NCBI RefSeq assembly: GCF_034092465.1
Contig: NZ_CP139303.1
Coordinates: 496,001 to 560,000 of the forward strand
DNA length: 64,000 nt
Direction of reading: 5' to 3'
DNA from: Prochlorococcus sp. MIT 1223
GTDB lineage: Bacteria > Cyanobacteriota > Cyanobacteriia > PCC-6307 > Cyanobiaceae
Part shown: positions 1-64,000 of the stretch, piece by piece
Layout of the letters: every line of letters begins with the position of its first letter
Numbering within the stretch: position 1 is the first letter of the stretch
Notes under the pieces: generated by a model
Databases searched by the model: none
The model's input: the letters and a program-made list of their open reading frames with translations, nothing else
What the model was told of the DNA's origin: nothing
Program-made: the position numbers and the translations under genes

Positions 1-358
1 CTTCTGAATCAATCAACTCAATCAAACGACTCTGATCGTCAGGAGAAATCAATTGTTTAATTAACCTATCCCCAACCTCTTCAGGAGTCCCAAGATTTTC
101 AAGGTCAATATCATTATTTATTTTAGAGATAACGAGACTAAGAGTTTCGTCACTGTTAATTAGGTCATGAAAAACGACCGCTGGCCCATTAGGAACAGAG
201 ACTCTTGTCCAGCCAGTGGGATACAAGAATCCATATCGGCCATCAGTACTTTGAAAAGGTTCTAAACCAGCAGAGGGATTAGCACTACATGCTCCAATCA
301 AAGCAATAAGAACAAAACTCAAAAGCACACGTGCTGAAGAACGGAGCATTTGAATCAT
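1..358 (-). CDS. psbP: PsbP/CyanoP-like photosystem II lipoprotein (3' end outside window)
   Basis: Reading the minus strand from ATG at 358 (a second in-frame ATG lies at 349) gives a hydrophobic signal ending in a lipobox of the form LIGAC, followed by a PsbP-type start with the motif DGRYGFLYPTGW. CyanoP proteins are lumenal lipoproteins associated with photosystem II assembly or stability. The frame stays open to the window edge, so only about 119 residues are visible. The lipobox implies anchoring on the lumenal thylakoid face. It is divergent from recR. PsbP family membership is well supported; the exact paralogue is inferred. Confidence 0.85.
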   Translation of the reverse strand, partial: MIQMLRSSARVLLSFVLIALIGACSANPSAGLEPFQSTDGRYGFLYPTGWTRVSVPNGPAVVFHDLINSDETLSLVISKINNDIDLENLGTPEEVGDRLIKQLISPDDQSRLIELIDSE

Positions 359-429
359 TAACAAAACCTATAACCTGTTATCCATTCTGCCTGAAACATC
401 ACCAAACTGAAAGAAGAGTTAGAAAAATA

Positions 430-483
430 ATGTTCAAACCAGATAAGTTGATTAAATTCAGAGTAACTGCATTCGACTCCTGA
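430..483 (+). other. short upstream ORF ending on the recR start region
   Basis: A 17-codon ORF begins at ATG 430 and stops at TGA 481-483. That stop overlaps the candidate CTG start of recR (480-482) in an ATGA-like arrangement (here CTGA). This could couple translation of recR to the upstream frame. Its peptide has no recognisable features, so it may be fortuitous. Confidence 0.3.
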
Positions 484-1079
484 GCGGCTTTACCAGACCT
501 CTTGCACGTCTAATAGACCAATTCGAGCAATTGCCTGGCATCGGGCCTAGAACAGCTCAAAGGCTTGCCTTGTTTCTATTAAGACAACCTGAAGAAAAAA
601 TCAAAACTTTCTCAAACGCATTACTTAATGCTCGAAGCCAAATAGGTCAATGCAAAAAATGTTTTCATCTAACATCTGAGGAAATTTGTGAAATCTGTTC
701 AAGTTCCAATAGAGATCAGCAGCTTTTATGCGTTGTTTCTGACTCTAGAGACTTGCTAGCACTAGAGAGAACAAGAGAATATAAGGGGTTCTACCATGTC
801 CTAGGTGGCTTAATCTCCCCAATGGATGGAATTGGCCCCGAAATGCTTCAAGTAACAACTCTAGTGGAAAGAGTAAATCAACTCAATATTGATGAAGTAA
901 TACTTGCTCTAACACCAAGTGTAGAAGGCGATACTACTAGTCTATACCTTGCAAGACTTATAAAACCTTTCGCTAAAGTAACACGTATTGCCTATGGTCT
1001 ACCAATGGGGAGTGAGCTCGAATATGCAGACGAAGTAACGCTAAGTCGAGCCCTAGAAGGCCGAACAAATATTGAATAA
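480..1079 (+). CDS. recR: Recombination protein RecR
   Basis: RecR works with RecF and RecO to load RecA at gaps in recombinational repair. The zinc-finger cysteines (CKKC and CEIC, about residues 58-73 from the start used here) precede a Toprim region containing the motif [12 protein letters not shown], and the C-terminus has the usual [10 protein letters not shown] block. Conserved N-terminal sequence ([14 protein letters not shown]) lies upstream of the first standard start, TTG at 531, which would remove the helix normally found before [11 protein letters not shown]. The frame is open from 456 and has no ATG, GTG or TTG there. CTG 480 gives 199 aa, a normal RecR length; ATT 471 is the alternative. 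The product is certain; the start is not. Confidence 0.93.
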
Positions 1080-1096
1080 ATAAATTTCTAAGTACT

Positions 1097-2017
1097 ATGA
1101 CAACAAAACAGAGACAATCTAAATACAGCTCTATCGCTCCAAAAGAGCGACTTCCTAAATGGATTAAACCCTCTATCGGCAAAGCCTCTGAATTAGAAAA
1201 AGTGCAGACACTTGTTAAAAGATATCAACTAAATACAATTTGCGAGGAAGGCCGCTGTCCAAACAGAGGAGAATGTTATGCCGCTGGCACTGCAACATTC
1301 TTGCTTGGAGGTTCAGTTTGCACAAGAAGTTGCGCATTTTGCCAAGTAGACAAAGGCAAAGCTCCTGAATCAATCACCAATCAAGAAGCTCAAAAAGTTG
1401 CCAATGCTGTTTTCATATTAGGACTTCGCTATGTAGTCTTAACTTCCGTAGCAAGAGATGACTTACCTGATCATGGAGCGAGTCTATTTACAAATACTAT
1501 CAATGAAATAAGGAAGCTGATACCAACTATCTCAATTGAAGTGTTAACACCTGATTTTTGGGGAAGCAACTCTAATACGAAAGATCCTATAAAGGCACAA
1601 AAGGAACGCCTCACAACAGTTCTTAATTCAAAGCCTGTCTGTTTTAATCACAATTTGGAAACAGTGAAACGACTACAAAAAGAAGTTCGACTTGGTGCTA
1701 CCTACGAACATTCTCTTAATCTATTAAGACTCGCTAGAGACATCGCAAATGATATACCAACAAAGTCAGGTATAATGCTAGGGTTAGGAGAGAAGAAAGA
1801 AGAGGTCATCGAAACACTTCATGACCTTAGATCCGTAGACTGTCAACAAATTACAATCGGTCAATATTTACGTCCATCTCTAGCACATATTCCAGTACAA
1901 CATTATTGGAGACCTAAAGACTTTGATGATTTTGCAGAGATTGCTAAAGACCTTGGATTCAAAAAGATAAATAGTGGGCCATTAGTTCGTAGTAGCTACC
2001 ATGCTGAGAAACACTAA
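1097..2017 (+). CDS. lipA: Lipoyl synthase LipA
   Basis: This is a radical-SAM enzyme that inserts two sulfurs into octanoyl groups on 2-oxoacid dehydrogenase and glycine-cleavage H proteins. The auxiliary cluster cysteines are C49, C54 and C60, and the radical-SAM CX3CX2C motif is C75, C79 and C82. The C-terminal RSSYHAE block supplies the serine that ligates the auxiliary cluster. At 306 aa the length is typical. It starts 17 bp after recR on the same strand and ends 2 bp from the convergent neighbour. Residues about 155-180 form a charged insertion between core elements. Confidence 0.96.
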
Positions 2018-2019
2018 TC

Positions 2020-2538
2020 TCAGTTAAAGTTTGTAGTATTAATTCGCCACAAATTATAACTATATTCAAACACCTCTGAACAATCTCCAGACATCAAAGA
2101 ACCTGCTCCACCCCAAATCATTCTTAAAGGCAGATCTAGAATAGATGAGCGTACTTCTCTTGAGAGATTAAAACCCCTTCTCCTAAAATACTTAACAAGT
2201 CGAGTATGCTGACTTTCTTCGTCAAAAATAGCTAATAATCTAGCGACTTTACATGGTGTGGATTCTAATGCCCAGGCCATAGTAGCCGACCATATCAGAT
2301 GACCTACTCCTGGAGGAGACTTCTGGTTAACACGCATAGTGTCAAGCTGCAAACCTTTTTCAGAGTTATATGCCCATCCTTTCATTTCACCTAGAATCCT
2401 AATCTTGTGTTTATTAATGGGCTCTGCAACTACTACCTTAAAAGACCATATATTAATCGGTTGTCTAATTTGTAGACGAAGTAAAAGGCCAGCATTTGTA
2501 GCCTCTTTCTCTAATTCAGCTAATCCAATAGGTTTCAT
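2020..2538 (-). CDS. Conserved cyanobacterial protein, possibly GNAT-like
   Basis: The 172-aa protein has no signal peptide or membrane segment. The central pattern, a basic LVKYFRRRGF stretch after an AxxLLAIFDEE strand, resembles the acetyl-CoA-binding end of GNAT acetyltransferases (helix then Y-x-x-x-G-F), but the pyrophosphate-loop signature is not clear. It overlaps the start of trhO by 4 bp, so it is probably translated with that operon. Function is unknown; the GNAT suggestion is weak. Confidence 0.7.
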   Translation of the reverse strand: MKPIGLAELEKEATNAGLLLRLQIRQPINIWSFKVVVAEPINKHKIRILGEMKGWAYNSEKGLQLDTMRVNQKSPPGVGHLIWSATMAWALESTPCKVARLLAIFDEESQHTRLVKYFRRRGFNLSREVRSSILDLPLRMIWGGAGSLMSGDCSEVFEYSYNLWRINTTNFN

Positions 2539-3497
2539 GGAGTAAGCGAAAGAGTATTTACTGAGTCATTGCCAATCAAGTTATCAAGGTGTTTCTGTCT
2601 ATCAGCAAAACGAGCCCTATCATCATCACTAAAACGATCAACACAATAGTGACACTTAACTCCCCTAATATAACTTTCTTTCATAAGATCTTCTGGTGAA
2701 AGAGGCATACCACAAGCATTACATAAGCGATGCATCCCTGGAACGAGATTATGATTTAACGCAACTCTTCTATCAAATACAAAACATTCTCCATTCCACT
2801 TGCTCTTAGAGATGGGAACTTCTTCTAAATATTTAAGAATTCCACCATGAAGTTGAGTAACCCCCTCAAACCCTTCCTGCCTTAAATAGCAAGTAGCCTT
2901 TTCACAACGAATTCCACCAGTACAAAACATTGCTATTTCTCTTGGCTTTTTTTCATCGACAATAGGTCTTAAAGTTTTCTCGACCCAATCTGGGAATTCA
3001 CTGAATTTATCTGTATGCGGATTCAAAGCTCCTTCAAAAGTACCTACAGAAACTTCATATTCATTCCTCGCATCAATTACTAAAACGTCAGGGTCATCAA
3101 GGTATTTATTCCAATCGGATGGTTCTATATAATTTCCCGTCAACTCGTTTGTATTAATATAAGAAATACCCATTGTCACTATTTCTGTTTTCTGTCTAGC
3201 TCTGAATCTTCGAAAAGCCTGCTTATCGCAAAAACTATATTTTATCTCCAAATCCTCAATACAAAGGTCAGACTTAATTAAATTAATTACATCGCTTATA
3301 GAAGAGCTTGAACCGCAAATAGTTCCATTAATACCCTCACAAGCAATTAAAACCATACCTTTAACATTTTTTCGATTAGCATGTTCTCTTAACTTCTGTA
3401 AGAAAGCATTTAGTATCTCACCATTTATCTCTAAAAAACTATAAAAGGCTGCCACCTTATAACTTAAACCAGCATTATCTTGTCCCTGATTAATCAT
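2535..3497 (-). CDS. trhO: tRNA uridine(34) hydroxylase TrhO (YceA family, rhodanese domain)
   Basis: TrhO hydroxylates U34 in certain tRNA anticodons to give ho5U. The N-terminal acylphosphatase-like domain (about 1-110) is followed by a rhodanese domain with the active loop [10 protein letters not shown], catalytic C192 and nearby C198, and by a C-terminal cysteine cluster (CNAC then CHYC) that looks metal-binding. Length 320 aa is usual. It overlaps bioB by 8 bp and the downstream gene by 4 bp, so this is one polycistronic unit. The family assignment is strong. Confidence 0.93.
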
Positions 3498-4494
3498 CTT
3501 TAGTTAAATCCCAATTAACTTGAACTCCTGCTTGTGAAAGTAATTCTCTGTCTGCTTCTACAATAGGATTACTTGTTGTAAGAAGAGTGTCTCCATAAAA
3601 GATAGAGTCAGCTCCTGCCAGTAGGCATAGTACTTGGGCTTCCCTACCAAGTTGCTCACGCCCTGCACTTAAACGAACTCTGCTTTTTGGCATAAGAATT
3701 CTTGCAGTCGCAACCATTCTTACCATTTCCAAAGGGTCGATCGAAGAAAGATTTTCTAGTGGTGTCCCCTCTACTGCTACTAATGAATTGATAGGTACAC
3801 TTTCAGGATGAGGGTTCATTGTTGCCAAAACACGTAACAAAGAAGCTCTATCAGTTAAAGATTCCCCCATACCAATAATTCCACCACAGCAAACAGATAT
3901 ACCTGCTGAACGAACTCTTTCCAATGTCTCCAAACGGTCCTGATAAGTTCTTGTAGTAATTATTCGCTCATAATTCTCTGGACTTGTATCAAGATTATGG
4001 TTATAAGCAGTCAATCCAGCTTCCGCTAATCTGTGAGCTTGGTTATCAGTAAGCATTCCAGCTGTTACACAAGCTTCTAACCCCAATGCCCTAACACCTC
4101 GAACCATCTCAAGCATTGACTCAAAAGGTTGTCCATCTCGAATTTCTCTCCAAGCCCAACCCATACAAAATCTATCTGCTCCAGCTGCTTTTGCCGCTTT
4201 TGCTCTATCAAGCACTGGATCAATATTTAAAGGGGCACTAGCACTTACTTCACTATTATTGTGAGAAGATTGAGGACAATAAGCACAATCCTCTGAACAG
4301 CCTCCAGTTTTTACACTTAACAAAGAAGCTAGTTGTACTTTATATCCAGGATTTGCTGATCTATGAACTGATTGGGCTTTCCATAAAAGATCCATTAAGG
4401 GTTTCTCAAGCAAATCTTTTACTTCTGTCAATGTCCAATTATGGCGGATATCAAAAACCTCCACTTTTTGGGGTTTTGCTGCTAGTAAAGTCAT
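3490..4494 (-). CDS. bioB: Biotin synthase BioB
   Basis: BioB converts dethiobiotin to biotin by radical-SAM sulfur insertion. The SAM-cluster cysteines are C66, C70 and C73 in the motif [10 protein letters not shown], and the [12 protein letters not shown] block and the C-terminal SAGREQ motif (the Arg that binds the 2Fe-2S cluster) are present. Length 334 aa is normal. It lies 15 bp downstream of uppS and overlaps trhO by 8 bp. No other biotin gene is adjacent in this window. Confidence 0.96.
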
Positions 4495-4509
4495 GGATTA
4501 ACTCCCAAT

Positions 4510-5313
4510 TTAAATCTCATAATGTTTTGAGCTTTCAGCTTCTAACCCCCCAAAACGCCTTCGCCTAGACTGATAATCAATCAAAGCTTGTATCAAAGCA
4601 TTTTCATTAAAATCAGGCCATAAAGTCTCGGTTATATGTATTTCAGCGTAAGCCAATTGCCAAAGCAAAAAATTACTGATTCGCCTTTCTCCACTTGTTC
4701 TAATAACAAGGTCTGGATCAACATCGTTAGCAGTTAGCAATTCTGCTGCAAAAGCATTTTCATCAATAAGATCTGGTTCTAATTCACCATTAATGCATCT
4801 TTTGGCCAACTTCTGAGCTGCTAAAACCAATTCTCGTCTACCTCCATAATTTGTACATACATTAAAATGAATTCCTTTGTTAGCAGAAGTTTGTTCAGTC
4901 GCTTCTTTAATTAGTCCCTTTAATCTAATAGGCAAAGGAGAAAGATCACCAATAAAACTAATCTTAACTTGCTCGAGTTTTAATAGATTCAATTCTCTTT
5001 GAAGAACATTTTCAAAAAGACTCATCAAGAAATTAACTTCTTCCCCTGGCCTAGACCAATTCTCAGTTGAAAATGCATATACGGTTAATGCCCCAATACC
5101 CCAATTACTAGCGAGCCTCAATGTCGTTTTCAATGCTTCCACACCAGCTTTATGACCCATAACTCTTGGAAGACCTCTCTTTTTTGCCCAGCGTCCATTC
5201 CCATCCATAATTATGGCTAAATGATCAGGCATACGAACTGGGTCCAATTGCATTGGAATTGGAGAAATTAATTTGGCTGGATCTGAACTAATTGCCAATT
5301 GTCTTTTTACCAT
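4510..5313 (-). CDS. uppS: Isoprenyl transferase (undecaprenyl diphosphate synthase)
   Basis: This cis-prenyltransferase makes the C55 lipid carrier for peptidoglycan and surface polysaccharide. The signature [14 protein letters not shown] contains the catalytic Asp near residue 37, and the C-terminal block with [15 protein letters not shown] and ETLWPDF is complete. The start ATG at 5311-5313 overlaps the last base of cdaA, giving direct coupling. About 20 N-terminal residues precede the catalytic fold. Confidence 0.96.
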
Positions 5314-6215
5314 TAGTTTTCCTTATTAGTGCCTGAAGCACTAACTCCAATCTGTAACTGGGAGGTTTTTGAATCAATATTAGAAGAGGCTGGTTTAGTT
5401 GTATTTACATTACTCAATGAGGGCTTTGTATTAGCTGAAGCTATAGAGCTCCCCATCAAATCATTAAGCAAATCAAGCAATCTGCTGCTTGTAATAGGTC
5501 TTTCTAACCGACCTTGGTTTGCTAAAGACAAAGTGCCTGTCTCCTCAGAAACTACAACACAAATGCATCGATCAAATCGTTCAGTAATTCCCAAGGCGGC
5601 TAAATGCCTTGTGCCATATCTGCTAATGCCTTGACGAGATAATGGCAATATAACTCCTGCCGAAATAATTCGATTACCTTTTATGAGAACTGCTCCATCA
5701 TGAAGCGGAGTATCAGAAGCAAAAAGGTTCAGTAACAATTCAGTTGATAATTTGGCATCAATGGGAACTCCAGAATAAAGAAAATCTTCTGGTCGTAAAT
5801 CGCTACCCATATCGACAACCACTAAAGCTCCTCGTCTATTTTGAGACAAACGACCTGCCGCCTCTGTTAACTGAGTAATTGTACCTGCATTTGCTATGAA
5901 TTCTTTTTGCGGGTTTCCAAGTAAAACAGCCAGCCTTCCTGTACCAAGAAGCTCCATTAATCTTCTCAATTCACCCTGCCAAAGAATTGCTAGAGATAAA
6001 GAACAGGCTAGAACAAGCGCGTCCACCAACTGAGAGGTGATTGGTAAATTGGCAAAACGTTGAACAAACCAAGCAAGTGAAGCTAAAAATAAATATCCTC
6101 TAAGAAGCCAAAGGGTCCTAGCCTCCTTAACTCTCGAAAAAAGCAATACTCCTAGAGCAGAAGCAAATAAGACATCTAACAGAATACGTAAATTTATAAA
6201 CCACCAAAAATTCAC
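5313..6215 (-). CDS. cdaA: Diadenylate cyclase CdaA-type (c-di-AMP synthase)
   Basis: Membrane-bound DAC-domain protein that condenses two ATP into c-di-AMP. Three hydrophobic segments fill residues about 7-80, followed by the DAC domain with the DGA motif at 173-175 and a GTRH motif at 201-204. The canonical RHR is read here as RHL, as far as I can tell from memory of the family. The last ~45 residues are a low-complexity Ser/Asn/Thr tail. It is upstream of and coupled to uppS and 30 bp from lysA. A candidate partner phosphodiesterase is encoded at 34072-36174. Confidence 0.93.
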
Positions 6216-6245
6216 TCCTGTATCCCAACCTAATATTAAACTTAC

Positions 6246-7613
6246 CTAATTAACTCCAATAAAGCGATCTGGCAGAACATCTAATCGTAATAGATCTTCT
6301 GGAGTTTCTCTTCTTTGTATAAGTTCAGAGTGACTATTACAAACAATTACAGCGGCAGGTTTTGGAATGCGATTGTAGTTTGAACTCATTGAGAAGTTGT
6401 AAGCACCTGTTCCAAACACTCCTAAAATATCGTTACTTTTAGATCGCGGTAAAGGAAAATCCTTTAATAACACATCGCCAGATTCACAATGTTTGCCTGC
6501 AATTGTCACTGTTTCCTCTGGTTGCTCGAGTGCTTTATCAACTAAGCATGCTTGGTAAGAAGATTGATAAGTAATTGGACGAGGATTATCACTCATCCCT
6601 CCATCAACAGAAATATATGTCCTTATTCCTGGTACATTTTTTCTTGAACCAATTGTATATAAAGTTATCCCCGCTGAGGCAACAAGTGATCTACCTGGTT
6701 CGCACATCAATCTAGGTAAGGCAATTTTTCTATGGTCACATTCTTGTTTCAATTTTTCAGAAATCACTCTTATCCAATCATTTATAGAAGGAGGATCATC
6801 ATCATTTACGTATCTAACACCTAAACCACCTCCTATATTTATATCTTTTATATTATGGCCAATATTTAAAGCTAATTCATAAGCCTGGGCCATTACAGTC
6901 ACTAAATCTTCATGCGGCTTTAATTCAAATATCTGAGAACCAATATGTGCATGCAAACCATTTAATTCTGACCATTTAGCTTCTTTTAATTCTTTTAAAA
7001 TATCCTGCAATTGATCTGGATCAAATCCAAATTTACTATCTAAATGACCGGTTCGTATGTATTCATGCGTATGGCATTCTATTCCAGGGGTAAATCTAAG
7101 CATTAACTTAGCAGGCTTATCTCCAGGTCTAACAATTACTTTTAATCTTTCAATATCATAATAATTATCTATGACTATAGTTACATCATTTTTATAGGCA
7201 AAATATAATTCTTGATCAGACTTATTATTTCCATGAAAAACAATTTTATCAGGTGAAATCCCTCCATTCAATGCTGTAAGTAATTCACCTTCAGAAACAG
7301 CATCAAGTCCCATTCCTTCTGAGGAAACAATGCTACTTAAAACCAAAGAGCTATTAGCTTTTGATGCATATAAAGCCAAAGCAGGTCCTGGATAATATTT
7401 TTTCAAAGCTTCTGTATAAGCTTTACAAGAAGCCCTTAAAGATTTCTCGTCTAAAACATAAAGAGGAGTGCCATATCGTTTCGCAAGTTCACTTAAAACG
7501 CATCCCCCAACAACTAATGAGCCCTTTTGATTAACCACAGAAGAGATAGGGCATATATTTTTATTTGGGCTGTCTGAATGCCTATTCTTTTCAAATGGAA
7601 TTAGGTTTTCCAT
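6246..7613 (-). CDS. lysA: Diaminopimelate decarboxylase LysA
   Basis: Fold-type III PLP enzyme for the last step of lysine synthesis from meso-DAP. The PLP lysine is K85 in ALYASKANSS, the HAHIGSQ and GGGLGV motifs bind the cofactor, and the second-subunit active site has the HCESGDVL block. Length 455 aa is typical. It is first in the minus-strand block lysA-cdaA-uppS-bioB-trhO. The N-terminal ~30 residues are not part of the barrel. Confidence 0.96.
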   Translation of the reverse strand: MENLIPFEKNRHSDSPNKNICPISSVVNQKGSLVVGGCVLSELAKRYGTPLYVLDEKSLRASCKAYTEALKKYYPGPALALYASKANSSLVLSSIVSSEGMGLDAVSEGELLTALNGGISPDKIVFHGNNKSDQELYFAYKNDVTIVIDNYYDIERLKVIVRPGDKPAKLMLRFTPGIECHTHEYIRTGHLDSKFGFDPDQLQDILKELKEAKWSELNGLHAHIGSQIFELKPHEDLVTVMAQAYELALNIGHNIKDINIGGGLGVRYVNDDDPPSINDWIRVISEKLKQECDHRKIALPRLMCEPGRSLVASAGITLYTIGSRKNVPGIRTYISVDGGMSDNPRPITYQSSYQACLVDKALEQPEETVTIAGKHCESGDVLLKDFPLPRSKSNDILGVFGTGAYNFSMSSNYNRIPKPAAVIVCNSHSELIQRRETPEDLLRLDVLPDRFIGVN

Positions 7614-7669
7614 GAAGAAGGTGATAAAACAAAAAAAGAAAAGTCAAATTAAAGATCTAAGAATCAGCA

Positions 7670-8146
7670 ATGTTGAAGAAAGAAGATCTAAATCATATAA
7701 AAGAATACATCCAAGAAGAAGTTATATCAATTGGGATTCAACATCTAAATAGCTGTATAGCTCTAGATAAACTAGCTCTGAATGGAATGTGGAGCAAAGA
7801 ACAATGGTCAAGAGAATTAAATGACACTCAAAGGCTATGTTTTGGAATATTTTCTCATTCAGAAATTATTGCCATGGCGACTGGCTGGATAATTGATGAT
7901 GAATTACAAATCACTTCCATTGCTGTACATCCAAGTCACCAACAACGGGGACTTGGACGAAAAGTTCTGAATCAATTATTAAGTAAAGCTCATGAGTTAG
8001 GAGGTGACAAGGCATTCCTAGAAGTAAAAAGTACTAATTCCGCCGCAATATCTCTCTATCTAAGTCTTGACTTCAAAATTATTGGAGAGCGAAAAAAATA
8101 CTACAAAGATGGCAGTGATGCGTTGGTTTTTTTCTGTGATTTGTAA
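7670..8146 (+). CDS. rimI: GNAT acetyltransferase, RimI-like
   Basis: RimI-type enzymes acetylate the N-terminus of ribosomal protein S18 and related substrates. The acetyl-CoA loop HQQRGLGRKVL is intact, preceded by the ITSIAVHP strand and followed by the conserved AISLYLSLDFKIIGERKKYY end. The start ATG 7670 is divergent from lysA across 56 bp. Substrate is inferred from the family; other GNAT substrates are possible. Confidence 0.85.
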   Translation: MLKKEDLNHIKEYIQEEVISIGIQHLNSCIALDKLALNGMWSKEQWSRELNDTQRLCFGIFSHSEIIAMATGWIIDDELQITSIAVHPSHQQRGLGRKVLNQLLSKAHELGGDKAFLEVKSTNSAAISLYLSLDFKIIGERKKYYKDGSDALVFFCDL

Positions 8147-8178
8147 ATAAAGAAGGCCAGAAATACATGACTTCAAGC

Positions 8179-8194
8179 GTTCGGATAACCGAAC
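8179..8194. repeat. perfect inverted repeat between rimI and clpC
   Basis: GTTCGG and CCGAAC flank a 4-base loop, a perfect 6-bp stem. No T-run follows on either strand, so it is not a standard terminator. It lies about 150 bp upstream of clpC and could be an operator or mRNA hairpin. Confidence 0.5.
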
Positions 8195-8345
8195 ATTTGG
8201 AACTATGTATTCCTTTGAAAAGGCTCTTCCCTATATAAGTTCAGAGAATTAAAGATTCCTGATCGAATAACTTAAGAAACACTAATTTCACAATCGACTC
8301 ATAATCCTGATAAGTTAGATAAAGATGAATATGGCCGACTGAAAC

Positions 8346-10892
8346 ATGTTCGAAAGGTTTACTGAAAAGGCCATCAAGGTAATAATGCTTGCTCAAGAAG
8401 AAGCAAGACGCCTTGGTCATAATTTTGTAGGAACTGAACAAATACTTCTTGGTTTAATAGGAGAAGGAACTGGTGTTGCAGCAAAAGTACTTAAATCCAT
8501 GGGAGTAAACCTTAAAGATTCAAGAGTAGAAGTTGAAAAAATAATCGGAAGAGGATCAGGTTTTGTTGCTGTAGAAATACCATTCACTCCCAGAGCTAAA
8601 AGAGTATTAGAACTTTCTCTTGAGGAGGCTAGACAGCTTGGACACAATTACATAGGAACAGAACATCTTTTACTGGGTCTTATAAGAGAAGGCGAAGGTG
8701 TCGCAGCCAGGGTATTAGAAAACCTTGGAGTGGATTTGAACAAGGTAAGAACTCAAGTTATAAGAATGCTAGGAGAGACAGCAGAAGTAGCAGCTGGAGG
8801 AGGTTCTTCCAAAAGCGGGTCAGCAAAAACAGCTACGCTAGATGAGTTTGGGACTAATCTGACCAAGCTTGCAAGTGAAGCGAAATTAGATCCAGTTGTG
8901 GGTAGACATGATGAGATTGATCGTGTTGTTCAGATTCTTGGCAGACGAACTAAAAACAATCCTGTTCTAATAGGAGAACCCGGAGTAGGAAAGACTGCAA
9001 TAGCTGAAGGTTTAGCACAAAGAATCCAACAAGGAGAAATACCTGACATACTAGAAGGTAAAAGGGTTTTAACTTTAGATATTGGCCTTCTAATTGCTGG
9101 CACTAAATATAGAGGTGAGTTCGAAGAGCGTTTAAAGAAAATAATGGAGGAAATCAAAACGGCAGGGAATGTAATCCTTGTAATCGATGAAGTTCATACG
9201 CTTATAGGAGCAGGTGCTGCCGAAGGGGCTATTGATGCAGCAAATATACTAAAACCAGCCCTTGCTAGAGGAGAGCTTCAATGTATTGGAGCCACCACTC
9301 TTGACGAATATCGTAAACACATAGAACGAGACGCTGCCCTTGAAAGACGTTTTCAACCGGTAATGATTGGAGAGCCTTCAATAGAAGATACCATTGAAAT
9401 TTTAATAGGACTAAGAGAAAGATATGAACAACATCACAGACTAAAAATCACAGATGAAGCGCTTAAAGCAGCCGCAAATCTTGGGGACAGATATATATCA
9501 GATAGATTTTTACCTGACAAAGCAATAGATTTGATTGATGAAGCTGGTAGCAGAGTTAGGCTTCTAAACTCAAAGCTACCTCCTGAAGCAAAAGAAGTAG
9601 ATAAAGAATTACGTAAAGTACAAAAACAAAAAGAAGAAGCAGTAAGAGAGCAGGATTTTGCAAAAGCAGGAGAATTAAGAGAAACAGAAGTTAGTTTGAG
9701 AGAAAAAATAAGTAATTTACTTCAAGGCAATCGCCAAAAAAAGGAATCCACAAGTTCAAAAGAGGCAATAATTAACGATTCAGAAGAAAATAAAGGAAGT
9801 AATGTAGTGACTAATTCTCCTATGGTTAGAGAGGAAGATATAGCTCATATTGTTGCATCTTGGACTGGAGTTCCTGTTCAAAAGTTAACCGAAAGTGAAT
9901 CAGTAAAATTATTAAATATGGAGGAAACACTTCATCAAAGACTAATAGGTCAAGATGAAGCAGTAAAAGCAGTTTCAAAAGCAATTAGAAGAGCAAGAGT
10001 AGGTCTTAAGAATCCAAATAGACCAATTGCAAGTTTTATATTTTCTGGCCCAACTGGAGTAGGTAAGACTGAATTAACAAAAGCCTTGGCTCAATATTTC
10101 TTTGGGAGTGAAGACGCCATGATAAGACTTGATATGTCTGAATTTATGGAGAGACATACTGTAAGTAAATTAATAGGTTCTCCTCCAGGATATGTTGGTT
10201 TTAATGAAGGTGGTCAATTAACTGAAGCGGTCAGGAGAAGACCTTACACTGTTGTTTTATTTGATGAAATTGAAAAAGCTCATCCTGATGTATTCAATCT
10301 ACTTCTTCAACTATTAGAAGAAGGCAGACTTACAGATTCAAAAGGAAGGACAGTCGACTTCAAGAATACTTTGATAATAATGACCTCCAATATTGGATCA
10401 AAGGTTATAGAAAAAGGTGGGGGAGGCTTAGGGTTTGAATTCTCTGGAGAAAGCAATGAAAACAGTCAATATAACAGGATAAAATCTCTTGTTAATGAAG
10501 AACTTAAACAATACTTTAGGCCTGAGTTCTTAAATAGATTAGATGAGATAATTGTATTTAGACAGTTATCTAGAGATGAAGTTAAAGATATTGCCGAAAT
10601 AATGCTGAAGGAAGTCTTTGCGAGAATCAAAGATAAAGGAATAAAATTATCAGTTTCTGAATCCTTCAAAGAAAGGCTTGTTGAAGAAGGCTATAACCCC
10701 TCTTATGGAGCAAGACCTTTACGGAGAGCTGTAATGAGACTTCTTGAAGACAGCCTTGCCGAAGAGGTTCTTTCAGGAAGAATAAAAGAGGGAGACAACG
10801 CAATTGTTGACATAGATGTGAATAAAAAAGTTGTAGTTAATCATGTACAAGAAAGTAATTCCAAACAAGAATTAGCAGGTGCAGGGATTTAA
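8346..10892 (+). CDS. clpC: ATP-dependent Clp protease ATPase subunit ClpC
   Basis: HSP100 chaperone that feeds substrates to ClpP. The duplicated Clp-N repeats occupy about 1-145. The first AAA+ domain has Walker A at 210-217, a UVR-like coiled middle segment sits near 415-450, and the second AAA+ domain has Walker A at 568-575 followed by a D2-small domain. Length 848 aa matches cyanobacterial ClpC. The start ATG 8346 gives the expected MFERFTEKA. The 199-bp upstream gap probably holds its promoter. It is followed by two same-strand genes with short spacing. Confidence 0.98.
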
Positions 10893-10909
10893 ATACTATT
10901 AATTGAACA

Positions 10910-12043
10910 ATGAGTCCTGAACTAACTAACTCATATAATTCAATTTCTCCGAATAAAGTCTTTCGAGGAGATGAAGCTTGGAAAGATGGAATGAACTATA
11001 TACCTCTTATTTGCAAGTCTCCATTACTATTAGGTAAAAGCAATTCAACTTATAAAATCAGGCAAACTATATATAATGATTTAAAGGGGATAGGAATAAA
11101 TCCTATAAATAGTGAATTGGAGTATGGCTGCTGTGAAGAAGATCTCCAACGTATTTCAAATATTATTTTAGAAAAAAATTGTGATTCAGTTATTGCTGCA
11201 GGAGGGGGGAAAGTTCTTGACTCAGGGAAATTGCTTGCAGACCGACTTTCGTTGCCTTGTATAACAATTCCATTAAGTGCAGCAACTTGTGCTGGATGGA
11301 CTTCTTTATCAAATATTTACACCAAATTCGGTGCTTTCATTAATGATAAATCACTTAAATCATGCCCAAATGCACTAATATTTGACCATGGATTTGTTAA
11401 AAGTGCACCTAAAAGATTACTTGCAAGTGGGATTGCCGATGGGCTAGCCAAGTGGTACGAAGCATCACTAACTAGCTCAAGAAGTAACGACGGATTTGTA
11501 CAACAAGCCTTACAAATGGCCAGGGTACTAAGAGATCAATTATTTATTGATGGATTAGAAGCTTACCGCAATGCAGAAAGTGATTCGTGGGTAAGAGTCG
11601 CTGAGGCTTGTGCTTTAACCGCCGGTTTAATTGGAGGGATTGGTGGAGCCAGATGCAGAACGGCAGCAGCTCATCCAATTCATAATGGTCTTACTCAACT
11701 AGAATCTCCAAAGATGGGTCTTCACGGAGAAGTAGTTGGCTTTGGAATAATTATTCAACTACACCTTGAAGAAAGATATTCCAAAAACAAGTTAGCAACG
11801 CAGGCAAAGGGACAATTAATAAAATTTTTAAAAGAAATCAATCTGCCAACAACTGGCAAAGAATTAGGTATAGAAAATATCTCAAGCGAAGATCTACAAA
11901 AAGTCTCTAACTTTTCATGCAATCAAAACTCTGAAATTCATTTACTTCCATTCAAAATAAATAAAGATGTAATTAAACAAGCAATAATGGATAATATTTC
12001 TGAAAAAACATTTGGTAAACTTTCAGATATTAAAATCCAATAG
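10910..12043 (+). CDS. Iron/zinc-containing alcohol (glycerol) dehydrogenase family protein
   Basis: A GldA-like member of the metal-dependent dehydroquinate synthase/alcohol dehydrogenase superfamily, probably acting on a small polyol. The NAD-binding motif GGGKVLDSGK begins at residue 98; metal ligands are expected at the conserved D in ASGIADGLAKW and the two His in HPIHNGL and LHGEVVGFG. It lies 18 bp after clpC and abuts the next gene with no gap. Substrate is not fixed by the sequence. Confidence 0.88.
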   Translation: MSPELTNSYNSISPNKVFRGDEAWKDGMNYIPLICKSPLLLGKSNSTYKIRQTIYNDLKGIGINPINSELEYGCCEEDLQRISNIILEKNCDSVIAAGGGKVLDSGKLLADRLSLPCITIPLSAATCAGWTSLSNIYTKFGAFINDKSLKSCPNALIFDHGFVKSAPKRLLASGIADGLAKWYEASLTSSRSNDGFVQQALQMARVLRDQLFIDGLEAYRNAESDSWVRVAEACALTAGLIGGIGGARCRTAAAHPIHNGLTQLESPKMGLHGEVVGFGIIIQLHLEERYSKNKLATQAKGQLIKFLKEINLPTTGKELGIENISSEDLQKVSNFSCNQNSEIHLLPFKINKDVIKQAIMDNISEKTFGKLSDIKIQ

Positions 12044-12952
12044 ATGCTCTCTGAATTGACTAAAAAAGAAATTTCATCAAAACAACAATTAACACAATTA
12101 AAGGATAAACTTTTAGACCCATTGGCTAGAGACTTAGCTGACAAAGTTAAATGGGTTTTTCTAAAGGGATTCTCAAAGGATAAAGATGAATTATATCCAA
12201 TTGCAGAAATAGGAGAAGGCCCTCCCATACTGATGTTGCACGGTTTTGATAGCTGTTTCCTAGAGTTTAGAAGGATTGCACCACTATTAAAAGATAAGCA
12301 TAAATTGATTATTCCTGACTTATATGGTTTTGGTTTTTGCCCTCGTCCATATAAAAGCAATTATGGAATCGATTCCTTAATATCACATCTTTCAAAAGTT
12401 ATTATTAATTATGAGAATAGTTATCCCTTCGGGATAATAGGAGCTTCAATGGGAGGGTGTTTAGCATTAGATTTAGCAAGAAAGAATCCAAAAGGAATAG
12501 ATCGTATTCTATTAATATCTCCAGCAGGTATTTCTACTAAACAATCAAAAGTACCTTGGCCTTTAGATCAATTTGGCACTTGGTTCCTAAAGCAAAAATT
12601 TGTCAGGAAGAGTCTTTGTAAGCAAGCTTTTGCAAACCCAAATAAAAATGTAGGCAAAGAAGAAGAAGAAATTGCATCTATTCATTTAAAGGTACCAGGA
12701 TGGCAAAGATCACTAGCAACATTCGCGCGGAACGGAGGAATATCTAATTTAGGCAAGTCAAATCCTCCTCAACCTATTGATCTAATATGGGGAGCAAACG
12801 ATAGAATAATTACAAAAGATATTAGAAAAGAATCAACAATTTTATTAGGGAAAGATCTAAAAGAAATAAATGAATGTGGACATCTTCCACATTTAGAGAT
12901 GCCAAATTTAGTAGCAAATCATTGGCATATTTTTAATCAATATTATAAATAG
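12044..12952 (+). CDS. Alpha/beta-fold hydrolase
   Basis: A 302-aa alpha/beta hydrolase with HGF oxyanion strand, nucleophile elbow GASMGG (Ser near 135), acid in WGANDRI (Asp near 253) and catalytic His in CGHLPH (near 280). These match the usual Ser-Asp-His triad. The start ATG follows the GldA-like stop immediately, so the pair is cotranscribed. It shares the broad pattern of chloroplast or cyanobacterial chlorophyll-related or haloalkane-like hydrolases, but the substrate cannot be assigned. Confidence 0.85.
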   Translation: MLSELTKKEISSKQQLTQLKDKLLDPLARDLADKVKWVFLKGFSKDKDELYPIAEIGEGPPILMLHGFDSCFLEFRRIAPLLKDKHKLIIPDLYGFGFCPRPYKSNYGIDSLISHLSKVIINYENSYPFGIIGASMGGCLALDLARKNPKGIDRILLISPAGISTKQSKVPWPLDQFGTWFLKQKFVRKSLCKQAFANPNKNVGKEEEEIASIHLKVPGWQRSLATFARNGGISNLGKSNPPQPIDLIWGANDRIITKDIRKESTILLGKDLKEINECGHLPHLEMPNLVANHWHIFNQYYK

Positions 12953-13000
12953 ATTAAAGAATAGCCTAATTGAGACTTAAATATTTCAATCTATACCTAA

Positions 13001-13882
13001 TTAAAGTTTTCCAATTAATGTCAAGACATAGTAAATAACTGCTGGAGTAAAGAGATAGCTATCTATTCTATCTAATATACCTCCATGGCCAGGTAAAATG
13101 TTGCCAGAGTCCTTAAGCCCTGCATCTCTTTTCATCATTGATTCTGTCAAGTCTCCAACTAAAGCAAATAAAGAAACCAAAAGACCCAGCAAGCAACTTA
13201 CAAGTGTAGGAATAGGTAAATTCAAATATTTTATGGATAAGGCTCCAATCAATATTGAGCAAAAAAGTCCTCCTATAGCGCCCTCAATTGTTTTAGATGG
13301 TGAGATTGGAGATAAAGACGTTTTCCCATAATTCCTACCTAGAAAATAAGAGCCAATATCAAAAGCTACTATCATAAAACATACACTAAGTGTTATTGAC
13401 ATACCAACATTGATTACTTGTGAAGGAGATATTAAATACTGATTAAGACTATTAAATAAAGTGATGTCATTAATATTTCTTAGTTTCAACCAATGGCTCG
13501 GTAAATAACCCAAATAAAAAAGTCCAAATATTGAAGATGCAATATCTGCTATTGAGCCTGTTTTTGGTTGCAATAACAACCAACCACATATAGCCGCTCC
13601 AGATAAAGGTAAGACTGCCAAAGTTAGAGAGTCAGAAACAACCCCATCTATTCCTAGTTGAGTAGTCAATAACAAAAGCTGGCAAGCGACTAAAGTTGTT
13701 TTTGTAGCAGGCCTTATTCCAGTAAATTCAGCCATCCTAAAGAACTCAAGGAGAGCCAAATGGACAATAACTCCCAAAGAAACTGCAAACCACCATCCTC
13801 CAAGAGTTACGACTATTAAGCCAAACCCTCCTGCCGCTAAACCACTGCTAAAACGCTTATTTAAAAACCTTTTTAACATCAA
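13001..13882 (-). CDS. cdsA: Phosphatidate cytidylyltransferase CdsA
   Basis: CdsA makes CDP-diacylglycerol for phospholipid synthesis. It is a polytopic membrane protein with seven or eight hydrophobic segments. The C-terminal signature contains GDLTESMMKRDAGLKDSG and then LPGHGGILDRIDS, with the conserved acidic residues. Length 293 aa is normal. It is convergent with the hydrolase (49-bp gap) and 81 bp from the start of the decarboxylase-to-cdsA boundary upstream on the same strand. Confidence 0.95.
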   Translation of the reverse strand: MMLKRFLNKRFSSGLAAGGFGLIVVTLGGWWFAVSLGVIVHLALLEFFRMAEFTGIRPATKTTLVACQLLLLTTQLGIDGVVSDSLTLAVLPLSGAAICGWLLLQPKTGSIADIASSIFGLFYLGYLPSHWLKLRNINDITLFNSLNQYLISPSQVINVGMSITLSVCFMIVAFDIGSYFLGRNYGKTSLSPISPSKTIEGAIGGLFCSILIGALSIKYLNLPIPTLVSCLLGLLVSLFALVGDLTESMMKRDAGLKDSGNILPGHGGILDRIDSYLFTPAVIYYVLTLIGKL

Positions 13883-13963
13883 AAATAAAATTAATTTCTG
13901 AAACTGCAGCTAAAAATAATTGATATTTTAAAGCACTATAGAAATTTAAAAGTGATAGCAAAG

Positions 13964-15358
13964 TCATACTACAACCCTAATGTGAGAGGGTATTTGGTCA
14001 GGCCATAAAGAACTTTGTAGCAAAAGCCAATCAACATATTTTTTTTCCAACAATTCACCTGGTATAAGCATAGGTATACCAGGGGGATATGGAGATAAAA
14101 TTTGAGCAGAAGTTCTCCCCACAGAATCCTGCAATCTAATTAATTCACTGGTTCTCCTAAAAGCCGAAAAACAAGAAACTTTCGGCACCGTTACAATTGG
14201 AAAGGGTGGAGCAGAAAAAGGAGGAGAAGGTATTCCTGACGAATATAACGAAACAGCTTCATCCCAATATCTTTTCAAAATACTTACCAAGTCATCTTGA
14301 GAAGAAAACCCCAAACAAAAAGTTAAACAGCCAGGCTCTGGTAACTCAGCTATTAGTCCTTTAGAAATCATCCATTCATCAACTTTAAAACCAGATATAC
14401 CTACTTTTGCAGTATGTAAAAGTAGTCTCAAAGGATCTTGGTTTTCAAGCAATGGAACTCCTTTTTGAACAAGTTCCTCAAATATAGATTTGGCTGAATT
14501 TATTCGTTTAATAAAGATTTTTCTAGTTGAATTATTTTTTAAATCTCTAAGAGAAGCTTCACAAGAAGCTAACAATAAGGAACTCGGACTTGTAGTTTGA
14601 ATTATGCCAAGGTTCTTTTCTAGATTCTCTGGGTCAATACGATTTCCTTTAAGCCAAATTACTGCAGTTTGGCAAAGCCCATTTGCAGATTTGTGCAATG
14701 AATGAACAACAATATCTGCTCCAGCATCTAAGCCAGAGTTAGGTAATTGGCTTAATCCCATTGTAAAATGAGAACCATGAGCCTCGTCAATAATTACAGG
14801 TATAGATTTGCTATGTAGAAATTTTACTAGAGGATATATATCTTTTGAATATCCCTGATAAGAAGGGTTTACTAATATTGCCCCTGAAATAAAAGGGGTA
14901 TTTGCAGGCAAAGAGTCTAAGACTTTATTAAGAAGAAGAGCATCTGGTGGAACAAAATGCCCTCTATCCTCTAAAAATGGCAAGTTGAAAAGTATTGGTT
15001 TTATATCTCCAAGGACACAAGCCTGAATAATGCTCTTATGAACATTTCTTGGCATCAGTAATCCAGTACCTGGATTTGCTATGGAAAGGATTGCTGCTTG
15101 CAAAAGACCAGTCGCTCCATTTACTCCATACCAACAATGATCAGCACCAAAAGATTCTGCTGATAAATTCTGACTTTCAGCTACTACCCCATTTGATATG
15201 AGAGGTCCTCCAAAAGAAGGTAGTTCAGGTAAGTCCCACAAACCTGGCTTTAAACTCAAAAGTGATTTCAAAGATATTGGCAACGCATCTCCCCTTCCGT
15301 GGGCAGGTAAGAAAAGATTTTTCTCTCTATGAATCGACAAAAAAGAGGAAATTTCCAT
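13964..15358 (-). CDS. Orn/Lys/Arg decarboxylase family PLP protein
   Basis: Fold-type I PLP decarboxylase of the lysine/ornithine/arginine group. The PLP motif is DEAHGSHF (191-198) and the Schiff-base lysine is K223 in HSLHKSANG. A C-terminal motif PPGIPMLIPGE is typical of the family. At 464 aa it is shorter than enterobacterial enzymes and lacks the N-terminal wing domain, as is usual in cyanobacteria. It may supply polyamines, but the substrate amino acid cannot be read off. Confidence 0.88.
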   Translation of the reverse strand: MEISSFLSIHREKNLFLPAHGRGDALPISLKSLLSLKPGLWDLPELPSFGGPLISNGVVAESQNLSAESFGADHCWYGVNGATGLLQAAILSIANPGTGLLMPRNVHKSIIQACVLGDIKPILFNLPFLEDRGHFVPPDALLLNKVLDSLPANTPFISGAILVNPSYQGYSKDIYPLVKFLHSKSIPVIIDEAHGSHFTMGLSQLPNSGLDAGADIVVHSLHKSANGLCQTAVIWLKGNRIDPENLEKNLGIIQTTSPSSLLLASCEASLRDLKNNSTRKIFIKRINSAKSIFEELVQKGVPLLENQDPLRLLLHTAKVGISGFKVDEWMISKGLIAELPEPGCLTFCLGFSSQDDLVSILKRYWDEAVSLYSSGIPSPPFSAPPFPIVTVPKVSCFSAFRRTSELIRLQDSVGRTSAQILSPYPPGIPMLIPGELLEKKYVDWLLLQSSLWPDQIPSHIRVVV

Positions 15359-15456
15359 AAAATATATATGTGCAACAAATTCTTTCTACCAAAATTCAAT
15401 TCACTTAGCTGAACATCTAAAACAAGTTTTCTTAAATGAGAACATAAGATATATCT

Positions 15457-17103
15457 ATGAATTACAACTTTGAGCGAGATCTTAATTGGTTGATCATTAG
15501 GCCTTGGATCTGGATACCCAGAATTACATATATCATTTATTCTTTGCTTGCCCTCACTATAAACCTGTTAATCCGAGGTTCCAGTAGCAATCCTGAGGTA
15601 CAGAAAAATCTTGCTAAAAAGATCTTTAGCACACTTATTGACCTTGGCCCTTGCTTTATTAAAGTTGGTCAGGCTCTTTCAACAAGACCAGACCTATTAA
15701 GAAGAGATTGGCTTGAAGAACTTACTAAACTCCAAGACAATCTCCCAGCCTTTGACCATGACAAAGCTATTCATATAATACAAACAGAGTTAGAAAGTAA
15801 TGTCGATAATTTATTTGAAGAGTTTCCTAATAGTCCAATTGCATCAGCAAGTTTAGGACAAGTTTACAAGGCTAATTTATATGGAGATTACTATGTTGCA
15901 GTTAAAGTTCAAAGACCTAATTTAGAATTTATAATCAAAAGAGATCTAGTATTAATTAAAATACTTGGTATAATTAGCAGCCCAATTTTACCATTAAACC
16001 TTGGAGTAGGTTTAGGTGAAATTATTGATGAATTTGGCAAAAGCTTATTTGAAGAAATTGACTACAGAAAAGAAGCTCTTAACGCTAAAAGGTTTTCAAA
16101 GCTATTTAACAATAATCCCACTGTAACAGTACCAAAAGTAGAAGATAACCTTTCAACATCTAAGGTGATATGTACAAGTTGGATTGATGGAATAAAAATA
16201 AGTAATAAAGATGAGCTTATTGCAAATAGCATTGAACCCTCTTCAATTATTAGGACTGGTGTGATAAGTGGAATAAGGCAGCTTCTTGAATTTGGATATT
16301 TTCATGCTGATCCACATCCAGGAAACATGTTTGCATTGACGGGGAATACTGGCGACTCAGGGCACCTTGCTTATGTAGATTTTGGTATGATGGATACTAT
16401 TTCCGAGAAAGACCGGCTAACATTAACAGAAGCAATTGTTAATTTAATAAATGCAGATTTCTATTCAGTTGCATTAAATTTTCAACAACTTGGATTCTTA
16501 AATAGCTCACAGGATTTAGAACCTATTGTTCCAGTTCTCAAGGAAGTCCTTGGGGGAGCGATGGATAAAGATGTGTTTTCTTTTAATTTTAAAGAAATTA
16601 CAAATAAGTTTTCAGAGCTTATGTTTGATTACCCTTTTAGAGTACCCGCAAGATTTGCCTTAATTATTAGAGCAGTTATAAGCCAAGAAGGTCTTGCCCT
16701 AAAGTTAGATTCTAATTTTCAAATAGTTAGCCTTGCCTATCCTTATGTTGCAAAAAGATTATTAACATCAGATGAAACCGAGATGTTAGAAATACTGCTT
16801 CAGGTAATCTTTAATAAAGACGGATCTCTAAGAGTAAGCAGGCTAGAAAATCTTTTTGATGTTCTAATAAAAGACTCAGATTCATCTAACGAAGAACTTC
16901 TACCTGTAGCCAGTGCAAGTTTAAAGTTAATACTTGGATCAAGGGGTTCACAGATTAGAAAAAATCTTTTACTAAGCCTAATTAAAGATGAAAAAATAAA
17001 TATAAGTGAAATAAAAGAACTGATTAAGCTAGTTAAGAAAACATTTAATCCTAAAGCTATTACAAGTAGTGTGATAAAAAGAATAAATCCATTATACTTA
17101 TAG
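15457..17103 (+). CDS. ABC1/UbiB-family atypical kinase
   Basis: ABC1K proteins are ATP-binding kinase-like regulators of isoprenoid quinone or tetrapyrrole metabolism in cyanobacteria and plastids. The KxGQ motif (KVGQALSTRPD), the Ala-rich loop (ASASLGQVYKA), VAVKVQRP, HADPHPGN and the YVDFGMM metal site are all present. N-terminal hydrophobic residues about 20-40 may associate it with membrane. The start ATG 15457 is close upstream of the expected family start. The specific target is unknown. Confidence 0.92.
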   Translation: MNYNFERDLNWLIIRPWIWIPRITYIIYSLLALTINLLIRGSSSNPEVQKNLAKKIFSTLIDLGPCFIKVGQALSTRPDLLRRDWLEELTKLQDNLPAFDHDKAIHIIQTELESNVDNLFEEFPNSPIASASLGQVYKANLYGDYYVAVKVQRPNLEFIIKRDLVLIKILGIISSPILPLNLGVGLGEIIDEFGKSLFEEIDYRKEALNAKRFSKLFNNNPTVTVPKVEDNLSTSKVICTSWIDGIKISNKDELIANSIEPSSIIRTGVISGIRQLLEFGYFHADPHPGNMFALTGNTGDSGHLAYVDFGMMDTISEKDRLTLTEAIVNLINADFYSVALNFQQLGFLNSSQDLEPIVPVLKEVLGGAMDKDVFSFNFKEITNKFSELMFDYPFRVPARFALIIRAVISQEGLALKLDSNFQIVSLAYPYVAKRLLTSDETEMLEILLQVIFNKDGSLRVSRLENLFDVLIKDSDSSNEELLPVASASLKLILGSRGSQIRKNLLLSLIKDEKINISEIKELIKLVKKTFNPKAITSSVIKRINPLYL

Positions 17104-17117
17104 TTTTGAAACTTTTT

Positions 17118-17142
17118 CTACCCCCGGTAGGCTTAATTAAGC
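17118..17142. repeat. tandem hairpin and palindrome between the ABC1K gene and the pseudouridine synthase
   Basis: A CTACC-CCC-GGTAG hairpin (17118-17130) is followed directly by the 12-bp palindrome GCTTAATTAAGC (17131-17142). No T-run follows on the plus strand. It may end the upstream transcript or act as an operator for the next gene, whose start is about 50 bp away. Confidence 0.5.
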
Positions 17143-17193
17143 TTATATATATTGATAAAGCATCAAATATATATCTTTTCAACTAATCTAAGA

Positions 17194-17910
17194 ATGAGAG
17201 AAAGAATTCAAAAGTTAATAGCTAGAGCTGGAGTATCCTCAAGAAGGAATGCAGAAATCCTAATAAAGAAAGGCCTGGTCGAGATAAATGGGATCAAGGC
17301 TGTTCTCGGTGATAAAGCCGATCCAGAGTTAGATGAATTAATTGTTAATGGGCGGATTATTAATTTAAAAGTTGATGATAAAGTTATTTTATTAAATAAG
17401 CCAAAGGGAATAATCTGTACTTCTTTTGACCAGAAAGGCAGGATAACAATTATGGACTTATTCCCCAAGCATTTAAGGAACACTCTTCATTCTGTCGGCA
17501 GATTAGATCAATATAGTAGAGGAGCAATTCTTTTGACGAATAAAGGAAAATTAACCCTTAAGTTAACTCATCCTAGATTCTCACATATAAAAAAATATAA
17601 AGTATTAATTAAAGGTTTAATATCTGAAACTCTTATAGAAGAATGGAGAAATGGGGTTCTACTAGATGATAAATATACAATGCCTGCAGATGTTAACTTG
17701 ATATATCATTTCAAAAATAAGAATCAAAGCTTAATTAAAGTAGCTTTAAAAGAAGGAAGGAATCGGCAGATAAGGCGGATTGGAGATAAAATAGGTCATC
17801 AAATAATAGACATACAAAGAGTAGCAATTGCAAATATACATTTAAATAATCTTAAAGAAGGTGATTGGAGACATCTCGAAAGAAGAGAATGGGAGCATTT
17901 GCTTCTTTGA
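17194..17910 (+). CDS. RsuA/RluB-family pseudouridine synthase
   Basis: An rRNA pseudouridine synthase. An N-terminal S4 RNA-binding domain (about 1-60) precedes the catalytic domain, where GRLDQYSRGAILLTN carries the catalytic Asp near residue 105. The C-terminus has the EGRNRQIRRI motif. ATG 17194 gives the canonical MRERIQKLIARAGVSSRR start and is preferred over an upstream in-frame TTG at 17152. It ends overlapping the candidate frame of the next gene. Target nucleotide (23S or 16S) is not certain. Confidence 0.92.
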   Translation: MRERIQKLIARAGVSSRRNAEILIKKGLVEINGIKAVLGDKADPELDELIVNGRIINLKVDDKVILLNKPKGIICTSFDQKGRITIMDLFPKHLRNTLHSVGRLDQYSRGAILLTNKGKLTLKLTHPRFSHIKKYKVLIKGLISETLIEEWRNGVLLDDKYTMPADVNLIYHFKNKNQSLIKVALKEGRNRQIRRIGDKIGHQIIDIQRVAIANIHLNNLKEGDWRHLERREWEHLLL

Positions 17911-17918
17911 GAAGAGCA

Positions 17919-18467
17919 GTGATTATGAGAATTTCAAATCTTGTTAAATCAGAAGAAGAGTCTGAAGATAGACCAAGATCTAATTCAGATGAATCTGATT
18001 TTCTAAATGCTTGTAAATTAATTACAGCGCAAAGAGAAAAGTATGGATATAGCATAAATGCTTTATCTAAAAAAACTAGAATCTCAATATACGTTCTAAA
18101 TTCTTTAGAGAAAGGTCGTAAAAATGGTTTTCCTGAGAAAACTTTTCTCAGGAAAATGTTACAAGAGATAGAGACTGAGTTGTTTTTGCCAAAACTAAGC
18201 TTGAATCCAATTCTAAAAAATTCAGAATCGCCAAAAAGAATCATAAAATCAATTGAATTTAACCCACTTAATATTTCTTTATTAAGTTCATGGAAAGGAA
18301 GCCTTGCATATTTATTGTTAATTTTCATAGCTATATTTAGCCTGAATAAACAACAACAATTTCTTCTTAAGATAAATAGTAAAACGATTGAGCCTTTAGA
18401 TAGCTCTTCCCTTTCAAATGATGCTAATATTAAAATTTTAGAAGAAAATGATCTGAATAATAATTAG
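17919..18467 (+). CDS. RodZ-like helix-turn-helix membrane protein
   Basis: An N-terminal XRE-type HTH (around TAQREKYGYSINALSKKTRISIYVL) is followed by one hydrophobic segment (SLAYLLLIFIAIF) and a short polar tail. This is the domain order of bacterial RodZ cell-shape proteins, though the extracytoplasmic part is short. GTG 17919 and ATG 17925 are both possible starts, giving 182 or 180 aa. It begins 8 bp after the pseudouridine synthase stop. RodZ role is inferred from architecture only. Confidence 0.75.
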   Translation: MIMRISNLVKSEEESEDRPRSNSDESDFLNACKLITAQREKYGYSINALSKKTRISIYVLNSLEKGRKNGFPEKTFLRKMLQEIETELFLPKLSLNPILKNSESPKRIIKSIEFNPLNISLLSSWKGSLAYLLLIFIAIFSLNKQQQFLLKINSKTIEPLDSSSLSNDANIKILEENDLNNN

Positions 18468-18470
18468 CTT

Positions 18471-20000
18471 TTAAATTAAATCCAAAGCATCTTCAAATGA
18501 TCTATTAAATGCTCTTGAGCTTTCTCCAAACTTAAAAATTGAATTATTAGTAACTGAATCAAAAGACTTCAACCTCCATTGCCAATTGTTTTCTATAGTC
18601 CCAGGCGTATTCAACCTTGATTTATCATCCAAATTAAGCAAGTCTTGCATTGGTGCGACAAAGAGCCTGGCTTCAGTAGATAGGCCTATTTTTATAATCT
18701 TCCAGCATAGTGATTCTCCATCTTCTGATACTCTCTGCAAAATACGGGTCTTAATTTCTTGATCAATGTTTTGTAACCAACCAAATGTTGTGGAATTATC
18801 ATGAGTTCCACTATATACAATCCAATTATTTCCTTTTATGTTTTCAGGTAAATATGGATTATCCAAATTGCCATCAAATGCAAATTGAAGGATCTTCATT
18901 CCAGGTAATTTAAAATAATCTCTTAGGCACTCAACCTTTGGAGTAATCAAACCTAAATCTTCTGCGACTAAAGGTAATTTACCTCTACAATCTTTCTCAA
19001 GAAGACTTAATAGTTTCAACCCAGGAGAAGACCTCCAATATCCTTTCTGAGCAGTTTCATTATTACCTGGAACAGCCCAATATGAATCAAGAGCTCGAAA
19101 ATGATCTACCCGTAATAAATCAACTTGTTTTAGATGTCGACTAACTCTATTTCTCCACCATGCAAATCTAGATGACCTGTGTTTAGCCCATCTATATACA
19201 GGAGTCCCCCACAACTGACCTGTATCAGAGAAATAATCGGGAGGGACTCCACTCTGCAGACTAAGATCTCCATTCTTAAACGTTGAGAAGAGAGATTTAT
19301 TACTCCAGACATCTGCACTGTCCCTTGAAACATAAAAAGGCAAATCGCCAAAGAGTACTACTCCTAGTTCATTTGCTAATTTTCTTAATGCATTCCATTG
19401 CCTGTCTAAATGCCATTGAAGTAAGCAATGTTCCAATAATTTATGACTAGTCATCAAGTCTTCATTTTTATAATCATTCTTACTAAAAGATGATTCCCAT
19501 TCCCACCATGCAAGTCCATTATTTTCTCGACGAATTTGCATGTAGATGGCATGGTCTTTTAACCAAAACTGACCTTGAGTCCAATACTTAAACTCATTGT
19601 GCCTTTCTATACTTTGGTTATTCCAACAATCTCGTAGATGCTCTCCGATCTTATTACTTCTTAAATCAGCTAAAGCAAAATCTACTTTGCTATTAGTCTC
19701 TCCAGCTCCAGGTAATTCATTGACTATAGAAGAAGGAAGGAACCCTTCTTCTACCAAATCGTTAACATCAATAAACCAAGGGTTGTAGGCAAAACTTGAG
19801 GGAGAACTATAAGGGGAACCAAGCGCATCTGGAGGAGCTAAGGGCAAGAACTGCCAAACCCCTATTCCATTCCCCGCAAGTAATCGCAACCACTGTCTAG
19901 CAGCTAAGCCAAATGTTCCGCAAACAGGGCTATTGGGCAAAGAAGATGGATGCAATAAAACACCAGAGGACCTTGGCTTTTTTAAATTATCTTGTTTCAT
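18471..20000 (-). CDS. malQ: 4-alpha-glucanotransferase MalQ
   Basis: GH77 disproportionating enzyme acting on glycogen-derived malto-oligosaccharides. Catalytic residues lie in LLRVDHFRALD (nucleophile near D299), VAEDLG (acid/base near E347) and SGTHDNSTTFGW (transition-state Asp near 401). The 509-aa length is that of the cyanobacterial/plant D-enzyme type. It converges with the HTH gene by a 3-bp gap. It pairs functionally with the GH57 enzyme at 39001. Confidence 0.96.
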   Translation of the reverse strand: MKQDNLKKPRSSGVLLHPSSLPNSPVCGTFGLAARQWLRLLAGNGIGVWQFLPLAPPDALGSPYSSPSSFAYNPWFIDVNDLVEEGFLPSSIVNELPGAGETNSKVDFALADLRSNKIGEHLRDCWNNQSIERHNEFKYWTQGQFWLKDHAIYMQIRRENNGLAWWEWESSFSKNDYKNEDLMTSHKLLEHCLLQWHLDRQWNALRKLANELGVVLFGDLPFYVSRDSADVWSNKSLFSTFKNGDLSLQSGVPPDYFSDTGQLWGTPVYRWAKHRSSRFAWWRNRVSRHLKQVDLLRVDHFRALDSYWAVPGNNETAQKGYWRSSPGLKLLSLLEKDCRGKLPLVAEDLGLITPKVECLRDYFKLPGMKILQFAFDGNLDNPYLPENIKGNNWIVYSGTHDNSTTFGWLQNIDQEIKTRILQRVSEDGESLCWKIIKIGLSTEARLFVAPMQDLLNLDDKSRLNTPGTIENNWQWRLKSFDSVTNNSIFKFGESSRAFNRSFEDALDLI

Positions 20001-20080
20001 TAATAGTCATAATAAAAAGAAATGAGCTTTCCTATAATTATTAAAAACATAAATATTTAAAAAAGAAGTATTTATCTCTA

Positions 20081-20251
20081 ATGCGACAACTTTTAGGAAA
20101 ATTCCCAGGAAAAACAATACATATATTTGGAGTTGCCATAGGAGGTTTTTGGTTAACAGGAGTAGTCCTTAACTTTTTCCCACTTGAACCTAAGCAATCA
20201 ATAAATCGAGATGTTCAAGAAGATATAAGTGTTTTATATGATAATAATTAA
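20081..20251 (+). CDS. Small single-membrane-segment protein
   Basis: A 56-aa ORF from ATG 20081 has one central hydrophobic segment (IFGVAIGGFWLTGVVLNFF) and a charged tail. It lies between divergent malQ and the convergent neighbour, with an upstream AAGAAG that could serve as a weak ribosome site. Small one-helix proteins of this sort are common in picocyanobacteria as photosystem or transporter accessories, but I do not recognise this one. It is the only coding potential in the gap. Confidence 0.55.
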   Translation: MRQLLGKFPGKTIHIFGVAIGGFWLTGVVLNFFPLEPKQSINRDVQEDISVLYDNN

Positions 20252-20293
20252 ATTATGACACGTTTATAATGTTTGGAAAGATATTCCTATAGT

Positions 20294-20809
20294 TTAAATT
20301 GATAACAAGCTAATTCTTTGCATTAATTTATTTACTATTAATTTAGTCTCTAATGAATATAAATTCTGATCTTTATCTTTATTAACTGGAAGTAGTCCAC
20401 ACCAAGGAAGACCATCTAAAGATCTACTATGACTATTCCAATTCCCGCCTAATTGGATAATACCAATTAATGGTACAGATAGTTGCTTACATAAAGCTAC
20501 ATATGCAGCTGATTGACCAGAGATATGACCATCTTCGGAAGGGGAAGAGAAAAGAATAGTAGGCATTCTCCATGCTCCTAAGGCCTCTATCCAGCTCTCA
20601 CCATTTTCATTAGTAAAAGCTATATCTCCTATCAACTGAAAAAGTCCTTGCTTTTTATGTATTGAACTGATGATCTTATTAGGCGACTCTTTGCAAAGAT
20701 ATTTTTCAAATTCCCCTCCCCAAAAGGCTGACAGGGATTGAGATCCTACAGAAAAATCAGAATCAATTACTTCTCCGGCTCCTGCCAAAAAAGGCATAAA
20801 ACAAATCAC
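20294..20809 (-). CDS. Conserved hypothetical protein
   Basis: A 171-aa protein without membrane segments beyond a short hydrophobic start. The middle reads like a Rossmann-type fold with ILFSSPSEDGHISGQSAAYVALC and PLIGIIQLGGNWN, but no named motif is recognised. The start could be ATG 20809 or the internal Met (MPFLAG) at 20797. It is divergent from prs. Function is unknown. Confidence 0.75.
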   Translation of the reverse strand: MICFMPFLAGAGEVIDSDFSVGSQSLSAFWGGEFEKYLCKESPNKIISSIHKKQGLFQLIGDIAFTNENGESWIEALGAWRMPTILFSSPSEDGHISGQSAAYVALCKQLSVPLIGIIQLGGNWNSHSRSLDGLPWCGLLPVNKDKDQNLYSLETKLIVNKLMQRISLLSI

Positions 20810-20896
20810 AGTCCAAAGATAAGGTTATTAATTAATCTGGATAGTGGCAAGGAGAGGCCTACGATAAGATATAACTTTTTCATATGCGGCGTGACC

Positions 20897-21892
20897 GTGA
20901 CTAGTTTTCTCACAGCTGCTTCTACTGAAAAAGACAAAGTCAAGCTCGACACTAGAAGGCTAAGGCTTATAAGTGGATCTTCGAACCCTGATTTAGCAAA
21001 AGAAATCGCCTCATATCTTGGAATAAATGACGTACCTCTTGTTTCAAAACGATTCGCGGATGGTGAGTTATATGTTCAAATTCAACAGTCCATAAGAGGC
21101 TGTAATGTATTTCTAATACAGCCAACATGCGCTCCAGTAAATGACAGCTTAATGGAGCTAATGATTATGGTTGATGCCTGCAAAAGGGCATCAGCGAGCC
21201 AAATAACAGCTGTAATTCCATATTTTGGATATGCGAGAGCAGATAGAAAGACAGCCGGAAGAGAGTCCATAACAGCAAAATTAACTGCCAACCTACTTGT
21301 GCAGTCTGGAGTAGACAGAGTGCTTGCAATGGACCTTCATTCTGCGCAAATACAAGGATATTTTGATATTCCCTGCGATCACATTTATGGTTCGCCTGTT
21401 CTGGTCGATCACCTATCAAAAAAAGACCTTGGAGAAGTTGTTGTTGTTTCTCCTGATGTTGGAGGAGTTGCAAGAGCAAGAGCTTTTGCTAAGCAAATGA
21501 AAGATGCACCTCTCGCAATAATTGATAAAAGAAGATCAGGGCATAATGTTGCTGAGAGTCTTACTGTTATAGGAGAAGTTTCTAACAGAACGGCAATATT
21601 AATAGACGATATGATTGATACTGGAGGAACTATTTTCGCTGGCGCAGAACTACTAAGGAAAGAAGGAGCTAATAGAGTTATAGCCTGTGCATCTCATGCT
21701 GTTTTCTCTCCACCTGCATATGAAAGGTTATCCAAGGAAAATCTTTTCGAACAAGTCATTGTAACCAATAGTATTCCAGTCCCTTCTGACTCACATTTTT
21801 CACAATTAGAGATCCTATCAGTAGCTAATATGCTAGGTGAAGCTATATGGAGAATTCATAAAGAAAGCTCTGTAAGTTCTATGTTTAGATAA
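20897..21892 (+). CDS. prs: Ribose-phosphate pyrophosphokinase (PRPP synthetase)
   Basis: Makes PRPP for nucleotide, His and Trp synthesis. The N-terminal RLRLISGSSNPDLAKEIA, the ATP/Mg site FADGELYVQI, the flexible loop PYFGYARADRK and the PRPP loop ILIDDMIDTGGT are all intact. GTG 20897 gives the MTSFLTAA start usual for marine cyanobacterial homologues; GTG 20891 is an alternative. A longer open frame upstream reaches back over the divergent neighbour and is unlikely to be translated. Length about 331 aa is normal. Confidence 0.96.
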   Translation: MTSFLTAASTEKDKVKLDTRRLRLISGSSNPDLAKEIASYLGINDVPLVSKRFADGELYVQIQQSIRGCNVFLIQPTCAPVNDSLMELMIMVDACKRASASQITAVIPYFGYARADRKTAGRESITAKLTANLLVQSGVDRVLAMDLHSAQIQGYFDIPCDHIYGSPVLVDHLSKKDLGEVVVVSPDVGGVARARAFAKQMKDAPLAIIDKRRSGHNVAESLTVIGEVSNRTAILIDDMIDTGGTIFAGAELLRKEGANRVIACASHAVFSPPAYERLSKENLFEQVIVTNSIPVPSDSHFSQLEILSVANMLGEAIWRIHKESSVSSMFR

Positions 21893-21909
21893 CAAATTAA
21901 AGGTGTATT

Positions 21910-22386
21910 TTATTTCTTACTCTTTTTCTGCTTTTTTATAAATTCCTTAAATTGCTTTTTAGATTTATCAGGTACTTGTTTTGGGCAAAACTTTATAGCA
22001 CCTTCAACAATTTGAATCTCAGCGCTCATGTATAACTGCTTTGGTGTTAATTTACTATCAGGGATTTCACTAACAAGACCACCATGCTTCTGGTCAATTA
22101 CATCTGCAAAAGTTGCTGAAGATATCCCTAACGCTTTCGGGAATTCTATTTCTGCCATTCTTGCTCTACAAAAATAATTAATGCTTATCTGTCTATACAA
22201 AAAAGTATCTTCTTGTGTAGCCGGATTAACTTGAATCTCTACGTCGTTTTTGTTTTTAGAAGATCTTTCTCTTGCTGTCCCTGAGATGGTTAGCCCCAAA
22301 AACGTGATTGGTACAATTGTTAAGGCTATTAAAAAAGCCTTAAAAGAAGGAATAAAAGTTTTTCTCAAAGGTTCTAGTAGAAGCAA
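21910..22386 (-). CDS. Conserved cyanobacterial secreted or membrane-anchored protein
   Basis: A 158-aa protein with an N-terminal hydrophobic segment (AFLIALTIVPITFLGLTIS) that looks like a signal or anchor, followed by a basic hydrophilic stretch, a region with two cysteines (YFCRARMAEI and KFCPKQV) and a Lys-rich tail (FKEFIKKQKKSKK). TTG 22386 is the only sensible start. It converges with prs and is divergent from sasA. No function can be assigned. Confidence 0.75.
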   Translation of the reverse strand: MLLLEPLRKTFIPSFKAFLIALTIVPITFLGLTISGTARERSSKNKNDVEIQVNPATQEDTFLYRQISINYFCRARMAEIEFPKALGISSATFADVIDQKHGGLVSEIPDSKLTPKQLYMSAEIQIVEGAIKFCPKQVPDKSKKQFKEFIKKQKKSKK

Positions 22387-22409
22387 TATGCCAAAGATTC
22401 TAGTTGGAT

Positions 22410-22487
22410 GATCTATGACTCAACTAATAATTACACGATCTATGCAATGTAGTAAATGATCGATGAATACTTATTAGGCGATCAAGA
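22410..22487. promoter_or_regulatory. phased GATC repeats upstream of sasA
   Basis: GATCTATG occurs at 22410-22417 and 22437-22444, GATCGATG at 22458-22465, and a GATCAAGA variant at 22480-22487. Spacings are 27, 21 and 22 bp; the last two are about two helical turns. A CATAAT -10-like box follows at 22496-22501. This looks like an operator array in the divergent promoter region, inferred from pattern alone. Confidence 0.4.
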
Positions 22488-22540
22488 AATTGTTTCATAA
22501 TCTCTTAAGGTGAATAGAGACAGCAAGACTTTTTAACTCC

Positions 22541-23686
22541 TTGACTTGGCGCGAAGAAAAAACAAAGGAGCTAAACCTTCTTCTAGTGGCTAGCCGCCAT
22601 CACCTCTCCAGAGGTGATTTAAAATCATTAATTCAATTTCTAGAAAGCGAAGATACAGGTTTTCAAATCAATTTAAAAATCTTAGAACCCAGTGATAATC
22701 CTGAAATACTCGAATTACATAAAATTATCGCTGTTCCAGCTCTAGTAAAAATTGCACCTTATCCAAAACAAATATTTGCGGGAAGTTCACTTTTTGAACA
22801 ATTAAAGACTTGGCTTCCAAGATGGAAACAAGAAGGATTTGTTACGGCCAATGATCTTGCTTCTAATTCGATAGAGATAAATAGCGAAAGTCGCACACAA
22901 AAGGAACTTCAACTAGAGGATGAAGTTTTATTCCTAAGACAAGAAAACGAAACTCTCACGGACAGAGTTCAATCTCAAGAACGCTTACTAAGAATGGTTG
23001 CCCATGAATTAAGAACTCCACTAACGGTTGCGACCTTAGCTGCTCAAAGTCAGAAACTTGGGCAAATATCTATTTCAAAATTTCAAGATGTCCTGAAAAG
23101 GCGCTTAGAAGAAATTGAACTACTTTCCAAAGATCTTCTTGAAGTAGGAAGTACCCGATGGGAAGCATTATTTAATCCTCAAAAGATAAAGCTAGCAAGC
23201 ATATCTGCTGAAATAATTCTTGAGCTAGAAAAGCTTTGGCTAAAAAGAAATATAGAGATCCATACAGATATCCCCTCTGATCTTCCAAATGTTTTTGCTG
23301 ATCAAAGAAGAATTGGCCAAGTCCTCTTAAACCTTATTGAAAATGCTCTTAAATATTCAGAGGATGGTGGAAAAATTTCTATAACAATGCTTCATAGAAC
23401 CAATCAATGGGTTGAAATAAGTATTTGTGACAATGGACTAGGAATTCCTCAAGAAGAGCAAAAACGTATTTTTCTAGATCGCGTACGACTACCACAAACT
23501 TCAGAGAGGACTTCAGGTTTTGGAATTGGTTTATCAGTTTGCAGAAGAATTGTTGAAGTACATGGTGGAAGAATTTGGGTCGTTTCTGAAATAGGAAAAG
23601 GAGCTTGCTTCTTTTTTACTCTTCCTGTCTGGCAAGGAGCAGATAAGACAGAAGGAACCTTGACGAGTGGTGATGTTGGAACTTAG
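22541..23686 (+). CDS. sasA: Clock output sensor kinase SasA
   Basis: SasA reads the KaiC oscillator through an N-terminal KaiB-like thioredoxin domain (about 10-100) and phosphorylates RpaA. A coiled linker (120-150) precedes the HisKA domain with the H-box [11 protein letters not shown], phosphoacceptor H155. The N-box [10 protein letters not shown] and G-boxes DNGLGIP and [10 protein letters not shown] complete the HATPase. TTG 22541 is the start. Length 381 aa is typical. Repeats upstream (22410-22487) may be regulatory. Confidence 0.95.
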
Positions 23687-23731
23687 TTTTCAGGTGTGAT
23701 CATTGTCACAAGTAGAATGGTTAACAGTCTT

Positions 23732-24184
<453 letters not shown>

Positions 24185-24532
24185 ATGGCTTACTCTGAAA
24201 TAAAAGTAATTGCAGGTGGTCTTGCTCACATACCAATAATAATTGGTTTTTTTTATTTCATACAGAACAAAGTATTCGCTAGGAAAACTGAAATTTCAAA
24301 AGCCTCAAACACAAAAACTGAAAGGACTACCACCACTAGTAAAAAGGATTTAAATTCATCACCAACGACCTCTAACTCTTCAAAGAAGTTAGAAAAATCT
24401 AAGCCCGCAGAAATCTCAAAGAAGTCTGTTGAAAAACCTTTAAATCCAAAGACTTCTAATGAAAACTCAAGCTCTCCTAGCCAGGAATCTTCCTACAAGG
24501 AATCTCCATCTTCAAACAAGTTGGATCAATAG
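24185..24532 (+). CDS. Small membrane protein with Ser/Lys/Thr-rich tail
   Basis: About 115 aa. One N-terminal hydrophobic segment (VIAGGLAHIPIIIGFFYFI) precedes a long low-complexity tail rich in Ser, Lys, Thr and Pro that is probably disordered. ATG 24185 is used; TTG 24182 is adjacent. It lies 34 bp upstream of petH in the same direction, and petH also starts with a membrane segment and a Lys/Ser-rich linker, so the two may be related in role. I do not recognise the family. Confidence 0.65.
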   Translation: MAYSEIKVIAGGLAHIPIIIGFFYFIQNKVFARKTEISKASNTKTERTTTTSKKDLNSSPTTSNSSKKLEKSKPAEISKKSVEKPLNPKTSNENSSSPSQESSYKESPSSNKLDQ

Positions 24533-24566
24533 GCATTATTTAAGTTAACTTCATTTAAAAAATCCC

Positions 24567-25697
24567 ATGTATATCACTTTCGCATCATTGCTAAGCACTC
24601 CAGCTCCTACAGCAGTTTTAGCTGGTATTGGTTCTATTTTACTTTTTGCAATTGTAGGGCTCGTTGTTGGTCCTGACTATGATGGAATGAATGCTCCAGC
24701 CATAAAAACAAAAAAACAAGTAAATAAATCTCAAGAGAAAGAAACAGTTTCCAAAAATTCATTATCCAAAGAAGATTCAGTATCTAAGCCAATCAAGAAA
24801 AAACCACATGCTGACGTACCCATAAATACTTACAAACCAAAAGCACCTTTCTTAGGTACTGTCACTGAGAACTACACAGCCCTAAAAGAAGGAGCAATTG
24901 GAAAAGTCCAACACATTACATTTGATCTATCAGATTCAGATCCTTTTCTAAATTATGTGGAAGGTCAAAGCATTGGAATAATTCCTGCAGGTGAAGATAA
25001 TAAAGGTAAACCGCATAAACCAAGGCTATATTCAATAGCCAGTACAAGGCATGGTGATAATTTCGCTGGCAATACAGTTTCCTTGTGTGTTCGCCAACTT
25101 CAATATGAAAAAGATGGTGAAACTATTAACGGGGTTTGTTCTACTTATCTTTGCAATCTTTCAAAAGGAGACAAAGTAAAGATCAGTGGTCCAGTTGGGA
25201 AGGAGATGCTTCTTCCTGAAGAAGAAGATTCGAACATTATTATGTTTGCCACTGGAACAGGCATTGCTCCAATGAGAGCCTATCTACGTAAAATGTTTGA
25301 ACCAATGGAAAGAGAAAAAAATAATTGGAACTTCAAAGGTAAAGCCTGGTTATTTATGGGAGCACCAAAAACAGCAAATCTTCTATACAACGATGACTTT
25401 GAACATTACAAAAAGCAATTCCCTGAAAACTTAATTTATACAAAAGCTATAAGCAGAGAGCAAAACAATTCGAAGGGGGGAAGGATGTATATACAAGACA
25501 GGGTGTTAGAGCACTCTGAAGAAATATTCAATATGATTGAAAATCCAAAAACACATATTTACTTATGTGGATTGAAAGGTATGGAACCTGGAATAGATGA
25601 AGCCATGACTACTGCTGCAGCGGCCAAAGGACTTAACTGGTCAGAACTAAGGCCTCAACTAAGGAAAGCTGGTAGATGGCATGCTGAGACTTACTAA
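24567..25697 (+). CDS. petH: Ferredoxin-NADP+ reductase with N-terminal membrane segment
   Basis: Transfers electrons from photosystem I-reduced ferredoxin to NADP+. The FAD motif RLYSIAST, the NADP-binding region ATGTGIAPMRAYL, the CGLKGMEPGID block and the C-terminal WHAETY are present. The first ~90 residues are not the CpcD-like phycobilisome linker seen in many cyanobacteria: they contain one hydrophobic segment (about 14-36) and a basic, Ser-rich linker. Anchoring in thylakoid membrane is inferred. The catalytic assignment is firm. Confidence 0.96.
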   Translation: MYITFASLLSTPAPTAVLAGIGSILLFAIVGLVVGPDYDGMNAPAIKTKKQVNKSQEKETVSKNSLSKEDSVSKPIKKKPHADVPINTYKPKAPFLGTVTENYTALKEGAIGKVQHITFDLSDSDPFLNYVEGQSIGIIPAGEDNKGKPHKPRLYSIASTRHGDNFAGNTVSLCVRQLQYEKDGETINGVCSTYLCNLSKGDKVKISGPVGKEMLLPEEEDSNIIMFATGTGIAPMRAYLRKMFEPMEREKNNWNFKGKAWLFMGAPKTANLLYNDDFEHYKKQFPENLIYTKAISREQNNSKGGRMYIQDRVLEHSEEIFNMIENPKTHIYLCGLKGMEPGIDEAMTTAAAAKGLNWSELRPQLRKAGRWHAETY

Positions 25698-25735
25698 AGA
25701 AGCAATGAATTTAGGAAGAATTTGATTTCAATCAA

Positions 25736-25752
25736 CCAAAATTAAATTTTGG
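25736..25752. repeat. perfect 17-bp palindrome upstream of zwf
   Basis: CCAAAATT, a central A, then AATTTTGG form a perfect inverted repeat 38 bp after the petH stop and about 90 bp before zwf. No T-run follows on the plus strand. It could be a petH 3' hairpin or an operator for zwf-opcA. Confidence 0.55.
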
Positions 25753-25840
25753 GCATCCGAGAATAAAATGTAGCTATATAGCCAATAGCTCTTTGAATTG
25801 TTAGAAAGATAGGTTCCATCGGCTGATGGTTAATTACTAA

Positions 25841-27364
25841 ATGAATACGCCGATAACAAATCCTCTTAGAGTTGGGCTAAGGCAAGAAAGAGTTATTTCT
25901 CCACAATGCCTAGTTATTTTTGGAGCAAGCGGAGATCTAACCCATAGGAAATTAGTGCCGGCCTTATTCGAGCTTTATAAACAACGCAGATTGCCCAGTG
26001 AATTTGCAGTGCTTGGTTGTGCACGCAGACCATGGACTGATAATGAATTTAGATTAAAAATGGCAATTACTTTAAAAGAAAAGATTGAAGAAAGTCCATT
26101 AGATTGGGAAGAATTCTCCTCTAAGCTCTTTTATGAACCTGTAGATCTACAAAAACCAGAGGATGTTGTAAATCTTGGGCAAAGACTAGAAGGAATAGAC
26201 AGATTGCAAGCCACACATGGAAATAGAACTTTCTATCTTTCAGTAGCTCCTAAGTTTTATGGGCCTGGATGTAAAGCACTTTCTTCTGCAGGCCTATTAA
26301 ATGATCCCAAGAGGAGCAGAGTCGTTATCGAGAAACCTTTTGGAAGAGACTACAGCAGTGCTAGAGCTCTTAATCAACTAGTACAAGGCTGCTGCCAAGA
26401 AAGCCAAGTTTTTAGAATCGATCACTATCTAGGCAAGGAAACAGTTCAAAATATTCTTGTAATGAGATTTGCTAACACAATTTTTGAGCCCATTTGGAAT
26501 CGAAATTATATTTCAAGTGTTCAAATTACAAGTTCAGAGACGGTTGGAGTTGAAGATAGAGCTGGGTATTACGAAAGCTCAGGAGCCTTGAGAGATATGG
26601 TTCAAAATCATATGACTCAAATGCTCGCTCTTACCGCTATGGAACCACCTGGACATTTTGACCCGGAGGCCATTCGAAATGAAAAAGCAAAAGTACTACA
26701 TGCAACAAGATTGGCTGATGAGTTAAAGCCTTGGAATTGCTGTGTTCGAGGTCAATATGCAAAGGGTGGCAATCAAAAAAACCCTTTACGTGGATATAGA
26801 GAAGAGCCTGGAGTAGATCCAAGCAGCACAACAGAGACTTATGTTGCAATGAAAGTCTTTATTAATAATTGGAGATGGCAAGGAGTACCTTTTTTTATAC
26901 GCACAGGGAAGAGACTCGCAAAGCGATTAAGTGAAGTTGTGCTTACTTTTAGGGAAGCACCAGTACATCTATTCGACTCCGCAGGAGGAAGTCCTACTTC
27001 AAATCAATTAATTCTGAGAATTCAACCTAATGAAGGTGCTGAATTTAAATTCGAAGTAAAATCTCCTGGATCTGGAATGAAAAGCAGGCCAGTTGAAATG
27101 GAATTTTCATATGATCAGTCCTTTGGAGAGCCTTCCGATGAAGGTTATGTAAGGCTTTTAGCGGACGCAATGCTTGGAGACCCAACTCTTTTTACCAGAA
27201 GTGATGAAGTAGAAGCTGCATGGCGACTCTATACGCCTCTATTGGAATTAATTGAAGATGTTCCATGGCAATTGCCTGTTCACCAATATGAATCACGAAC
27301 TTGGGGACCAGCAGAAGCAGATGCTCTTCTTGCTAGAGACCGACTTCTTTGGCGAAGGCCATAA
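25841..27364 (+). CDS. zwf: Glucose-6-phosphate dehydrogenase
   Basis: First enzyme of the oxidative pentose phosphate pathway, the main NADPH source in the dark. The coenzyme motif GASGDLTHRK, the substrate/catalytic RIDHYLGKE block and the long C-terminal domain are all there; length 507 aa is typical. It is 31 bp upstream of opcA, whose product is its allosteric activator in cyanobacteria. A 143-bp upstream gap with a palindrome precedes it. Confidence 0.98.
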   Translation: MNTPITNPLRVGLRQERVISPQCLVIFGASGDLTHRKLVPALFELYKQRRLPSEFAVLGCARRPWTDNEFRLKMAITLKEKIEESPLDWEEFSSKLFYEPVDLQKPEDVVNLGQRLEGIDRLQATHGNRTFYLSVAPKFYGPGCKALSSAGLLNDPKRSRVVIEKPFGRDYSSARALNQLVQGCCQESQVFRIDHYLGKETVQNILVMRFANTIFEPIWNRNYISSVQITSSETVGVEDRAGYYESSGALRDMVQNHMTQMLALTAMEPPGHFDPEAIRNEKAKVLHATRLADELKPWNCCVRGQYAKGGNQKNPLRGYREEPGVDPSSTTETYVAMKVFINNWRWQGVPFFIRTGKRLAKRLSEVVLTFREAPVHLFDSAGGSPTSNQLILRIQPNEGAEFKFEVKSPGSGMKSRPVEMEFSYDQSFGEPSDEGYVRLLADAMLGDPTLFTRSDEVEAAWRLYTPLLELIEDVPWQLPVHQYESRTWGPAEADALLARDRLLWRRP

Positions 27365-27395
27365 CTCAAAGCCTTATTCATAATTTCATAAATCC

Positions 27396-28703
27396 ATGTC
27401 ACCACAATTAACTGTCCAAACTCCACTTCAACTACCGCCTTCAGAAATCCCGAGTTATCTAGATCAACTTTGGTCACATGATGAGATTGGGAAACAAGGA
27501 GCCAATACTTTTACGTTACTCGTATGGCAACCTGCATGGATGGAGCAAAAACTAATTAGGAGCGGAAAAGTTAAAGGACCTATCCTTGGCAATCAACGTA
27601 TTGAGATAATAGAAGCAGCACGAAACATAATAATTAAAGAAAATCTTCCTCATAGCACCTGTCCCTTAGATATAAGCGTTTATAACTCACTCTCAAAAAA
27701 TGAATCAAAAGAAAAAGCAGAAGATTTAAGAGGACAATATATTGACAAAGCTATTAGCGAGTTACAACCAAGAAGATTAATTACTCTTGCTCCAACATTA
27801 GATAATGACATAGCATTAGAAACTCTTGTTGCAGCTTATTGTCCACTCCCTGAAGATGGTGATGGAAACTCTGCTTGTGGAGATGTTGTTGTTCTTCGTG
27901 GTAACAATAAATCTTTAAATAATGGACTTGGAATTCTCAAAGACTTAATACCAGAGGAACTGCCATCATGGCTTTGGTGGAACGGAAGTCTTGATGAAGC
28001 ACCAGATCTTCTACAGAAATTAGCTTTATCAAACCGTAGACTAATAATTGATAGTGCTCTTGGTAAACCCACAAGATGCCTTGAGTTACTTAATCAGAAA
28101 TTAAATAATGGTCAGGCCGTTAATGATTTAAATTGGCTAAGGTTAAGGGGGTGGAGAGAAACTTTAGCAATGGTATTTGACCCTCTCGATCGGAGGGCAT
28201 CTCTTACAGGAGTAGTTAATTTAGATATTGATATCGAAGGCAAGCATCCGGTTCAAGGTCTCTTGTTAGCCTCATGGATATCTGATCGTCTTGGATGGGA
28301 ACTAAAGGATTGCACTACAAATAACAACAATCTAATTGAAGCAAGCTTTTCGAGAAAAGATGGTAATACAGTTAATTTTCGCCTCATGCCTTTACCTATT
28401 GGGAATCCAAGCATTCATCCAGGTCAAATAGTTGGATTAAGGCTGATTTGCAAGAGCGAGCAAAACAGTCAAAAAGACATTTGTGTAATACTTGCATCCG
28501 AATCTGGTGAGTGCATGAGATTAGAAGCCGGTGGGATGGCTAGCATGGAACTCATTGAAGAAGTAGTGCCAAATCAACATGATTCTGTCGAGATGGATGT
28601 TGCTCGTCTACTTGGTAGTAGTCGTGGAACATCAAGTCCACTTCTTGAAGCAGCAACACCCATCGCCTTTAACATGCTGAAATCAAGTAAGTTATGTAAA
28701 TAG
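27396..28703 (+). CDS. opcA: OpcA, glucose-6-phosphate dehydrogenase assembly/activator protein
   Basis: OpcA is the redox-linked effector that activates G6PDH oligomers in cyanobacteria. The family is recognised from gene order behind zwf and from the 435-aa length with conserved LTLLVWQPAW-like N-terminal and C-terminal MEEVV-type regions. Cysteines occur at scattered positions (for example near PSTCPLD and YCPLPEDG), compatible with redox control. Same strand, 31-bp spacing. Confidence 0.93.
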   Translation: MSPQLTVQTPLQLPPSEIPSYLDQLWSHDEIGKQGANTFTLLVWQPAWMEQKLIRSGKVKGPILGNQRIEIIEAARNIIIKENLPHSTCPLDISVYNSLSKNESKEKAEDLRGQYIDKAISELQPRRLITLAPTLDNDIALETLVAAYCPLPEDGDGNSACGDVVVLRGNNKSLNNGLGILKDLIPEELPSWLWWNGSLDEAPDLLQKLALSNRRLIIDSALGKPTRCLELLNQKLNNGQAVNDLNWLRLRGWRETLAMVFDPLDRRASLTGVVNLDIDIEGKHPVQGLLLASWISDRLGWELKDCTTNNNNLIEASFSRKDGNTVNFRLMPLPIGNPSIHPGQIVGLRLICKSEQNSQKDICVILASESGECMRLEAGGMASMELIEEVVPNQHDSVEMDVARLLGSSRGTSSPLLEAATPIAFNMLKSSKLCK

Positions 28704-28736
28704 ATTATTTAAGATTTCTGAAATAATAGAAAGAAT

Positions 28737-30128
28737 ATGGCATGTATTATCTCTGCTCCATCTACCGGAAGTGGAAAAACCATTCTTAGTCTCCTTCTTT
28801 CTGCTTGGGCAACACATAATGGACATAAAATTCAAACATTTAAGGTTGGACCAGATTATTTAGATTCTCAACTCCTTACAGCAGTATCTAAGCAGCCTTG
28901 TAGGAACCTAGATCCAATTCTATGTAACAGGTCATGGGTAAATCAAAGCTTCTATAATTTTGCAGGGCTATCCCAGCTATCCCTGATTGAAGGAGTTATG
29001 GGATTATTTGACGGAATTGGATCTACCAAAAATGGCAGTACCGCAGATGTAGCAAAACAACTTAACCTACCAATAGTCTTAACAATTAATGCAAATGGGC
29101 AAGCCGCTTCTATAGCTGCGTTAATAAAAGGATTTAGAGATGAAGACCCCAATATAAAATTAGCAGGAGTTGTACTCAATAAAGTAAATACTGAACGACA
29201 TAAGGATTTATTAATAGAAGTTTTAGACTCAATAAACGTAAAAATGCTGGGACATCTTCCTGACTCTCAACATCTCAACTTACCTAGTAGACATTTAGGT
29301 CTTAAACCTGCACATGAAATACAAGATTTAGAGGCACGCATTAATTATTGGGTAAAACTAGCAGATGAATATTTAGATATAAGAGCCTTTGAAGAAATCC
29401 TTAAAGCACCTAGACAAATTAATAACAATTCTTTTTTCGAGCAATCACTCAATAGAATTAGCAAAACAGCTATAAAACAATATCCAATAGCCATAGCCAA
29501 TGATAAAGCTTTTCACTTTCGATATCCTGAGACAATTGAATTTTTAGAAGCTTCAGGGATACAGATACTTAATTGGATGCCAACAGAAGATCAACCCCTG
29601 CCCAAGGAAGCCAAAGGGTTAATTATTCCAGGAGGATTTCCTGAAAAATATGCTGAACAAATAAGTAAAGCAAAGCAAAGCAAAGGTTCTATTAAATCAA
29701 TTTTCGGGAAATATCCTATTTATGCCGAGTGTGGTGGCATGCTACTTCTGGGAGATTCTCTTTCAGATATAAACGGAAAGAATCATCCTATGACAGGTTT
29801 ATTGCCTTTCAATGCGCAAAAAGGTCATCTAAGTATTGGATATAGAAAGATCCATAGCCTTAGAGATACGATAATACTCAAGGGAAAAGATCATTTAATT
29901 GGTCACGAATTTCATTATTGGCAGATCAAACAAACTCTTCGCAAAGCAAGTAATATGTCCACTTTCGATTTCCCATGGGAGCTTGAAGGCTGGAATATGG
30001 CCAGAAGGAAAGAAGGCTGGTGCAATGAATATTTGCATGCAAGTTGGATACATTTGCATTGGCCGAGTTCACCTAATGTGCTAACTCACTGGTTAAACTC
30101 TATAATCAGAGCCGATTCCAACCCTTAA
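28737..30128 (+). CDS. cobB: Cobyrinic acid a,c-diamide synthase (CobB/CbiA)
   Basis: Amidates the a and c side chains of cobyrinic acid in (pseudo)cobalamin synthesis. The P-loop APSTGSGKT lies at 7-15; the glutamine amidotransferase domain has LIIPGGFPEKY and the nucleophile in YAECGGM (C332). Length 463 aa is normal. It follows opcA by 33 bp on the same strand but is functionally separate. Confidence 0.95.
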   Translation: MACIISAPSTGSGKTILSLLLSAWATHNGHKIQTFKVGPDYLDSQLLTAVSKQPCRNLDPILCNRSWVNQSFYNFAGLSQLSLIEGVMGLFDGIGSTKNGSTADVAKQLNLPIVLTINANGQAASIAALIKGFRDEDPNIKLAGVVLNKVNTERHKDLLIEVLDSINVKMLGHLPDSQHLNLPSRHLGLKPAHEIQDLEARINYWVKLADEYLDIRAFEEILKAPRQINNNSFFEQSLNRISKTAIKQYPIAIANDKAFHFRYPETIEFLEASGIQILNWMPTEDQPLPKEAKGLIIPGGFPEKYAEQISKAKQSKGSIKSIFGKYPIYAECGGMLLLGDSLSDINGKNHPMTGLLPFNAQKGHLSIGYRKIHSLRDTIILKGKDHLIGHEFHYWQIKQTLRKASNMSTFDFPWELEGWNMARRKEGWCNEYLHASWIHLHWPSSPNVLTHWLNSIIRADSNP

Positions 30129-30172
30129 TCCAATTTAATTGGAACTATTAGCTTTAGCAAAATAGTCTGTTA

Positions 30173-31648
30173 TTAGGAAAGATAAGATTTAAATTGTGTT
30201 TCCCAAGTAGACCTAGACGCATTGTTTTGAGAATCTCCAACAAGCCATACTTGATTACTTGCCCTACTTATGGCGACGTAAGTCAATTGTTTCCTTAAGC
30301 AAAGGTCTTGTGGCCAAAATACATCTGAAGCAACAAAAACATTCTCAAAAGTGCTCCCTTGGCTTCTATGTACGGTTAAGACAGAAGCTGGGCCAACTGA
30401 GGCAAAAGCATCTCTTATAAAAAAGAATTTTCGCCAATATTTTTTGCCTTCTTTACTACCAAGCTCTTTTGCTATTTTACTTAGTCTCTTTAAAAGAAAA
30501 TCAAGTTTTTGTCTTGAGTTCGTCCCCATATGGGGAAGTAGACGTAAAGAAAGTTCTCGTTCTCCACATTTAACTTTTGCAATTTGAGTATTTACCAGAG
30601 AGGTTTCAAATAAATCATCATTATCTAATCCGAAATTCTTAAGATCACAATCTTCAGGAGTAATATCAAGAACAATCATCTCTCTATTAGAGCTAATAAG
30701 CATATCTGGATCTTCCCCTTCATCTTGGCCATCAGAAGATGCTGATGCGGCTGCCATTATAGCCTTCCTAGTAATCAAAACCTCACCTGGCAAAACTGGC
30801 ATTTGATCAGCCATGTCACCATGAATAGCACGTCTTGCATGAGGGATCAATCTTTCTAGGACTCTGTTGGTATAGCACAAAATTCTAGCTTCATCTGGAT
30901 TGTCATTTTCTGAAGCTGATCTTAATGACGATTTAGCATGATCCAACCAACTGATTTTATTCAAAATTCTTACTAAGCTTTTAGACGATTTAACAGGGGG
31001 TATAAGAGGAGGAATCTGACACGGTATTGTGCCATCTCTAACACAATTAGCCAATCGTAAAATAGGGCCTTGATGACGAACTACTTGAGATAATTGTACA
31101 GAGGTACTTCTCTTCATTGAAAATACTGAGCTATGAGATTCTCCAACAGGAGGTAACTGCTCTGGATCTCCTACAAAAACAAGGCGTGTACCAGATGAGT
31201 GTGCACATCTAAGGACTATCTCAAGAAGATTCTGATCAATCATTGAGGACTCATCAATAATGACTAAGGCTAATTCGTTCAAAGAAGTCAATGTCTGATC
31301 TGTCTCTTCACAAAGTTCGATATCACCCTTTCTTTTAAGTTTAAGACGAAGAAGTCTATGAATAGTAGAAGGATACCAAGTAGGTCGTAGCCCCTCTTCA
31401 TCCAGAGCTTTTTTCAAGACCCCAACTGCCTTATGAGTTGGAGCAGCAACAGTCCAACAAAGATTTTTATTTTCCACTAATTGTAAGAACTTCATAGAAA
31501 GAAAAGTTTTACCACTTCCAGCAAAACCACTCATCACGAATGGTTTATCTCCTACTGATTCAGTGAGCCATGAACTGAATAGTAATAAGCCCTCCTTTTG
31601 ATCGCTAGTTAAATTAGCCCCCAAGTCACCATCTATATGAGTTTTCAA
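30173..31648 (-). CDS. RecD-like superfamily 1 DNA helicase
   Basis: A 491-aa SF1 helicase. Walker A is GFAGSGKTFLS (41-51), motif II is VIIDESSM, motif III is FVGDPEQLPPVGE, and the C-terminal motif VLTVHRSQGSTFENV plus YVAISRASNQ complete the UvrD-type second domain. It is shorter than RecD2 and lacks an obvious N-terminal region, so it could be a repair or recombination helicase outside RecBCD. Overlaps the next gene (31645-32154) by 4 bp. Confidence 0.9.
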   Translation of the reverse strand: MKTHIDGDLGANLTSDQKEGLLLFSSWLTESVGDKPFVMSGFAGSGKTFLSMKFLQLVENKNLCWTVAAPTHKAVGVLKKALDEEGLRPTWYPSTIHRLLRLKLKRKGDIELCEETDQTLTSLNELALVIIDESSMIDQNLLEIVLRCAHSSGTRLVFVGDPEQLPPVGESHSSVFSMKRSTSVQLSQVVRHQGPILRLANCVRDGTIPCQIPPLIPPVKSSKSLVRILNKISWLDHAKSSLRSASENDNPDEARILCYTNRVLERLIPHARRAIHGDMADQMPVLPGEVLITRKAIMAAASASSDGQDEGEDPDMLISSNREMIVLDITPEDCDLKNFGLDNDDLFETSLVNTQIAKVKCGERELSLRLLPHMGTNSRQKLDFLLKRLSKIAKELGSKEGKKYWRKFFFIRDAFASVGPASVLTVHRSQGSTFENVFVASDVFWPQDLCLRKQLTYVAISRASNQVWLVGDSQNNASRSTWETQFKSYLS

Positions 31649-32154
31649 GCTAAAGCAAATTTTAGAGTCTGAAATAGGTCAACAGGTGATCCTATATAGA
31701 CAATTCCTATTAAAGCTACAGTTGGTCCAAAGATACTTCCTACTAGTACTTCTAGTCGAGTATGCCCCAAGCTTTCTTTTAATGGGTTTAAAGGATCCTG
31801 GTCAGTTTCTTTAACCAACTTATTAACTGTTGCAGCCGTTATACCAGCCGATCTTCTAATGCCACTAGCATCGTACATAACAATAAAAGCAATTACCGCT
31901 GCGAGTGAAAAGACTGGATCATTAAAACCTAATTTTAGACCAATTCCAGCAGCCGTACCTGAAACCAACGCAGAGTGACTTGATGGCATACCTCCTGTTT
32001 CGATAAGAACAGCAGGTCTCCATTTGCCATTTTTGAATACTTCAAAAAAAAGTTTCGAAACTTGAGCTAATCCGCAAGCAATCAACGCCCAAACTAAAAC
32101 TTCATTAGTTAATAAGTCATAAAACATAGATATCGAAGATTCAATAAAATTCAT
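31645..32154 (-). CDS. Divergent PAP2/vanadium haloperoxidase-related membrane protein (DUF212)
   Basis: A 169-aa multi-pass protein with the motif [19 protein letters not shown], the divergent PAP2 signature, and [14 protein letters not shown] nearer the C-terminus. The family may act on lipid phosphates, but no activity is proven. It overlaps crtE by 4 bp and the helicase by 4 bp, an arrangement that suggests cotranscription after crtE. Confidence 0.9.
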
Positions 32155-33053
32155 CTATCTCTATTTGTTATGTAATCAGCTAATGCTAGAAGGGGTGCTG
32201 ATTTCTCTTTCCAAGGATTCAGCGCGTCTTTCGCCGCCTGAACTAGCTCATTTGCTCTTTCTTTAGATTTTTCTAGTCCTATTAGCTTGGGATAAGTTGT
32301 CTTGTCTGCAATTAAGTCTTTGCCAGCAGTCTTTCCTAGGACCTCGCTACTAGCAGTGACATCTAAGATGTCATCAATAATCTGAAAAGCAAGTCCAATT
32401 CCTTTTGCATAAACGTCAAGAGCATCTAAAAGATCTTGCTTTGCTCCCCCAATCAATGCTCCACAAATGAGACATGCTCTTAATAATGCTCCGGTTTTAT
32501 GAAGATGTATATATTCCAAAGTATCTAAATCAACTTCTTTCCCCTCACTTTCTAAGTCCACAACCTGACCGCCAACCAATCCCGGAGCACCAGCAGCCAA
32601 AGACAGCTCTCCAACAACCATTAAAAGTCTATCTGCTGGAACATCTGAAGTGCGAATTGCAACCATCTCAAAAGCTCTTGTAAGCAAGGCATCTCCTGCA
32701 AGAATTGCTATTGCATCACCATAAACTTTGTGATTAGTAGGTCTTCCTCTTCGAAGATCATCATTGTCCATAGAAGGAAGATCATCGTGAATTAATGACA
32801 TCGTATGAATCATTTCTAAAGCCACTGCTGTGGGCATAGCTTTCTCTGAATCTCCACAAGCAAGCTCGCAAGCAGCCAAACAAAGGATTGGGCGAAGTCT
32901 CTTACCTCCTGCAAGCAATGAGTATCTCATGGCATCTCTTAGTAACTCTGGGTTCTCTGGGCCCAGAGAATCATCCAAAGCTGCTTCTATAAGATTCTTC
33001 GAATTTGCCAAATAATCAGCAAAGTCAAAAGAGGAAATGACCGCCTTAGGCAT
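32151..33053 (-). CDS. crtE: Geranylgeranyl diphosphate synthase CrtE
   Basis: trans-Prenyltransferase making C20 diphosphate for carotenoids, chlorophyll phytol and quinones. The first aspartate-rich motif is [11 protein letters not shown] (about 89-99), the second DDILD near the middle; length 300 aa is typical. Downstream genes overlap, so it heads the crtE-DUF212-helicase unit; folD lies 41 bp upstream on the same strand. Product chain length is inferred from the family. Confidence 0.94.
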
Positions 33054-33094
33054 ATTGCAAATTAATTTTGATAAATTCTCTCAGGACTTGTACC

Positions 33095-34000
33095 TTATGG
33101 GAGAAGATCACTAAGAGTAAATGACAAACCGCAATGTTCTTGCCAAAGACTGACTGTATTTACTAAAAGCATTGAAACCGTCATAGGACCTACGCCCCCA
33201 GGGACAGGAGTAATAGCGCTTACTTTAGATTCAACCTTCTCAAAATCAACATCTCCACAGAGTTTTGTTCCCGATTGGTTTTCCATTAAATGGTTTTTCA
33301 CTCTATGGATTCCCACATCAATCACAACAGCATTATTCCTAACATGTTTATCAGTAATTAAATTGGGTTTACCTGCTGCTACTACAAGTATTTCAGCTTG
33401 ACTTGTTAATTCAATTAAGTTTTTTGTACGTGAATGAGCTACAGACACAGTTGCATTAGCTTCCTGCAGCATTATTGCCATAGGCTTTCCCACTAAAATA
33501 CTTCTTCCCACTACTACTGCTCTTTTACCTTCAATGGTTATTTCATTACTTGAAAGCAAAGCCATTATTCCAGCAGGAGTACATGATCTTGGTCCAATTT
33601 CACCTTTCAACAATTTGCCTAAATTTAAAGGGTGTAAACCATCAGCATCTTTACTTGGGCTAATAGCTTTCAAGACTAAGTCTTCATTTAATCCTGCAGG
33701 TAAAGGCAATTGAATCAGAATTCCGTCTACATTTTGATTTTGATTTAATAAATCAATTTCTGATATTAATTGATCTATTGTGGTTTTCTTATCAAGGTGT
33801 AAGACAAAGCTCTTAACTCCAATCCGAGAACAAGCTTTTTCTTTATTCCTTACGTAAACTCCACTTGCAGGATCATCACCAACACGAATGACTGCTAGAC
33901 CAGGGGGCCTTCCAGCATGATCTATCTCAACATCAATCTCATGAACAAGTCTCTGCTCAATATCTTTGGCGAGTGCTTTACCATCAATTTTAATTCCCAT
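33095..34000 (-). CDS. folD: Bifunctional methylenetetrahydrofolate dehydrogenase/cyclohydrolase FolD
   Basis: Interconverts methylene-, methenyl- and formyl-THF. The catalytic Lys region [10 protein letters not shown], the QLPLPAGL strand, the NADP site [11 protein letters not shown] and the C-terminal [12 protein letters not shown] signature are all clear. ATG 34000 ([10 protein letters not shown]) is preferred over TTG 34009. Divergent from the HD phosphodiesterase gene. Confidence 0.97.
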
Positions 34001-34071
34001 ACAACTCAAATAAGCTTAATAACAGCATGTATCGAATAAATAGCTAGCTTTATGTTCTGCTTCCAAGCTCT

Positions 34072-36174
34072 GTGGCAAAACTTCTCAGAATGAAAAGGTT
34101 TCGGAGACATTGGCTACGCAGCCAATCTCCCAGACGTTCTGTACTTCTATGGAACCCTGCAGAGAAGGTTGGATTGTTTTTGGTATGCATTTTTATCGCA
34201 ATTATCTCAAGCTATAAATTATTAGCTGTTCCTGAATTGAGGCCTGGAGATTTATCTCCATTCGATGCAATAGCACCAAGAGAAGATGTAATTACAGACA
34301 GTTCTGCATTGAAAAAGAAACGCTCGGAACTACAAGCTTTAACATTTGTAAAAGTTATAGATAAAAAGGAGACTGAAAATCTTTTAAGTAAATTAAATAA
34401 TAATCTAAAAAATCTTCAACTTCTAATTGAAAATAATGAGGTTGAAAGAAGTGAAATCAAATTAAAAGCAAAAGAAAGGTATTGGCTTTATAACCAATAT
34501 AAAGAAAATAAAGAAAAATGGCAGAAAGAAATTATTTTTGTTTCCAAAAATATGCTTAGCCAAGGCTTAGTTAAGAATCTTGCAATAGACCAACTGAAAG
34601 ACTCAGCTGCACTTCAATTGTCGTTATTTAACCCTGTTAATTCAACCTCCAACTCTATTGGGAGTAAATTAATTGCAAAAACATTCGAAGGCAAAACAAA
34701 TCTCAAGCATGATCCAACAAGAAGTCAAAAGCTTTTTGAGGAGCAAATAAGTAAGCAAGGTATACCTAAGCATCCTTTAATTAAAAAAGGAGATTTAATC
34801 ATTCAAAAAGGCGATGTTATAAACCAAAAGGACTTTGATTTTCTGGCTCATTTTGGATTAATAAAAATAACGCCAAGACCCACTGAATGGTTTTATAAAT
34901 TCACAGAAGCACTAGCAAGTTGTGGGGTTTTGATATTAATAATGAGAAGAGAAAAACCAAGGTTAAAGACACGACAAGCACTTCTTTCATTAGGATTGAT
35001 ATCAATTGTTCAAGTAAGCAAGATTTGGTTTGGAGCAGCAATAAGTCCTCTTGCAATAATCGTGCCACCTACTCTTTTATTATCGCAAGGGATTGGAACT
35101 GCTTCGGCTTTAGCTTGGATGTCAATAGCATGCTTCATATGGCCTGCACCTGTAACTGGTATTGAAGAAGGCAGATTAATAATTGCAGCCATCTCAGCTG
35201 CTTTGGTTGCATTCCTAGGAAGAAGAATGAGAAGTCGTGCAGAACTACTACAAATTGCAATTTTATTGCCTTGTCTTGCTTTAGGAGGAGAATGGTTTTT
35301 TCTTAGAAGTCAATTTTCTTATATAAAAATAAATTCAGTAAATCTATCCTCAGGAGCAGAAAGCTTGATATCAGAGGCATTTGTAGTTGGAGCAATAATA
35401 ATGTTTACAATCCTTCTTTTACCAATAATAGAAAACACTTTTGGTCTATTAACAAGTGCTCGATTAATGGAACTTGCAGACCAAGAAAGACCTTTACTAA
35501 GGAGACTTTCAAAAGAAGCTCCTGGTACATTTGAGCATACGTTAATGATTTGCGGACTAGCTGAAGAAGGAGCCAGAAGCATAGGAGCAGATATTGACCT
35601 AATCAGAACAGGAGCTTTATATCATGACGTAGGGAAACTGCATGCTCCCGAATGGTTTATAGAGAATCAAGAAGATGGTGTTAATCCACATGATGCGATA
35701 AAAGATCCATTTAAAAGTGCAGATATTTTGCAAGCCCATGTTGATGAAGGATTAAAACTTGCTAGGAGATATCGTCTCCCTGGAGCAATTGCTGATTTTA
35801 TTCCAGAACATCAAGGGACATTAAAGATGGGATATTTCCTCCATCAAGCAAGACAAAAAGATCCTTCTACATCTGAAAAAAGGTTTCGTTATAGAGGACC
35901 TAATCCACAATCTAAGGAAACTGCGATCCTTATGTTGGCAGATGGTTGTGAAGCTGCTCTAAGATCTCTTGAAGCAAAAACCACTGATAATGAAGCCTGC
36001 GATACTGTTAGAAAAATAATAAAGTCCCGTCAAACAGATGGCCAACTTTTAGAGAGCAGCTTAACTAGATCAGAAATGGAATTAGTTATACAAGGCTTCG
36101 TAAGAGTATGGAGAAGAATGCGTCATAGACGTTTGAAATATCCAGTTAGTACACAAAAGAAATTAATAAATTAA
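34072..36174 (+). CDS. pgpH: 7TM-HD membrane phosphohydrolase (PgpH-type c-di-AMP phosphodiesterase)
   Basis: The 700-aa protein has one N-terminal membrane segment, an extracytoplasmic 7TMR-HDED-like region to about residue 270, seven or so membrane helices to about 470, and a cytosolic HD domain with HTLMIC near 488 and YHDVGK at 517-522. This is the architecture of PgpH, which hydrolyses c-di-AMP. GTG 34072 is the start. It complements the cyclase CdaA at 5313-6215. Substrate is inferred from the family. Confidence 0.92.
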   Translation: MAKLLRMKRFRRHWLRSQSPRRSVLLWNPAEKVGLFLVCIFIAIISSYKLLAVPELRPGDLSPFDAIAPREDVITDSSALKKKRSELQALTFVKVIDKKETENLLSKLNNNLKNLQLLIENNEVERSEIKLKAKERYWLYNQYKENKEKWQKEIIFVSKNMLSQGLVKNLAIDQLKDSAALQLSLFNPVNSTSNSIGSKLIAKTFEGKTNLKHDPTRSQKLFEEQISKQGIPKHPLIKKGDLIIQKGDVINQKDFDFLAHFGLIKITPRPTEWFYKFTEALASCGVLILIMRREKPRLKTRQALLSLGLISIVQVSKIWFGAAISPLAIIVPPTLLLSQGIGTASALAWMSIACFIWPAPVTGIEEGRLIIAAISAALVAFLGRRMRSRAELLQIAILLPCLALGGEWFFLRSQFSYIKINSVNLSSGAESLISEAFVVGAIIMFTILLLPIIENTFGLLTSARLMELADQERPLLRRLSKEAPGTFEHTLMICGLAEEGARSIGADIDLIRTGALYHDVGKLHAPEWFIENQEDGVNPHDAIKDPFKSADILQAHVDEGLKLARRYRLPGAIADFIPEHQGTLKMGYFLHQARQKDPSTSEKRFRYRGPNPQSKETAILMLADGCEAALRSLEAKTTDNEACDTVRKIIKSRQTDGQLLESSLTRSEMELVIQGFVRVWRRMRHRRLKYPVSTQKKLIN

Positions 36175-36206
36175 CCTCAATAAAAAAAATAACTCAAAAA
36201 TAACTT

Positions 36207-36596
36207 TTAAAGTCTTATTTTTCTATGTCCAGGCCTACACCAATAAATTAATGCAATCAAATTAAAGATAGCAATTAATAATGATAATCCACTTAATCCA
36301 AATATATCGCCCTCATCAATTAGTCGATATATTCCATATGGCAAAGTTCCTGATACAGCCATTGACAAGGCAACAATTGACATAATTACCCCCCACTGCC
36401 TTTCAGCAAAAAGTCCAGAAGCAGCTACTATTCCAACAACTGCGGCTGGCCAACCAAGAAAAATAGCAACCCATAAGTTTGCCCATTGCAAAGGTGGGCC
36501 AGAACTTACTACGAAAGCAATAAAAGGAATTGCTGCAATATTTGCCAGTAAGCCTAACCAGGCAAATATCCAGTATCCACTTAAGCTGCTTCTCAT
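36207..36596 (-). CDS. Four-helix membrane protein, conserved hypothetical
   Basis: A 129-aa protein with four hydrophobic segments (about 9-31, 40-62, 70-90 and 100-120) and a short basic tail. Trp-rich segments (WANLWVAIFLGWPAAVVG) suggest a compact bundle in the thylakoid or plasma membrane. It converges with the phosphodiesterase gene (32-bp gap). No family recognised. Confidence 0.75.
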   Translation of the reverse strand: MRSSLSGYWIFAWLGLLANIAAIPFIAFVVSSGPPLQWANLWVAIFLGWPAAVVGIVAASGLFAERQWGVIMSIVALSMAVSGTLPYGIYRLIDEGDIFGLSGLSLLIAIFNLIALIYWCRPGHRKIRL

Positions 36597-36811
36597 TAAT
36601 AAATGCTTTACTTATACCAAGTTAGTCAAATATCAAGCAAATAATCAATGACGTCAAAAGGTTTTAGTGATTGAAATAACTGTCAGAATTCTAAGTAAAG
36701 TCTACAAAGAAGTATTTATTACAAATACTAATAATTACGATAAAGTCATTTATTAAAAATTCTTTAATAGCAAACAGCTGAGGACTAGCTAGTTCTATTA
36801 GTAGATATTAA

Positions 36812-37036
36812 TTAAATTGAATTGTTGGGATAGCAAACTGTTCTCCAAGAACCGTTACTAGTCATAACTTCAATTCCTATAGATCTATCATCTAATGAAC
36901 CACTAAGACCTTGCCCATTACACCAATTCTTTGCAGCCCCCAAAGCCGCATCCATAGAATCATATGGAGCATCTAAAACCTTATGAGGCCTCCCATCTAA
37001 CCCTATAAGCCTATAAATACTTTGCTTAAACGCCAT
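36812..37036 (-). CDS. Small conserved protein, function unknown
   Basis: About 74 aa from ATG 37036 (MAFKQSIYRL); an in-frame upstream ATG at 37045 is possible. Soluble, with a DAALGAAKNWC helix, a GIEVMTSNGSWRTVC end and two cysteines. This resembles short cyanobacterial proteins of unknown function downstream of leuA. It is 86 bp from leuA on the same strand. Confidence 0.7.
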   Translation of the reverse strand: MAFKQSIYRLIGLDGRPHKVLDAPYDSMDAALGAAKNWCNGQGLSGSLDDRSIGIEVMTSNGSWRTVCYPNNSI

Positions 37037-37122
37037 AAGCCTCAAACAAGTTAACCGATTTATTTTATATGGAAGGCTATGTAGATAGACAAGAGTAAAA
37101 ACTACCTTCCATCCAAATTCAG

Positions 37123-38745
37123 CTAGATAGCTTGAGCTGATTGAGATTCAATCAGGTCAAGCTGGGGATGAATAGGAGCTTTCTTATTAACAGAGACCAA
37201 ACGGTTAAGTGCATTCACATATGCCTGTGCAGCAGCAACAACAACATCAGTATCTGCGGAATGACCAGAAAAAAGATTATTTTTATACCTAACTCTAATT
37301 GTCACTTCTCCTAAAGCATCAATACCTTCAGTAACAGACTTAACGGAAAACTCAGTAAGTTCATTTGGAATACCAACTAGTGAATCTAAAGCCCTAACAA
37401 CAGCGTCAACAGGTCCAGTACCCAAGGATACAGAAGTTTTCTCATCACCTTCTGGATCCATCAAAGTTACTGTAGCAGTAGGCTTCAAGCTAGTTCCACA
37501 GCTGACCTGAACTAACCGTAATTCATAAAAAGCATCTGGCTGCTGAACTTGTTCACTCACGATTGCTTCTAAATCCCTATCAGTTATTTCTCTTTTCCTA
37601 TCAGCTAAATCCTTGAATCTTGCAAAGGCATCATTTAAATCTTCTCTACTTAAATCATACCCAAGCTCTTCGAGTCTTGCCCTAACAGCATTCCTTCCAC
37701 TTAGTTTCCCAAGTGAGATTTTACTATCTGTCAATCCTATTGTTTTGGCATCGACTATTTCGTAAGTAAGCCTATTCTTAAGTACACCATCTTGATGAAT
37801 TCCAGACTCGTGAGCAAAAGCATTTGCTCCCACTATTGCTTTATTAGGTTGGACAATCATACCCGTTAAGTTAGAAACTAGTCTAGAAGTTTTAGTAATC
37901 TCCTCAGTCCTAATAGCAGTTAATGGTGTAGGGCTTTCAGGCTGTCTTCCAAAGAAGGGATTATAAAAACCTCTCCTAACATGTAATGCCATAACCAATT
38001 CTTCTAAAGCAGCATTACCTGCTCTTTCCCCAATTCCATTAATTGTGCACTCTAGTTGTCTAGCTCCATTCTTAATAGCTTCCAAGAAATTAGCTACAGC
38101 CAAACCTAAATCATTATGTCCGTGAACGGATAAAATAGCCTCGTCAATATTATTAACATTTTTATTAATACCTGAAATTAAATTTCCAAATTCTGTAGGT
38201 GTTGTATATCCAACAGTATCAGGAATATTTATAGTTCCTGCTCCTGCAGAAATCGCAAGTTCGATTACTTGGTATAAAAATTCCGGATCACTTCTGGCTG
38301 CATCCTCACATGAGAATTCAACATCATCAACCAAGCATTTAGCATATCTAACCATCTCCGGAACAATTCCCAAGACATCAGATCTCGATTTGCGAAGTTT
38401 ATGCTCAAGATGAATATCGCTTGTGGCAATAAATGTATGAATTCTTTTTTTAGGAGCAGGTTCAACCGCATCAGCACATGCTTTGATATCAGATTTTGAA
38501 GCTCGAGACAATCCACAAATAATTGGGCCTTCTTCTCCTCCTACTACTTCAGCAATTTTTTGTACGGCAGCAAAGTCTCCCTGACTAGCAAAAGGGAAAC
38601 CAGCCTCAATAATATCTACTCCCAATCTTGCAAGCTGTTGAGCTATAGCAAGTTTTTCCTCCAAATTGAGGCTTGCGCCAGGAGATTGCTCTCCATCTCT
38701 AAGGGTAGTATCAAAAATTAAAACGCGGCCGGGATCCTTAGCCAT
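37123..38745 (-). CDS. leuA: 2-Isopropylmalate synthase
   Basis: First committed step of leucine synthesis. The N-terminal [13 protein letters not shown], the metal site in HGHNDLGLA (around 210), the catalytic-domain [13 protein letters not shown] and a C-terminal regulatory LeuA dimer domain (about 400-520) are all present. Length 540 aa is typical of the allosteric long form. The 255-bp region upstream, AT-rich with an inverted repeat, likely carries its promoter. Confidence 0.97.
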
Positions 38746-39000
38746 AAATCCATTCCTAATGGTTATTGGTCGGATTGAAGATTAATAATATAAGTCTAAT
38801 TGATTTCTTCCTTAAGGATAATATCTATTTAAACAAAATAACTTTAGTCAATTTATTTATTTAATTTGAATAAATAAGATAATTGTAAAAAAATCACTTC
38901 AAGAACCATTAATAAAAAGTCTTTTCTTTTAAAGAAATTAATTAAACCCCAATAAACAACTCATTAGCATTCTAAAGTGAGGCAAATGGTGTGGTGAAAT
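38746..39000. promoter_or_regulatory. divergent leuA/GH57 intergenic region with AT inverted repeat
   Basis: The 255-bp gap between divergent leuA and the GH57 gene is over 75 percent A/T. TTATTTATT (38853-38861) and AATAAATAA (38869-38877) form a perfect 9-bp inverted repeat with a 7-bp loop. All-AT pairing makes the RNA stem weak, so a DNA-level role is more likely. No ORF found. Confidence 0.35.
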
Positions 39001-40563
39001 TTGTCCAACGGTAAATTAGCACTAGTACTCCATGCACATCTACCTTACGTCAGGTCAGCCGCATCAGGTTCTCTTGAAGAAGACTGGTTTTTCCAAGCCC
39101 TGATGGAATGCTATCTACCTCTTTTAAAAACCTTAGAAGATGCATCAGCATCAAAAACACAGCAACCGAAAATAACTATTAGCCTTTCACCAACTCTTTT
39201 ATCCTTGCTAAATGACAAAGAACTAAAAAATCGCTTCCCAACTTGGCTTAAAGCGAGAATAAAACTTCTAGATAATCTTCCAGATATTTATCAAAGCGCA
39301 GCAAATAATCTTAAGCAAACTATTTCAACTCAATTAAATGAATGGCAAAATTGTAATGGAGATATAATTAATCGTTTTGCAGAACTTCAAAAACTAAGAG
39401 TTATTGATCTTCTAACTTGCGCTGCTACTCATGGATATCTGCCTTTACTTCGGGAAAATCCACAAGCAGTATTAGGTCAATTAAAAACTGCAATAAGAGA
39501 ACATACTCGTTTAATTGGTTCTCCTCCTCTAGGAATATGGCTCCCGGAATGTGCTTATTACGAAGGTCTTGACTATTTAATGGCCAAAACTGGATTGAAA
39601 TATGCAATTTTAGACGGGCATGGAGTATTGCATGCAAATCCAAGGCCTAGATATGGGCTTTATGCTCCAATTTGTAGCAAAAATGGAATCGCATTTTTTG
39701 GTAGAGATAGTAAATCAACTCTCCCTGTATGGTCATCAATTGAAGGATATCCTGGTCATCCTGAATACAGAGAATTCCATAGAGATTTAGGATGGGACTT
39801 ATCTATTGAGAAACTAAACGAAATAGGAATTCAAGATCAAAGACCTTTAGGAATAAAACTACATAAAGTTACAGGGCAAAAAATCTCATTAGATCAAAAG
39901 AAAGTATATGAACCGGGTAAAGCAAAAAAAATGATAAAGGCTCATGCGAAAGAATATCTACAAGGAAGGAAAAGACAATTATTAGAATTAAATAAGACCA
40001 TGGGAATTGAGCCTTTGTTAGTAGCACCATTTGATGCAGAACTTTTTGGCCATTGGTGGTTTGAAGGACCTAGTTTCCTTTCCGAACTTTTTCAACAAGC
40101 TAAAAAAGAAGGAATAAAATTTACTCGATTAATAGATCAATTATCTAAGACACCAAAGCTCCAATTATGTGATCCTTCGCCATCAAGTTGGGGGCAAGGC
40201 GGATATCATAATTATTGGATAAATGAAAGTAATTCCTGGATAGTGCCAGAATGGAATAAAGCATCAATTGCCATGATTAAAAGATCTTCAATTGGTGTTT
40301 CAAATGAATCAGATATCAAACTCCTCCAACAAGCCGCAAGAGAACTTTTATTAGCTCAATCATCAGATTGGAGTTTTATATTGAGAGCGGGTACTACAAC
40401 TCAACTAGCAAAAGATCGGATCAATAAGCACTTGAATAGATTTTGGAAATTAATAAATGCAATAGAAGGGAAAGAAGCTTTATCTTTTAAACACTTATCT
40501 GAAATAGAAAAGGAAGATTCTTTATTTCCTTTAATACAAGCAAGTGATTGGAGTGAAATTTAA
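39001..40563 (+). CDS. GH57 alpha-glucan enzyme (probable branching enzyme)
   Basis: Glycoside hydrolase family 57 enzyme of alpha-glucan metabolism. Motif 1 is HAHLPYVR near the start, WLPECAYY carries the likely nucleophile E183, and FDAELFGHWW the acid/base D345. A C-terminal helical domain with HLNRFWKLINAIEG resembles that of GH57 branching enzymes. TTG 39001 is used. 520 aa. It converges with the lycopene cyclase gene (10-bp gap). Confidence 0.88.
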   Translation: MSNGKLALVLHAHLPYVRSAASGSLEEDWFFQALMECYLPLLKTLEDASASKTQQPKITISLSPTLLSLLNDKELKNRFPTWLKARIKLLDNLPDIYQSAANNLKQTISTQLNEWQNCNGDIINRFAELQKLRVIDLLTCAATHGYLPLLRENPQAVLGQLKTAIREHTRLIGSPPLGIWLPECAYYEGLDYLMAKTGLKYAILDGHGVLHANPRPRYGLYAPICSKNGIAFFGRDSKSTLPVWSSIEGYPGHPEYREFHRDLGWDLSIEKLNEIGIQDQRPLGIKLHKVTGQKISLDQKKVYEPGKAKKMIKAHAKEYLQGRKRQLLELNKTMGIEPLLVAPFDAELFGHWWFEGPSFLSELFQQAKKEGIKFTRLIDQLSKTPKLQLCDPSPSSWGQGGYHNYWINESNSWIVPEWNKASIAMIKRSSIGVSNESDIKLLQQAARELLLAQSSDWSFILRAGTTTQLAKDRINKHLNRFWKLINAIEGKEALSFKHLSEIEKEDSLFPLIQASDWSEI

Positions 40564-40573
40564 TATTATCCAA

Positions 40574-41788
40574 CTAAAGACCAATCATCCCAAGCCTTAC
40601 TTTCAAGGGTGCCATATAAAATAATCTAAGCATTACAACTATTAATTTAGGCAAAGGCAAAGTGTTTGCAAGAAAAGCTGACCAATCTTTTTTGGGTAAT
40701 TTAAAGAAGGCAACAAAAAAATTTCTCAGTAAAGACTCATCAAAGCTCATTAATCTTTTGAGACCAAATTGGTACAAGCGATGTCTTTGGACTAATTCTG
40801 GGGTCCAAAGAACTTTCCATCCTTCTTTCGCTAAATCAAGAGAACTAAGGCTTGGGTTTAAATCTATAGCTTCAGCTATAGATTTTGCCAGAGCCGGTGC
40901 TCTCCTCAAAAGAGCACCAACCATGTACCCAGAAGCTGGGTGGACCATGCTGGCAGAGCCACCAAATGCTAAGAGAGGTTGATCAAGATAAGGCAATGGC
41001 AAGTTCATAGGAAAAAGACAATTTTCCTCATGAAGTATTTCTTTTACTTCTATTCCTCTATGAGAAAGTCTTTCATACAATCTTTTTTCTAAAATATTTT
41101 TCGATAGTGGGGGAGCACAAGCTAATGAAGTCTCTTCTACAAAAAAAACATTTTCACCAAAGTCCATAGCATATAAAAATGAAGGGGGTTCTTTTAATTG
41201 TTTTTCACTTAAATGATCTGGACGAAAATCCATAAGCACAAATTGATTTTCACCAACCGGAGGAGAACTAAATTTCCCAACTATTCCATAAGCAGCTTGT
41301 TGTGCCACTGGTCCTTTATTTGGTCTTTGAATAAAAGGACTTTTATGCCCAATCGCATCAATAACAATTCTCGCTGAATATTTTTCTCCTGAATGACAAA
41401 TAACTTCAGTTTCTGTTTGAGAAAAAACTATTTTCTCTACAGTTTCTAATCTCCATAGCAGTCCATTACATTTCTCAAGTAACGCTTTTTGTAAAGACAA
41501 AGAATCAAACAAGCCATAATCAAAATTATGTTTTATAGGTTCTAAGCCAACTAAATCCTTACCATCCCCAAAATAACTAAGTGTATCTGTCCATCTATAA
41601 CCTAAAAGAGATTCCATTCCTAATGACTCAAGTTCCTCGGCCCATATCCCATACGTATTAGGCCAAGGTGCCTCTGGCGAATTACTTGCCAAAGCTTCAA
41701 CTTTTAATCCTTGTTGAACTAATTCCGAAGCAATACACAAAGCCGCCGGCCCTGCTCCCATTACTAAAACATCAGCAAAGTTTTTCAA
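40574..41788 (-). CDS. crtL: Lycopene cyclase (CrtL type)
   Basis: FAD/NAD-dependent cyclase of the CrtL family that forms beta- or epsilon-ionone rings. N-terminal dinucleotide-binding motif VMGAGPAALCIASEL, then the PNTYGIWAEELE family signature, FVEETSLA and FGGSASMVHPASGYMVG. 404 aa. The start is only 2 bp after the gyrA stop, so it is probably cotranscribed with gyrase. Whether it is the beta or epsilon form cannot be decided by eye. Confidence 0.92.
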   Translation of the reverse strand: MKNFADVLVMGAGPAALCIASELVQQGLKVEALASNSPEAPWPNTYGIWAEELESLGMESLLGYRWTDTLSYFGDGKDLVGLEPIKHNFDYGLFDSLSLQKALLEKCNGLLWRLETVEKIVFSQTETEVICHSGEKYSARIVIDAIGHKSPFIQRPNKGPVAQQAAYGIVGKFSSPPVGENQFVLMDFRPDHLSEKQLKEPPSFLYAMDFGENVFFVEETSLACAPPLSKNILEKRLYERLSHRGIEVKEILHEENCLFPMNLPLPYLDQPLLAFGGSASMVHPASGYMVGALLRRAPALAKSIAEAIDLNPSLSSLDLAKEGWKVLWTPELVQRHRLYQFGLKRLMSFDESLLRNFFVAFFKLPKKDWSAFLANTLPLPKLIVVMLRLFYMAPLKVRLGMIGL

Positions 41789-41790
41789 TT

Positions 41791-44418
41791 TCAGTCAGAT
41801 GAAGCCTTATTTCCTAGTTCAGCTTCTGTATTTGATTCAACTTCATTTGAATTTTCATTAATCTGTTCTAATTCATGAGGTACTAATACAACCTCTGATA
41901 ATCGATCTCCAGAGTCAAGTTTTTGTAACCTAACTCCAGTTGCCGCTCTCGATTGCTGTGATATTTGATCAGCACTTGTTCTAACAATTACCCCTTTCTC
42001 ACTTACTAACAAAAGTTCTTCACCTTTTCCTAAGACCCTTAATCCAACTAACTCATCTCCTTCTATTCTAAATTTGATTGCTCTCAATCCCATACCTGCT
42101 CTTTTCTGAAGACGGAATTGAGTAACGGGAACCCTTTTACCAAGGCCATTTGCTGATGCAACCAAAACCCAAGGACCTTCAGAGGAATTTAAATTTGTAT
42201 TAATTTCAATGTTTTCATCTGAACTGGAATCAATTTGATCAGCAAGTTCTACAGGAAGAACATCCATGCTTACTAGAGAATCCCCGGAACGAAGATTCAT
42301 TGATCTAACCCCTCTTGCGGTTCGACCTAGTGGTCTTAATTCACTTTCATTTAAACGAAAGTGAATAGTCATACCAGCTTTAGAACCGATCAATACACTA
42401 TCTCCTGAAACTGCTAAGCGAACCCAAGTCAAAGCATCTCCTTCCTCTAGGCCAATAGCTATTAAGCCATTAGCTCTTATCTTGCTAAAAGCTGATATAG
42501 GTGTTCTTTTTATGAACCCACCTTTCGTAAGCATTAAAAGATGCGCATCATCATCAAAGGAAGAAACAGAAAGCAAAGACGTAATAGCCTCTTCTCTTGG
42601 GATAGGAAGAAGTTGAACTATAGGAGTGCCTTTAGCTGATCTACTGCACTGTGGGACTCTATAAGCAGGAAGAGCATAAGAAACTCCTCTATCACTAAAA
42701 AGTAAAAGGGTATCGTGATCATTACAACTAATAAATAGCTTGACCTCTTCTTCTCCCTGGCTTCGTGTTCCAGCCTTACCACGAGTGCCTCTACTTGTTG
42801 CTTCAAATTCACTCACAGGCATACGTTTTAGATAACCTGTTTCTGTTAATAAAACAACTGATCTTTCATTAGCTATTAAGTCAATATCTTCAAGACCTGC
42901 ACCAAGGTTTAATATCTCAGTACAACGTGGTTTATTAAATTTATCATATAACTTAGACAATTCTTCTTCTATAATGCCAAACACTCTTTCTTCTCGATTT
43001 AAAATATCTTTAAAATCTTCTATTTTAATCAATAATTCTTCATGTTCTAACCGTATTTTATCTGACTCTAAAGCTGTTAATCTCCTTAATTGCATTTGTA
43101 GTATTGCATCTGATTGTATTTCAGTTAATCCATGATTCTCTTGTAATTTACCTTTAGCTGTTGCTGTATCTGGAGCAGATCTAATTAAATCTATTATCGA
43201 GTCTAAATTATCTAAAGCCAAAAGAAGTCCCAAAAGTATATGATCTCTTTCTTCTGCTTTGTTTAATAAATATCTGGTTCTTTTCTTAATAGTTTCTACT
43301 CTAAAATCTAAAAAGACTGTAAGCATTCTCCTTAGAGAAAGTGTTAAGGGTTCTCCATTAACAAGTGCAAGCATATTGGCACTAAAGTTACTTTGCAGTG
43401 GCGTAAGTTTGAAAAGATTATTTAAGACAACTTGCGGGTAAGCATCTCTTCTTAATTCCACTACTATTCTCATTCCGTCTCTATCACTTTCATCTCTGAT
43501 ATCAGATATTCCCTCAAGTTTCTTGTCATTAACCATGTCAGCAATACGTTCTATAAGCGCAGCTTTATTTGTTTGATATGGCAATTCAGTAATAATTACA
43601 GCATCCCTATCAGGCCTACCAGTTACTTCAATTGTTTCAATTTCGGCGACTCCTCTCATTGTTATGGAGCCTCTTCCCGTGGAATATGTTTCATTGATTC
43701 CATTCCTTCCAAGTATTTGTCCTCCTGTAGGAAAATCTGGGCCAGTGATGATTTTCAATAAATCCTCTTCTGGTAAATCTGGATTTGATATAAGTGCTTT
43801 TAACCCTTCAATTAACTCACCTAGATTATGTGGAGGAATATTTGTCGCCATTCCTACAGCAATCCCAGAAGAACCATTTAGCAAAAGCTGTGGGATCCTT
43901 GCTGGTAAAACCGTTGGTTCTTGCTGTGATCCATCAAAATTGTCTATAAATTCAACCGTTTCAGATTCAATATCTTCTAAAAGACTTTCTGTAGTTAATG
44001 ATTGAAGTCTGGATTCGGTATATCTCATTGCTGCTGGCGGATCATTGTCAACAGAACCAAAATTTCCATGTCCATCAATTAAAGGCATTCGCATGGAAAA
44101 GTCCTGAGCCATGCGTACTAATGCGTCATACACAGCAGTATCTCCATGGGGGTGATACTTACCAAGTACTTCTCCAACTACTCGAGCACATTTTCTATAA
44201 GGTCTATCACTCGTCAAACCAAGTTCGTACATCGCATAGAGAATTCTTCTATGAACTGGCTTTAAACCATCTCTTGCATCTGGCAATGCTCTACCAACGA
44301 TGACACTCATCGCATATTCCAAATAGGAACGCGACATTTCGTTACGCAAATCTGTCTGGATGATCCGAGTGTCGGAATCTTGGGGACCAGTGTTATTAGG
44401 CCCCATAGGATCAGCCAT
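41791..44418 (-). CDS. gyrA: DNA gyrase subunit A
   Basis: Type II topoisomerase subunit that cleaves DNA. The active tyrosine is Y133 in AMRYTESR; the QRDR-type segment [12 protein letters not shown] precedes it, and the C-terminal beta-pinwheel repeats follow residue ~520. The GyrA box that normally reads QRRGGRG-like appears as SRGTRGKAG, so it is divergent. Length 875 aa is typical. crtL follows 2 bp downstream. Confidence 0.95.
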
Positions 44419-44775
44419 GAAATAGGGTTTTACCAGACCTAAGAATATCTCGAGAACTCACAACTGGATATGAATTTTGTCCAAACAAGCGCACTATTCT
44501 CACTTAATACAAATCAACTGCGGCCTACCAGAGACTTTGCAAAAGTGAAATCACCTTTTCATGTAACTAATGTGGCTTAAAAATCACGATTATTGCGCAA
44601 AACGTCATCAGCTTTTATTTATTATTTATCCAGGCTTCCACATAAAAAGCTATCAGTTCACTAGAAAGATCCCATTTAGCATGAAATCAAAATAATGATT
44701 TAAATCATATATTCAGAACAAACAATACATTTTACTCATCAGTTGGTAGTTTTACTTGAATTATTTGAGCCAAAT
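44419..44775. other. gyrA-guaB3 divergent intergenic region with a 14-bp palindrome
   Basis: A 357-bp stretch between divergent genes with no convincing gene. ATGATTTAAATCAT at 44695-44708 is a perfect 14-bp palindrome 68 bp upstream of the guaB3 start and looks like an operator. A 36-codon frame from ATG 44470 (to 44580) has no recognisable features. Confidence 0.45.
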
Positions 44776-45939
44776 GTGAATATTCAACTTGGACATTCAA
44801 AACTCGTTAGACGAGCATACGGAATAGATGAGATCGCTCTAGTTCCAGGAGGGCGAACTGTCGATCCGGAAATAACTGACACAAGCTGGGCAATTGGAGG
44901 AGTCAAAAGAAATATCCCCATTATTGCCAGTGCTATGGATGGGGTAGTAGATGTTGACATGGCAGTCTCTCTCTCTAATTTAGGCGCCTTAGGCGTTTTA
45001 AATCTCGAAGGTGTTCAAACAAGATATGATGAACCTCGTTCTGTATTAGAACAGATAACTGCTGTTAGCAAAGAGGGTTTTGTTCCTCTTATGCAAAAAA
45101 TTTATAGTCAGCCAATTAAAGAAGAATTAGTAAAGAAGAGAATAAAAGAAATCAAAGATAAAGGCGGTATTGCTTGTGTTAGTGGGACTCCAATAGCAGC
45201 TTTACGCTTCAAGGAAATTATTAAAGAAGCTGGTGCAGATATATTTTTTCTACAAGCAACTGTCGTATCTACTGAACATATAGGCCCGGAAGGAAGTGAA
45301 AAGCTTGACATCAAAAAACTATGTGCAGGCATGGGAATACCTGTCGCTGTAGGCAATTGTGTGACTCATGAAGTATCTCTAAACCTCATGAGAGCCGGAG
45401 CGGCCGCCATACTTGTAGGAATTGGTCCTGGAGCTGCATGTACTTCAAGAGGGGTACTAGGCGTAGGGATTCCTCAAGCGACTGCAATTGCAGACTGTGC
45501 ATCTGCTAGAGATGAATATCAGAAAGAGACTGGGAAATATATTCCTATAGTTGCTGATGGAGGAATTATTACGGGAGGGGATATTTGCAAATGTATTGCC
45601 TGTGGAGCCGATTCAGTAATGATTGGATCACCTATTGCAAGAGCAGAAGAAGCTCCAGGGAGGGGTTTTCATTGGGGAATGGCTACACCAAGCCCAGTAC
45701 TTCCAAGAGGTACTCGAATTAAAGTTGGTTCCACTGGAACACTTGAAAGAATACTTTTAGGCCCTGCTCTTTTAGATGATGGAACGCATAATCTCTTAGG
45801 AGCAATCAAAACATCTATGGGTACACTTGGTGCTCAATCTATAAAAGAGATGCAACAAGTAGAAGTTGTTGTAGCACCTTCTCTTTTAACTGAAGGAAAG
45901 GTTTATCAGAAAGCTCAACAATTAGGAATGGGTAAATAA
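44776..45939 (+). CDS. guaB: GuaB3-type IMP dehydrogenase family protein (no CBS domains)
   Basis: IMPDH/GMP reductase superfamily barrel. The catalytic loop GIGPGAACTSRG (thioimidate Cys), the phosphate-binding VADGGIITGGD and the flap-region motifs are present, but at about 387 residues it lacks the CBS/Bateman insert of classical GuaB, as in the GuaB3 group described in cyanobacteria. GTG 44776 gives MNIQLGHSKLVRRAYG, the family start; TTG 44743 is unlikely. Yfr1 follows 53 bp downstream. Confidence 0.9.
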   Translation: MNIQLGHSKLVRRAYGIDEIALVPGGRTVDPEITDTSWAIGGVKRNIPIIASAMDGVVDVDMAVSLSNLGALGVLNLEGVQTRYDEPRSVLEQITAVSKEGFVPLMQKIYSQPIKEELVKKRIKEIKDKGGIACVSGTPIAALRFKEIIKEAGADIFFLQATVVSTEHIGPEGSEKLDIKKLCAGMGIPVAVGNCVTHEVSLNLMRAGAAAILVGIGPGAACTSRGVLGVGIPQATAIADCASARDEYQKETGKYIPIVADGGIITGGDICKCIACGADSVMIGSPIARAEEAPGRGFHWGMATPSPVLPRGTRIKVGSTGTLERILLGPALLDDGTHNLLGAIKTSMGTLGAQSIKEMQQVEVVVAPSLLTEGKVYQKAQQLGMGK

Positions 45940-45992
45940 ATCTTTTTCAGGATTAAAAGATTTCTCTTTTAGAATTAGGAGTATTATTAATT

Positions 45993-46058
45993 TGTGTTGG
46001 CTCTTGCCCACACACTCCTCACACACCCTTGCCCGACGAGTTCGGGCTTTTTGTTTTT
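45993..46058 (+). ncRNA. yfr1: small regulatory RNA Yfr1
   Basis: Yfr1 is a short trans-acting RNA of marine picocyanobacteria that base-pairs with porin mRNAs and is classically found between guaB and trxA. Here the 5' stem TGTGTTGGC/GCCCACACA (45993-46014) is followed by the unpaired core CTCCTCACACAC (46015-46026) and a GCCCGA/TCGGGC terminator stem (46031-46047) with a T-run. A TATTAT -10 box lies at 45982-45987. Ends are estimated; identity rests on the core motif and location. Confidence 0.93.
46031..46058 (+). terminator. Rho-independent terminator of Yfr1
   Basis: A GCCCGA-CGAGT-TCGGGC stem-loop (46031-46047) is followed by a TTTTTGTTTTT run. This is the strongest intrinsic terminator I found in the window and forms the 3' end of the small RNA. 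Confidence 0.9.
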
Positions 46059-46154
46059 GCCTTGTAACCGTCAAAGTTCACATAACTAATGGCAGCATTC
46101 AGATTTTCAGGCAAAATACTATTTATAAATTCACTTCTATAAAACTCAAACGGT

Positions 46155-46478
46155 ATGTCAAGCGCTCCTGCAGTTACTGATTCCTCTTTCGAACAGGAAG
46201 TTCTCAAGAGCGACGTACCTGTCCTTGTTGATTTCTGGGCTCCTTGGTGTGGCCCTTGCCGAATGGTTGCACCAATTGTTGAAGAAATATCGAAAGACTT
46301 CGATGGAAAAATCAAGGTGTTCAAGCTAAATACTGATGAGAACCCAAATGTTGCAAGCCAATACGGCATTAGAAGTATTCCAACCTTAATGATTTTCAAA
46401 GGCGGGCAAAAAGTAGATACAGTTGTTGGAGCTGTTCCAAAAGCAACTCTTTCAGGAACAATCTCTAAGCACCTTTAA
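46155..46478 (+). CDS. trxA: Thioredoxin
   Basis: 107-aa classical thioredoxin with active-site WCGPC (C32, C35), DFWAPWC strand, the cis-Pro in SIPTLMIF and a C-terminal helix. It reduces target disulfides, coupling photosynthetic electron flow to enzyme regulation. It lies about 97 bp after the Yfr1 terminator, so its promoter is in that gap, and precedes hisH by 14 bp. Confidence 0.98.
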
Positions 46479-46492
46479 ATCAAATATTTTCT

Positions 46493-47149
46493 TTGAAGAA
46501 ATTCAGTGGGCAAAACATAACCAGATTAGGCTTAATAGATTACGGAATGGGAAATCTCCATTCCGTAGAAAAAGCCTTTAACAGATTAAATCAATCTGTA
46601 GTTATCGTTAATAAACCAGCTGATTTAGAGAATTGTACTGCATTAATTTTGCCTGGGGTAGGAGCATTTGACCCTGCGATGGAGAATCTCGCAAAAACCA
46701 AATTAATTCCCTATATAAATAATTGGGTGATTGATGGGAAGCCTCTATTAGGAATATGTCTGGGATTACAACTCCTTTTCGAATCAAGTGAAGAGGGATC
46801 TTCAAAAGGTCTTGGATTATTTAAAGGAAAAGTAAAAAAATTGCCCAAACAAAAGAATCAAAGGATTCCTCATATGGGTTGGTCAAAACTAAATAAGAAA
46901 AAAGAGTGTCCTTTGCTTAAGACAGAAGATGAGCAAAACTGGATGTATTTCGTACATTCATATTCTGCTGATGTTTTACAAGAAGAAGAACTTGCAGCGA
47001 CAGTCTCTTTTGGAAGCTTTAATATTGCCGCTGTAGTTTGTAAAAATAATATTAGTGCTTGTCAATTTCATCCTGAGAAATCTGGGGTCGCAGGGGAAAG
47101 AATGCTCCTTTCATGGCTCAATTGGGTTGAAAGTTATGCCATACGTTGA
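46493..47149 (+). CDS. hisH: Imidazole glycerol phosphate synthase subunit HisH
   Basis: Glutamine amidotransferase subunit that feeds ammonia to HisF in histidine synthesis. Nucleophile C89 in LLGICLGLQLL, and the His-Glu pair in CQFHPEKSG complete the triad. TTG 46493 is the start and 218 aa is normal. It overlaps rsmD by 4 bp. Confidence 0.96.
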   Translation: MKKFSGQNITRLGLIDYGMGNLHSVEKAFNRLNQSVVIVNKPADLENCTALILPGVGAFDPAMENLAKTKLIPYINNWVIDGKPLLGICLGLQLLFESSEEGSSKGLGLFKGKVKKLPKQKNQRIPHMGWSKLNKKKECPLLKTEDEQNWMYFVHSYSADVLQEEELAATVSFGSFNIAAVVCKNNISACQFHPEKSGVAGERMLLSWLNWVESYAIR

Positions 47150-47805
47150 AAGTGAAAAATCATTTAAAATTAATTGCAGGCCAAAGGATAAAAAGCCCTA
47201 AAGGATTAAGAACTAGACCTACAACTTCAAGAGTAAGGGAAGCAATAAATAATATCCTTAGAGAAAAGATTGACTCATGTCATTGGCTTGATATATGTAG
47301 TGGAAGTGGTGTAGTTGCGTGTGAAGCGTTACAGCATGGTGCCAGAAGAGTTTTATCTATTGAATCGAATAAAAAAACTGCTGAAATTTGTAAATCAAAT
47401 TTAATATCAATCTCAGAAGATGTAACACATCCAAATTCGTTAGATGTGATCTGCGATGAAGTTATCTCCACGCTCAAACAAGGGTGCAGAAATAAATCTA
47501 TTAATTTTATTAAGAGGTTCCCTAAATATGACTACCGTTTTGATTTTGCTTATATAGACCCACCTTATGATTCAAATATTTACTCAGAAATTCTAGACAA
47601 CTTGTTAGAGGGGAATTGGATGAAGGAAAGATCTATCGCTATTTGCGAGTGCTCAGCTAAAAACATTCCAGAATATTCAAACAAATGGTCAAAACAAAAA
47701 ATGAGAAGATACGGGAGCAGCGTACTTTTATTTCTTATTCCCAATCTGGCATTGCATTACCCCGTCGATACTGATTCCATGCAGCAACAAATAAACCAAG
47801 GATAG
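47146..47805 (+). CDS. rsmD: 16S rRNA (guanine(966)-N2)-methyltransferase RsmD
   Basis: SAM-dependent methyltransferase with the N-terminal [20 protein letters not shown] block, motif I region [14 protein letters not shown] and motif IV DPPYD. TTG 47146 overlaps the hisH stop (TTGA). A region after motif I (around [18 protein letters not shown]) is longer than in some homologues. Its 3' end runs antisense through petG (47735-47854). Confidence 0.93.
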
Positions 47806-47854
47806 TAATGGGCACCAATCCCAATACAATTCCACAAAGAAGTGGTTCAATCAT
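47735..47854 (-). CDS. petG: Cytochrome b6f complex subunit PetG
   Basis: A 39-aa single-helix subunit of the cytochrome b6f complex. From ATG 47854 the protein begins [12 protein letters not shown], continues through one membrane helix and ends NAMPDWE, matching the PetG family pattern. It overlaps the last 71 bases of rsmD on the opposite strand and is head-to-head with cytM. Confidence 0.95.
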
Positions 47855-47909
47855 TTCTCGCGATTTCGCAAACTATTAACCACAATTGTTTCATGCCAAA
47901 GACGATTTC

Positions 47910-48299
47910 GTGACAGCTCCGTCATCAACCGCTGCAGTTAATTCATACCTCAAAGCAGGTTTCGTTAGATTTTTGTTGCCATTAATAGTAATTGCATCCA
48001 TTTCTAGCTTCTTCTGGTTTTTTGGAAGCTATCATTCAGACCCTTTTATTCAGGAAACACTTAAGTCAAAAGGCTCTGTTGATAAAGGAAATAAAATATT
48101 TCGCATGAACTGCGTTGGATGTCATGGGATTTCGGCACAAGGCCTGGTAGGTCCGGACTTAAATGAAGCGACCTCAAGACTCAGCGACGGCAAAATAATT
48201 AATCAAGTTACTAAAGGTTTAACTCCTCCAATGCCAAGCTTTGAGATTGACTCCGAATCAATGGCAGATCTTTTGGCTTATATGCACTCTTTAAATTAA
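47910..48299 (+). CDS. cytM: Cytochrome cM
   Basis: Membrane-anchored c-type cytochrome with one haem site CVGCH, an N-terminal hydrophobic segment (FLLPLIVIASISSFFWFF) and the axial-Met end PPMPSFEI. Cytochrome cM modulates electron flow in cyanobacteria under stress. GTG 47910 (MTAPSS) is preferred; TTG 47886 would add 8 residues. Divergent from petG across a short gap. The cM subtype is inferred from length and anchor. Confidence 0.88.
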   Translation: MTAPSSTAAVNSYLKAGFVRFLLPLIVIASISSFFWFFGSYHSDPFIQETLKSKGSVDKGNKIFRMNCVGCHGISAQGLVGPDLNEATSRLSDGKIINQVTKGLTPPMPSFEIDSESMADLLAYMHSLN

Positions 48300-48309
48300 A
48301 AGTATCTAT

Positions 48310-49035
48310 ATGGAATTAAAAAATATAAGAGTAGTACTTGTTGAACCTAGCGGTGCAATAAATATTGGGAGCATTGCCAGACTTTGTAAAAATTTCGGAA
48401 TAAAAGACCTAAGGATGGTCTCACCAAAATGCGACCCAAGCAATCCAGAAGCCATAAGAATGGCAGTCAAAGGAAGAGATCTCCTAATCAACGCAAAAGC
48501 ACATTTATCGCTTATAAGCGCTATTTCTGACTGTCAAAGAGTGATAGCAACTTGTGGACGTATTGACCATGGAGATATACCTATTCACACAATCAGAGAA
48601 GCTTCGGAATGGCTGAGTGAAGCATCCTCTGAGACTTCTATAGCAATTGTTTTTGGGAGAGAAGATAGAGGCCTTACAAACCAAGAACTTTTATTAGCCA
48701 ACAAGGTTGTCTCAATAGAAACATCTCCTTTGTATCCTTCTCTAAATCTCTCTCATTCAGTCGCAATTATTCTCCACCAATTTTTCTACTCAAATTTCAA
48801 TAAAAATAAAGTTTTCATAAATCCAGCTTTTCCAATAGAAATTGAAGATTTACTTAAGGATGCAAGGAAGCTTTTATTAGAGATAGGTTTTTTACTAGAA
48901 CACACATCTAAAGCTCGTATGAGTAAATTGAGAAAGCTCCTTAACAGAGCAGAAATAAAGCCTGAGGAAGTTTCTCTTATAAGAGGTATTTTAAGACAAG
49001 TTAGATGGGCTATTAAAAACATGGATGATATTTAA
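48310..49035 (+). CDS. trmJ: TrmJ/SpoU-family RNA 2'-O-methyltransferase
   Basis: SPOUT-fold enzyme. N-terminal VVLVEPSGAINIGSIARL, the cofactor-knot motifs IVFGREDRGLTNQEL and LNLSHSVAIIL are all intact. TrmJ methylates the 2'-O of nucleotide 32 in tRNA. It is 10 bp after cytM. Length 241 aa is typical. tRNA specificity is inferred from the subfamily. Confidence 0.92.
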   Translation: MELKNIRVVLVEPSGAINIGSIARLCKNFGIKDLRMVSPKCDPSNPEAIRMAVKGRDLLINAKAHLSLISAISDCQRVIATCGRIDHGDIPIHTIREASEWLSEASSETSIAIVFGREDRGLTNQELLLANKVVSIETSPLYPSLNLSHSVAIILHQFFYSNFNKNKVFINPAFPIEIEDLLKDARKLLLEIGFLLEHTSKARMSKLRKLLNRAEIKPEEVSLIRGILRQVRWAIKNMDDI

Positions 49036-49090
49036 ATTTTGTTTTGATTAAATAGTATATTTGTAAAATCATTCTTCAAAGAAACATCAA

Positions 49091-50125
49091 TTGAAAAAAG
49101 AAGTAAGAACATTTTTTAATATCTTAATTACCGGAATTGGCATTGGAGTGATTATGGGTACATCCCTTAAACTATATTTAACAACAACAATAAAAAACAA
49201 TAACTCTATAGATTTAACAAATAAAGAAAACCTAATTTCAAGAAGCAATCTAATTAATAAATATAACAATTACAACAAGGAGATTAAAGAATTATCAGAG
49301 AAATGGAATTTGTTGATTAGGGAAGAAAGTTCATTGGAAGGAGGTGCATTCCTTTTGTTAATTGATAATTTTAAATATGCTGGAGCCAATGAAGATAATG
49401 CCTATCCGGCTTCAAGCACAATTAAAATTCCACTTTTAGTTTTAGCGATGAAAAAAATAGATAATGGTGAGTTATCTTTAAATTCTCCCGTAAAGCTTGA
49501 GAAAGATTTAGTTCAAGGAGATGATAAATGGAAAATCAATAGACCAGCAAATAATATTTATTCAATCCATCAACTATTAATTGAAATGATAAGAGGAAAG
49601 AATGATACTGCAACAAATCTAATAGTTGAGAAACTAGGGGGGAGAAAATCTATCAATGAAAAGTTAAAACTAATTGGACTTAAAAATACAGAAATAAACA
49701 ATCTTTTACCAGACGTAAATCTAAAAAATAAAACTTCTGCAAAAGATCTAGTACTTGCAATTTCATTAGTCGAATCTGGTGATTTTATTAGTTCAAGATC
49801 AAGAGATTTATTTAGAGAAATTTTGTTTAAATCTAGCTCCAACAAATTACTTCCTTTAGGGCTTCTCGAGGGACTTAGTGACAAAACAGAAAGTATCGAC
49901 TCTCAATTACTGTTTAACGGATTTAGGGTATACAACCATTCTGGAGAGATAGGGGGCCTAGCAGGAGATGCTGGGACAATAGAAATGCCAGATTCAAAGA
50001 GGGCTGTAGCAGCTTTTCTTGTAAAAGGATCAATCAACAACTCAAGCCCTCAAAGACTTATAAGAAATATGTCAGCGGCAATAGTTGAAATCATTAAACC
50101 TATTCGTATCTTAGATTTTGATTAA
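49091..50125 (+). CDS. Class A beta-lactamase-like serine hydrolase (degenerate motifs)
   Basis: A 344-aa penicillin-binding/beta-lactamase fold protein with an N-terminal membrane anchor (FFNILITGIGIGVIMG). The SxxK motif is STIK (S109, K112). The SDN motif is replaced by KND (near 170-172) and the KTG motif reads HSG. These changes argue against classical beta-lactamase activity; peptidoglycan or esterase activity is possible. TTG 49091 is the start. A role in cell-wall metabolism is inferred. Confidence 0.85.
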   Translation: MKKEVRTFFNILITGIGIGVIMGTSLKLYLTTTIKNNNSIDLTNKENLISRSNLINKYNNYNKEIKELSEKWNLLIREESSLEGGAFLLLIDNFKYAGANEDNAYPASSTIKIPLLVLAMKKIDNGELSLNSPVKLEKDLVQGDDKWKINRPANNIYSIHQLLIEMIRGKNDTATNLIVEKLGGRKSINEKLKLIGLKNTEINNLLPDVNLKNKTSAKDLVLAISLVESGDFISSRSRDLFREILFKSSSNKLLPLGLLEGLSDKTESIDSQLLFNGFRVYNHSGEIGGLAGDAGTIEMPDSKRAVAAFLVKGSINNSSPQRLIRNMSAAIVEIIKPIRILDFD

Positions 50126-50138
50126 TGCCTAAATAATT

Positions 50139-50144
50139 TATAAT
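50139..50144 (+). promoter_or_regulatory. TATAAT box upstream of chlI
   Basis: A perfect TATAAT lies 86 bp before the chlI start, within the 104-bp gap after the serine hydrolase. No good -35 element was identified, so it is a weak promoter call. Confidence 0.35.
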
Positions 50145-50229
50145 CTTAATTTATCTCCTTTTTTGAAACGAAATAAGGTCTAAGCTACATGCTTATGAAA
50201 CAATCCAAAACTACACAAAATTTTATCCA

Positions 50230-51318
50230 GTGAGTTCAACTAGGAAACGAAGGGTCTTTCCTTTCACAGCAGTGATTGGACAGGAAGAAATGAAATTGGC
50301 GCTCCTTCTCAATGTCATAGATCCTCGAATAGGAGGTGTAATGATTATGGGAGATAGAGGAACTGGAAAAACTACAACCATTAGAGCTTTAGCAGATCTC
50401 CTGCCTGAGATTTCAATTGTTGAAGGAGATCCATATAACAGCTGCCCATCTGACCCTGACCTTCAAAGCAGTGAAGTTCGTCAGAAATTAAGCGATGGAG
50501 AAAGCCTTTCAACTGATAGCAAAAAGGTGCCTATGGTCGATTTACCTCTAGGAGCAACAGAAGATCGATTATGTGGAACTATTGATATTGAGAAAGCATT
50601 AAGTGAAGGGGTTAGAGCCTTTGAGCCTGGTCTTTTAGCTAAAGCAAATAGAGGCTTGCTTTATGTGGATGAAGTAAACCTTCTAGATGATCACTTAGTT
50701 GATGTTCTTCTGGATTCTGCAGCTTCTGGATGGAACACAGTTGAAAGAGAAGGTATTTCAGTTAGGCACCCTGCAAGATTTGTACTTATAGGATCAGGCA
50801 ATCCTGAAGAAGGAGAATTAAGGCCTCAACTTCTTGACCGTTTTGGTATGAGCGTAGAGGTTTCTACAGTTAGAGAAGCAGAGCTTAGGGTTCAGGTTGT
50901 TGATCAAAGAACAGCCTTTGATACAGATCCAGAATTATTTTCCTCAGATAAGCAATCCAAACAAGACGAGCTTCAGAACAAGGTTGTTGATGCTCAAAAT
51001 AGACTACAAGCTGTAAGCATCGATGATGATCTCCGTCTAAGGATTTCTGCAGTTTGCGGTGAATTAGATGTTGACGGACTTAGAGGAGACATTGTTACGA
51101 ATAGAGCCTCTAGAGCCTTAGCCGCTTTTGAAGGAAGAGATGAAGTAACAGAAGAAGATATTGCAAGAGTTATTTCTTGCTCATTAAGACATCGACTGCG
51201 CAAAGATCCTTTAGAACAAATAGACTCAGGAGATAGAGTAATAAAAGCATTTTGCAAAATTTTTGAGAGGAAAGAAGACAGTAATCTGGAAGATTTTGCA
51301 TTATCTTTTTCTGACTAA
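50230..51318 (+). CDS. chlI: Magnesium chelatase subunit ChlI
   Basis: AAA+ ATPase subunit that, with ChlD and ChlH, inserts Mg into protoporphyrin IX for chlorophyll. Walker [11 protein letters not shown] (41-50), the [11 protein letters not shown] Walker B and the [19 protein letters not shown] sensor block are intact; length 362 aa is typical. GTG 50230 is used. ruvC follows after 2 bp. Confidence 0.97.
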
Positions 51319-51320
51319 AT

Positions 51321-51785
51321 TTGAGAGTATTAGGAATAGATCCAGGTCTTGCTCGTGTTGGATATGGAGTAATTGACTCGATCCAACATCAACAAAAAAT
51401 GCTTGATTGTGGAATTATTCAGACAAATAAGGGCGTAAAAGAAGGAGATAGGATGGTTGAGATATGTGATGATCTAACTGAACTAATAAGAAAATGGAAA
51501 CCTGATATTGCTTCTGTAGAAAAATTCTTCTTTTACCGTTCAAGTACAACTATTAGCGTAGTTCAAGCAAGAGGGGTAGTTATTATGACTCTTGCTCGCC
51601 TAAAGATTCCAATAGTTGAATTTCCTCCTATGCAAATAAAGTTAGCAGTTGCAGGTTCTGGGAAAGCGAACAAGTCAGAAGTAATCGAAGCTGTTATGCA
51701 AGAACTTAATCTAGAAAAAAAACCCAAGCCTGATGACGCGGCAGATGCTCTTGCTATTGCTTTAACTTACTTAGCATATAAGTAA
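51321..51785 (+). CDS. ruvC: Holliday junction endonuclease RuvC
   Basis: Resolves Holliday junctions with RuvAB. N-terminal [12 protein letters not shown] carries the first catalytic Asp (D7), [10 protein letters not shown] the Glu, and the C-terminal [12 protein letters not shown] the last acidic pair. TTG 51321 lies 2 bp after the chlI stop. 154 aa is normal. Confidence 0.96.
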
Positions 51786-51812
51786 CTTTTCTTCTTGAAT
51801 TTTAAAAGAGAT

Positions 51813-52391
51813 ATGAATATTAAAAAGAGTAAATTGATTAGCAGGAAAAATTTTTCTGCCATAAGAGAAAAGTCATTAAAAAGAAATGAACTAAAAATTT
51901 ATAATAATGTTGAATACTATCTTAAAAAGAATTTTAGAGATAATAGTTCTAATCTTAAAAAATATATAGGAATTTATTGGCCACTAGCAGGAGAAGTCGA
52001 TCTTAGGGAACTGAAAGACACAATTAACGCATCTTTTGCTTTACCTTGTTGTGAATTCAAAGGGGAAATGCAATATAGAGATTGGACAAACGAAAAATTA
52101 AATAAAGATGCTTGTGGTATTCCAGCACCTTGCAAGGGGAAATTAATTAAACCAGAAGAAATGAGAATCATCTTTGTCCCAGCTTTAGCTATAGACAAAA
52201 AAGGCTTTCGGCTAGGTTATGGAGGTGGTTATTTTGATCGTCTAAGAGAAAATAAGTCTTGGAGATCAATTCTTTCATTTGCCGTTCTGCCTGGAGAGTG
52301 TGTCTCAAAGGCCCCACTTCCGTTAGACCCATGGGATATTCCATTTGATGGATGGATAACAGAAGACGGAGAACACCAAATAAAAACCTGA
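51813..52391 (+). CDS. 5-Formyltetrahydrofolate cyclo-ligase
   Basis: Converts 5-formyl-THF to methenyl-THF. The signature IYWPLAGEVDLRELK and the phosphate loop GYGGGYFDRL are present. ATG 51813 is preferred over TTG 51795 because the extra residues are not conserved. 10-28 bp after ruvC. It uses the same folate pool as FolD at 33095. Confidence 0.92.
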   Translation: MNIKKSKLISRKNFSAIREKSLKRNELKIYNNVEYYLKKNFRDNSSNLKKYIGIYWPLAGEVDLRELKDTINASFALPCCEFKGEMQYRDWTNEKLNKDACGIPAPCKGKLIKPEEMRIIFVPALAIDKKGFRLGYGGGYFDRLRENKSWRSILSFAVLPGECVSKAPLPLDPWDIPFDGWITEDGEHQIKT

Positions 52392-52423
52392 CCTCTAGTT
52401 AGGCTCTTAAAAAAGAATTATTT

Positions 52424-52906
52424 ATGGTAAGGCCTATGAATGAGACCACTAACCCGACAGAGAAAAGCTTTGGAAGCCCATCCCTTGATGGAATTATCCA
52501 AAGACTTAAATCAACTTCCGACCCAAAAAGAAAATATGAATATGTGCTTTGGCTTGCAAAAAAATTGCCAGTACTTTCAGAGGAAGAACTTTCTGAATCA
52601 ATAAAAGTAAAAGGATGCGTATCGCAAGTATATGTTCTTGGTGAGCTAAAAGAAGGGATTATTAAATGGAAAGGATATTCTGACGCTCTTATTACAAAGG
52701 GGTTGCTAAGCTTACTAATACAAGGGCTAAATAATCTTTCTCCTAAAGAAGTTATAAATATAGATAATGACTTCATATTAGAAACCGGTCTTAATACAAG
52801 CCTTACGCCCTCAAGAGCCAATGGCTTCTTAAATATCCTACTAAACATGAAAAAACAAGCAATCTCTCTTTCTCAAAACCCCTCCTCTTTACTAAATAAA
52901 ATCTAA
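52424..52906 (+). CDS. sufE: SufE sulfur-acceptor protein
   Basis: SufE takes persulfide from SufS for Fe-S assembly. The active cysteine is in VKGCVSQVYVLG, and the C-terminal SRANGFLNIL helix is typical. About 160 aa; ATG 52424 or 52436 could start it. Separated from hom by about 25 bp. Confidence 0.94.
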   Translation: MVRPMNETTNPTEKSFGSPSLDGIIQRLKSTSDPKRKYEYVLWLAKKLPVLSEEELSESIKVKGCVSQVYVLGELKEGIIKWKGYSDALITKGLLSLLIQGLNNLSPKEVINIDNDFILETGLNTSLTPSRANGFLNILLNMKKQAISLSQNPSSLLNKI

Positions 52907-52931
52907 TCTCCAAAATCTGAATAAGAAAAAA

Positions 52932-54257
52932 ATGAATAAGAAAATTGGGATAGGCCTTCTTGGACTTGGGACAGTAGGAACTGGGGTAGTAAAGATTTTG
53001 CAATCCCCTCAAGGAAGAAATCCTTTAGTTTCACAACTCGAGTTAATAAAAATATCCGTAAGGAATAAAGAAAAACATCGCAAAACTACTATTAATTCAA
53101 CGAACCTAACTGAAGATCCATTTGAAGTCGTTAATGACCCATTAGTTAACGTCATTGTAGAAGTAATGGGCGGACTGGAACCTGCCAGATCATTAATTTT
53201 AGAAGCAATCTCCTTGGGAAAGTCAGTTGTAACAGCCAACAAAGCAGTAATAGCTAGACATGGGGAAGAGATTGCAGAAGCGGCTAATAAAGCAGGTGTT
53301 TACGTACTTATTGAGGCCGCTGTTGGAGGGGGTATTCCAATTATTGAACCTTTGAAACAATCTCTTGGAGGCAACAAAATCAGGAAAGTAAGCGGAATTA
53401 TAAACGGAACAACAAATTACATTCTGAGCCAAATGTCTAAAGATGGTTCTGCCTATAAAGATGTTCTATCAGAAGCACAAAAACTAGGATATGCAGAGTC
53501 TGATCCAGCTGCCGATGTAGAGGGATTTGATGCTGCTGATAAGATTTCAATCTTAAGTGGTCTTGCTTTTGGCGGGCCTATAAATCGCTCAGAGGTCCCT
53601 ACAAAAGGCATAAACAATTTAGAAACAAGAGACCTTGACTATGCTTCAAGGCTTGGTTACTCCATAAAACTACTTGCTATTGCAGAAAACTTAAGCCATC
53701 AGAATGTCACAAAAAATCTTTATGACCCAGCCCATCTAGCAGCATGGGTTGAACCAACATTAGTTCCCACAGAACACCCTCTTGCAGGCGTAAACGGGGT
53801 TAACAATGCAATTCTCATAGAAGGCGATCCCATTGGAGAAGTCATGTTTTATGGACCTGGTGCCGGCTCAGGGCCAACTGCCTCTGCAGTAGTTGCCGAC
53901 ATATTAAATATTGCAGGCATCAAGACAATGAGCACAAAGGATGAACCTTTGGACCCATTACTCCAAGCAGCAAGCTGGAGAGAATGTCATTTAGTCGATT
54001 CAACAAGAATTTCCCAGAAAAATTATGTCCGTCTAATAACTGAAGACTCTCCCGGAGTTATTGGTCGAATAGGTAATCTTTTTGGTGATAATAAAGTCTC
54101 AATACAATCAATAGTTCAATTTGATGCAAGCGCTGATGGAGCAGAGATAGTTGTAATCACTCATAAAGTTAACAAAGGCGCTATGGAATGCTCTCTTTCA
54201 AAGATAAGGGAATTAAAAGAAGTGAAAAGTTTAGGAGCCCATTTAGGTTGTTTGTAA
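52932..54257 (+). CDS. hom: Homoserine dehydrogenase
   Basis: NAD(P)H-dependent step of threonine/methionine synthesis. N-terminal GLLGLGTVGTGV, the substrate region YAESDPAADVEGFDAADK and a C-terminal ACT domain (about 350-430) with SPGVIGRIGNLFG. 441 aa is normal. It is 25 bp after sufE and precedes a leader region with RNA hairpins. Confidence 0.97.
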   Translation: MNKKIGIGLLGLGTVGTGVVKILQSPQGRNPLVSQLELIKISVRNKEKHRKTTINSTNLTEDPFEVVNDPLVNVIVEVMGGLEPARSLILEAISLGKSVVTANKAVIARHGEEIAEAANKAGVYVLIEAAVGGGIPIIEPLKQSLGGNKIRKVSGIINGTTNYILSQMSKDGSAYKDVLSEAQKLGYAESDPAADVEGFDAADKISILSGLAFGGPINRSEVPTKGINNLETRDLDYASRLGYSIKLLAIAENLSHQNVTKNLYDPAHLAAWVEPTLVPTEHPLAGVNGVNNAILIEGDPIGEVMFYGPGAGSGPTASAVVADILNIAGIKTMSTKDEPLDPLLQAASWRECHLVDSTRISQKNYVRLITEDSPGVIGRIGNLFGDNKVSIQSIVQFDASADGAEIVVITHKVNKGAMECSLSKIRELKEVKSLGAHLGCL

Positions 54258-54312
54258 ATGAGGTTAAATGTGGCATAGATATGTAAGTATTGCTATCAAT
54301 AACTTTAAGGAA

Positions 54313-54356
54313 AGATCATATTGATCTGCTTAGCTTCTTGTTGTTCCTTCAGAACA
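54313..54356 (+). promoter_or_regulatory. double hairpin leader before a small ORF
   Basis: AGATCA-TAT-TGATCT (54313-54327) and TGTTC-CTTCA-GAACA (54342-54356) form two perfect stems in the 103-bp leader. The second ends 4 bp before ATG 54361, where a ribosome site would lie. This could control translation of the 71-aa product. Confidence 0.4.
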
Positions 54357-54360
54357 GTTT

Positions 54361-54576
54361 ATGGCTATACAAAACAAACCTATTGCAAAAAATATTAGTA
54401 TGACTAGATGTAATATTAACCAGGGAGATTGTGTAAAGATACTAAATGAGAAGGATTTATTTCAAGTTATTGGAATTGATAATTCACATGAGAAGTGTTG
54501 GATAAGAAGATTCCCTTTACTTTCAAATGGATCGCCCGTTTTCGAAATACCTACCAGTGAAATAATTAAAAACTAA
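54361..54576 (+). CDS. Small conserved protein, possible SH3-like fold
   Basis: A 71-aa soluble protein. The pattern GDCVKILNEKDLFQVIGID followed by CWIRRFPL reads like a small beta-barrel (SH3/Tudor-type) domain that binds nucleic acid or protein, a weak impression. Preceded by a structured leader and lacking a clear ribosome site. Same strand as hom and the ABC genes. Confidence 0.7.
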   Translation: MAIQNKPIAKNISMTRCNINQGDCVKILNEKDLFQVIGIDNSHEKCWIRRFPLLSNGSPVFEIPTSEIIKN

Positions 54577-54591
54577 GAAATAATTATCATC

Positions 54592-56196
54592 TTGAAATCC
54601 TTTTTAAAAAAAATAACTAAGACAAAGAACGGTAATTTATATAAATATTTTATCATATCATTAATTGCATTTATCCAATTATCGTGCACATCTAAAGTCG
54701 AGAATAAACGCATAATAGTAGCAAGTGCTGGCAAGATAGAATCTTTAGATCCAGCGCAGGCTAGCACTTTAAGATCTTTGCAATTAATAAGTAGCTTAGG
54801 AGATAGGCTTTATATAATTAACTCTGATGGCTTACTCCAATCACAACTAGCAAAAACACTCCCAATAATATCTAATAATGGTCTTACTATAGATATACCA
54901 ATAAAAAAGGGAATATTATTTCATGATGGGAGTTCATTTGATGCAAATGCAATGGCATTTAGTATAAGGCGCTTCATGAATATAGGAACTCAGAATTATG
55001 TTATTGGTGGAAGGATAAAAAATATTCAAACACCTGATAAATATCTTCTTAGAATAAATCTGAATAGACCCTCGAGTTCTATTAAAGGATTGCTTACTTC
55101 TATTAACCTTACTCCTATTTCTCCAAAAGCCTACTTAAATCACAAAGATAAATTTTTAAACAATCAATTTATCGGAACAGGACCCTACAAATTAGTACAT
55201 TTTCAACCAGAGAAACAACGATTGGAACCCTTTCAAAAATATTGGGGAACAAAGCCAAAAAACGAAGGAGTTGATTATATAAATTTTAGAAATTCATCTT
55301 CACTTTTTGGAGCCATAAGAAGTGGTGAAGTAGATATACTCTTATCTAATTCGGTGGAAGACGGACAAAGACTTGCATTGCACCGATTAGCAAAAGCGGG
55401 GAAGTTAAAAGAATCTATTGGGCCAGCACTTGAAATAGGCTATATAACTTTAAGGAGTGATACCAATCCTTTCAATAGAAAAGTTCTAAGAAAAGCTATT
55501 TCCTACAGTATAAATAGAGATTTGATAACACAAAAAGCAAGTTATGGTTTAAGAGAACCTCTATATTCAATTGTTCCACCTGTACTAAAAATAAAAAAAT
55601 CTTCGCCCTGGCCTAAATATAATCCAGATATTGCTAGGAGTTTATTAACTCAAGAAGGCTTTTGCCTTGGGACACAATTAACTGTTCCATTAACTTTCCG
55701 ATCTAATGTTCCCGCTGATAAGCTTCTTGCCCTTACTTGGAAAGAACAAATAAATCAAGATCTTTCAGACTGCCTTAATATTGAGATAATCGGAGTCGAA
55801 GCTACAACAATTTATAAACAACTTTCTGATGGGACTTTTACATCTGTGATTCTTGATTGGACAGGAGCATACCCAGATCCTGAAGCTTATCTTTTTCCTC
55901 TTTTAAGTTGTGAAAGAATTGAAGAAGGAAACTGCAAGAAAGGAGAAGCCGTTTTCAGCGGAAGTTTCTGGGGGGAAAGTGAAGTCCAATCCAAATTGAA
56001 GGCATCTGAAAAACTTCAAAAACAAGAAAGATTAGAGAAACTAGATGAAATTGAAAAAATTGCTGCCAACGGATCAGCTTATATACCTGTTTGGCTTGTA
56101 AAGCCAAGAGTCTGGGCGCAATCAAATATAAATCAACCACAATTTGATGGGAGCGGTCTAGTTCTTTTAAACCAGCTTAAGAAAAATACTCAGTGA
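54592..56196 (+). CDS. ABC transporter substrate-binding lipoprotein, family 5 (peptide/nickel type)
   Basis: Extracytoplasmic solute receptor of the DppA/OppA family. Lipobox FIQLSC near residue 28, then the family pattern SLDPAQASTLRSL and GTGPYKLVHFQPEKQ. 534 aa is normal. TTG 54592. It overlaps the permease gene by 4 bp. Ligand (peptide, metal or sugar) cannot be read off. Confidence 0.92.
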   Translation: MKSFLKKITKTKNGNLYKYFIISLIAFIQLSCTSKVENKRIIVASAGKIESLDPAQASTLRSLQLISSLGDRLYIINSDGLLQSQLAKTLPIISNNGLTIDIPIKKGILFHDGSSFDANAMAFSIRRFMNIGTQNYVIGGRIKNIQTPDKYLLRINLNRPSSSIKGLLTSINLTPISPKAYLNHKDKFLNNQFIGTGPYKLVHFQPEKQRLEPFQKYWGTKPKNEGVDYINFRNSSSLFGAIRSGEVDILLSNSVEDGQRLALHRLAKAGKLKESIGPALEIGYITLRSDTNPFNRKVLRKAISYSINRDLITQKASYGLREPLYSIVPPVLKIKKSSPWPKYNPDIARSLLTQEGFCLGTQLTVPLTFRSNVPADKLLALTWKEQINQDLSDCLNIEIIGVEATTIYKQLSDGTFTSVILDWTGAYPDPEAYLFPLLSCERIEEGNCKKGEAVFSGSFWGESEVQSKLKASEKLQKQERLEKLDEIEKIAANGSAYIPVWLVKPRVWAQSNINQPQFDGSGLVLLNQLKKNTQ

Positions 56197-57212
56197 ATCG
56201 ACAAAACGCACTATTTAAATACATTCTTTCAAGAATAGCTATAACACCTCTGATGATTTGGATAATTGCAACTATGGTATTTGCGTTATTGAGAATTGCA
56301 CCTGGTGATCCTGTTGATGCAATACTTGGAAATCGCGCAAATGAAACAGCGAGGGAATTACTAAGGTCAAGGCTAGGATTAGATCAACCTTTATTAAATC
56401 AATATTTGAGTTTTCTAAATAATATCTTACATGGGAACTTAGGCGAATCATTAAATACTCAACAGCCCGTTACTGAAATCATTTCAAAGGCACTACCTGC
56501 AAGTCTTGAATTATGTTTTACATCATTATTTATTGCATTATTAATTGGTCTGACAATTGGATTTAGTGGGATTGCAAAACCAGAGGGCAAAACAGATTTC
56601 ATTGGAAGATTTTATGGTATCAGTACGTATGCTCTCCCTCCTTTTTGGGCCGCAATGATTATGCAAATTGTTTTTGCAGTCATTCTAGGTTGGCTACCTA
56701 TAGGCGGAAGATTTCCAGCGAGCTTAATAGAACCTGAAGGAACAGGTTTCCTAATTCTGGACAGCATTCTATCGGGTAATTGGTTGGCATTTAATGGTGC
56801 AATAAGACATATTATTTTACCTTCCTCTACTCTAGGGATTCTATTAAGTGGAATATTTAGTCGCTCATTAAGACTTAACTTAGGGAAAACAATTCAAACA
56901 AATTATGTTGAAGCAGCAATGAGTAGAGGGTTAAGTTTTAGAAAAATAGTTATTAATCATGCTTTACCAAATGCATTGCTTCCAGTGTTGACGATTGCAG
57001 GACTAACAATTGCATCGCTAGTTGGAGGAGCCTTACTTATAGAAGTAACTTTCTCATGGCCTGGAATGGCCTTAGGTCTCCAAGAAGCTATTAGTCAACG
57101 TGACTACCCTGTTGTCCAAGGAATTGTTGTTACTGTAGCAGCCTTAGTTGTATTAATAGGTATTATTGTAGACATATTAATTGCATTCATAGACCCTAGA
57201 ATTCGCTATTAA
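56193..57212 (+). CDS. ABC transporter permease, DppB type
   Basis: 339-aa inner membrane permease with about six helices and the EAA-type loop (VEAAMSRGLSFRKIVINHALPNALLP) that contacts the ATPase. GTG 56193 overlaps the receptor gene. No DppC-type second permease or ATPase lies next to it. Confidence 0.93.
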   Translation: MNRQNALFKYILSRIAITPLMIWIIATMVFALLRIAPGDPVDAILGNRANETARELLRSRLGLDQPLLNQYLSFLNNILHGNLGESLNTQQPVTEIISKALPASLELCFTSLFIALLIGLTIGFSGIAKPEGKTDFIGRFYGISTYALPPFWAAMIMQIVFAVILGWLPIGGRFPASLIEPEGTGFLILDSILSGNWLAFNGAIRHIILPSSTLGILLSGIFSRSLRLNLGKTIQTNYVEAAMSRGLSFRKIVINHALPNALLPVLTIAGLTIASLVGGALLIEVTFSWPGMALGLQEAISQRDYPVVQGIVVTVAALVVLIGIIVDILIAFIDPRIRY

Positions 57213-58810
57213 CTTTTCAATAGTTCCTTAACTAAGGGTCTATCTAATAAATGAAATCGAGTTCCATTATAAATTATATTTAATTCTGCTGGTACAGCTT
57301 CTTCCTCTTCTAGATTATCAAGAAATTTAATTATCTCATTAGCTATTAAGCTCTGAACTGATAAGGGATGCAATCCTACTAAAGAACCTTTTAACTTAAA
57401 GATATCATCGCCAATCTCATTATTAATTTGACCTTTTACTCTTACCGGAGAAAAATGACTTGCTCCTTCAATTAACAAAACACGATTTAATGGATTAGGT
57501 TTTATCGACAGCAGAAGGCCTAGTTGTTCTGAAATAGCTGGGGTAACCAAATCAAAAGTTCCACCAACTAGGAAAACAGGAACATCTATTGAGTTAGTTG
57601 AATATTTAGGCCAAAGCAAACTTCCAAAGCTATTGATACCGACTATCGCCCTAAGATTTTTGATTGGCTTCTGAGAAGGTATTGCAAAATCCGTAAATTG
57701 ACACTGCAGTAACTCTGAAAGATTTGTCAAAGAGAAGTCATTAAGTGCTTTAGAGCAGCTTTCTTTAAGACTTCTTTGAGGCTCTGCTCCTGATGCTAGA
57801 AACGCTGTTAAAGATCCAAGTGAATGCCCCATTAATACAATGTTTTTCCCAGGTACTTTTAGAATTCCTTGCTCAATTCCAGAAAGGACTCCTTGCAGAT
57901 CTGCTAATCGTTCGGGAATGACTTCAAGACCAGGCACAGGCAGTGATCCATCTAAAAGAGCTTTAATAGCTTCCGAGTCACTTCCTGGGTGCTCAATTAA
58001 AACAGTAGGCCAACCATGGTAACTAAGTATTCGAGAAAGCCATCTGAAATGATCTTGATCACCTCCTAGGCCAGGCATAAATACAATCAAATTTGATCTT
58101 GTCAAAGAATTATTCGCAGGCTTCCAAATTTCTATGTTTAAAGGTTTATCTCGATGAGAGACTTCTAAAGGAATATTCCTTAAAAAAGATTCTTTTAAGT
58201 CCTTTTTAAAGAGTTTAGGACCAATTGAATTAACGGATTCAGAGGGTTTTTCGGATATTGAGGAAAGATCAGCTACTAGCTTCTGCTGCAACTTCAATTC
58301 TCTTCTCCATCTATTAGCTACTTTTACAACGCCATCAAGGTCTAGATGAATAACCTCGGCAGGAAGAGATTGAAAAAGATACAACACATTTAATTGACGA
58401 GAAGATTCAAGCATCTTCTCAAGGGTATTAAATATCTCTATACCTGATTTATCTTCATCAAGGCGGACCAATTGGCCTATTTCTTCAAACAACTTTCTGC
58501 CATACCAACTTCGTAATAGCTGTAATGCAACTTCTTTTTCTACAGAAAAAGGTGTTTGAAGAAAATTGGCTAAAGAAGTTCTACTTTCAAACCCAAGCAA
58601 GTTCAACCAAGTAGCAAGTTCAGAATTATTTTCACCTTGATGGATAGCCCAATCATTCAGTTCTTTTATTGAAATAGGTATAGACATATCCTCAAAATGA
58701 ACTTCAAACCGTTCCGCGGCTTTAAAAGAAATTCCCCGATCAATACCCGTCAAAAGGATACTTATACTCCCTAGAAATATTATTCTTGTAATTAAGCGAA
58801 CTAAAACCAA
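57209..58810 (-). CDS. Cyanobacterial alpha/beta hydrolase with N-terminal DUF1400 region
   Basis: 533 aa. A signal or anchor-like N-terminus leads into a DUF1400-type region (ERFEVHFEDMSIPISI) to about 180, then an alpha/beta hydrolase domain with nucleophile elbow LMGHSLGSL and a His near GASHFSPV. TTG 58810 is the only start that keeps the hydrophobic N-terminus. Its 5' end overlaps the 5' region of the divergent MFS gene. Substrate unknown. Confidence 0.88.
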   Translation of the reverse strand: MVLVRLITRIIFLGSISILLTGIDRGISFKAAERFEVHFEDMSIPISIKELNDWAIHQGENNSELATWLNLLGFESRTSLANFLQTPFSVEKEVALQLLRSWYGRKLFEEIGQLVRLDEDKSGIEIFNTLEKMLESSRQLNVLYLFQSLPAEVIHLDLDGVVKVANRWRRELKLQQKLVADLSSISEKPSESVNSIGPKLFKKDLKESFLRNIPLEVSHRDKPLNIEIWKPANNSLTRSNLIVFMPGLGGDQDHFRWLSRILSYHGWPTVLIEHPGSDSEAIKALLDGSLPVPGLEVIPERLADLQGVLSGIEQGILKVPGKNIVLMGHSLGSLTAFLASGAEPQRSLKESCSKALNDFSLTNLSELLQCQFTDFAIPSQKPIKNLRAIVGINSFGSLLWPKYSTNSIDVPVFLVGGTFDLVTPAISEQLGLLLSIKPNPLNRVLLIEGASHFSPVRVKGQINNEIGDDIFKLKGSLVGLHPLSVQSLIANEIIKFLDNLEEEEAVPAELNIIYNGTRFHLLDRPLVKELLKS

Positions 58811-60054
58811 CGCTAAATCTCAAAGAATGGTGGAACCAATTTCCTCCTAAGCTTCGACTAATAGCCAGAGGAAGGCTTTTTGCATCAATAGGTGCAGGAG
58901 GTGTTCTTTATTTAAGCCCTTTGCTTTTCAATGAGCTAGGTTTTTCTTCCTCTCAAATTGGAGGAGGAATAACAATTGCGGCAACCTCAGGCACAATTGC
59001 AAGATTAATAGCAGGGTTTTGTCTTGATGAAGGTGTTCATTTCTCTAACTTATTAAAAATTGCTGCCTTATTTGCAATCTCTGCAGATATTTTCTTATTT
59101 AATTCATACGACATTAACAAATACTTCCAAGGCCAAATTCTTTTAGGGGCTGCTGCTGGAATCTATTGGCCAGCAGCAGAATTAGCGATTCCCATAAGTT
59201 GCAATGACTTTCCATCCGCCAAGGGCTTTGCTCTAGCAAGAACAGCAGACGCCTTAGGGATAAGCTTAGGTTCTACTATTGGAACAATTTTCTCATGGAT
59301 TTCAAATATTAGATTTATTTATTTAATAGATATATTCTGTATGATATTACTTATAAATATTGTCTCACTAAATTTACTAAGGAAAAGGTCTTTAACCTTA
59401 GAGAGTAATATTTTTTTAGTTAAAAATAATACATTATCAGAGCAATTATATAGAGTGAGGGAAGTCATATCAGATCTTGGGCCAATACTTTTTTTAAGCA
59501 TTTTTTGCACATCTATATTCGCGTTATTACAAAGCGGGCTTCCACTTGATTTAGCAGAAGGCGGTATATATAGACTTCCTTTAAGCAAAACATCAAGTGG
59601 TGTACTTCTATCTACCCAATTAATCTTTATACTCTTTTTTCAATGGCCTATAGGAAACTGGTTGAGCAAAAAAAGTACTAGATATGGACTGAAATTCAGC
59701 TTGATATGTTTAAGTTTCGGAAGTTTTTTACTTGCATTCTCTAGTTTTTTTACAAATTCAATAATCTTAATTGTATTTGCTCTTGTATTCATTGCTTTAG
59801 GTCTAACAGCTTTCCTTCCAACAGCAACAGAAGGTGTTATCAGAGCATCTTCCACTTCAAACAGAGGAATTGCCATGTCACTGTTTTCTCAGTGTTTTGG
59901 TTTAAGTGCTGTATTGGCACCAATCTCTGCTGGCCATATTATTGATAAGCAAGGAAATGGAATGCTACTCTGGCTTTTATTATCATTTATTGCTCTTTTA
60001 TTGATACCATCAACTAATCTGATAAATAAATTAAAAGTTGACAGCACTAATTAA
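58810..60054 (+). CDS. MFS-type membrane transporter (start unresolved)
   Basis: Twelve-helix-like major facilitator protein. Starting at TTG 58921 would remove the conserved stretch LNLKEWWNQFPPKLRLIARGRLFASIGAGG, whose in-frame codons lie between a stop at 58789-58791 and 58921 without any ATG, GTG or TTG. ACG 58810 would be a near-cognate start that fits; this is inferred. Length about 414 aa from there. Substrate unknown. Confidence 0.8.
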   Translation, partial: TLNLKEWWNQFPPKLRLIARGRLFASIGAGGVLYLSPLLFNELGFSSSQIGGGITIAATSGTIARLIAGFCLDEGVHFSNLLKIAALFAISADIFLFNSYDINKYFQGQILLGAAAGIYWPAAELAIPISCNDFPSAKGFALARTADALGISLGSTIGTIFSWISNIRFIYLIDIFCMILLINIVSLNLLRKRSLTLESNIFLVKNNTLSEQLYRVREVISDLGPILFLSIFCTSIFALLQSGLPLDLAEGGIYRLPLSKTSSGVLLSTQLIFILFFQWPIGNWLSKKSTRYGLKFSLICLSFGSFLLAFSSFFTNSIILIVFALVFIALGLTAFLPTATEGVIRASSTSNRGIAMSLFSQCFGLSAVLAPISAGHIIDKQGNGMLLWLLLSFIALLLIPSTNLINKLKVDSTN

Positions 60055-60069
60055 ATAGTAAAATAAAAA

Positions 60070-60417
60070 TTATGCTTTTTCAATTTCAATAAGACGTCTC
60101 TCTCTGAGGAAAAGAAATAATGGGGCTGCAAATGCAAAAGCAATTAGAAAAGAAGCTATAACAATCCATAGATTCTTCATAGATAGTCTTTTTGCCTCAC
60201 TAAAGATCCATACAGTCACCGCACCAGCTCCTACCAATAGATCTCTACTTAATGATTGTGCTGCTGGATTTATATTGGCTAGTGAAAAGAAGTTAACAAT
60301 GTCGAAAGCTCCATAGGTGATAACAAAGTCAATATTTGCAAGTGTAGGTAAAATAAAACCTAATATCGCAAAAAACAAATAAACATAGCTTAGAAAATGA
60401 CGAGATGAGAAATTCAT
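60070..60417 (-). CDS. DUF2834-like small membrane protein
   Basis: 115 aa with three hydrophobic segments and the pattern LANIDFVITYGAFDIVNFF. DUF2834 is a family of unknown function. It is convergent with the MFS gene (15-bp gap) and divergent from the PfkB kinase gene. Confidence 0.78.
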   Translation of the reverse strand: MNFSSRHFLSYVYLFFAILGFILPTLANIDFVITYGAFDIVNFFSLANINPAAQSLSRDLLVGAGAVTVWIFSEAKRLSMKNLWIVIASFLIAFAFAAPLFLFLRERRLIEIEKA

Positions 60418-60450
60418 TGTTGAACCTTTTAGTTATATAAAGATAATTGC

Positions 60451-60456
60451 TATAAT
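60451..60456 (+). promoter_or_regulatory. TATAAT box upstream of the PfkB-family gene
   Basis: TATAAT occurs 67 bp upstream of ATG 60524 in the divergent gap. A weak TTTAGT-like -35 lies near 60428. Plausible promoter. Confidence 0.35.
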
Positions 60457-60523
60457 CAAAAAGTGTTGAATAAAGTAAGAATGATTTTATTCTTAAACAC
60501 ACAAACTAGAGATACTTTGCTAT

Positions 60524-61375
60524 ATGAAAATTTGGGAATTAGATAAATTAAAAAACTTGCCAAGTTTAAAACTAGCAGTAGTTGGACATGTTGAGTTTGT
60601 AAGATTTCTTTCAGTCGATCAATTGCCAAAAGCCGGTTCAATTAGTCATTCAAGAAGTTACATAGAGGAACCAGCTGGCGGTGGAGCTATTGCTGCGGTT
60701 CAAATGCAAAATCTAACCCAAGCGCAAGTACATTTTTTTACTTCTCTTGGCAAGGATTCAATAGGAGAAAGATGCTATGAACGCTTAAAAGAATTTGGCC
60801 TAACACTCAGAGTGGCTTGGAGGGAGAAAGCAACTAGACAAGGAATTAGTTTTGTCGATTCAAGCGGAGAAAGAGGTATCACCGTAATAGGAGAAAGACT
60901 TCAGCCAAACTCAAGAGATGATCTTCCTTGGGACGAACTTTCTGGATTTGATGGAATATTTTTCACAGCAGGTGATGCAAATGCAATGAAGCTATCTAGA
61001 AAAGCTAAATTTCTATCGGCCACTCCAAGAGTAGGCATAGATGAAATAAATAAATCAGCTGTACAATTAGATGTTCTAATTGGAAGTGGGCTCGACATAG
61101 GTGAAAAATATAATATCGATGAGATAAAAATAAGACCAAAGATGAGGATTTCCACAGAAGGAAGTAAAGGTGGAGAAGTATGGCCAGGAGGACGTTATAA
61201 AGCAGTTAATTTAAAGTCAAAAGTAATTGACACTTATGGGTGTGGAGATAGGTTTGCGGCAGGTGTAACTACTGGAATGGCAGCAGGATGGAACGTTAAA
61301 AAAGCTTTAAGTCTTGGAGCCCATTGTGGAGCAAATTGCACTTCTTACTTTGGTCCTTACATAAATGAAATTTAA
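60524..61375 (+). CDS. PfkB-family carbohydrate kinase
   Basis: Ribokinase/fructokinase superfamily. EPAGGGAIAAVQMQNL in the substrate domain and the C-terminal DTYGCGDRFAAGVTTG with catalytic D242 (PfkB signature 2). 283 aa, somewhat short but complete. Sugar or nucleoside substrate not fixed. Promoter-like TATAAT upstream. Confidence 0.88.
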   Translation: MKIWELDKLKNLPSLKLAVVGHVEFVRFLSVDQLPKAGSISHSRSYIEEPAGGGAIAAVQMQNLTQAQVHFFTSLGKDSIGERCYERLKEFGLTLRVAWREKATRQGISFVDSSGERGITVIGERLQPNSRDDLPWDELSGFDGIFFTAGDANAMKLSRKAKFLSATPRVGIDEINKSAVQLDVLIGSGLDIGEKYNIDEIKIRPKMRISTEGSKGGEVWPGGRYKAVNLKSKVIDTYGCGDRFAAGVTTGMAAGWNVKKALSLGAHCGANCTSYFGPYINEI

Positions 61376-61474
61376 TTAATAATATTCTCTATGAACAAAA
61401 CAAACCATCAGAAAAAATTAACCAAAGAGAAAACGAATAACTTAATTCAAGTTAAAACCAGGAAGGGGGAATCA

Positions 61475-61627
61475 ATGGCGAATATAATATTAATATATTT
61501 AACCATAATAATATTATTTATTGAATCTGTATATATCCTAATTAAAGGAATAAAGAGAGGTATATTCAGAAAAGAAGTACTTACACAAAAAAGTAAACTG
61601 GGTTTTGATATAATAATAAAAGGTTAA
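61475..61627 (+). CDS. Small one-helix membrane protein
   Basis: 50 aa from ATG 61475, chosen because AGGAAGGGGG lies just upstream as a strong ribosome site. One long hydrophobic helix (IILIYLTIIILFIESVYILI) then a basic tail. An in-frame ATG at 61391 would add 28 Lys/Asn-rich residues. No family recognised. Confidence 0.55.
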   Translation: MANIILIYLTIIILFIESVYILIKGIKRGIFRKEVLTQKSKLGFDIIIKG

Positions 61628-61718
61628 CCTAGATTAACACGAGCTACTAGTTACTTCTTGTTAAAAACTATATAATTACTCACGCTAGAGTTGTAATTGA
61701 AATAAGTTAATGCTTTAA

Positions 61719-62096
61719 TTGATAGAGGTCTTAATAATAAAAGTGAAGGAAATCATCATTATTATTATTTTATTTACAATAATAATGCTTATCTCTCAAT
61801 CAAGCAAAAATCAATACATACTTAAAAAGAATTTATTTTTAAAAAGATTCAAGAATAAAGGTAATTTGAGAGAAAAGTTATCAGAAAGATTTTCATATTC
61901 ACTTATGGGAGATCCAGATTCAGATATAAAAATTGGATCTTGGTATAGTGAAATAGAGCTAAGAGAAAAAGCTGATATTCACCGCGCAAGGCTAAGTAAA
62001 TACGGCAGGTCAAAGATGAATGGAGAAATGCTTTATGTTGGTCCCAAAGGAGGAGTATATAAATACAATTCAGATGGCAAGAAAAAATATTTGTAA
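61719..62096 (+). CDS. Small membrane-anchored protein with PBCV-adaptor-like basic C-terminus
   Basis: 125 aa. An N-terminal Ile-rich membrane segment (IIIIIILFTIIMLI), a charged central part, then the motif LYVGPKGGVYKYN...GKKKYL, which resembles the basic adaptor domain named from Chlorella viruses (PBCV). TTG 61719 or GTG 61743 could start it. A TATAAT lies at 61671. Domain name is from memory of the pattern. Confidence 0.68.
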   Translation: MIEVLIIKVKEIIIIIILFTIIMLISQSSKNQYILKKNLFLKRFKNKGNLREKLSERFSYSLMGDPDSDIKIGSWYSEIELREKADIHRARLSKYGRSKMNGEMLYVGPKGGVYKYNSDGKKKYL

Positions 62097-62129
62097 TTAA
62101 AGATTTATATAAATCAGCGCACTTAAAAT

Positions 62130-62363
62130 CTATTTAATATTTTGCGCTATCTCCTTATATTCTATAAAATCACGATTTGCCCAATGATTAAAATCAGCAA
62201 AACTTAGTTTTTGTTTTTTACCTTCTTTAAGTAATCCATCTCGGTCAGAACTAGAGTTTATCTCAAAGAAAGAGCCTTTTGATATCTTTTGTCTATAGCG
62301 CTTAGCAAGCTTTTCTATAGAGAAACCTTTTGGAGAAGGTCGAGGAGGCCAGAAATTATCCAA
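62130..62363 (-). CDS. Small conserved basic protein, function unknown
   Basis: 77 aa, soluble, highly charged. Start MDNFWPPRPSPKGFSIEKLAKRY; C-terminal part has LSFADFNHWANRDFIEYKEIA. Converges with the adaptor-like gene (33-bp gap). I recognise no domain. Confidence 0.68.
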   Translation of the reverse strand: MDNFWPPRPSPKGFSIEKLAKRYRQKISKGSFFEINSSSDRDGLLKEGKKQKLSFADFNHWANRDFIEYKEIAQNIK

Positions 62364-62480
62364 ATAATTTCGATAAATTACTTATTTATAGGAATAGCAA
62401 TTAAATAAAACAAATGCAATAGCTTTTTGTAAGTAATCGCTAAAAAAGATGACTATTAAAAAGATATTTATTATTTAAGA

Positions 62481-63050
62481 TTAGGCTCCGGGCATAGCAG
62501 GTTTGTAACCCCCACTGGAATCTGCCGCACACTCTAGGCTTTCTCTAGTGCCAACTCCTGTTATGGGGTTTATGCCCTCAGCTATTTTGCATAGATTTTT
62601 CTGGTCATCACTATCAAGGATTGCAAAAGTAAAGTCTGCACCCTCAATTCTTGCACCAGCAAAACTGCTCCCTGAGGCAATCATATTTACAAGAATCGCA
62701 TCTCTTAGATCTGTTTTTTGAAAGTTGACCCTATCAGAAAGTGTATCTGTAAGATTTATTCCTTTTAAATTTGCTCCTTTCAGATCAGAAAGGGTTAAAA
62801 CTGTTCCATGCAAATCTACGTCACTAAAATTTGCATCACGCGCAACTGCTCCAGCAATAGAAGATTTAGATAAATCTTGGCCGTGCAAATCAAAGCCTGT
62901 TATATCAGCACGGACATAATTAGGAACTTCATCTCCTGCTCCAGTTTTCTCAAAGGATGCAAGGGCATAAGAGGTCAATGGAATACTGAATAAAATCAGT
63001 AAAGCCATGACTAATGAAAGAAAGCTTTTTATTTTTAGTTCAAAAAACAT
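62481..63050 (-). CDS. Pentapeptide-repeat protein with signal peptide
   Basis: 189 aa. Signal peptide ending near TSYALA, then about ten A(D/N)LxG-type pentapeptides (for example AVARDANFSDVDLHG and LKGANLKGINL), forming a right-handed beta-helix. Two cysteines lie in the non-repeat C-terminus (LCKIAEG and LECAAD). Likely thylakoid lumen or periplasm. Function unknown. Confidence 0.88.
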   Translation of the reverse strand: MFFELKIKSFLSLVMALLILFSIPLTSYALASFEKTGAGDEVPNYVRADITGFDLHGQDLSKSSIAGAVARDANFSDVDLHGTVLTLSDLKGANLKGINLTDTLSDRVNFQKTDLRDAILVNMIASGSSFAGARIEGADFTFAILDSDDQKNLCKIAEGINPITGVGTRESLECAADSSGGYKPAMPGA

Positions 63051-63174
63051 TTTAATTAAGCCTTTAATTAACTCTGCCTAAAACAGATCATAAGAAGACA
63101 AATAAAAAATATAAAGGTAAATGGAGTTACTTTTGCAAAAGGTAAAACAATTATTTCTTAAACCCAGTCTCTTA

Positions 63175-63372
63175 CTAGAGGGGCCTTCCTGAAAGATATT
63201 GATGTATTGAAGGGTTCGTCCAATAAAGGCTTACGCATACCATCAGCAAAAGATTCAAACCAATCAATATTGAACCCATCATCACTACTTGCTGGTTACT
63301 TGGTTCAAGCTCATCAAGCTGTTCTGCTACTAAGGTATTTATCTTGTCTTTCATTAAATGATATTGTTTCAT
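63175..63372 (-). CDS. Small single-helix membrane protein
   Basis: 65 aa (or 59 from the internal ATG at 63354). One hydrophobic segment (VMMGSILIGLNLLLMVCVSLYW) with an acidic N-terminal part and a short tail. Divergent from the MIF homologue. No family recognised. Confidence 0.6.
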   Translation of the reverse strand: MKQYHLMKDKINTLVAEQLDELEPSNQQVVMMGSILIGLNLLLMVCVSLYWTNPSIHQYLSGRPL

Positions 63373-63526
63373 TGAATACTAATCTAACGAACATATATTT
63401 TTTTTGTGGCTAAGGCTGGGAAATCTACTGCAATTCACCCCGCTATCAGTTTATAGGCGCAATTTTCATAGATATTGATTGATATACCAAGTATATTTCT
63501 AAGAGAAGTCCTGCAATAGACAAGAA

Positions 63527-63865
63527 ATGCCATTAATTAAAATTCAGACCTCGCTAAAGTCAATAGATGATTCTGATAAATTTTTAACGGCTCTCTCATC
63601 CGAACTAGCAAAATCAACTGGAAAGCCAGAGAGTTATGTGATGACAATTCTGCAAACAAATATTCCCATGACATTTGGAGGATCTAATGATCCTTCTTGT
63701 TTTATTGAAATAAAATCAATTGGATCATTAAAGCCTGCAGAAATGTCTAAATCCTTTTGCAGTTTAGTTTCTAGAGCCACAAATATTCCTTCAAATAGAA
63801 TATACATTGCCTTTGAAGACGTAAGTCCAAGTAAATGGGGATTTAATGGAAATACCTTTGGATAA
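63527..63865 (+). CDS. MIF (macrophage migration inhibitory factor) homologue
   Basis: 112-aa tautomerase-superfamily protein. After Met removal Pro2 would be the N-terminal catalytic residue (MPLIKIQTSL); the family pattern PESYVMTILQ and IPSNRIYIAFEDVSPSKWGFNG follow. The mammalian CxxC is absent. A Prochlorococcus MIF homologue has been structurally characterised; the physiological role is unknown. Confidence 0.95.
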   Translation: MPLIKIQTSLKSIDDSDKFLTALSSELAKSTGKPESYVMTILQTNIPMTFGGSNDPSCFIEIKSIGSLKPAEMSKSFCSLVSRATNIPSNRIYIAFEDVSPSKWGFNGNTFG

Positions 63866-64000
63866 TTAATAGAGAATTATTTTTCGATTTAATAAGGCAA
63901 CTCATCAAATAAAAAAAAATTCTTGATCTTAAAGAAAAGATAGAAGAATGTTGCTAACTACTTGATTAAAGCTAATTAGGTGTGATCTTTGGAAAAGATT

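Follow-up and report, generated by a model that had tools for sequence, protein, structure and literature searches.

The locus raises the question of what a small membrane protein, the C-terminal tail of which had been likened in an earlier note to the basic adaptor domain of algal viruses (PBCV), does in a cyanobacterial cell and where it came from. The window, i.e. the whole stretch of 64,000 nucleotides that was analysed, lies in a genome of 1.80 Mb in a single contig, the relatives of which are Prochlorococcus, the commonest photosynthetic bacterium in the sea, and Prochlorococcus genomes are among the smallest of any free-living phototroph. Despite this small genome, the unannotated membrane protein considered here, hereafter the target, is kept under purifying selection in most Prochlorococcus lineages. 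The hairpin that forms its tail is common to chloroviruses, other viruses and prophages, and a small, conserved and lineage-wide carrier provides a tractable place to learn what this hairpin binds.

The listed open reading frame 61719-62096 (+) comprises 125 codons with a TTG start and ends with MLYVGPKGGVYKYNSDGKKKYL. It is a real gene and not a chance open reading frame, because the target profile finds matches in 42/151 genomes of the window's bacterial family, 161 stretches encoding a relative were retrieved in a scan of the genome collection, and the median dN/dS is 0.134 (920 close pairs), which indicates purifying selection. The C-terminal 45 codons are the slowest, with a median dN of 0.018 vs 0.045 overall. 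The start is uncertain; the GTG at 61743 (117 aa) is favoured over the TTG at 61719, because the orthologues are 116-124 aa long. A promoter and terminator scan gave no more signals than shuffled sequences. The features of the locus are collected in Table 1.

Table 1. Features of the target locus and example paralogues (positions in the window; for the paralogues, positions in their own loci L126 and L123).
Feature	Position	Strand	Basis or remark
Target gene	61743..62096	+	GTG start most likely, 117 aa; start inferred from orthologue lengths
N-terminal transmembrane helix KEIIIIIILFTIIMLISQ	61746..61799	+	Hydropathy; C side more positive in 32/32 orthologues; AF2 helix 2-37
Basic juxtamembrane stretch and second helix	61800..61901	+	Cytosolic side by the positive-inside rule; helix 39-56 in the AF2 model
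Conserved core, LMxDPxxNI then helix LREKADIHRARLxKxG	61902..62003	+	Most conserved part of the family; pLDDT 92-96
C-terminal four-strand hairpin GRSKMNGEMLYVGPKGGVYKYNSDGKKKYL, PBCV-basic-adaptor-like	62004..62093	+	Profile scores, AF2 model, structure superposition
PfkB-family sugar kinase	60524..61375	+	Opens the same-strand run; PF00294, 70.2 bits
mem78, small single-span membrane protein, no known family	61391..61627	+	Between PfkB and the target
Basic 77-aa protein, no family	62130..62363	-	Conserved downstream neighbour in many low-light-type lineages
Pentapeptide-repeat protein	62481..63050	-	Conserved synteny marker
Example paralogues	L126:1973-2221, L123:2016-2300		Membrane-anchored, HxxRL-hairpin module, Cys end

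The Ile-rich membrane helix described in the earlier note was borne out together with the reading frame itself, as the segment is membrane-spanning in 32/32 aligned orthologues, in which the best 19 residues have a mean hydropathy of 2.42. In the same 32 orthologues, the net charge is +0.2 before the helix vs +7.0 in the 20 residues after it, the C side being the more positive in 32/32; by the positive-inside rule, the C-terminus is thus predicted to be cytosolic and the N-terminus outside. The protein as a whole has a pI of about 9.9 and a charge of about +12. AlphaFold2 (AF2), applied to 32 sequences, yielded a mean pLDDT of 86.6, with 92-96 in the C-terminal domain, in which the helix LREKADIHRARLxKxGRS and the subsequent four-strand hairpin are confidently predicted. 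In the model, helix 70-87 (LREKADIHRARLSKYG) is followed by the strands 89-92, 95-99, 105-108 and 114-116, with a GPKGG turn between the second and the third. A fold search of the PDB with the model gave no significant match, the listed hits having meaningless TM-scores of about 0.2, and no relative of solved structure was found by sequence.

The residues P58, I62, K76, I79, H80, R83, L84, S90, G112 and Y116 are invariant and are mostly located in the helix-hairpin; none falls in GPKGG, the constant part being the helix plus G..Y. The window's clade and several further lineages carry GPKGG or a close variant, unrelated turns take its place elsewhere, and at least three changes are required on a weakly resolved tree of the family. 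Within the target family, GPKGG is dispensable. As this is the part common with viruses and it comes and goes, whatever GPKGG binds would either not be essential or have changed.

The assignment of the tail to the PBCV basic adaptor family (PF08789, curated cut-off 20.4 bits) survives in part. The HMM check went against it: the window protein has no match to PF08789, nor did a PF08789 search of the window's own genome find any, and hmmscan of the target vs Pfam, PHROGs and NCBIfam gave no confident match at a meaningful E-value. Weak matches to DUF4446, DUF3278, FtsH_ext and similar families were rejected as sub-threshold and not common to the orthologues. On the other side, when 121 whole genomes were searched with PF08789, the match fell on the target orthologue in four of them (G101, 18.8; G126, 18.6; G089, 17.2; G063, 14.3 bits), and a trimmed relative reached 14.6 bits, but none of the orthologues found attained the cut-off, the best being that of G101 with 18.8 vs 20.4 bits. 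When predicted structures were compared with a viral structure library by Foldseek, A0A7S9SUP8, M1H517 and Q84496, proteins named as PBCV adaptors, superposed on the target hairpin with 0.8, 0.8 and 1.2 Å at probabilities of 0.99, 0.96 and 0.80; the E-values are 0.13-0.55 because the alignment spans only 23-24 residues, and the best superposition (0.8 Å, E 0.13) shows 48% identity over 23 columns. The target and the PF08789 members are alike in being basic and in the C-terminal core GPxGGxYx5GxKxY, which is present in the window protein in a form that matches the strict pattern, but is lost in many orthologues; the predicted hairpins superpose with 0.8-1.2 Å over 23-24 columns. Unlike those members, the target is bacterial, joins the hairpin to an HxxRL helix of its own and to a membrane anchor, does not conserve the motif in its family and, according to Pfam, has no kinase domain and thus no fusion to a chlorovirus-type Ser/Thr kinase. 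A further likeness concerns phrog_2459, a phage protein without assigned function (171 positions), the C-terminal 20 positions of which repeatedly match the target tail (E 0.012-0.05); it is limited to the tail and sub-significant. It is fair to call the target tail PBCV-adaptor-like, with membership in PF08789 not established.

How far the hairpin extends beyond the target was assessed with the strict pattern GPxGGxYx5GxKx[YF] on DNA, the reversed pattern, used as a control, giving no match. The motif was detected in 13/292 sampled genomes of the phylum, that is in 13/36 of the window's family and in 0/256 others, and among the class genomes outside this family sub-threshold PF08789 matches occurred in 3/255. 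Several of the strict matches are small unrelated Synechococcus-type proteins (open frames of 69-123 codons), the hairpin of which lies in the C-terminal end or close to it; in three genomes, such proteins exceed the PF08789 cut-off (G025, 28.8; G035 and G111, 25.3 bits). Such GPRGG-tailed proteins (e.g. L166, L168, L169, L322, L331) belong to the window's bacterial family and possess a target-like C-terminal hairpin, but no LREKADIHRARL-type helix is evident and their gene neighbourhoods are others; no phage source was found for their tails. In viral contigs, many of which are probably prophages of cultured bacteria, the strict pattern is present in at least 120 stretches, nearly all of them C-terminal tails of varied proteins, with GPRGG tails added to SH3, SNase, HNH, Excalibur and lipoprotein-type proteins. 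Such use of the hairpin as a C-terminal addition to varied viral and prophage proteins is as expected of an adaptor.

The resemblance to the PBCV adaptor might nevertheless be convergent, as short hairpins with a Gly turn and basic strands can arise repeatedly. This would fit with a GPKGG turn that comes and goes in the target family, with the window protein lacking a PF08789 match and with structural matches at E 0.13 or worse. We consider convergence unlikely, although it is the most serious of the alternatives, since unrelated small proteins of the window's family pass PF08789 with 25-29 bits and the domain hence exists in the lineage; moreover, the four genomes in which PF08789 lands on the target orthologue, the close superposition with almost half of the columns identical and the absence of the strict motif from all 256 sampled genomes outside the family speak against it.

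GPRGG hairpin tails on small Synechococcus-type proteins are also found at L171-L173, L320 and L330, and some proteins of the whole set pass PF08789. A separate case is L326:1495-2781 (G392), which lies close to a small SNase-like gene and encodes a Prochlorococcus protein of 428 aa that has a membrane helix as well as a GPRGG tail at the C-terminus; its 437-codon frame scores 21.1 bits, over the PF08789 cut-off. The one phage match of this tail was at chance level and was discarded.

A search with the single sequence located the target in 13/60 relatives. The best 80 of the 161 stretches cited above all derive from Prochlorococcus genomes, one of them titled Synechococcaceae. The gene order alpha/beta hydrolase, MFS carrier, DUF2834, PfkB kinase, mem78, target, basic 77-aa protein and pentapeptide protein is kept, and all larger neighbours are present even in the most diverged loci (L049-L093), a group that by our reading is of the high-light type; the basic 77-aa gene was not detected in these. 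Because gene order is kept across Prochlorococcus, the target is an old, vertically inherited chromosomal gene. No target was found at the PfkB loci of Synechococcus-type genomes and, within the sampled genomes, the target, like its helix-hairpin module, looks specific to Prochlorococcus. At L343 (G011), mem78 and the basic minus-strand gene are present with no target in between, although other members of the genus retain it, which is a lineage loss.

The earlier note had also pointed to small membrane or basic proteins as neighbours and to a small-protein pair. Both observations hold up: the flanking genes upstream and downstream (mem78 and the basic 77-aa protein, Table 1) occupy the same places in relatives, and mem78 is co-conserved with the target in 41/42 target-bearing genomes, adjoining it in 35 and located elsewhere in 6. 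In total, mem78 occurs in 46/151 genomes of the family (one weak match left out), including the diverged group, and carries the C-terminus (R/K)KEVLTxKSxLGFDIIIK, also given as KKEILTxKSNLGFDIxIK. Five genomes (G011, G017, G029, G062, G064) have mem78 without the target and one (G077) the target without mem78, while in G080 stops break mem78 and the target is intact. The association of the two genes is suggestive, shared ancestry confounding their co-occurrence.

A profile of the 45-residue helix-hairpin finds, besides the target, two groups of short paralogues, each with an N-terminal membrane helix: proteins of 82 aa ending with CYYYSATGRKIFC (L126/L128-L130) and proteins of about 95 aa ending with YYLSEEGDKVYC (L123/L125/L127/L131). 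Like the target, they combine this helix with a C-terminal HxxRLxxFxxS...hairpin, which ends with GDKVYC or GRKIFC; unlike the target, they have neither the LMxDPxxNI stretch nor the GPKGG turn, end in Cys and reside at other loci. The full module is present in 16/291 class genomes, all of the window's family, and in 0/255 elsewhere. With a membrane helix, an H-x-x-R-L helix, an S and a G-x-K-x-Y hairpin, the target displays the features by which we define the HxxRL-hairpin family. As both short paralogue groups also begin with a membrane helix, an anchor plus the module is the architecture common to the target and its paralogues. Overall, the target is a lineage-specific orphan that varies a known type of small domain. 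A bolder proposal, which we regard as doubtful, sees in the module a distinct adaptor domain of the membrane surface, which would have originated within Prochlorococcus when the HxxRL helix and the membrane anchor were added to a PBCV-adaptor-type hairpin pre-existing in picocyanobacteria; it would then have reached three or more paralogue groups, which together with mem78 would form a lineage-specific system of small membrane proteins.

No established function of the hairpin in bacteria was found in the literature. Tentatively, and as a possibility rather than a probability, we propose that the target is a membrane-tethered cytosolic adaptor, the docking role and topology of which we infer. 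As a single-span Prochlorococcus membrane protein with the N-terminus out and the C-terminus cytosolic, it would present the small basic helix-hairpin module at the cytosolic membrane face, where the module may act as a docking unit for a protein or nucleic acid of the cytosol, which would thereby be kept at the membrane; mem78 would work together with the target. The adaptor reading draws by analogy on the likeness of a hairpin that is only some 23 residues long; it agrees with the data, because the module is the conserved part, the paralogues share anchor and module, and in other proteins the related hairpin is plugged in as a C-terminal unit.

Small size, a single span and lineage restriction, all of which apply to the target, are typical of regulatory subunits of membrane complexes. 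The target might hence be such a subunit of a larger photosynthetic, transport or protease complex, with the module packing on a larger membrane protein, and mem78 as a conserved small partner would suit this role. Yet no neighbour (PfkB, MFS carrier, DUF2834, pentapeptide, alpha/beta hydrolase) is a known complex component, and we judge a regulatory subunit rather improbable.

Less probable still is a role in tethering nucleic acids, in which the basic flank and the module of the target would keep DNA or RNA at the membrane in the way that chlorovirus adaptor proteins remain with viral DNA. The chlorovirus proteins A278L and A282L, kinases with a basic adaptor, co-purify with viral DNA and are found in the DNA-bound fraction (PMC3281028), but the DNA contact of these kinases has not been mapped to the adaptor. 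Similarly, the high pI and charge of the target are in line with nucleic acid binding, but the positive-inside rule also gives high charge beside the helix. Prophage carriers of the tail include SNase and HNH nucleases, yet many further carriers are of the SH3 or lipoprotein type and have no connection to DNA.

A recent viral or mobile origin of the target gene, considered possible in the earlier note and suggested by the frequency of the motif in viral and prophage contigs, is contradicted by the fixed chromosomal synteny across Prochlorococcus, by purifying selection and by the searches of IMG/VR and INPHARED, which yielded relatives neither for the whole protein nor for the module, and is most improbable. 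Further downstream, the window encodes a MIF/tautomerase-family protein at 63527-63865 (PF01187, 80.2 bits).
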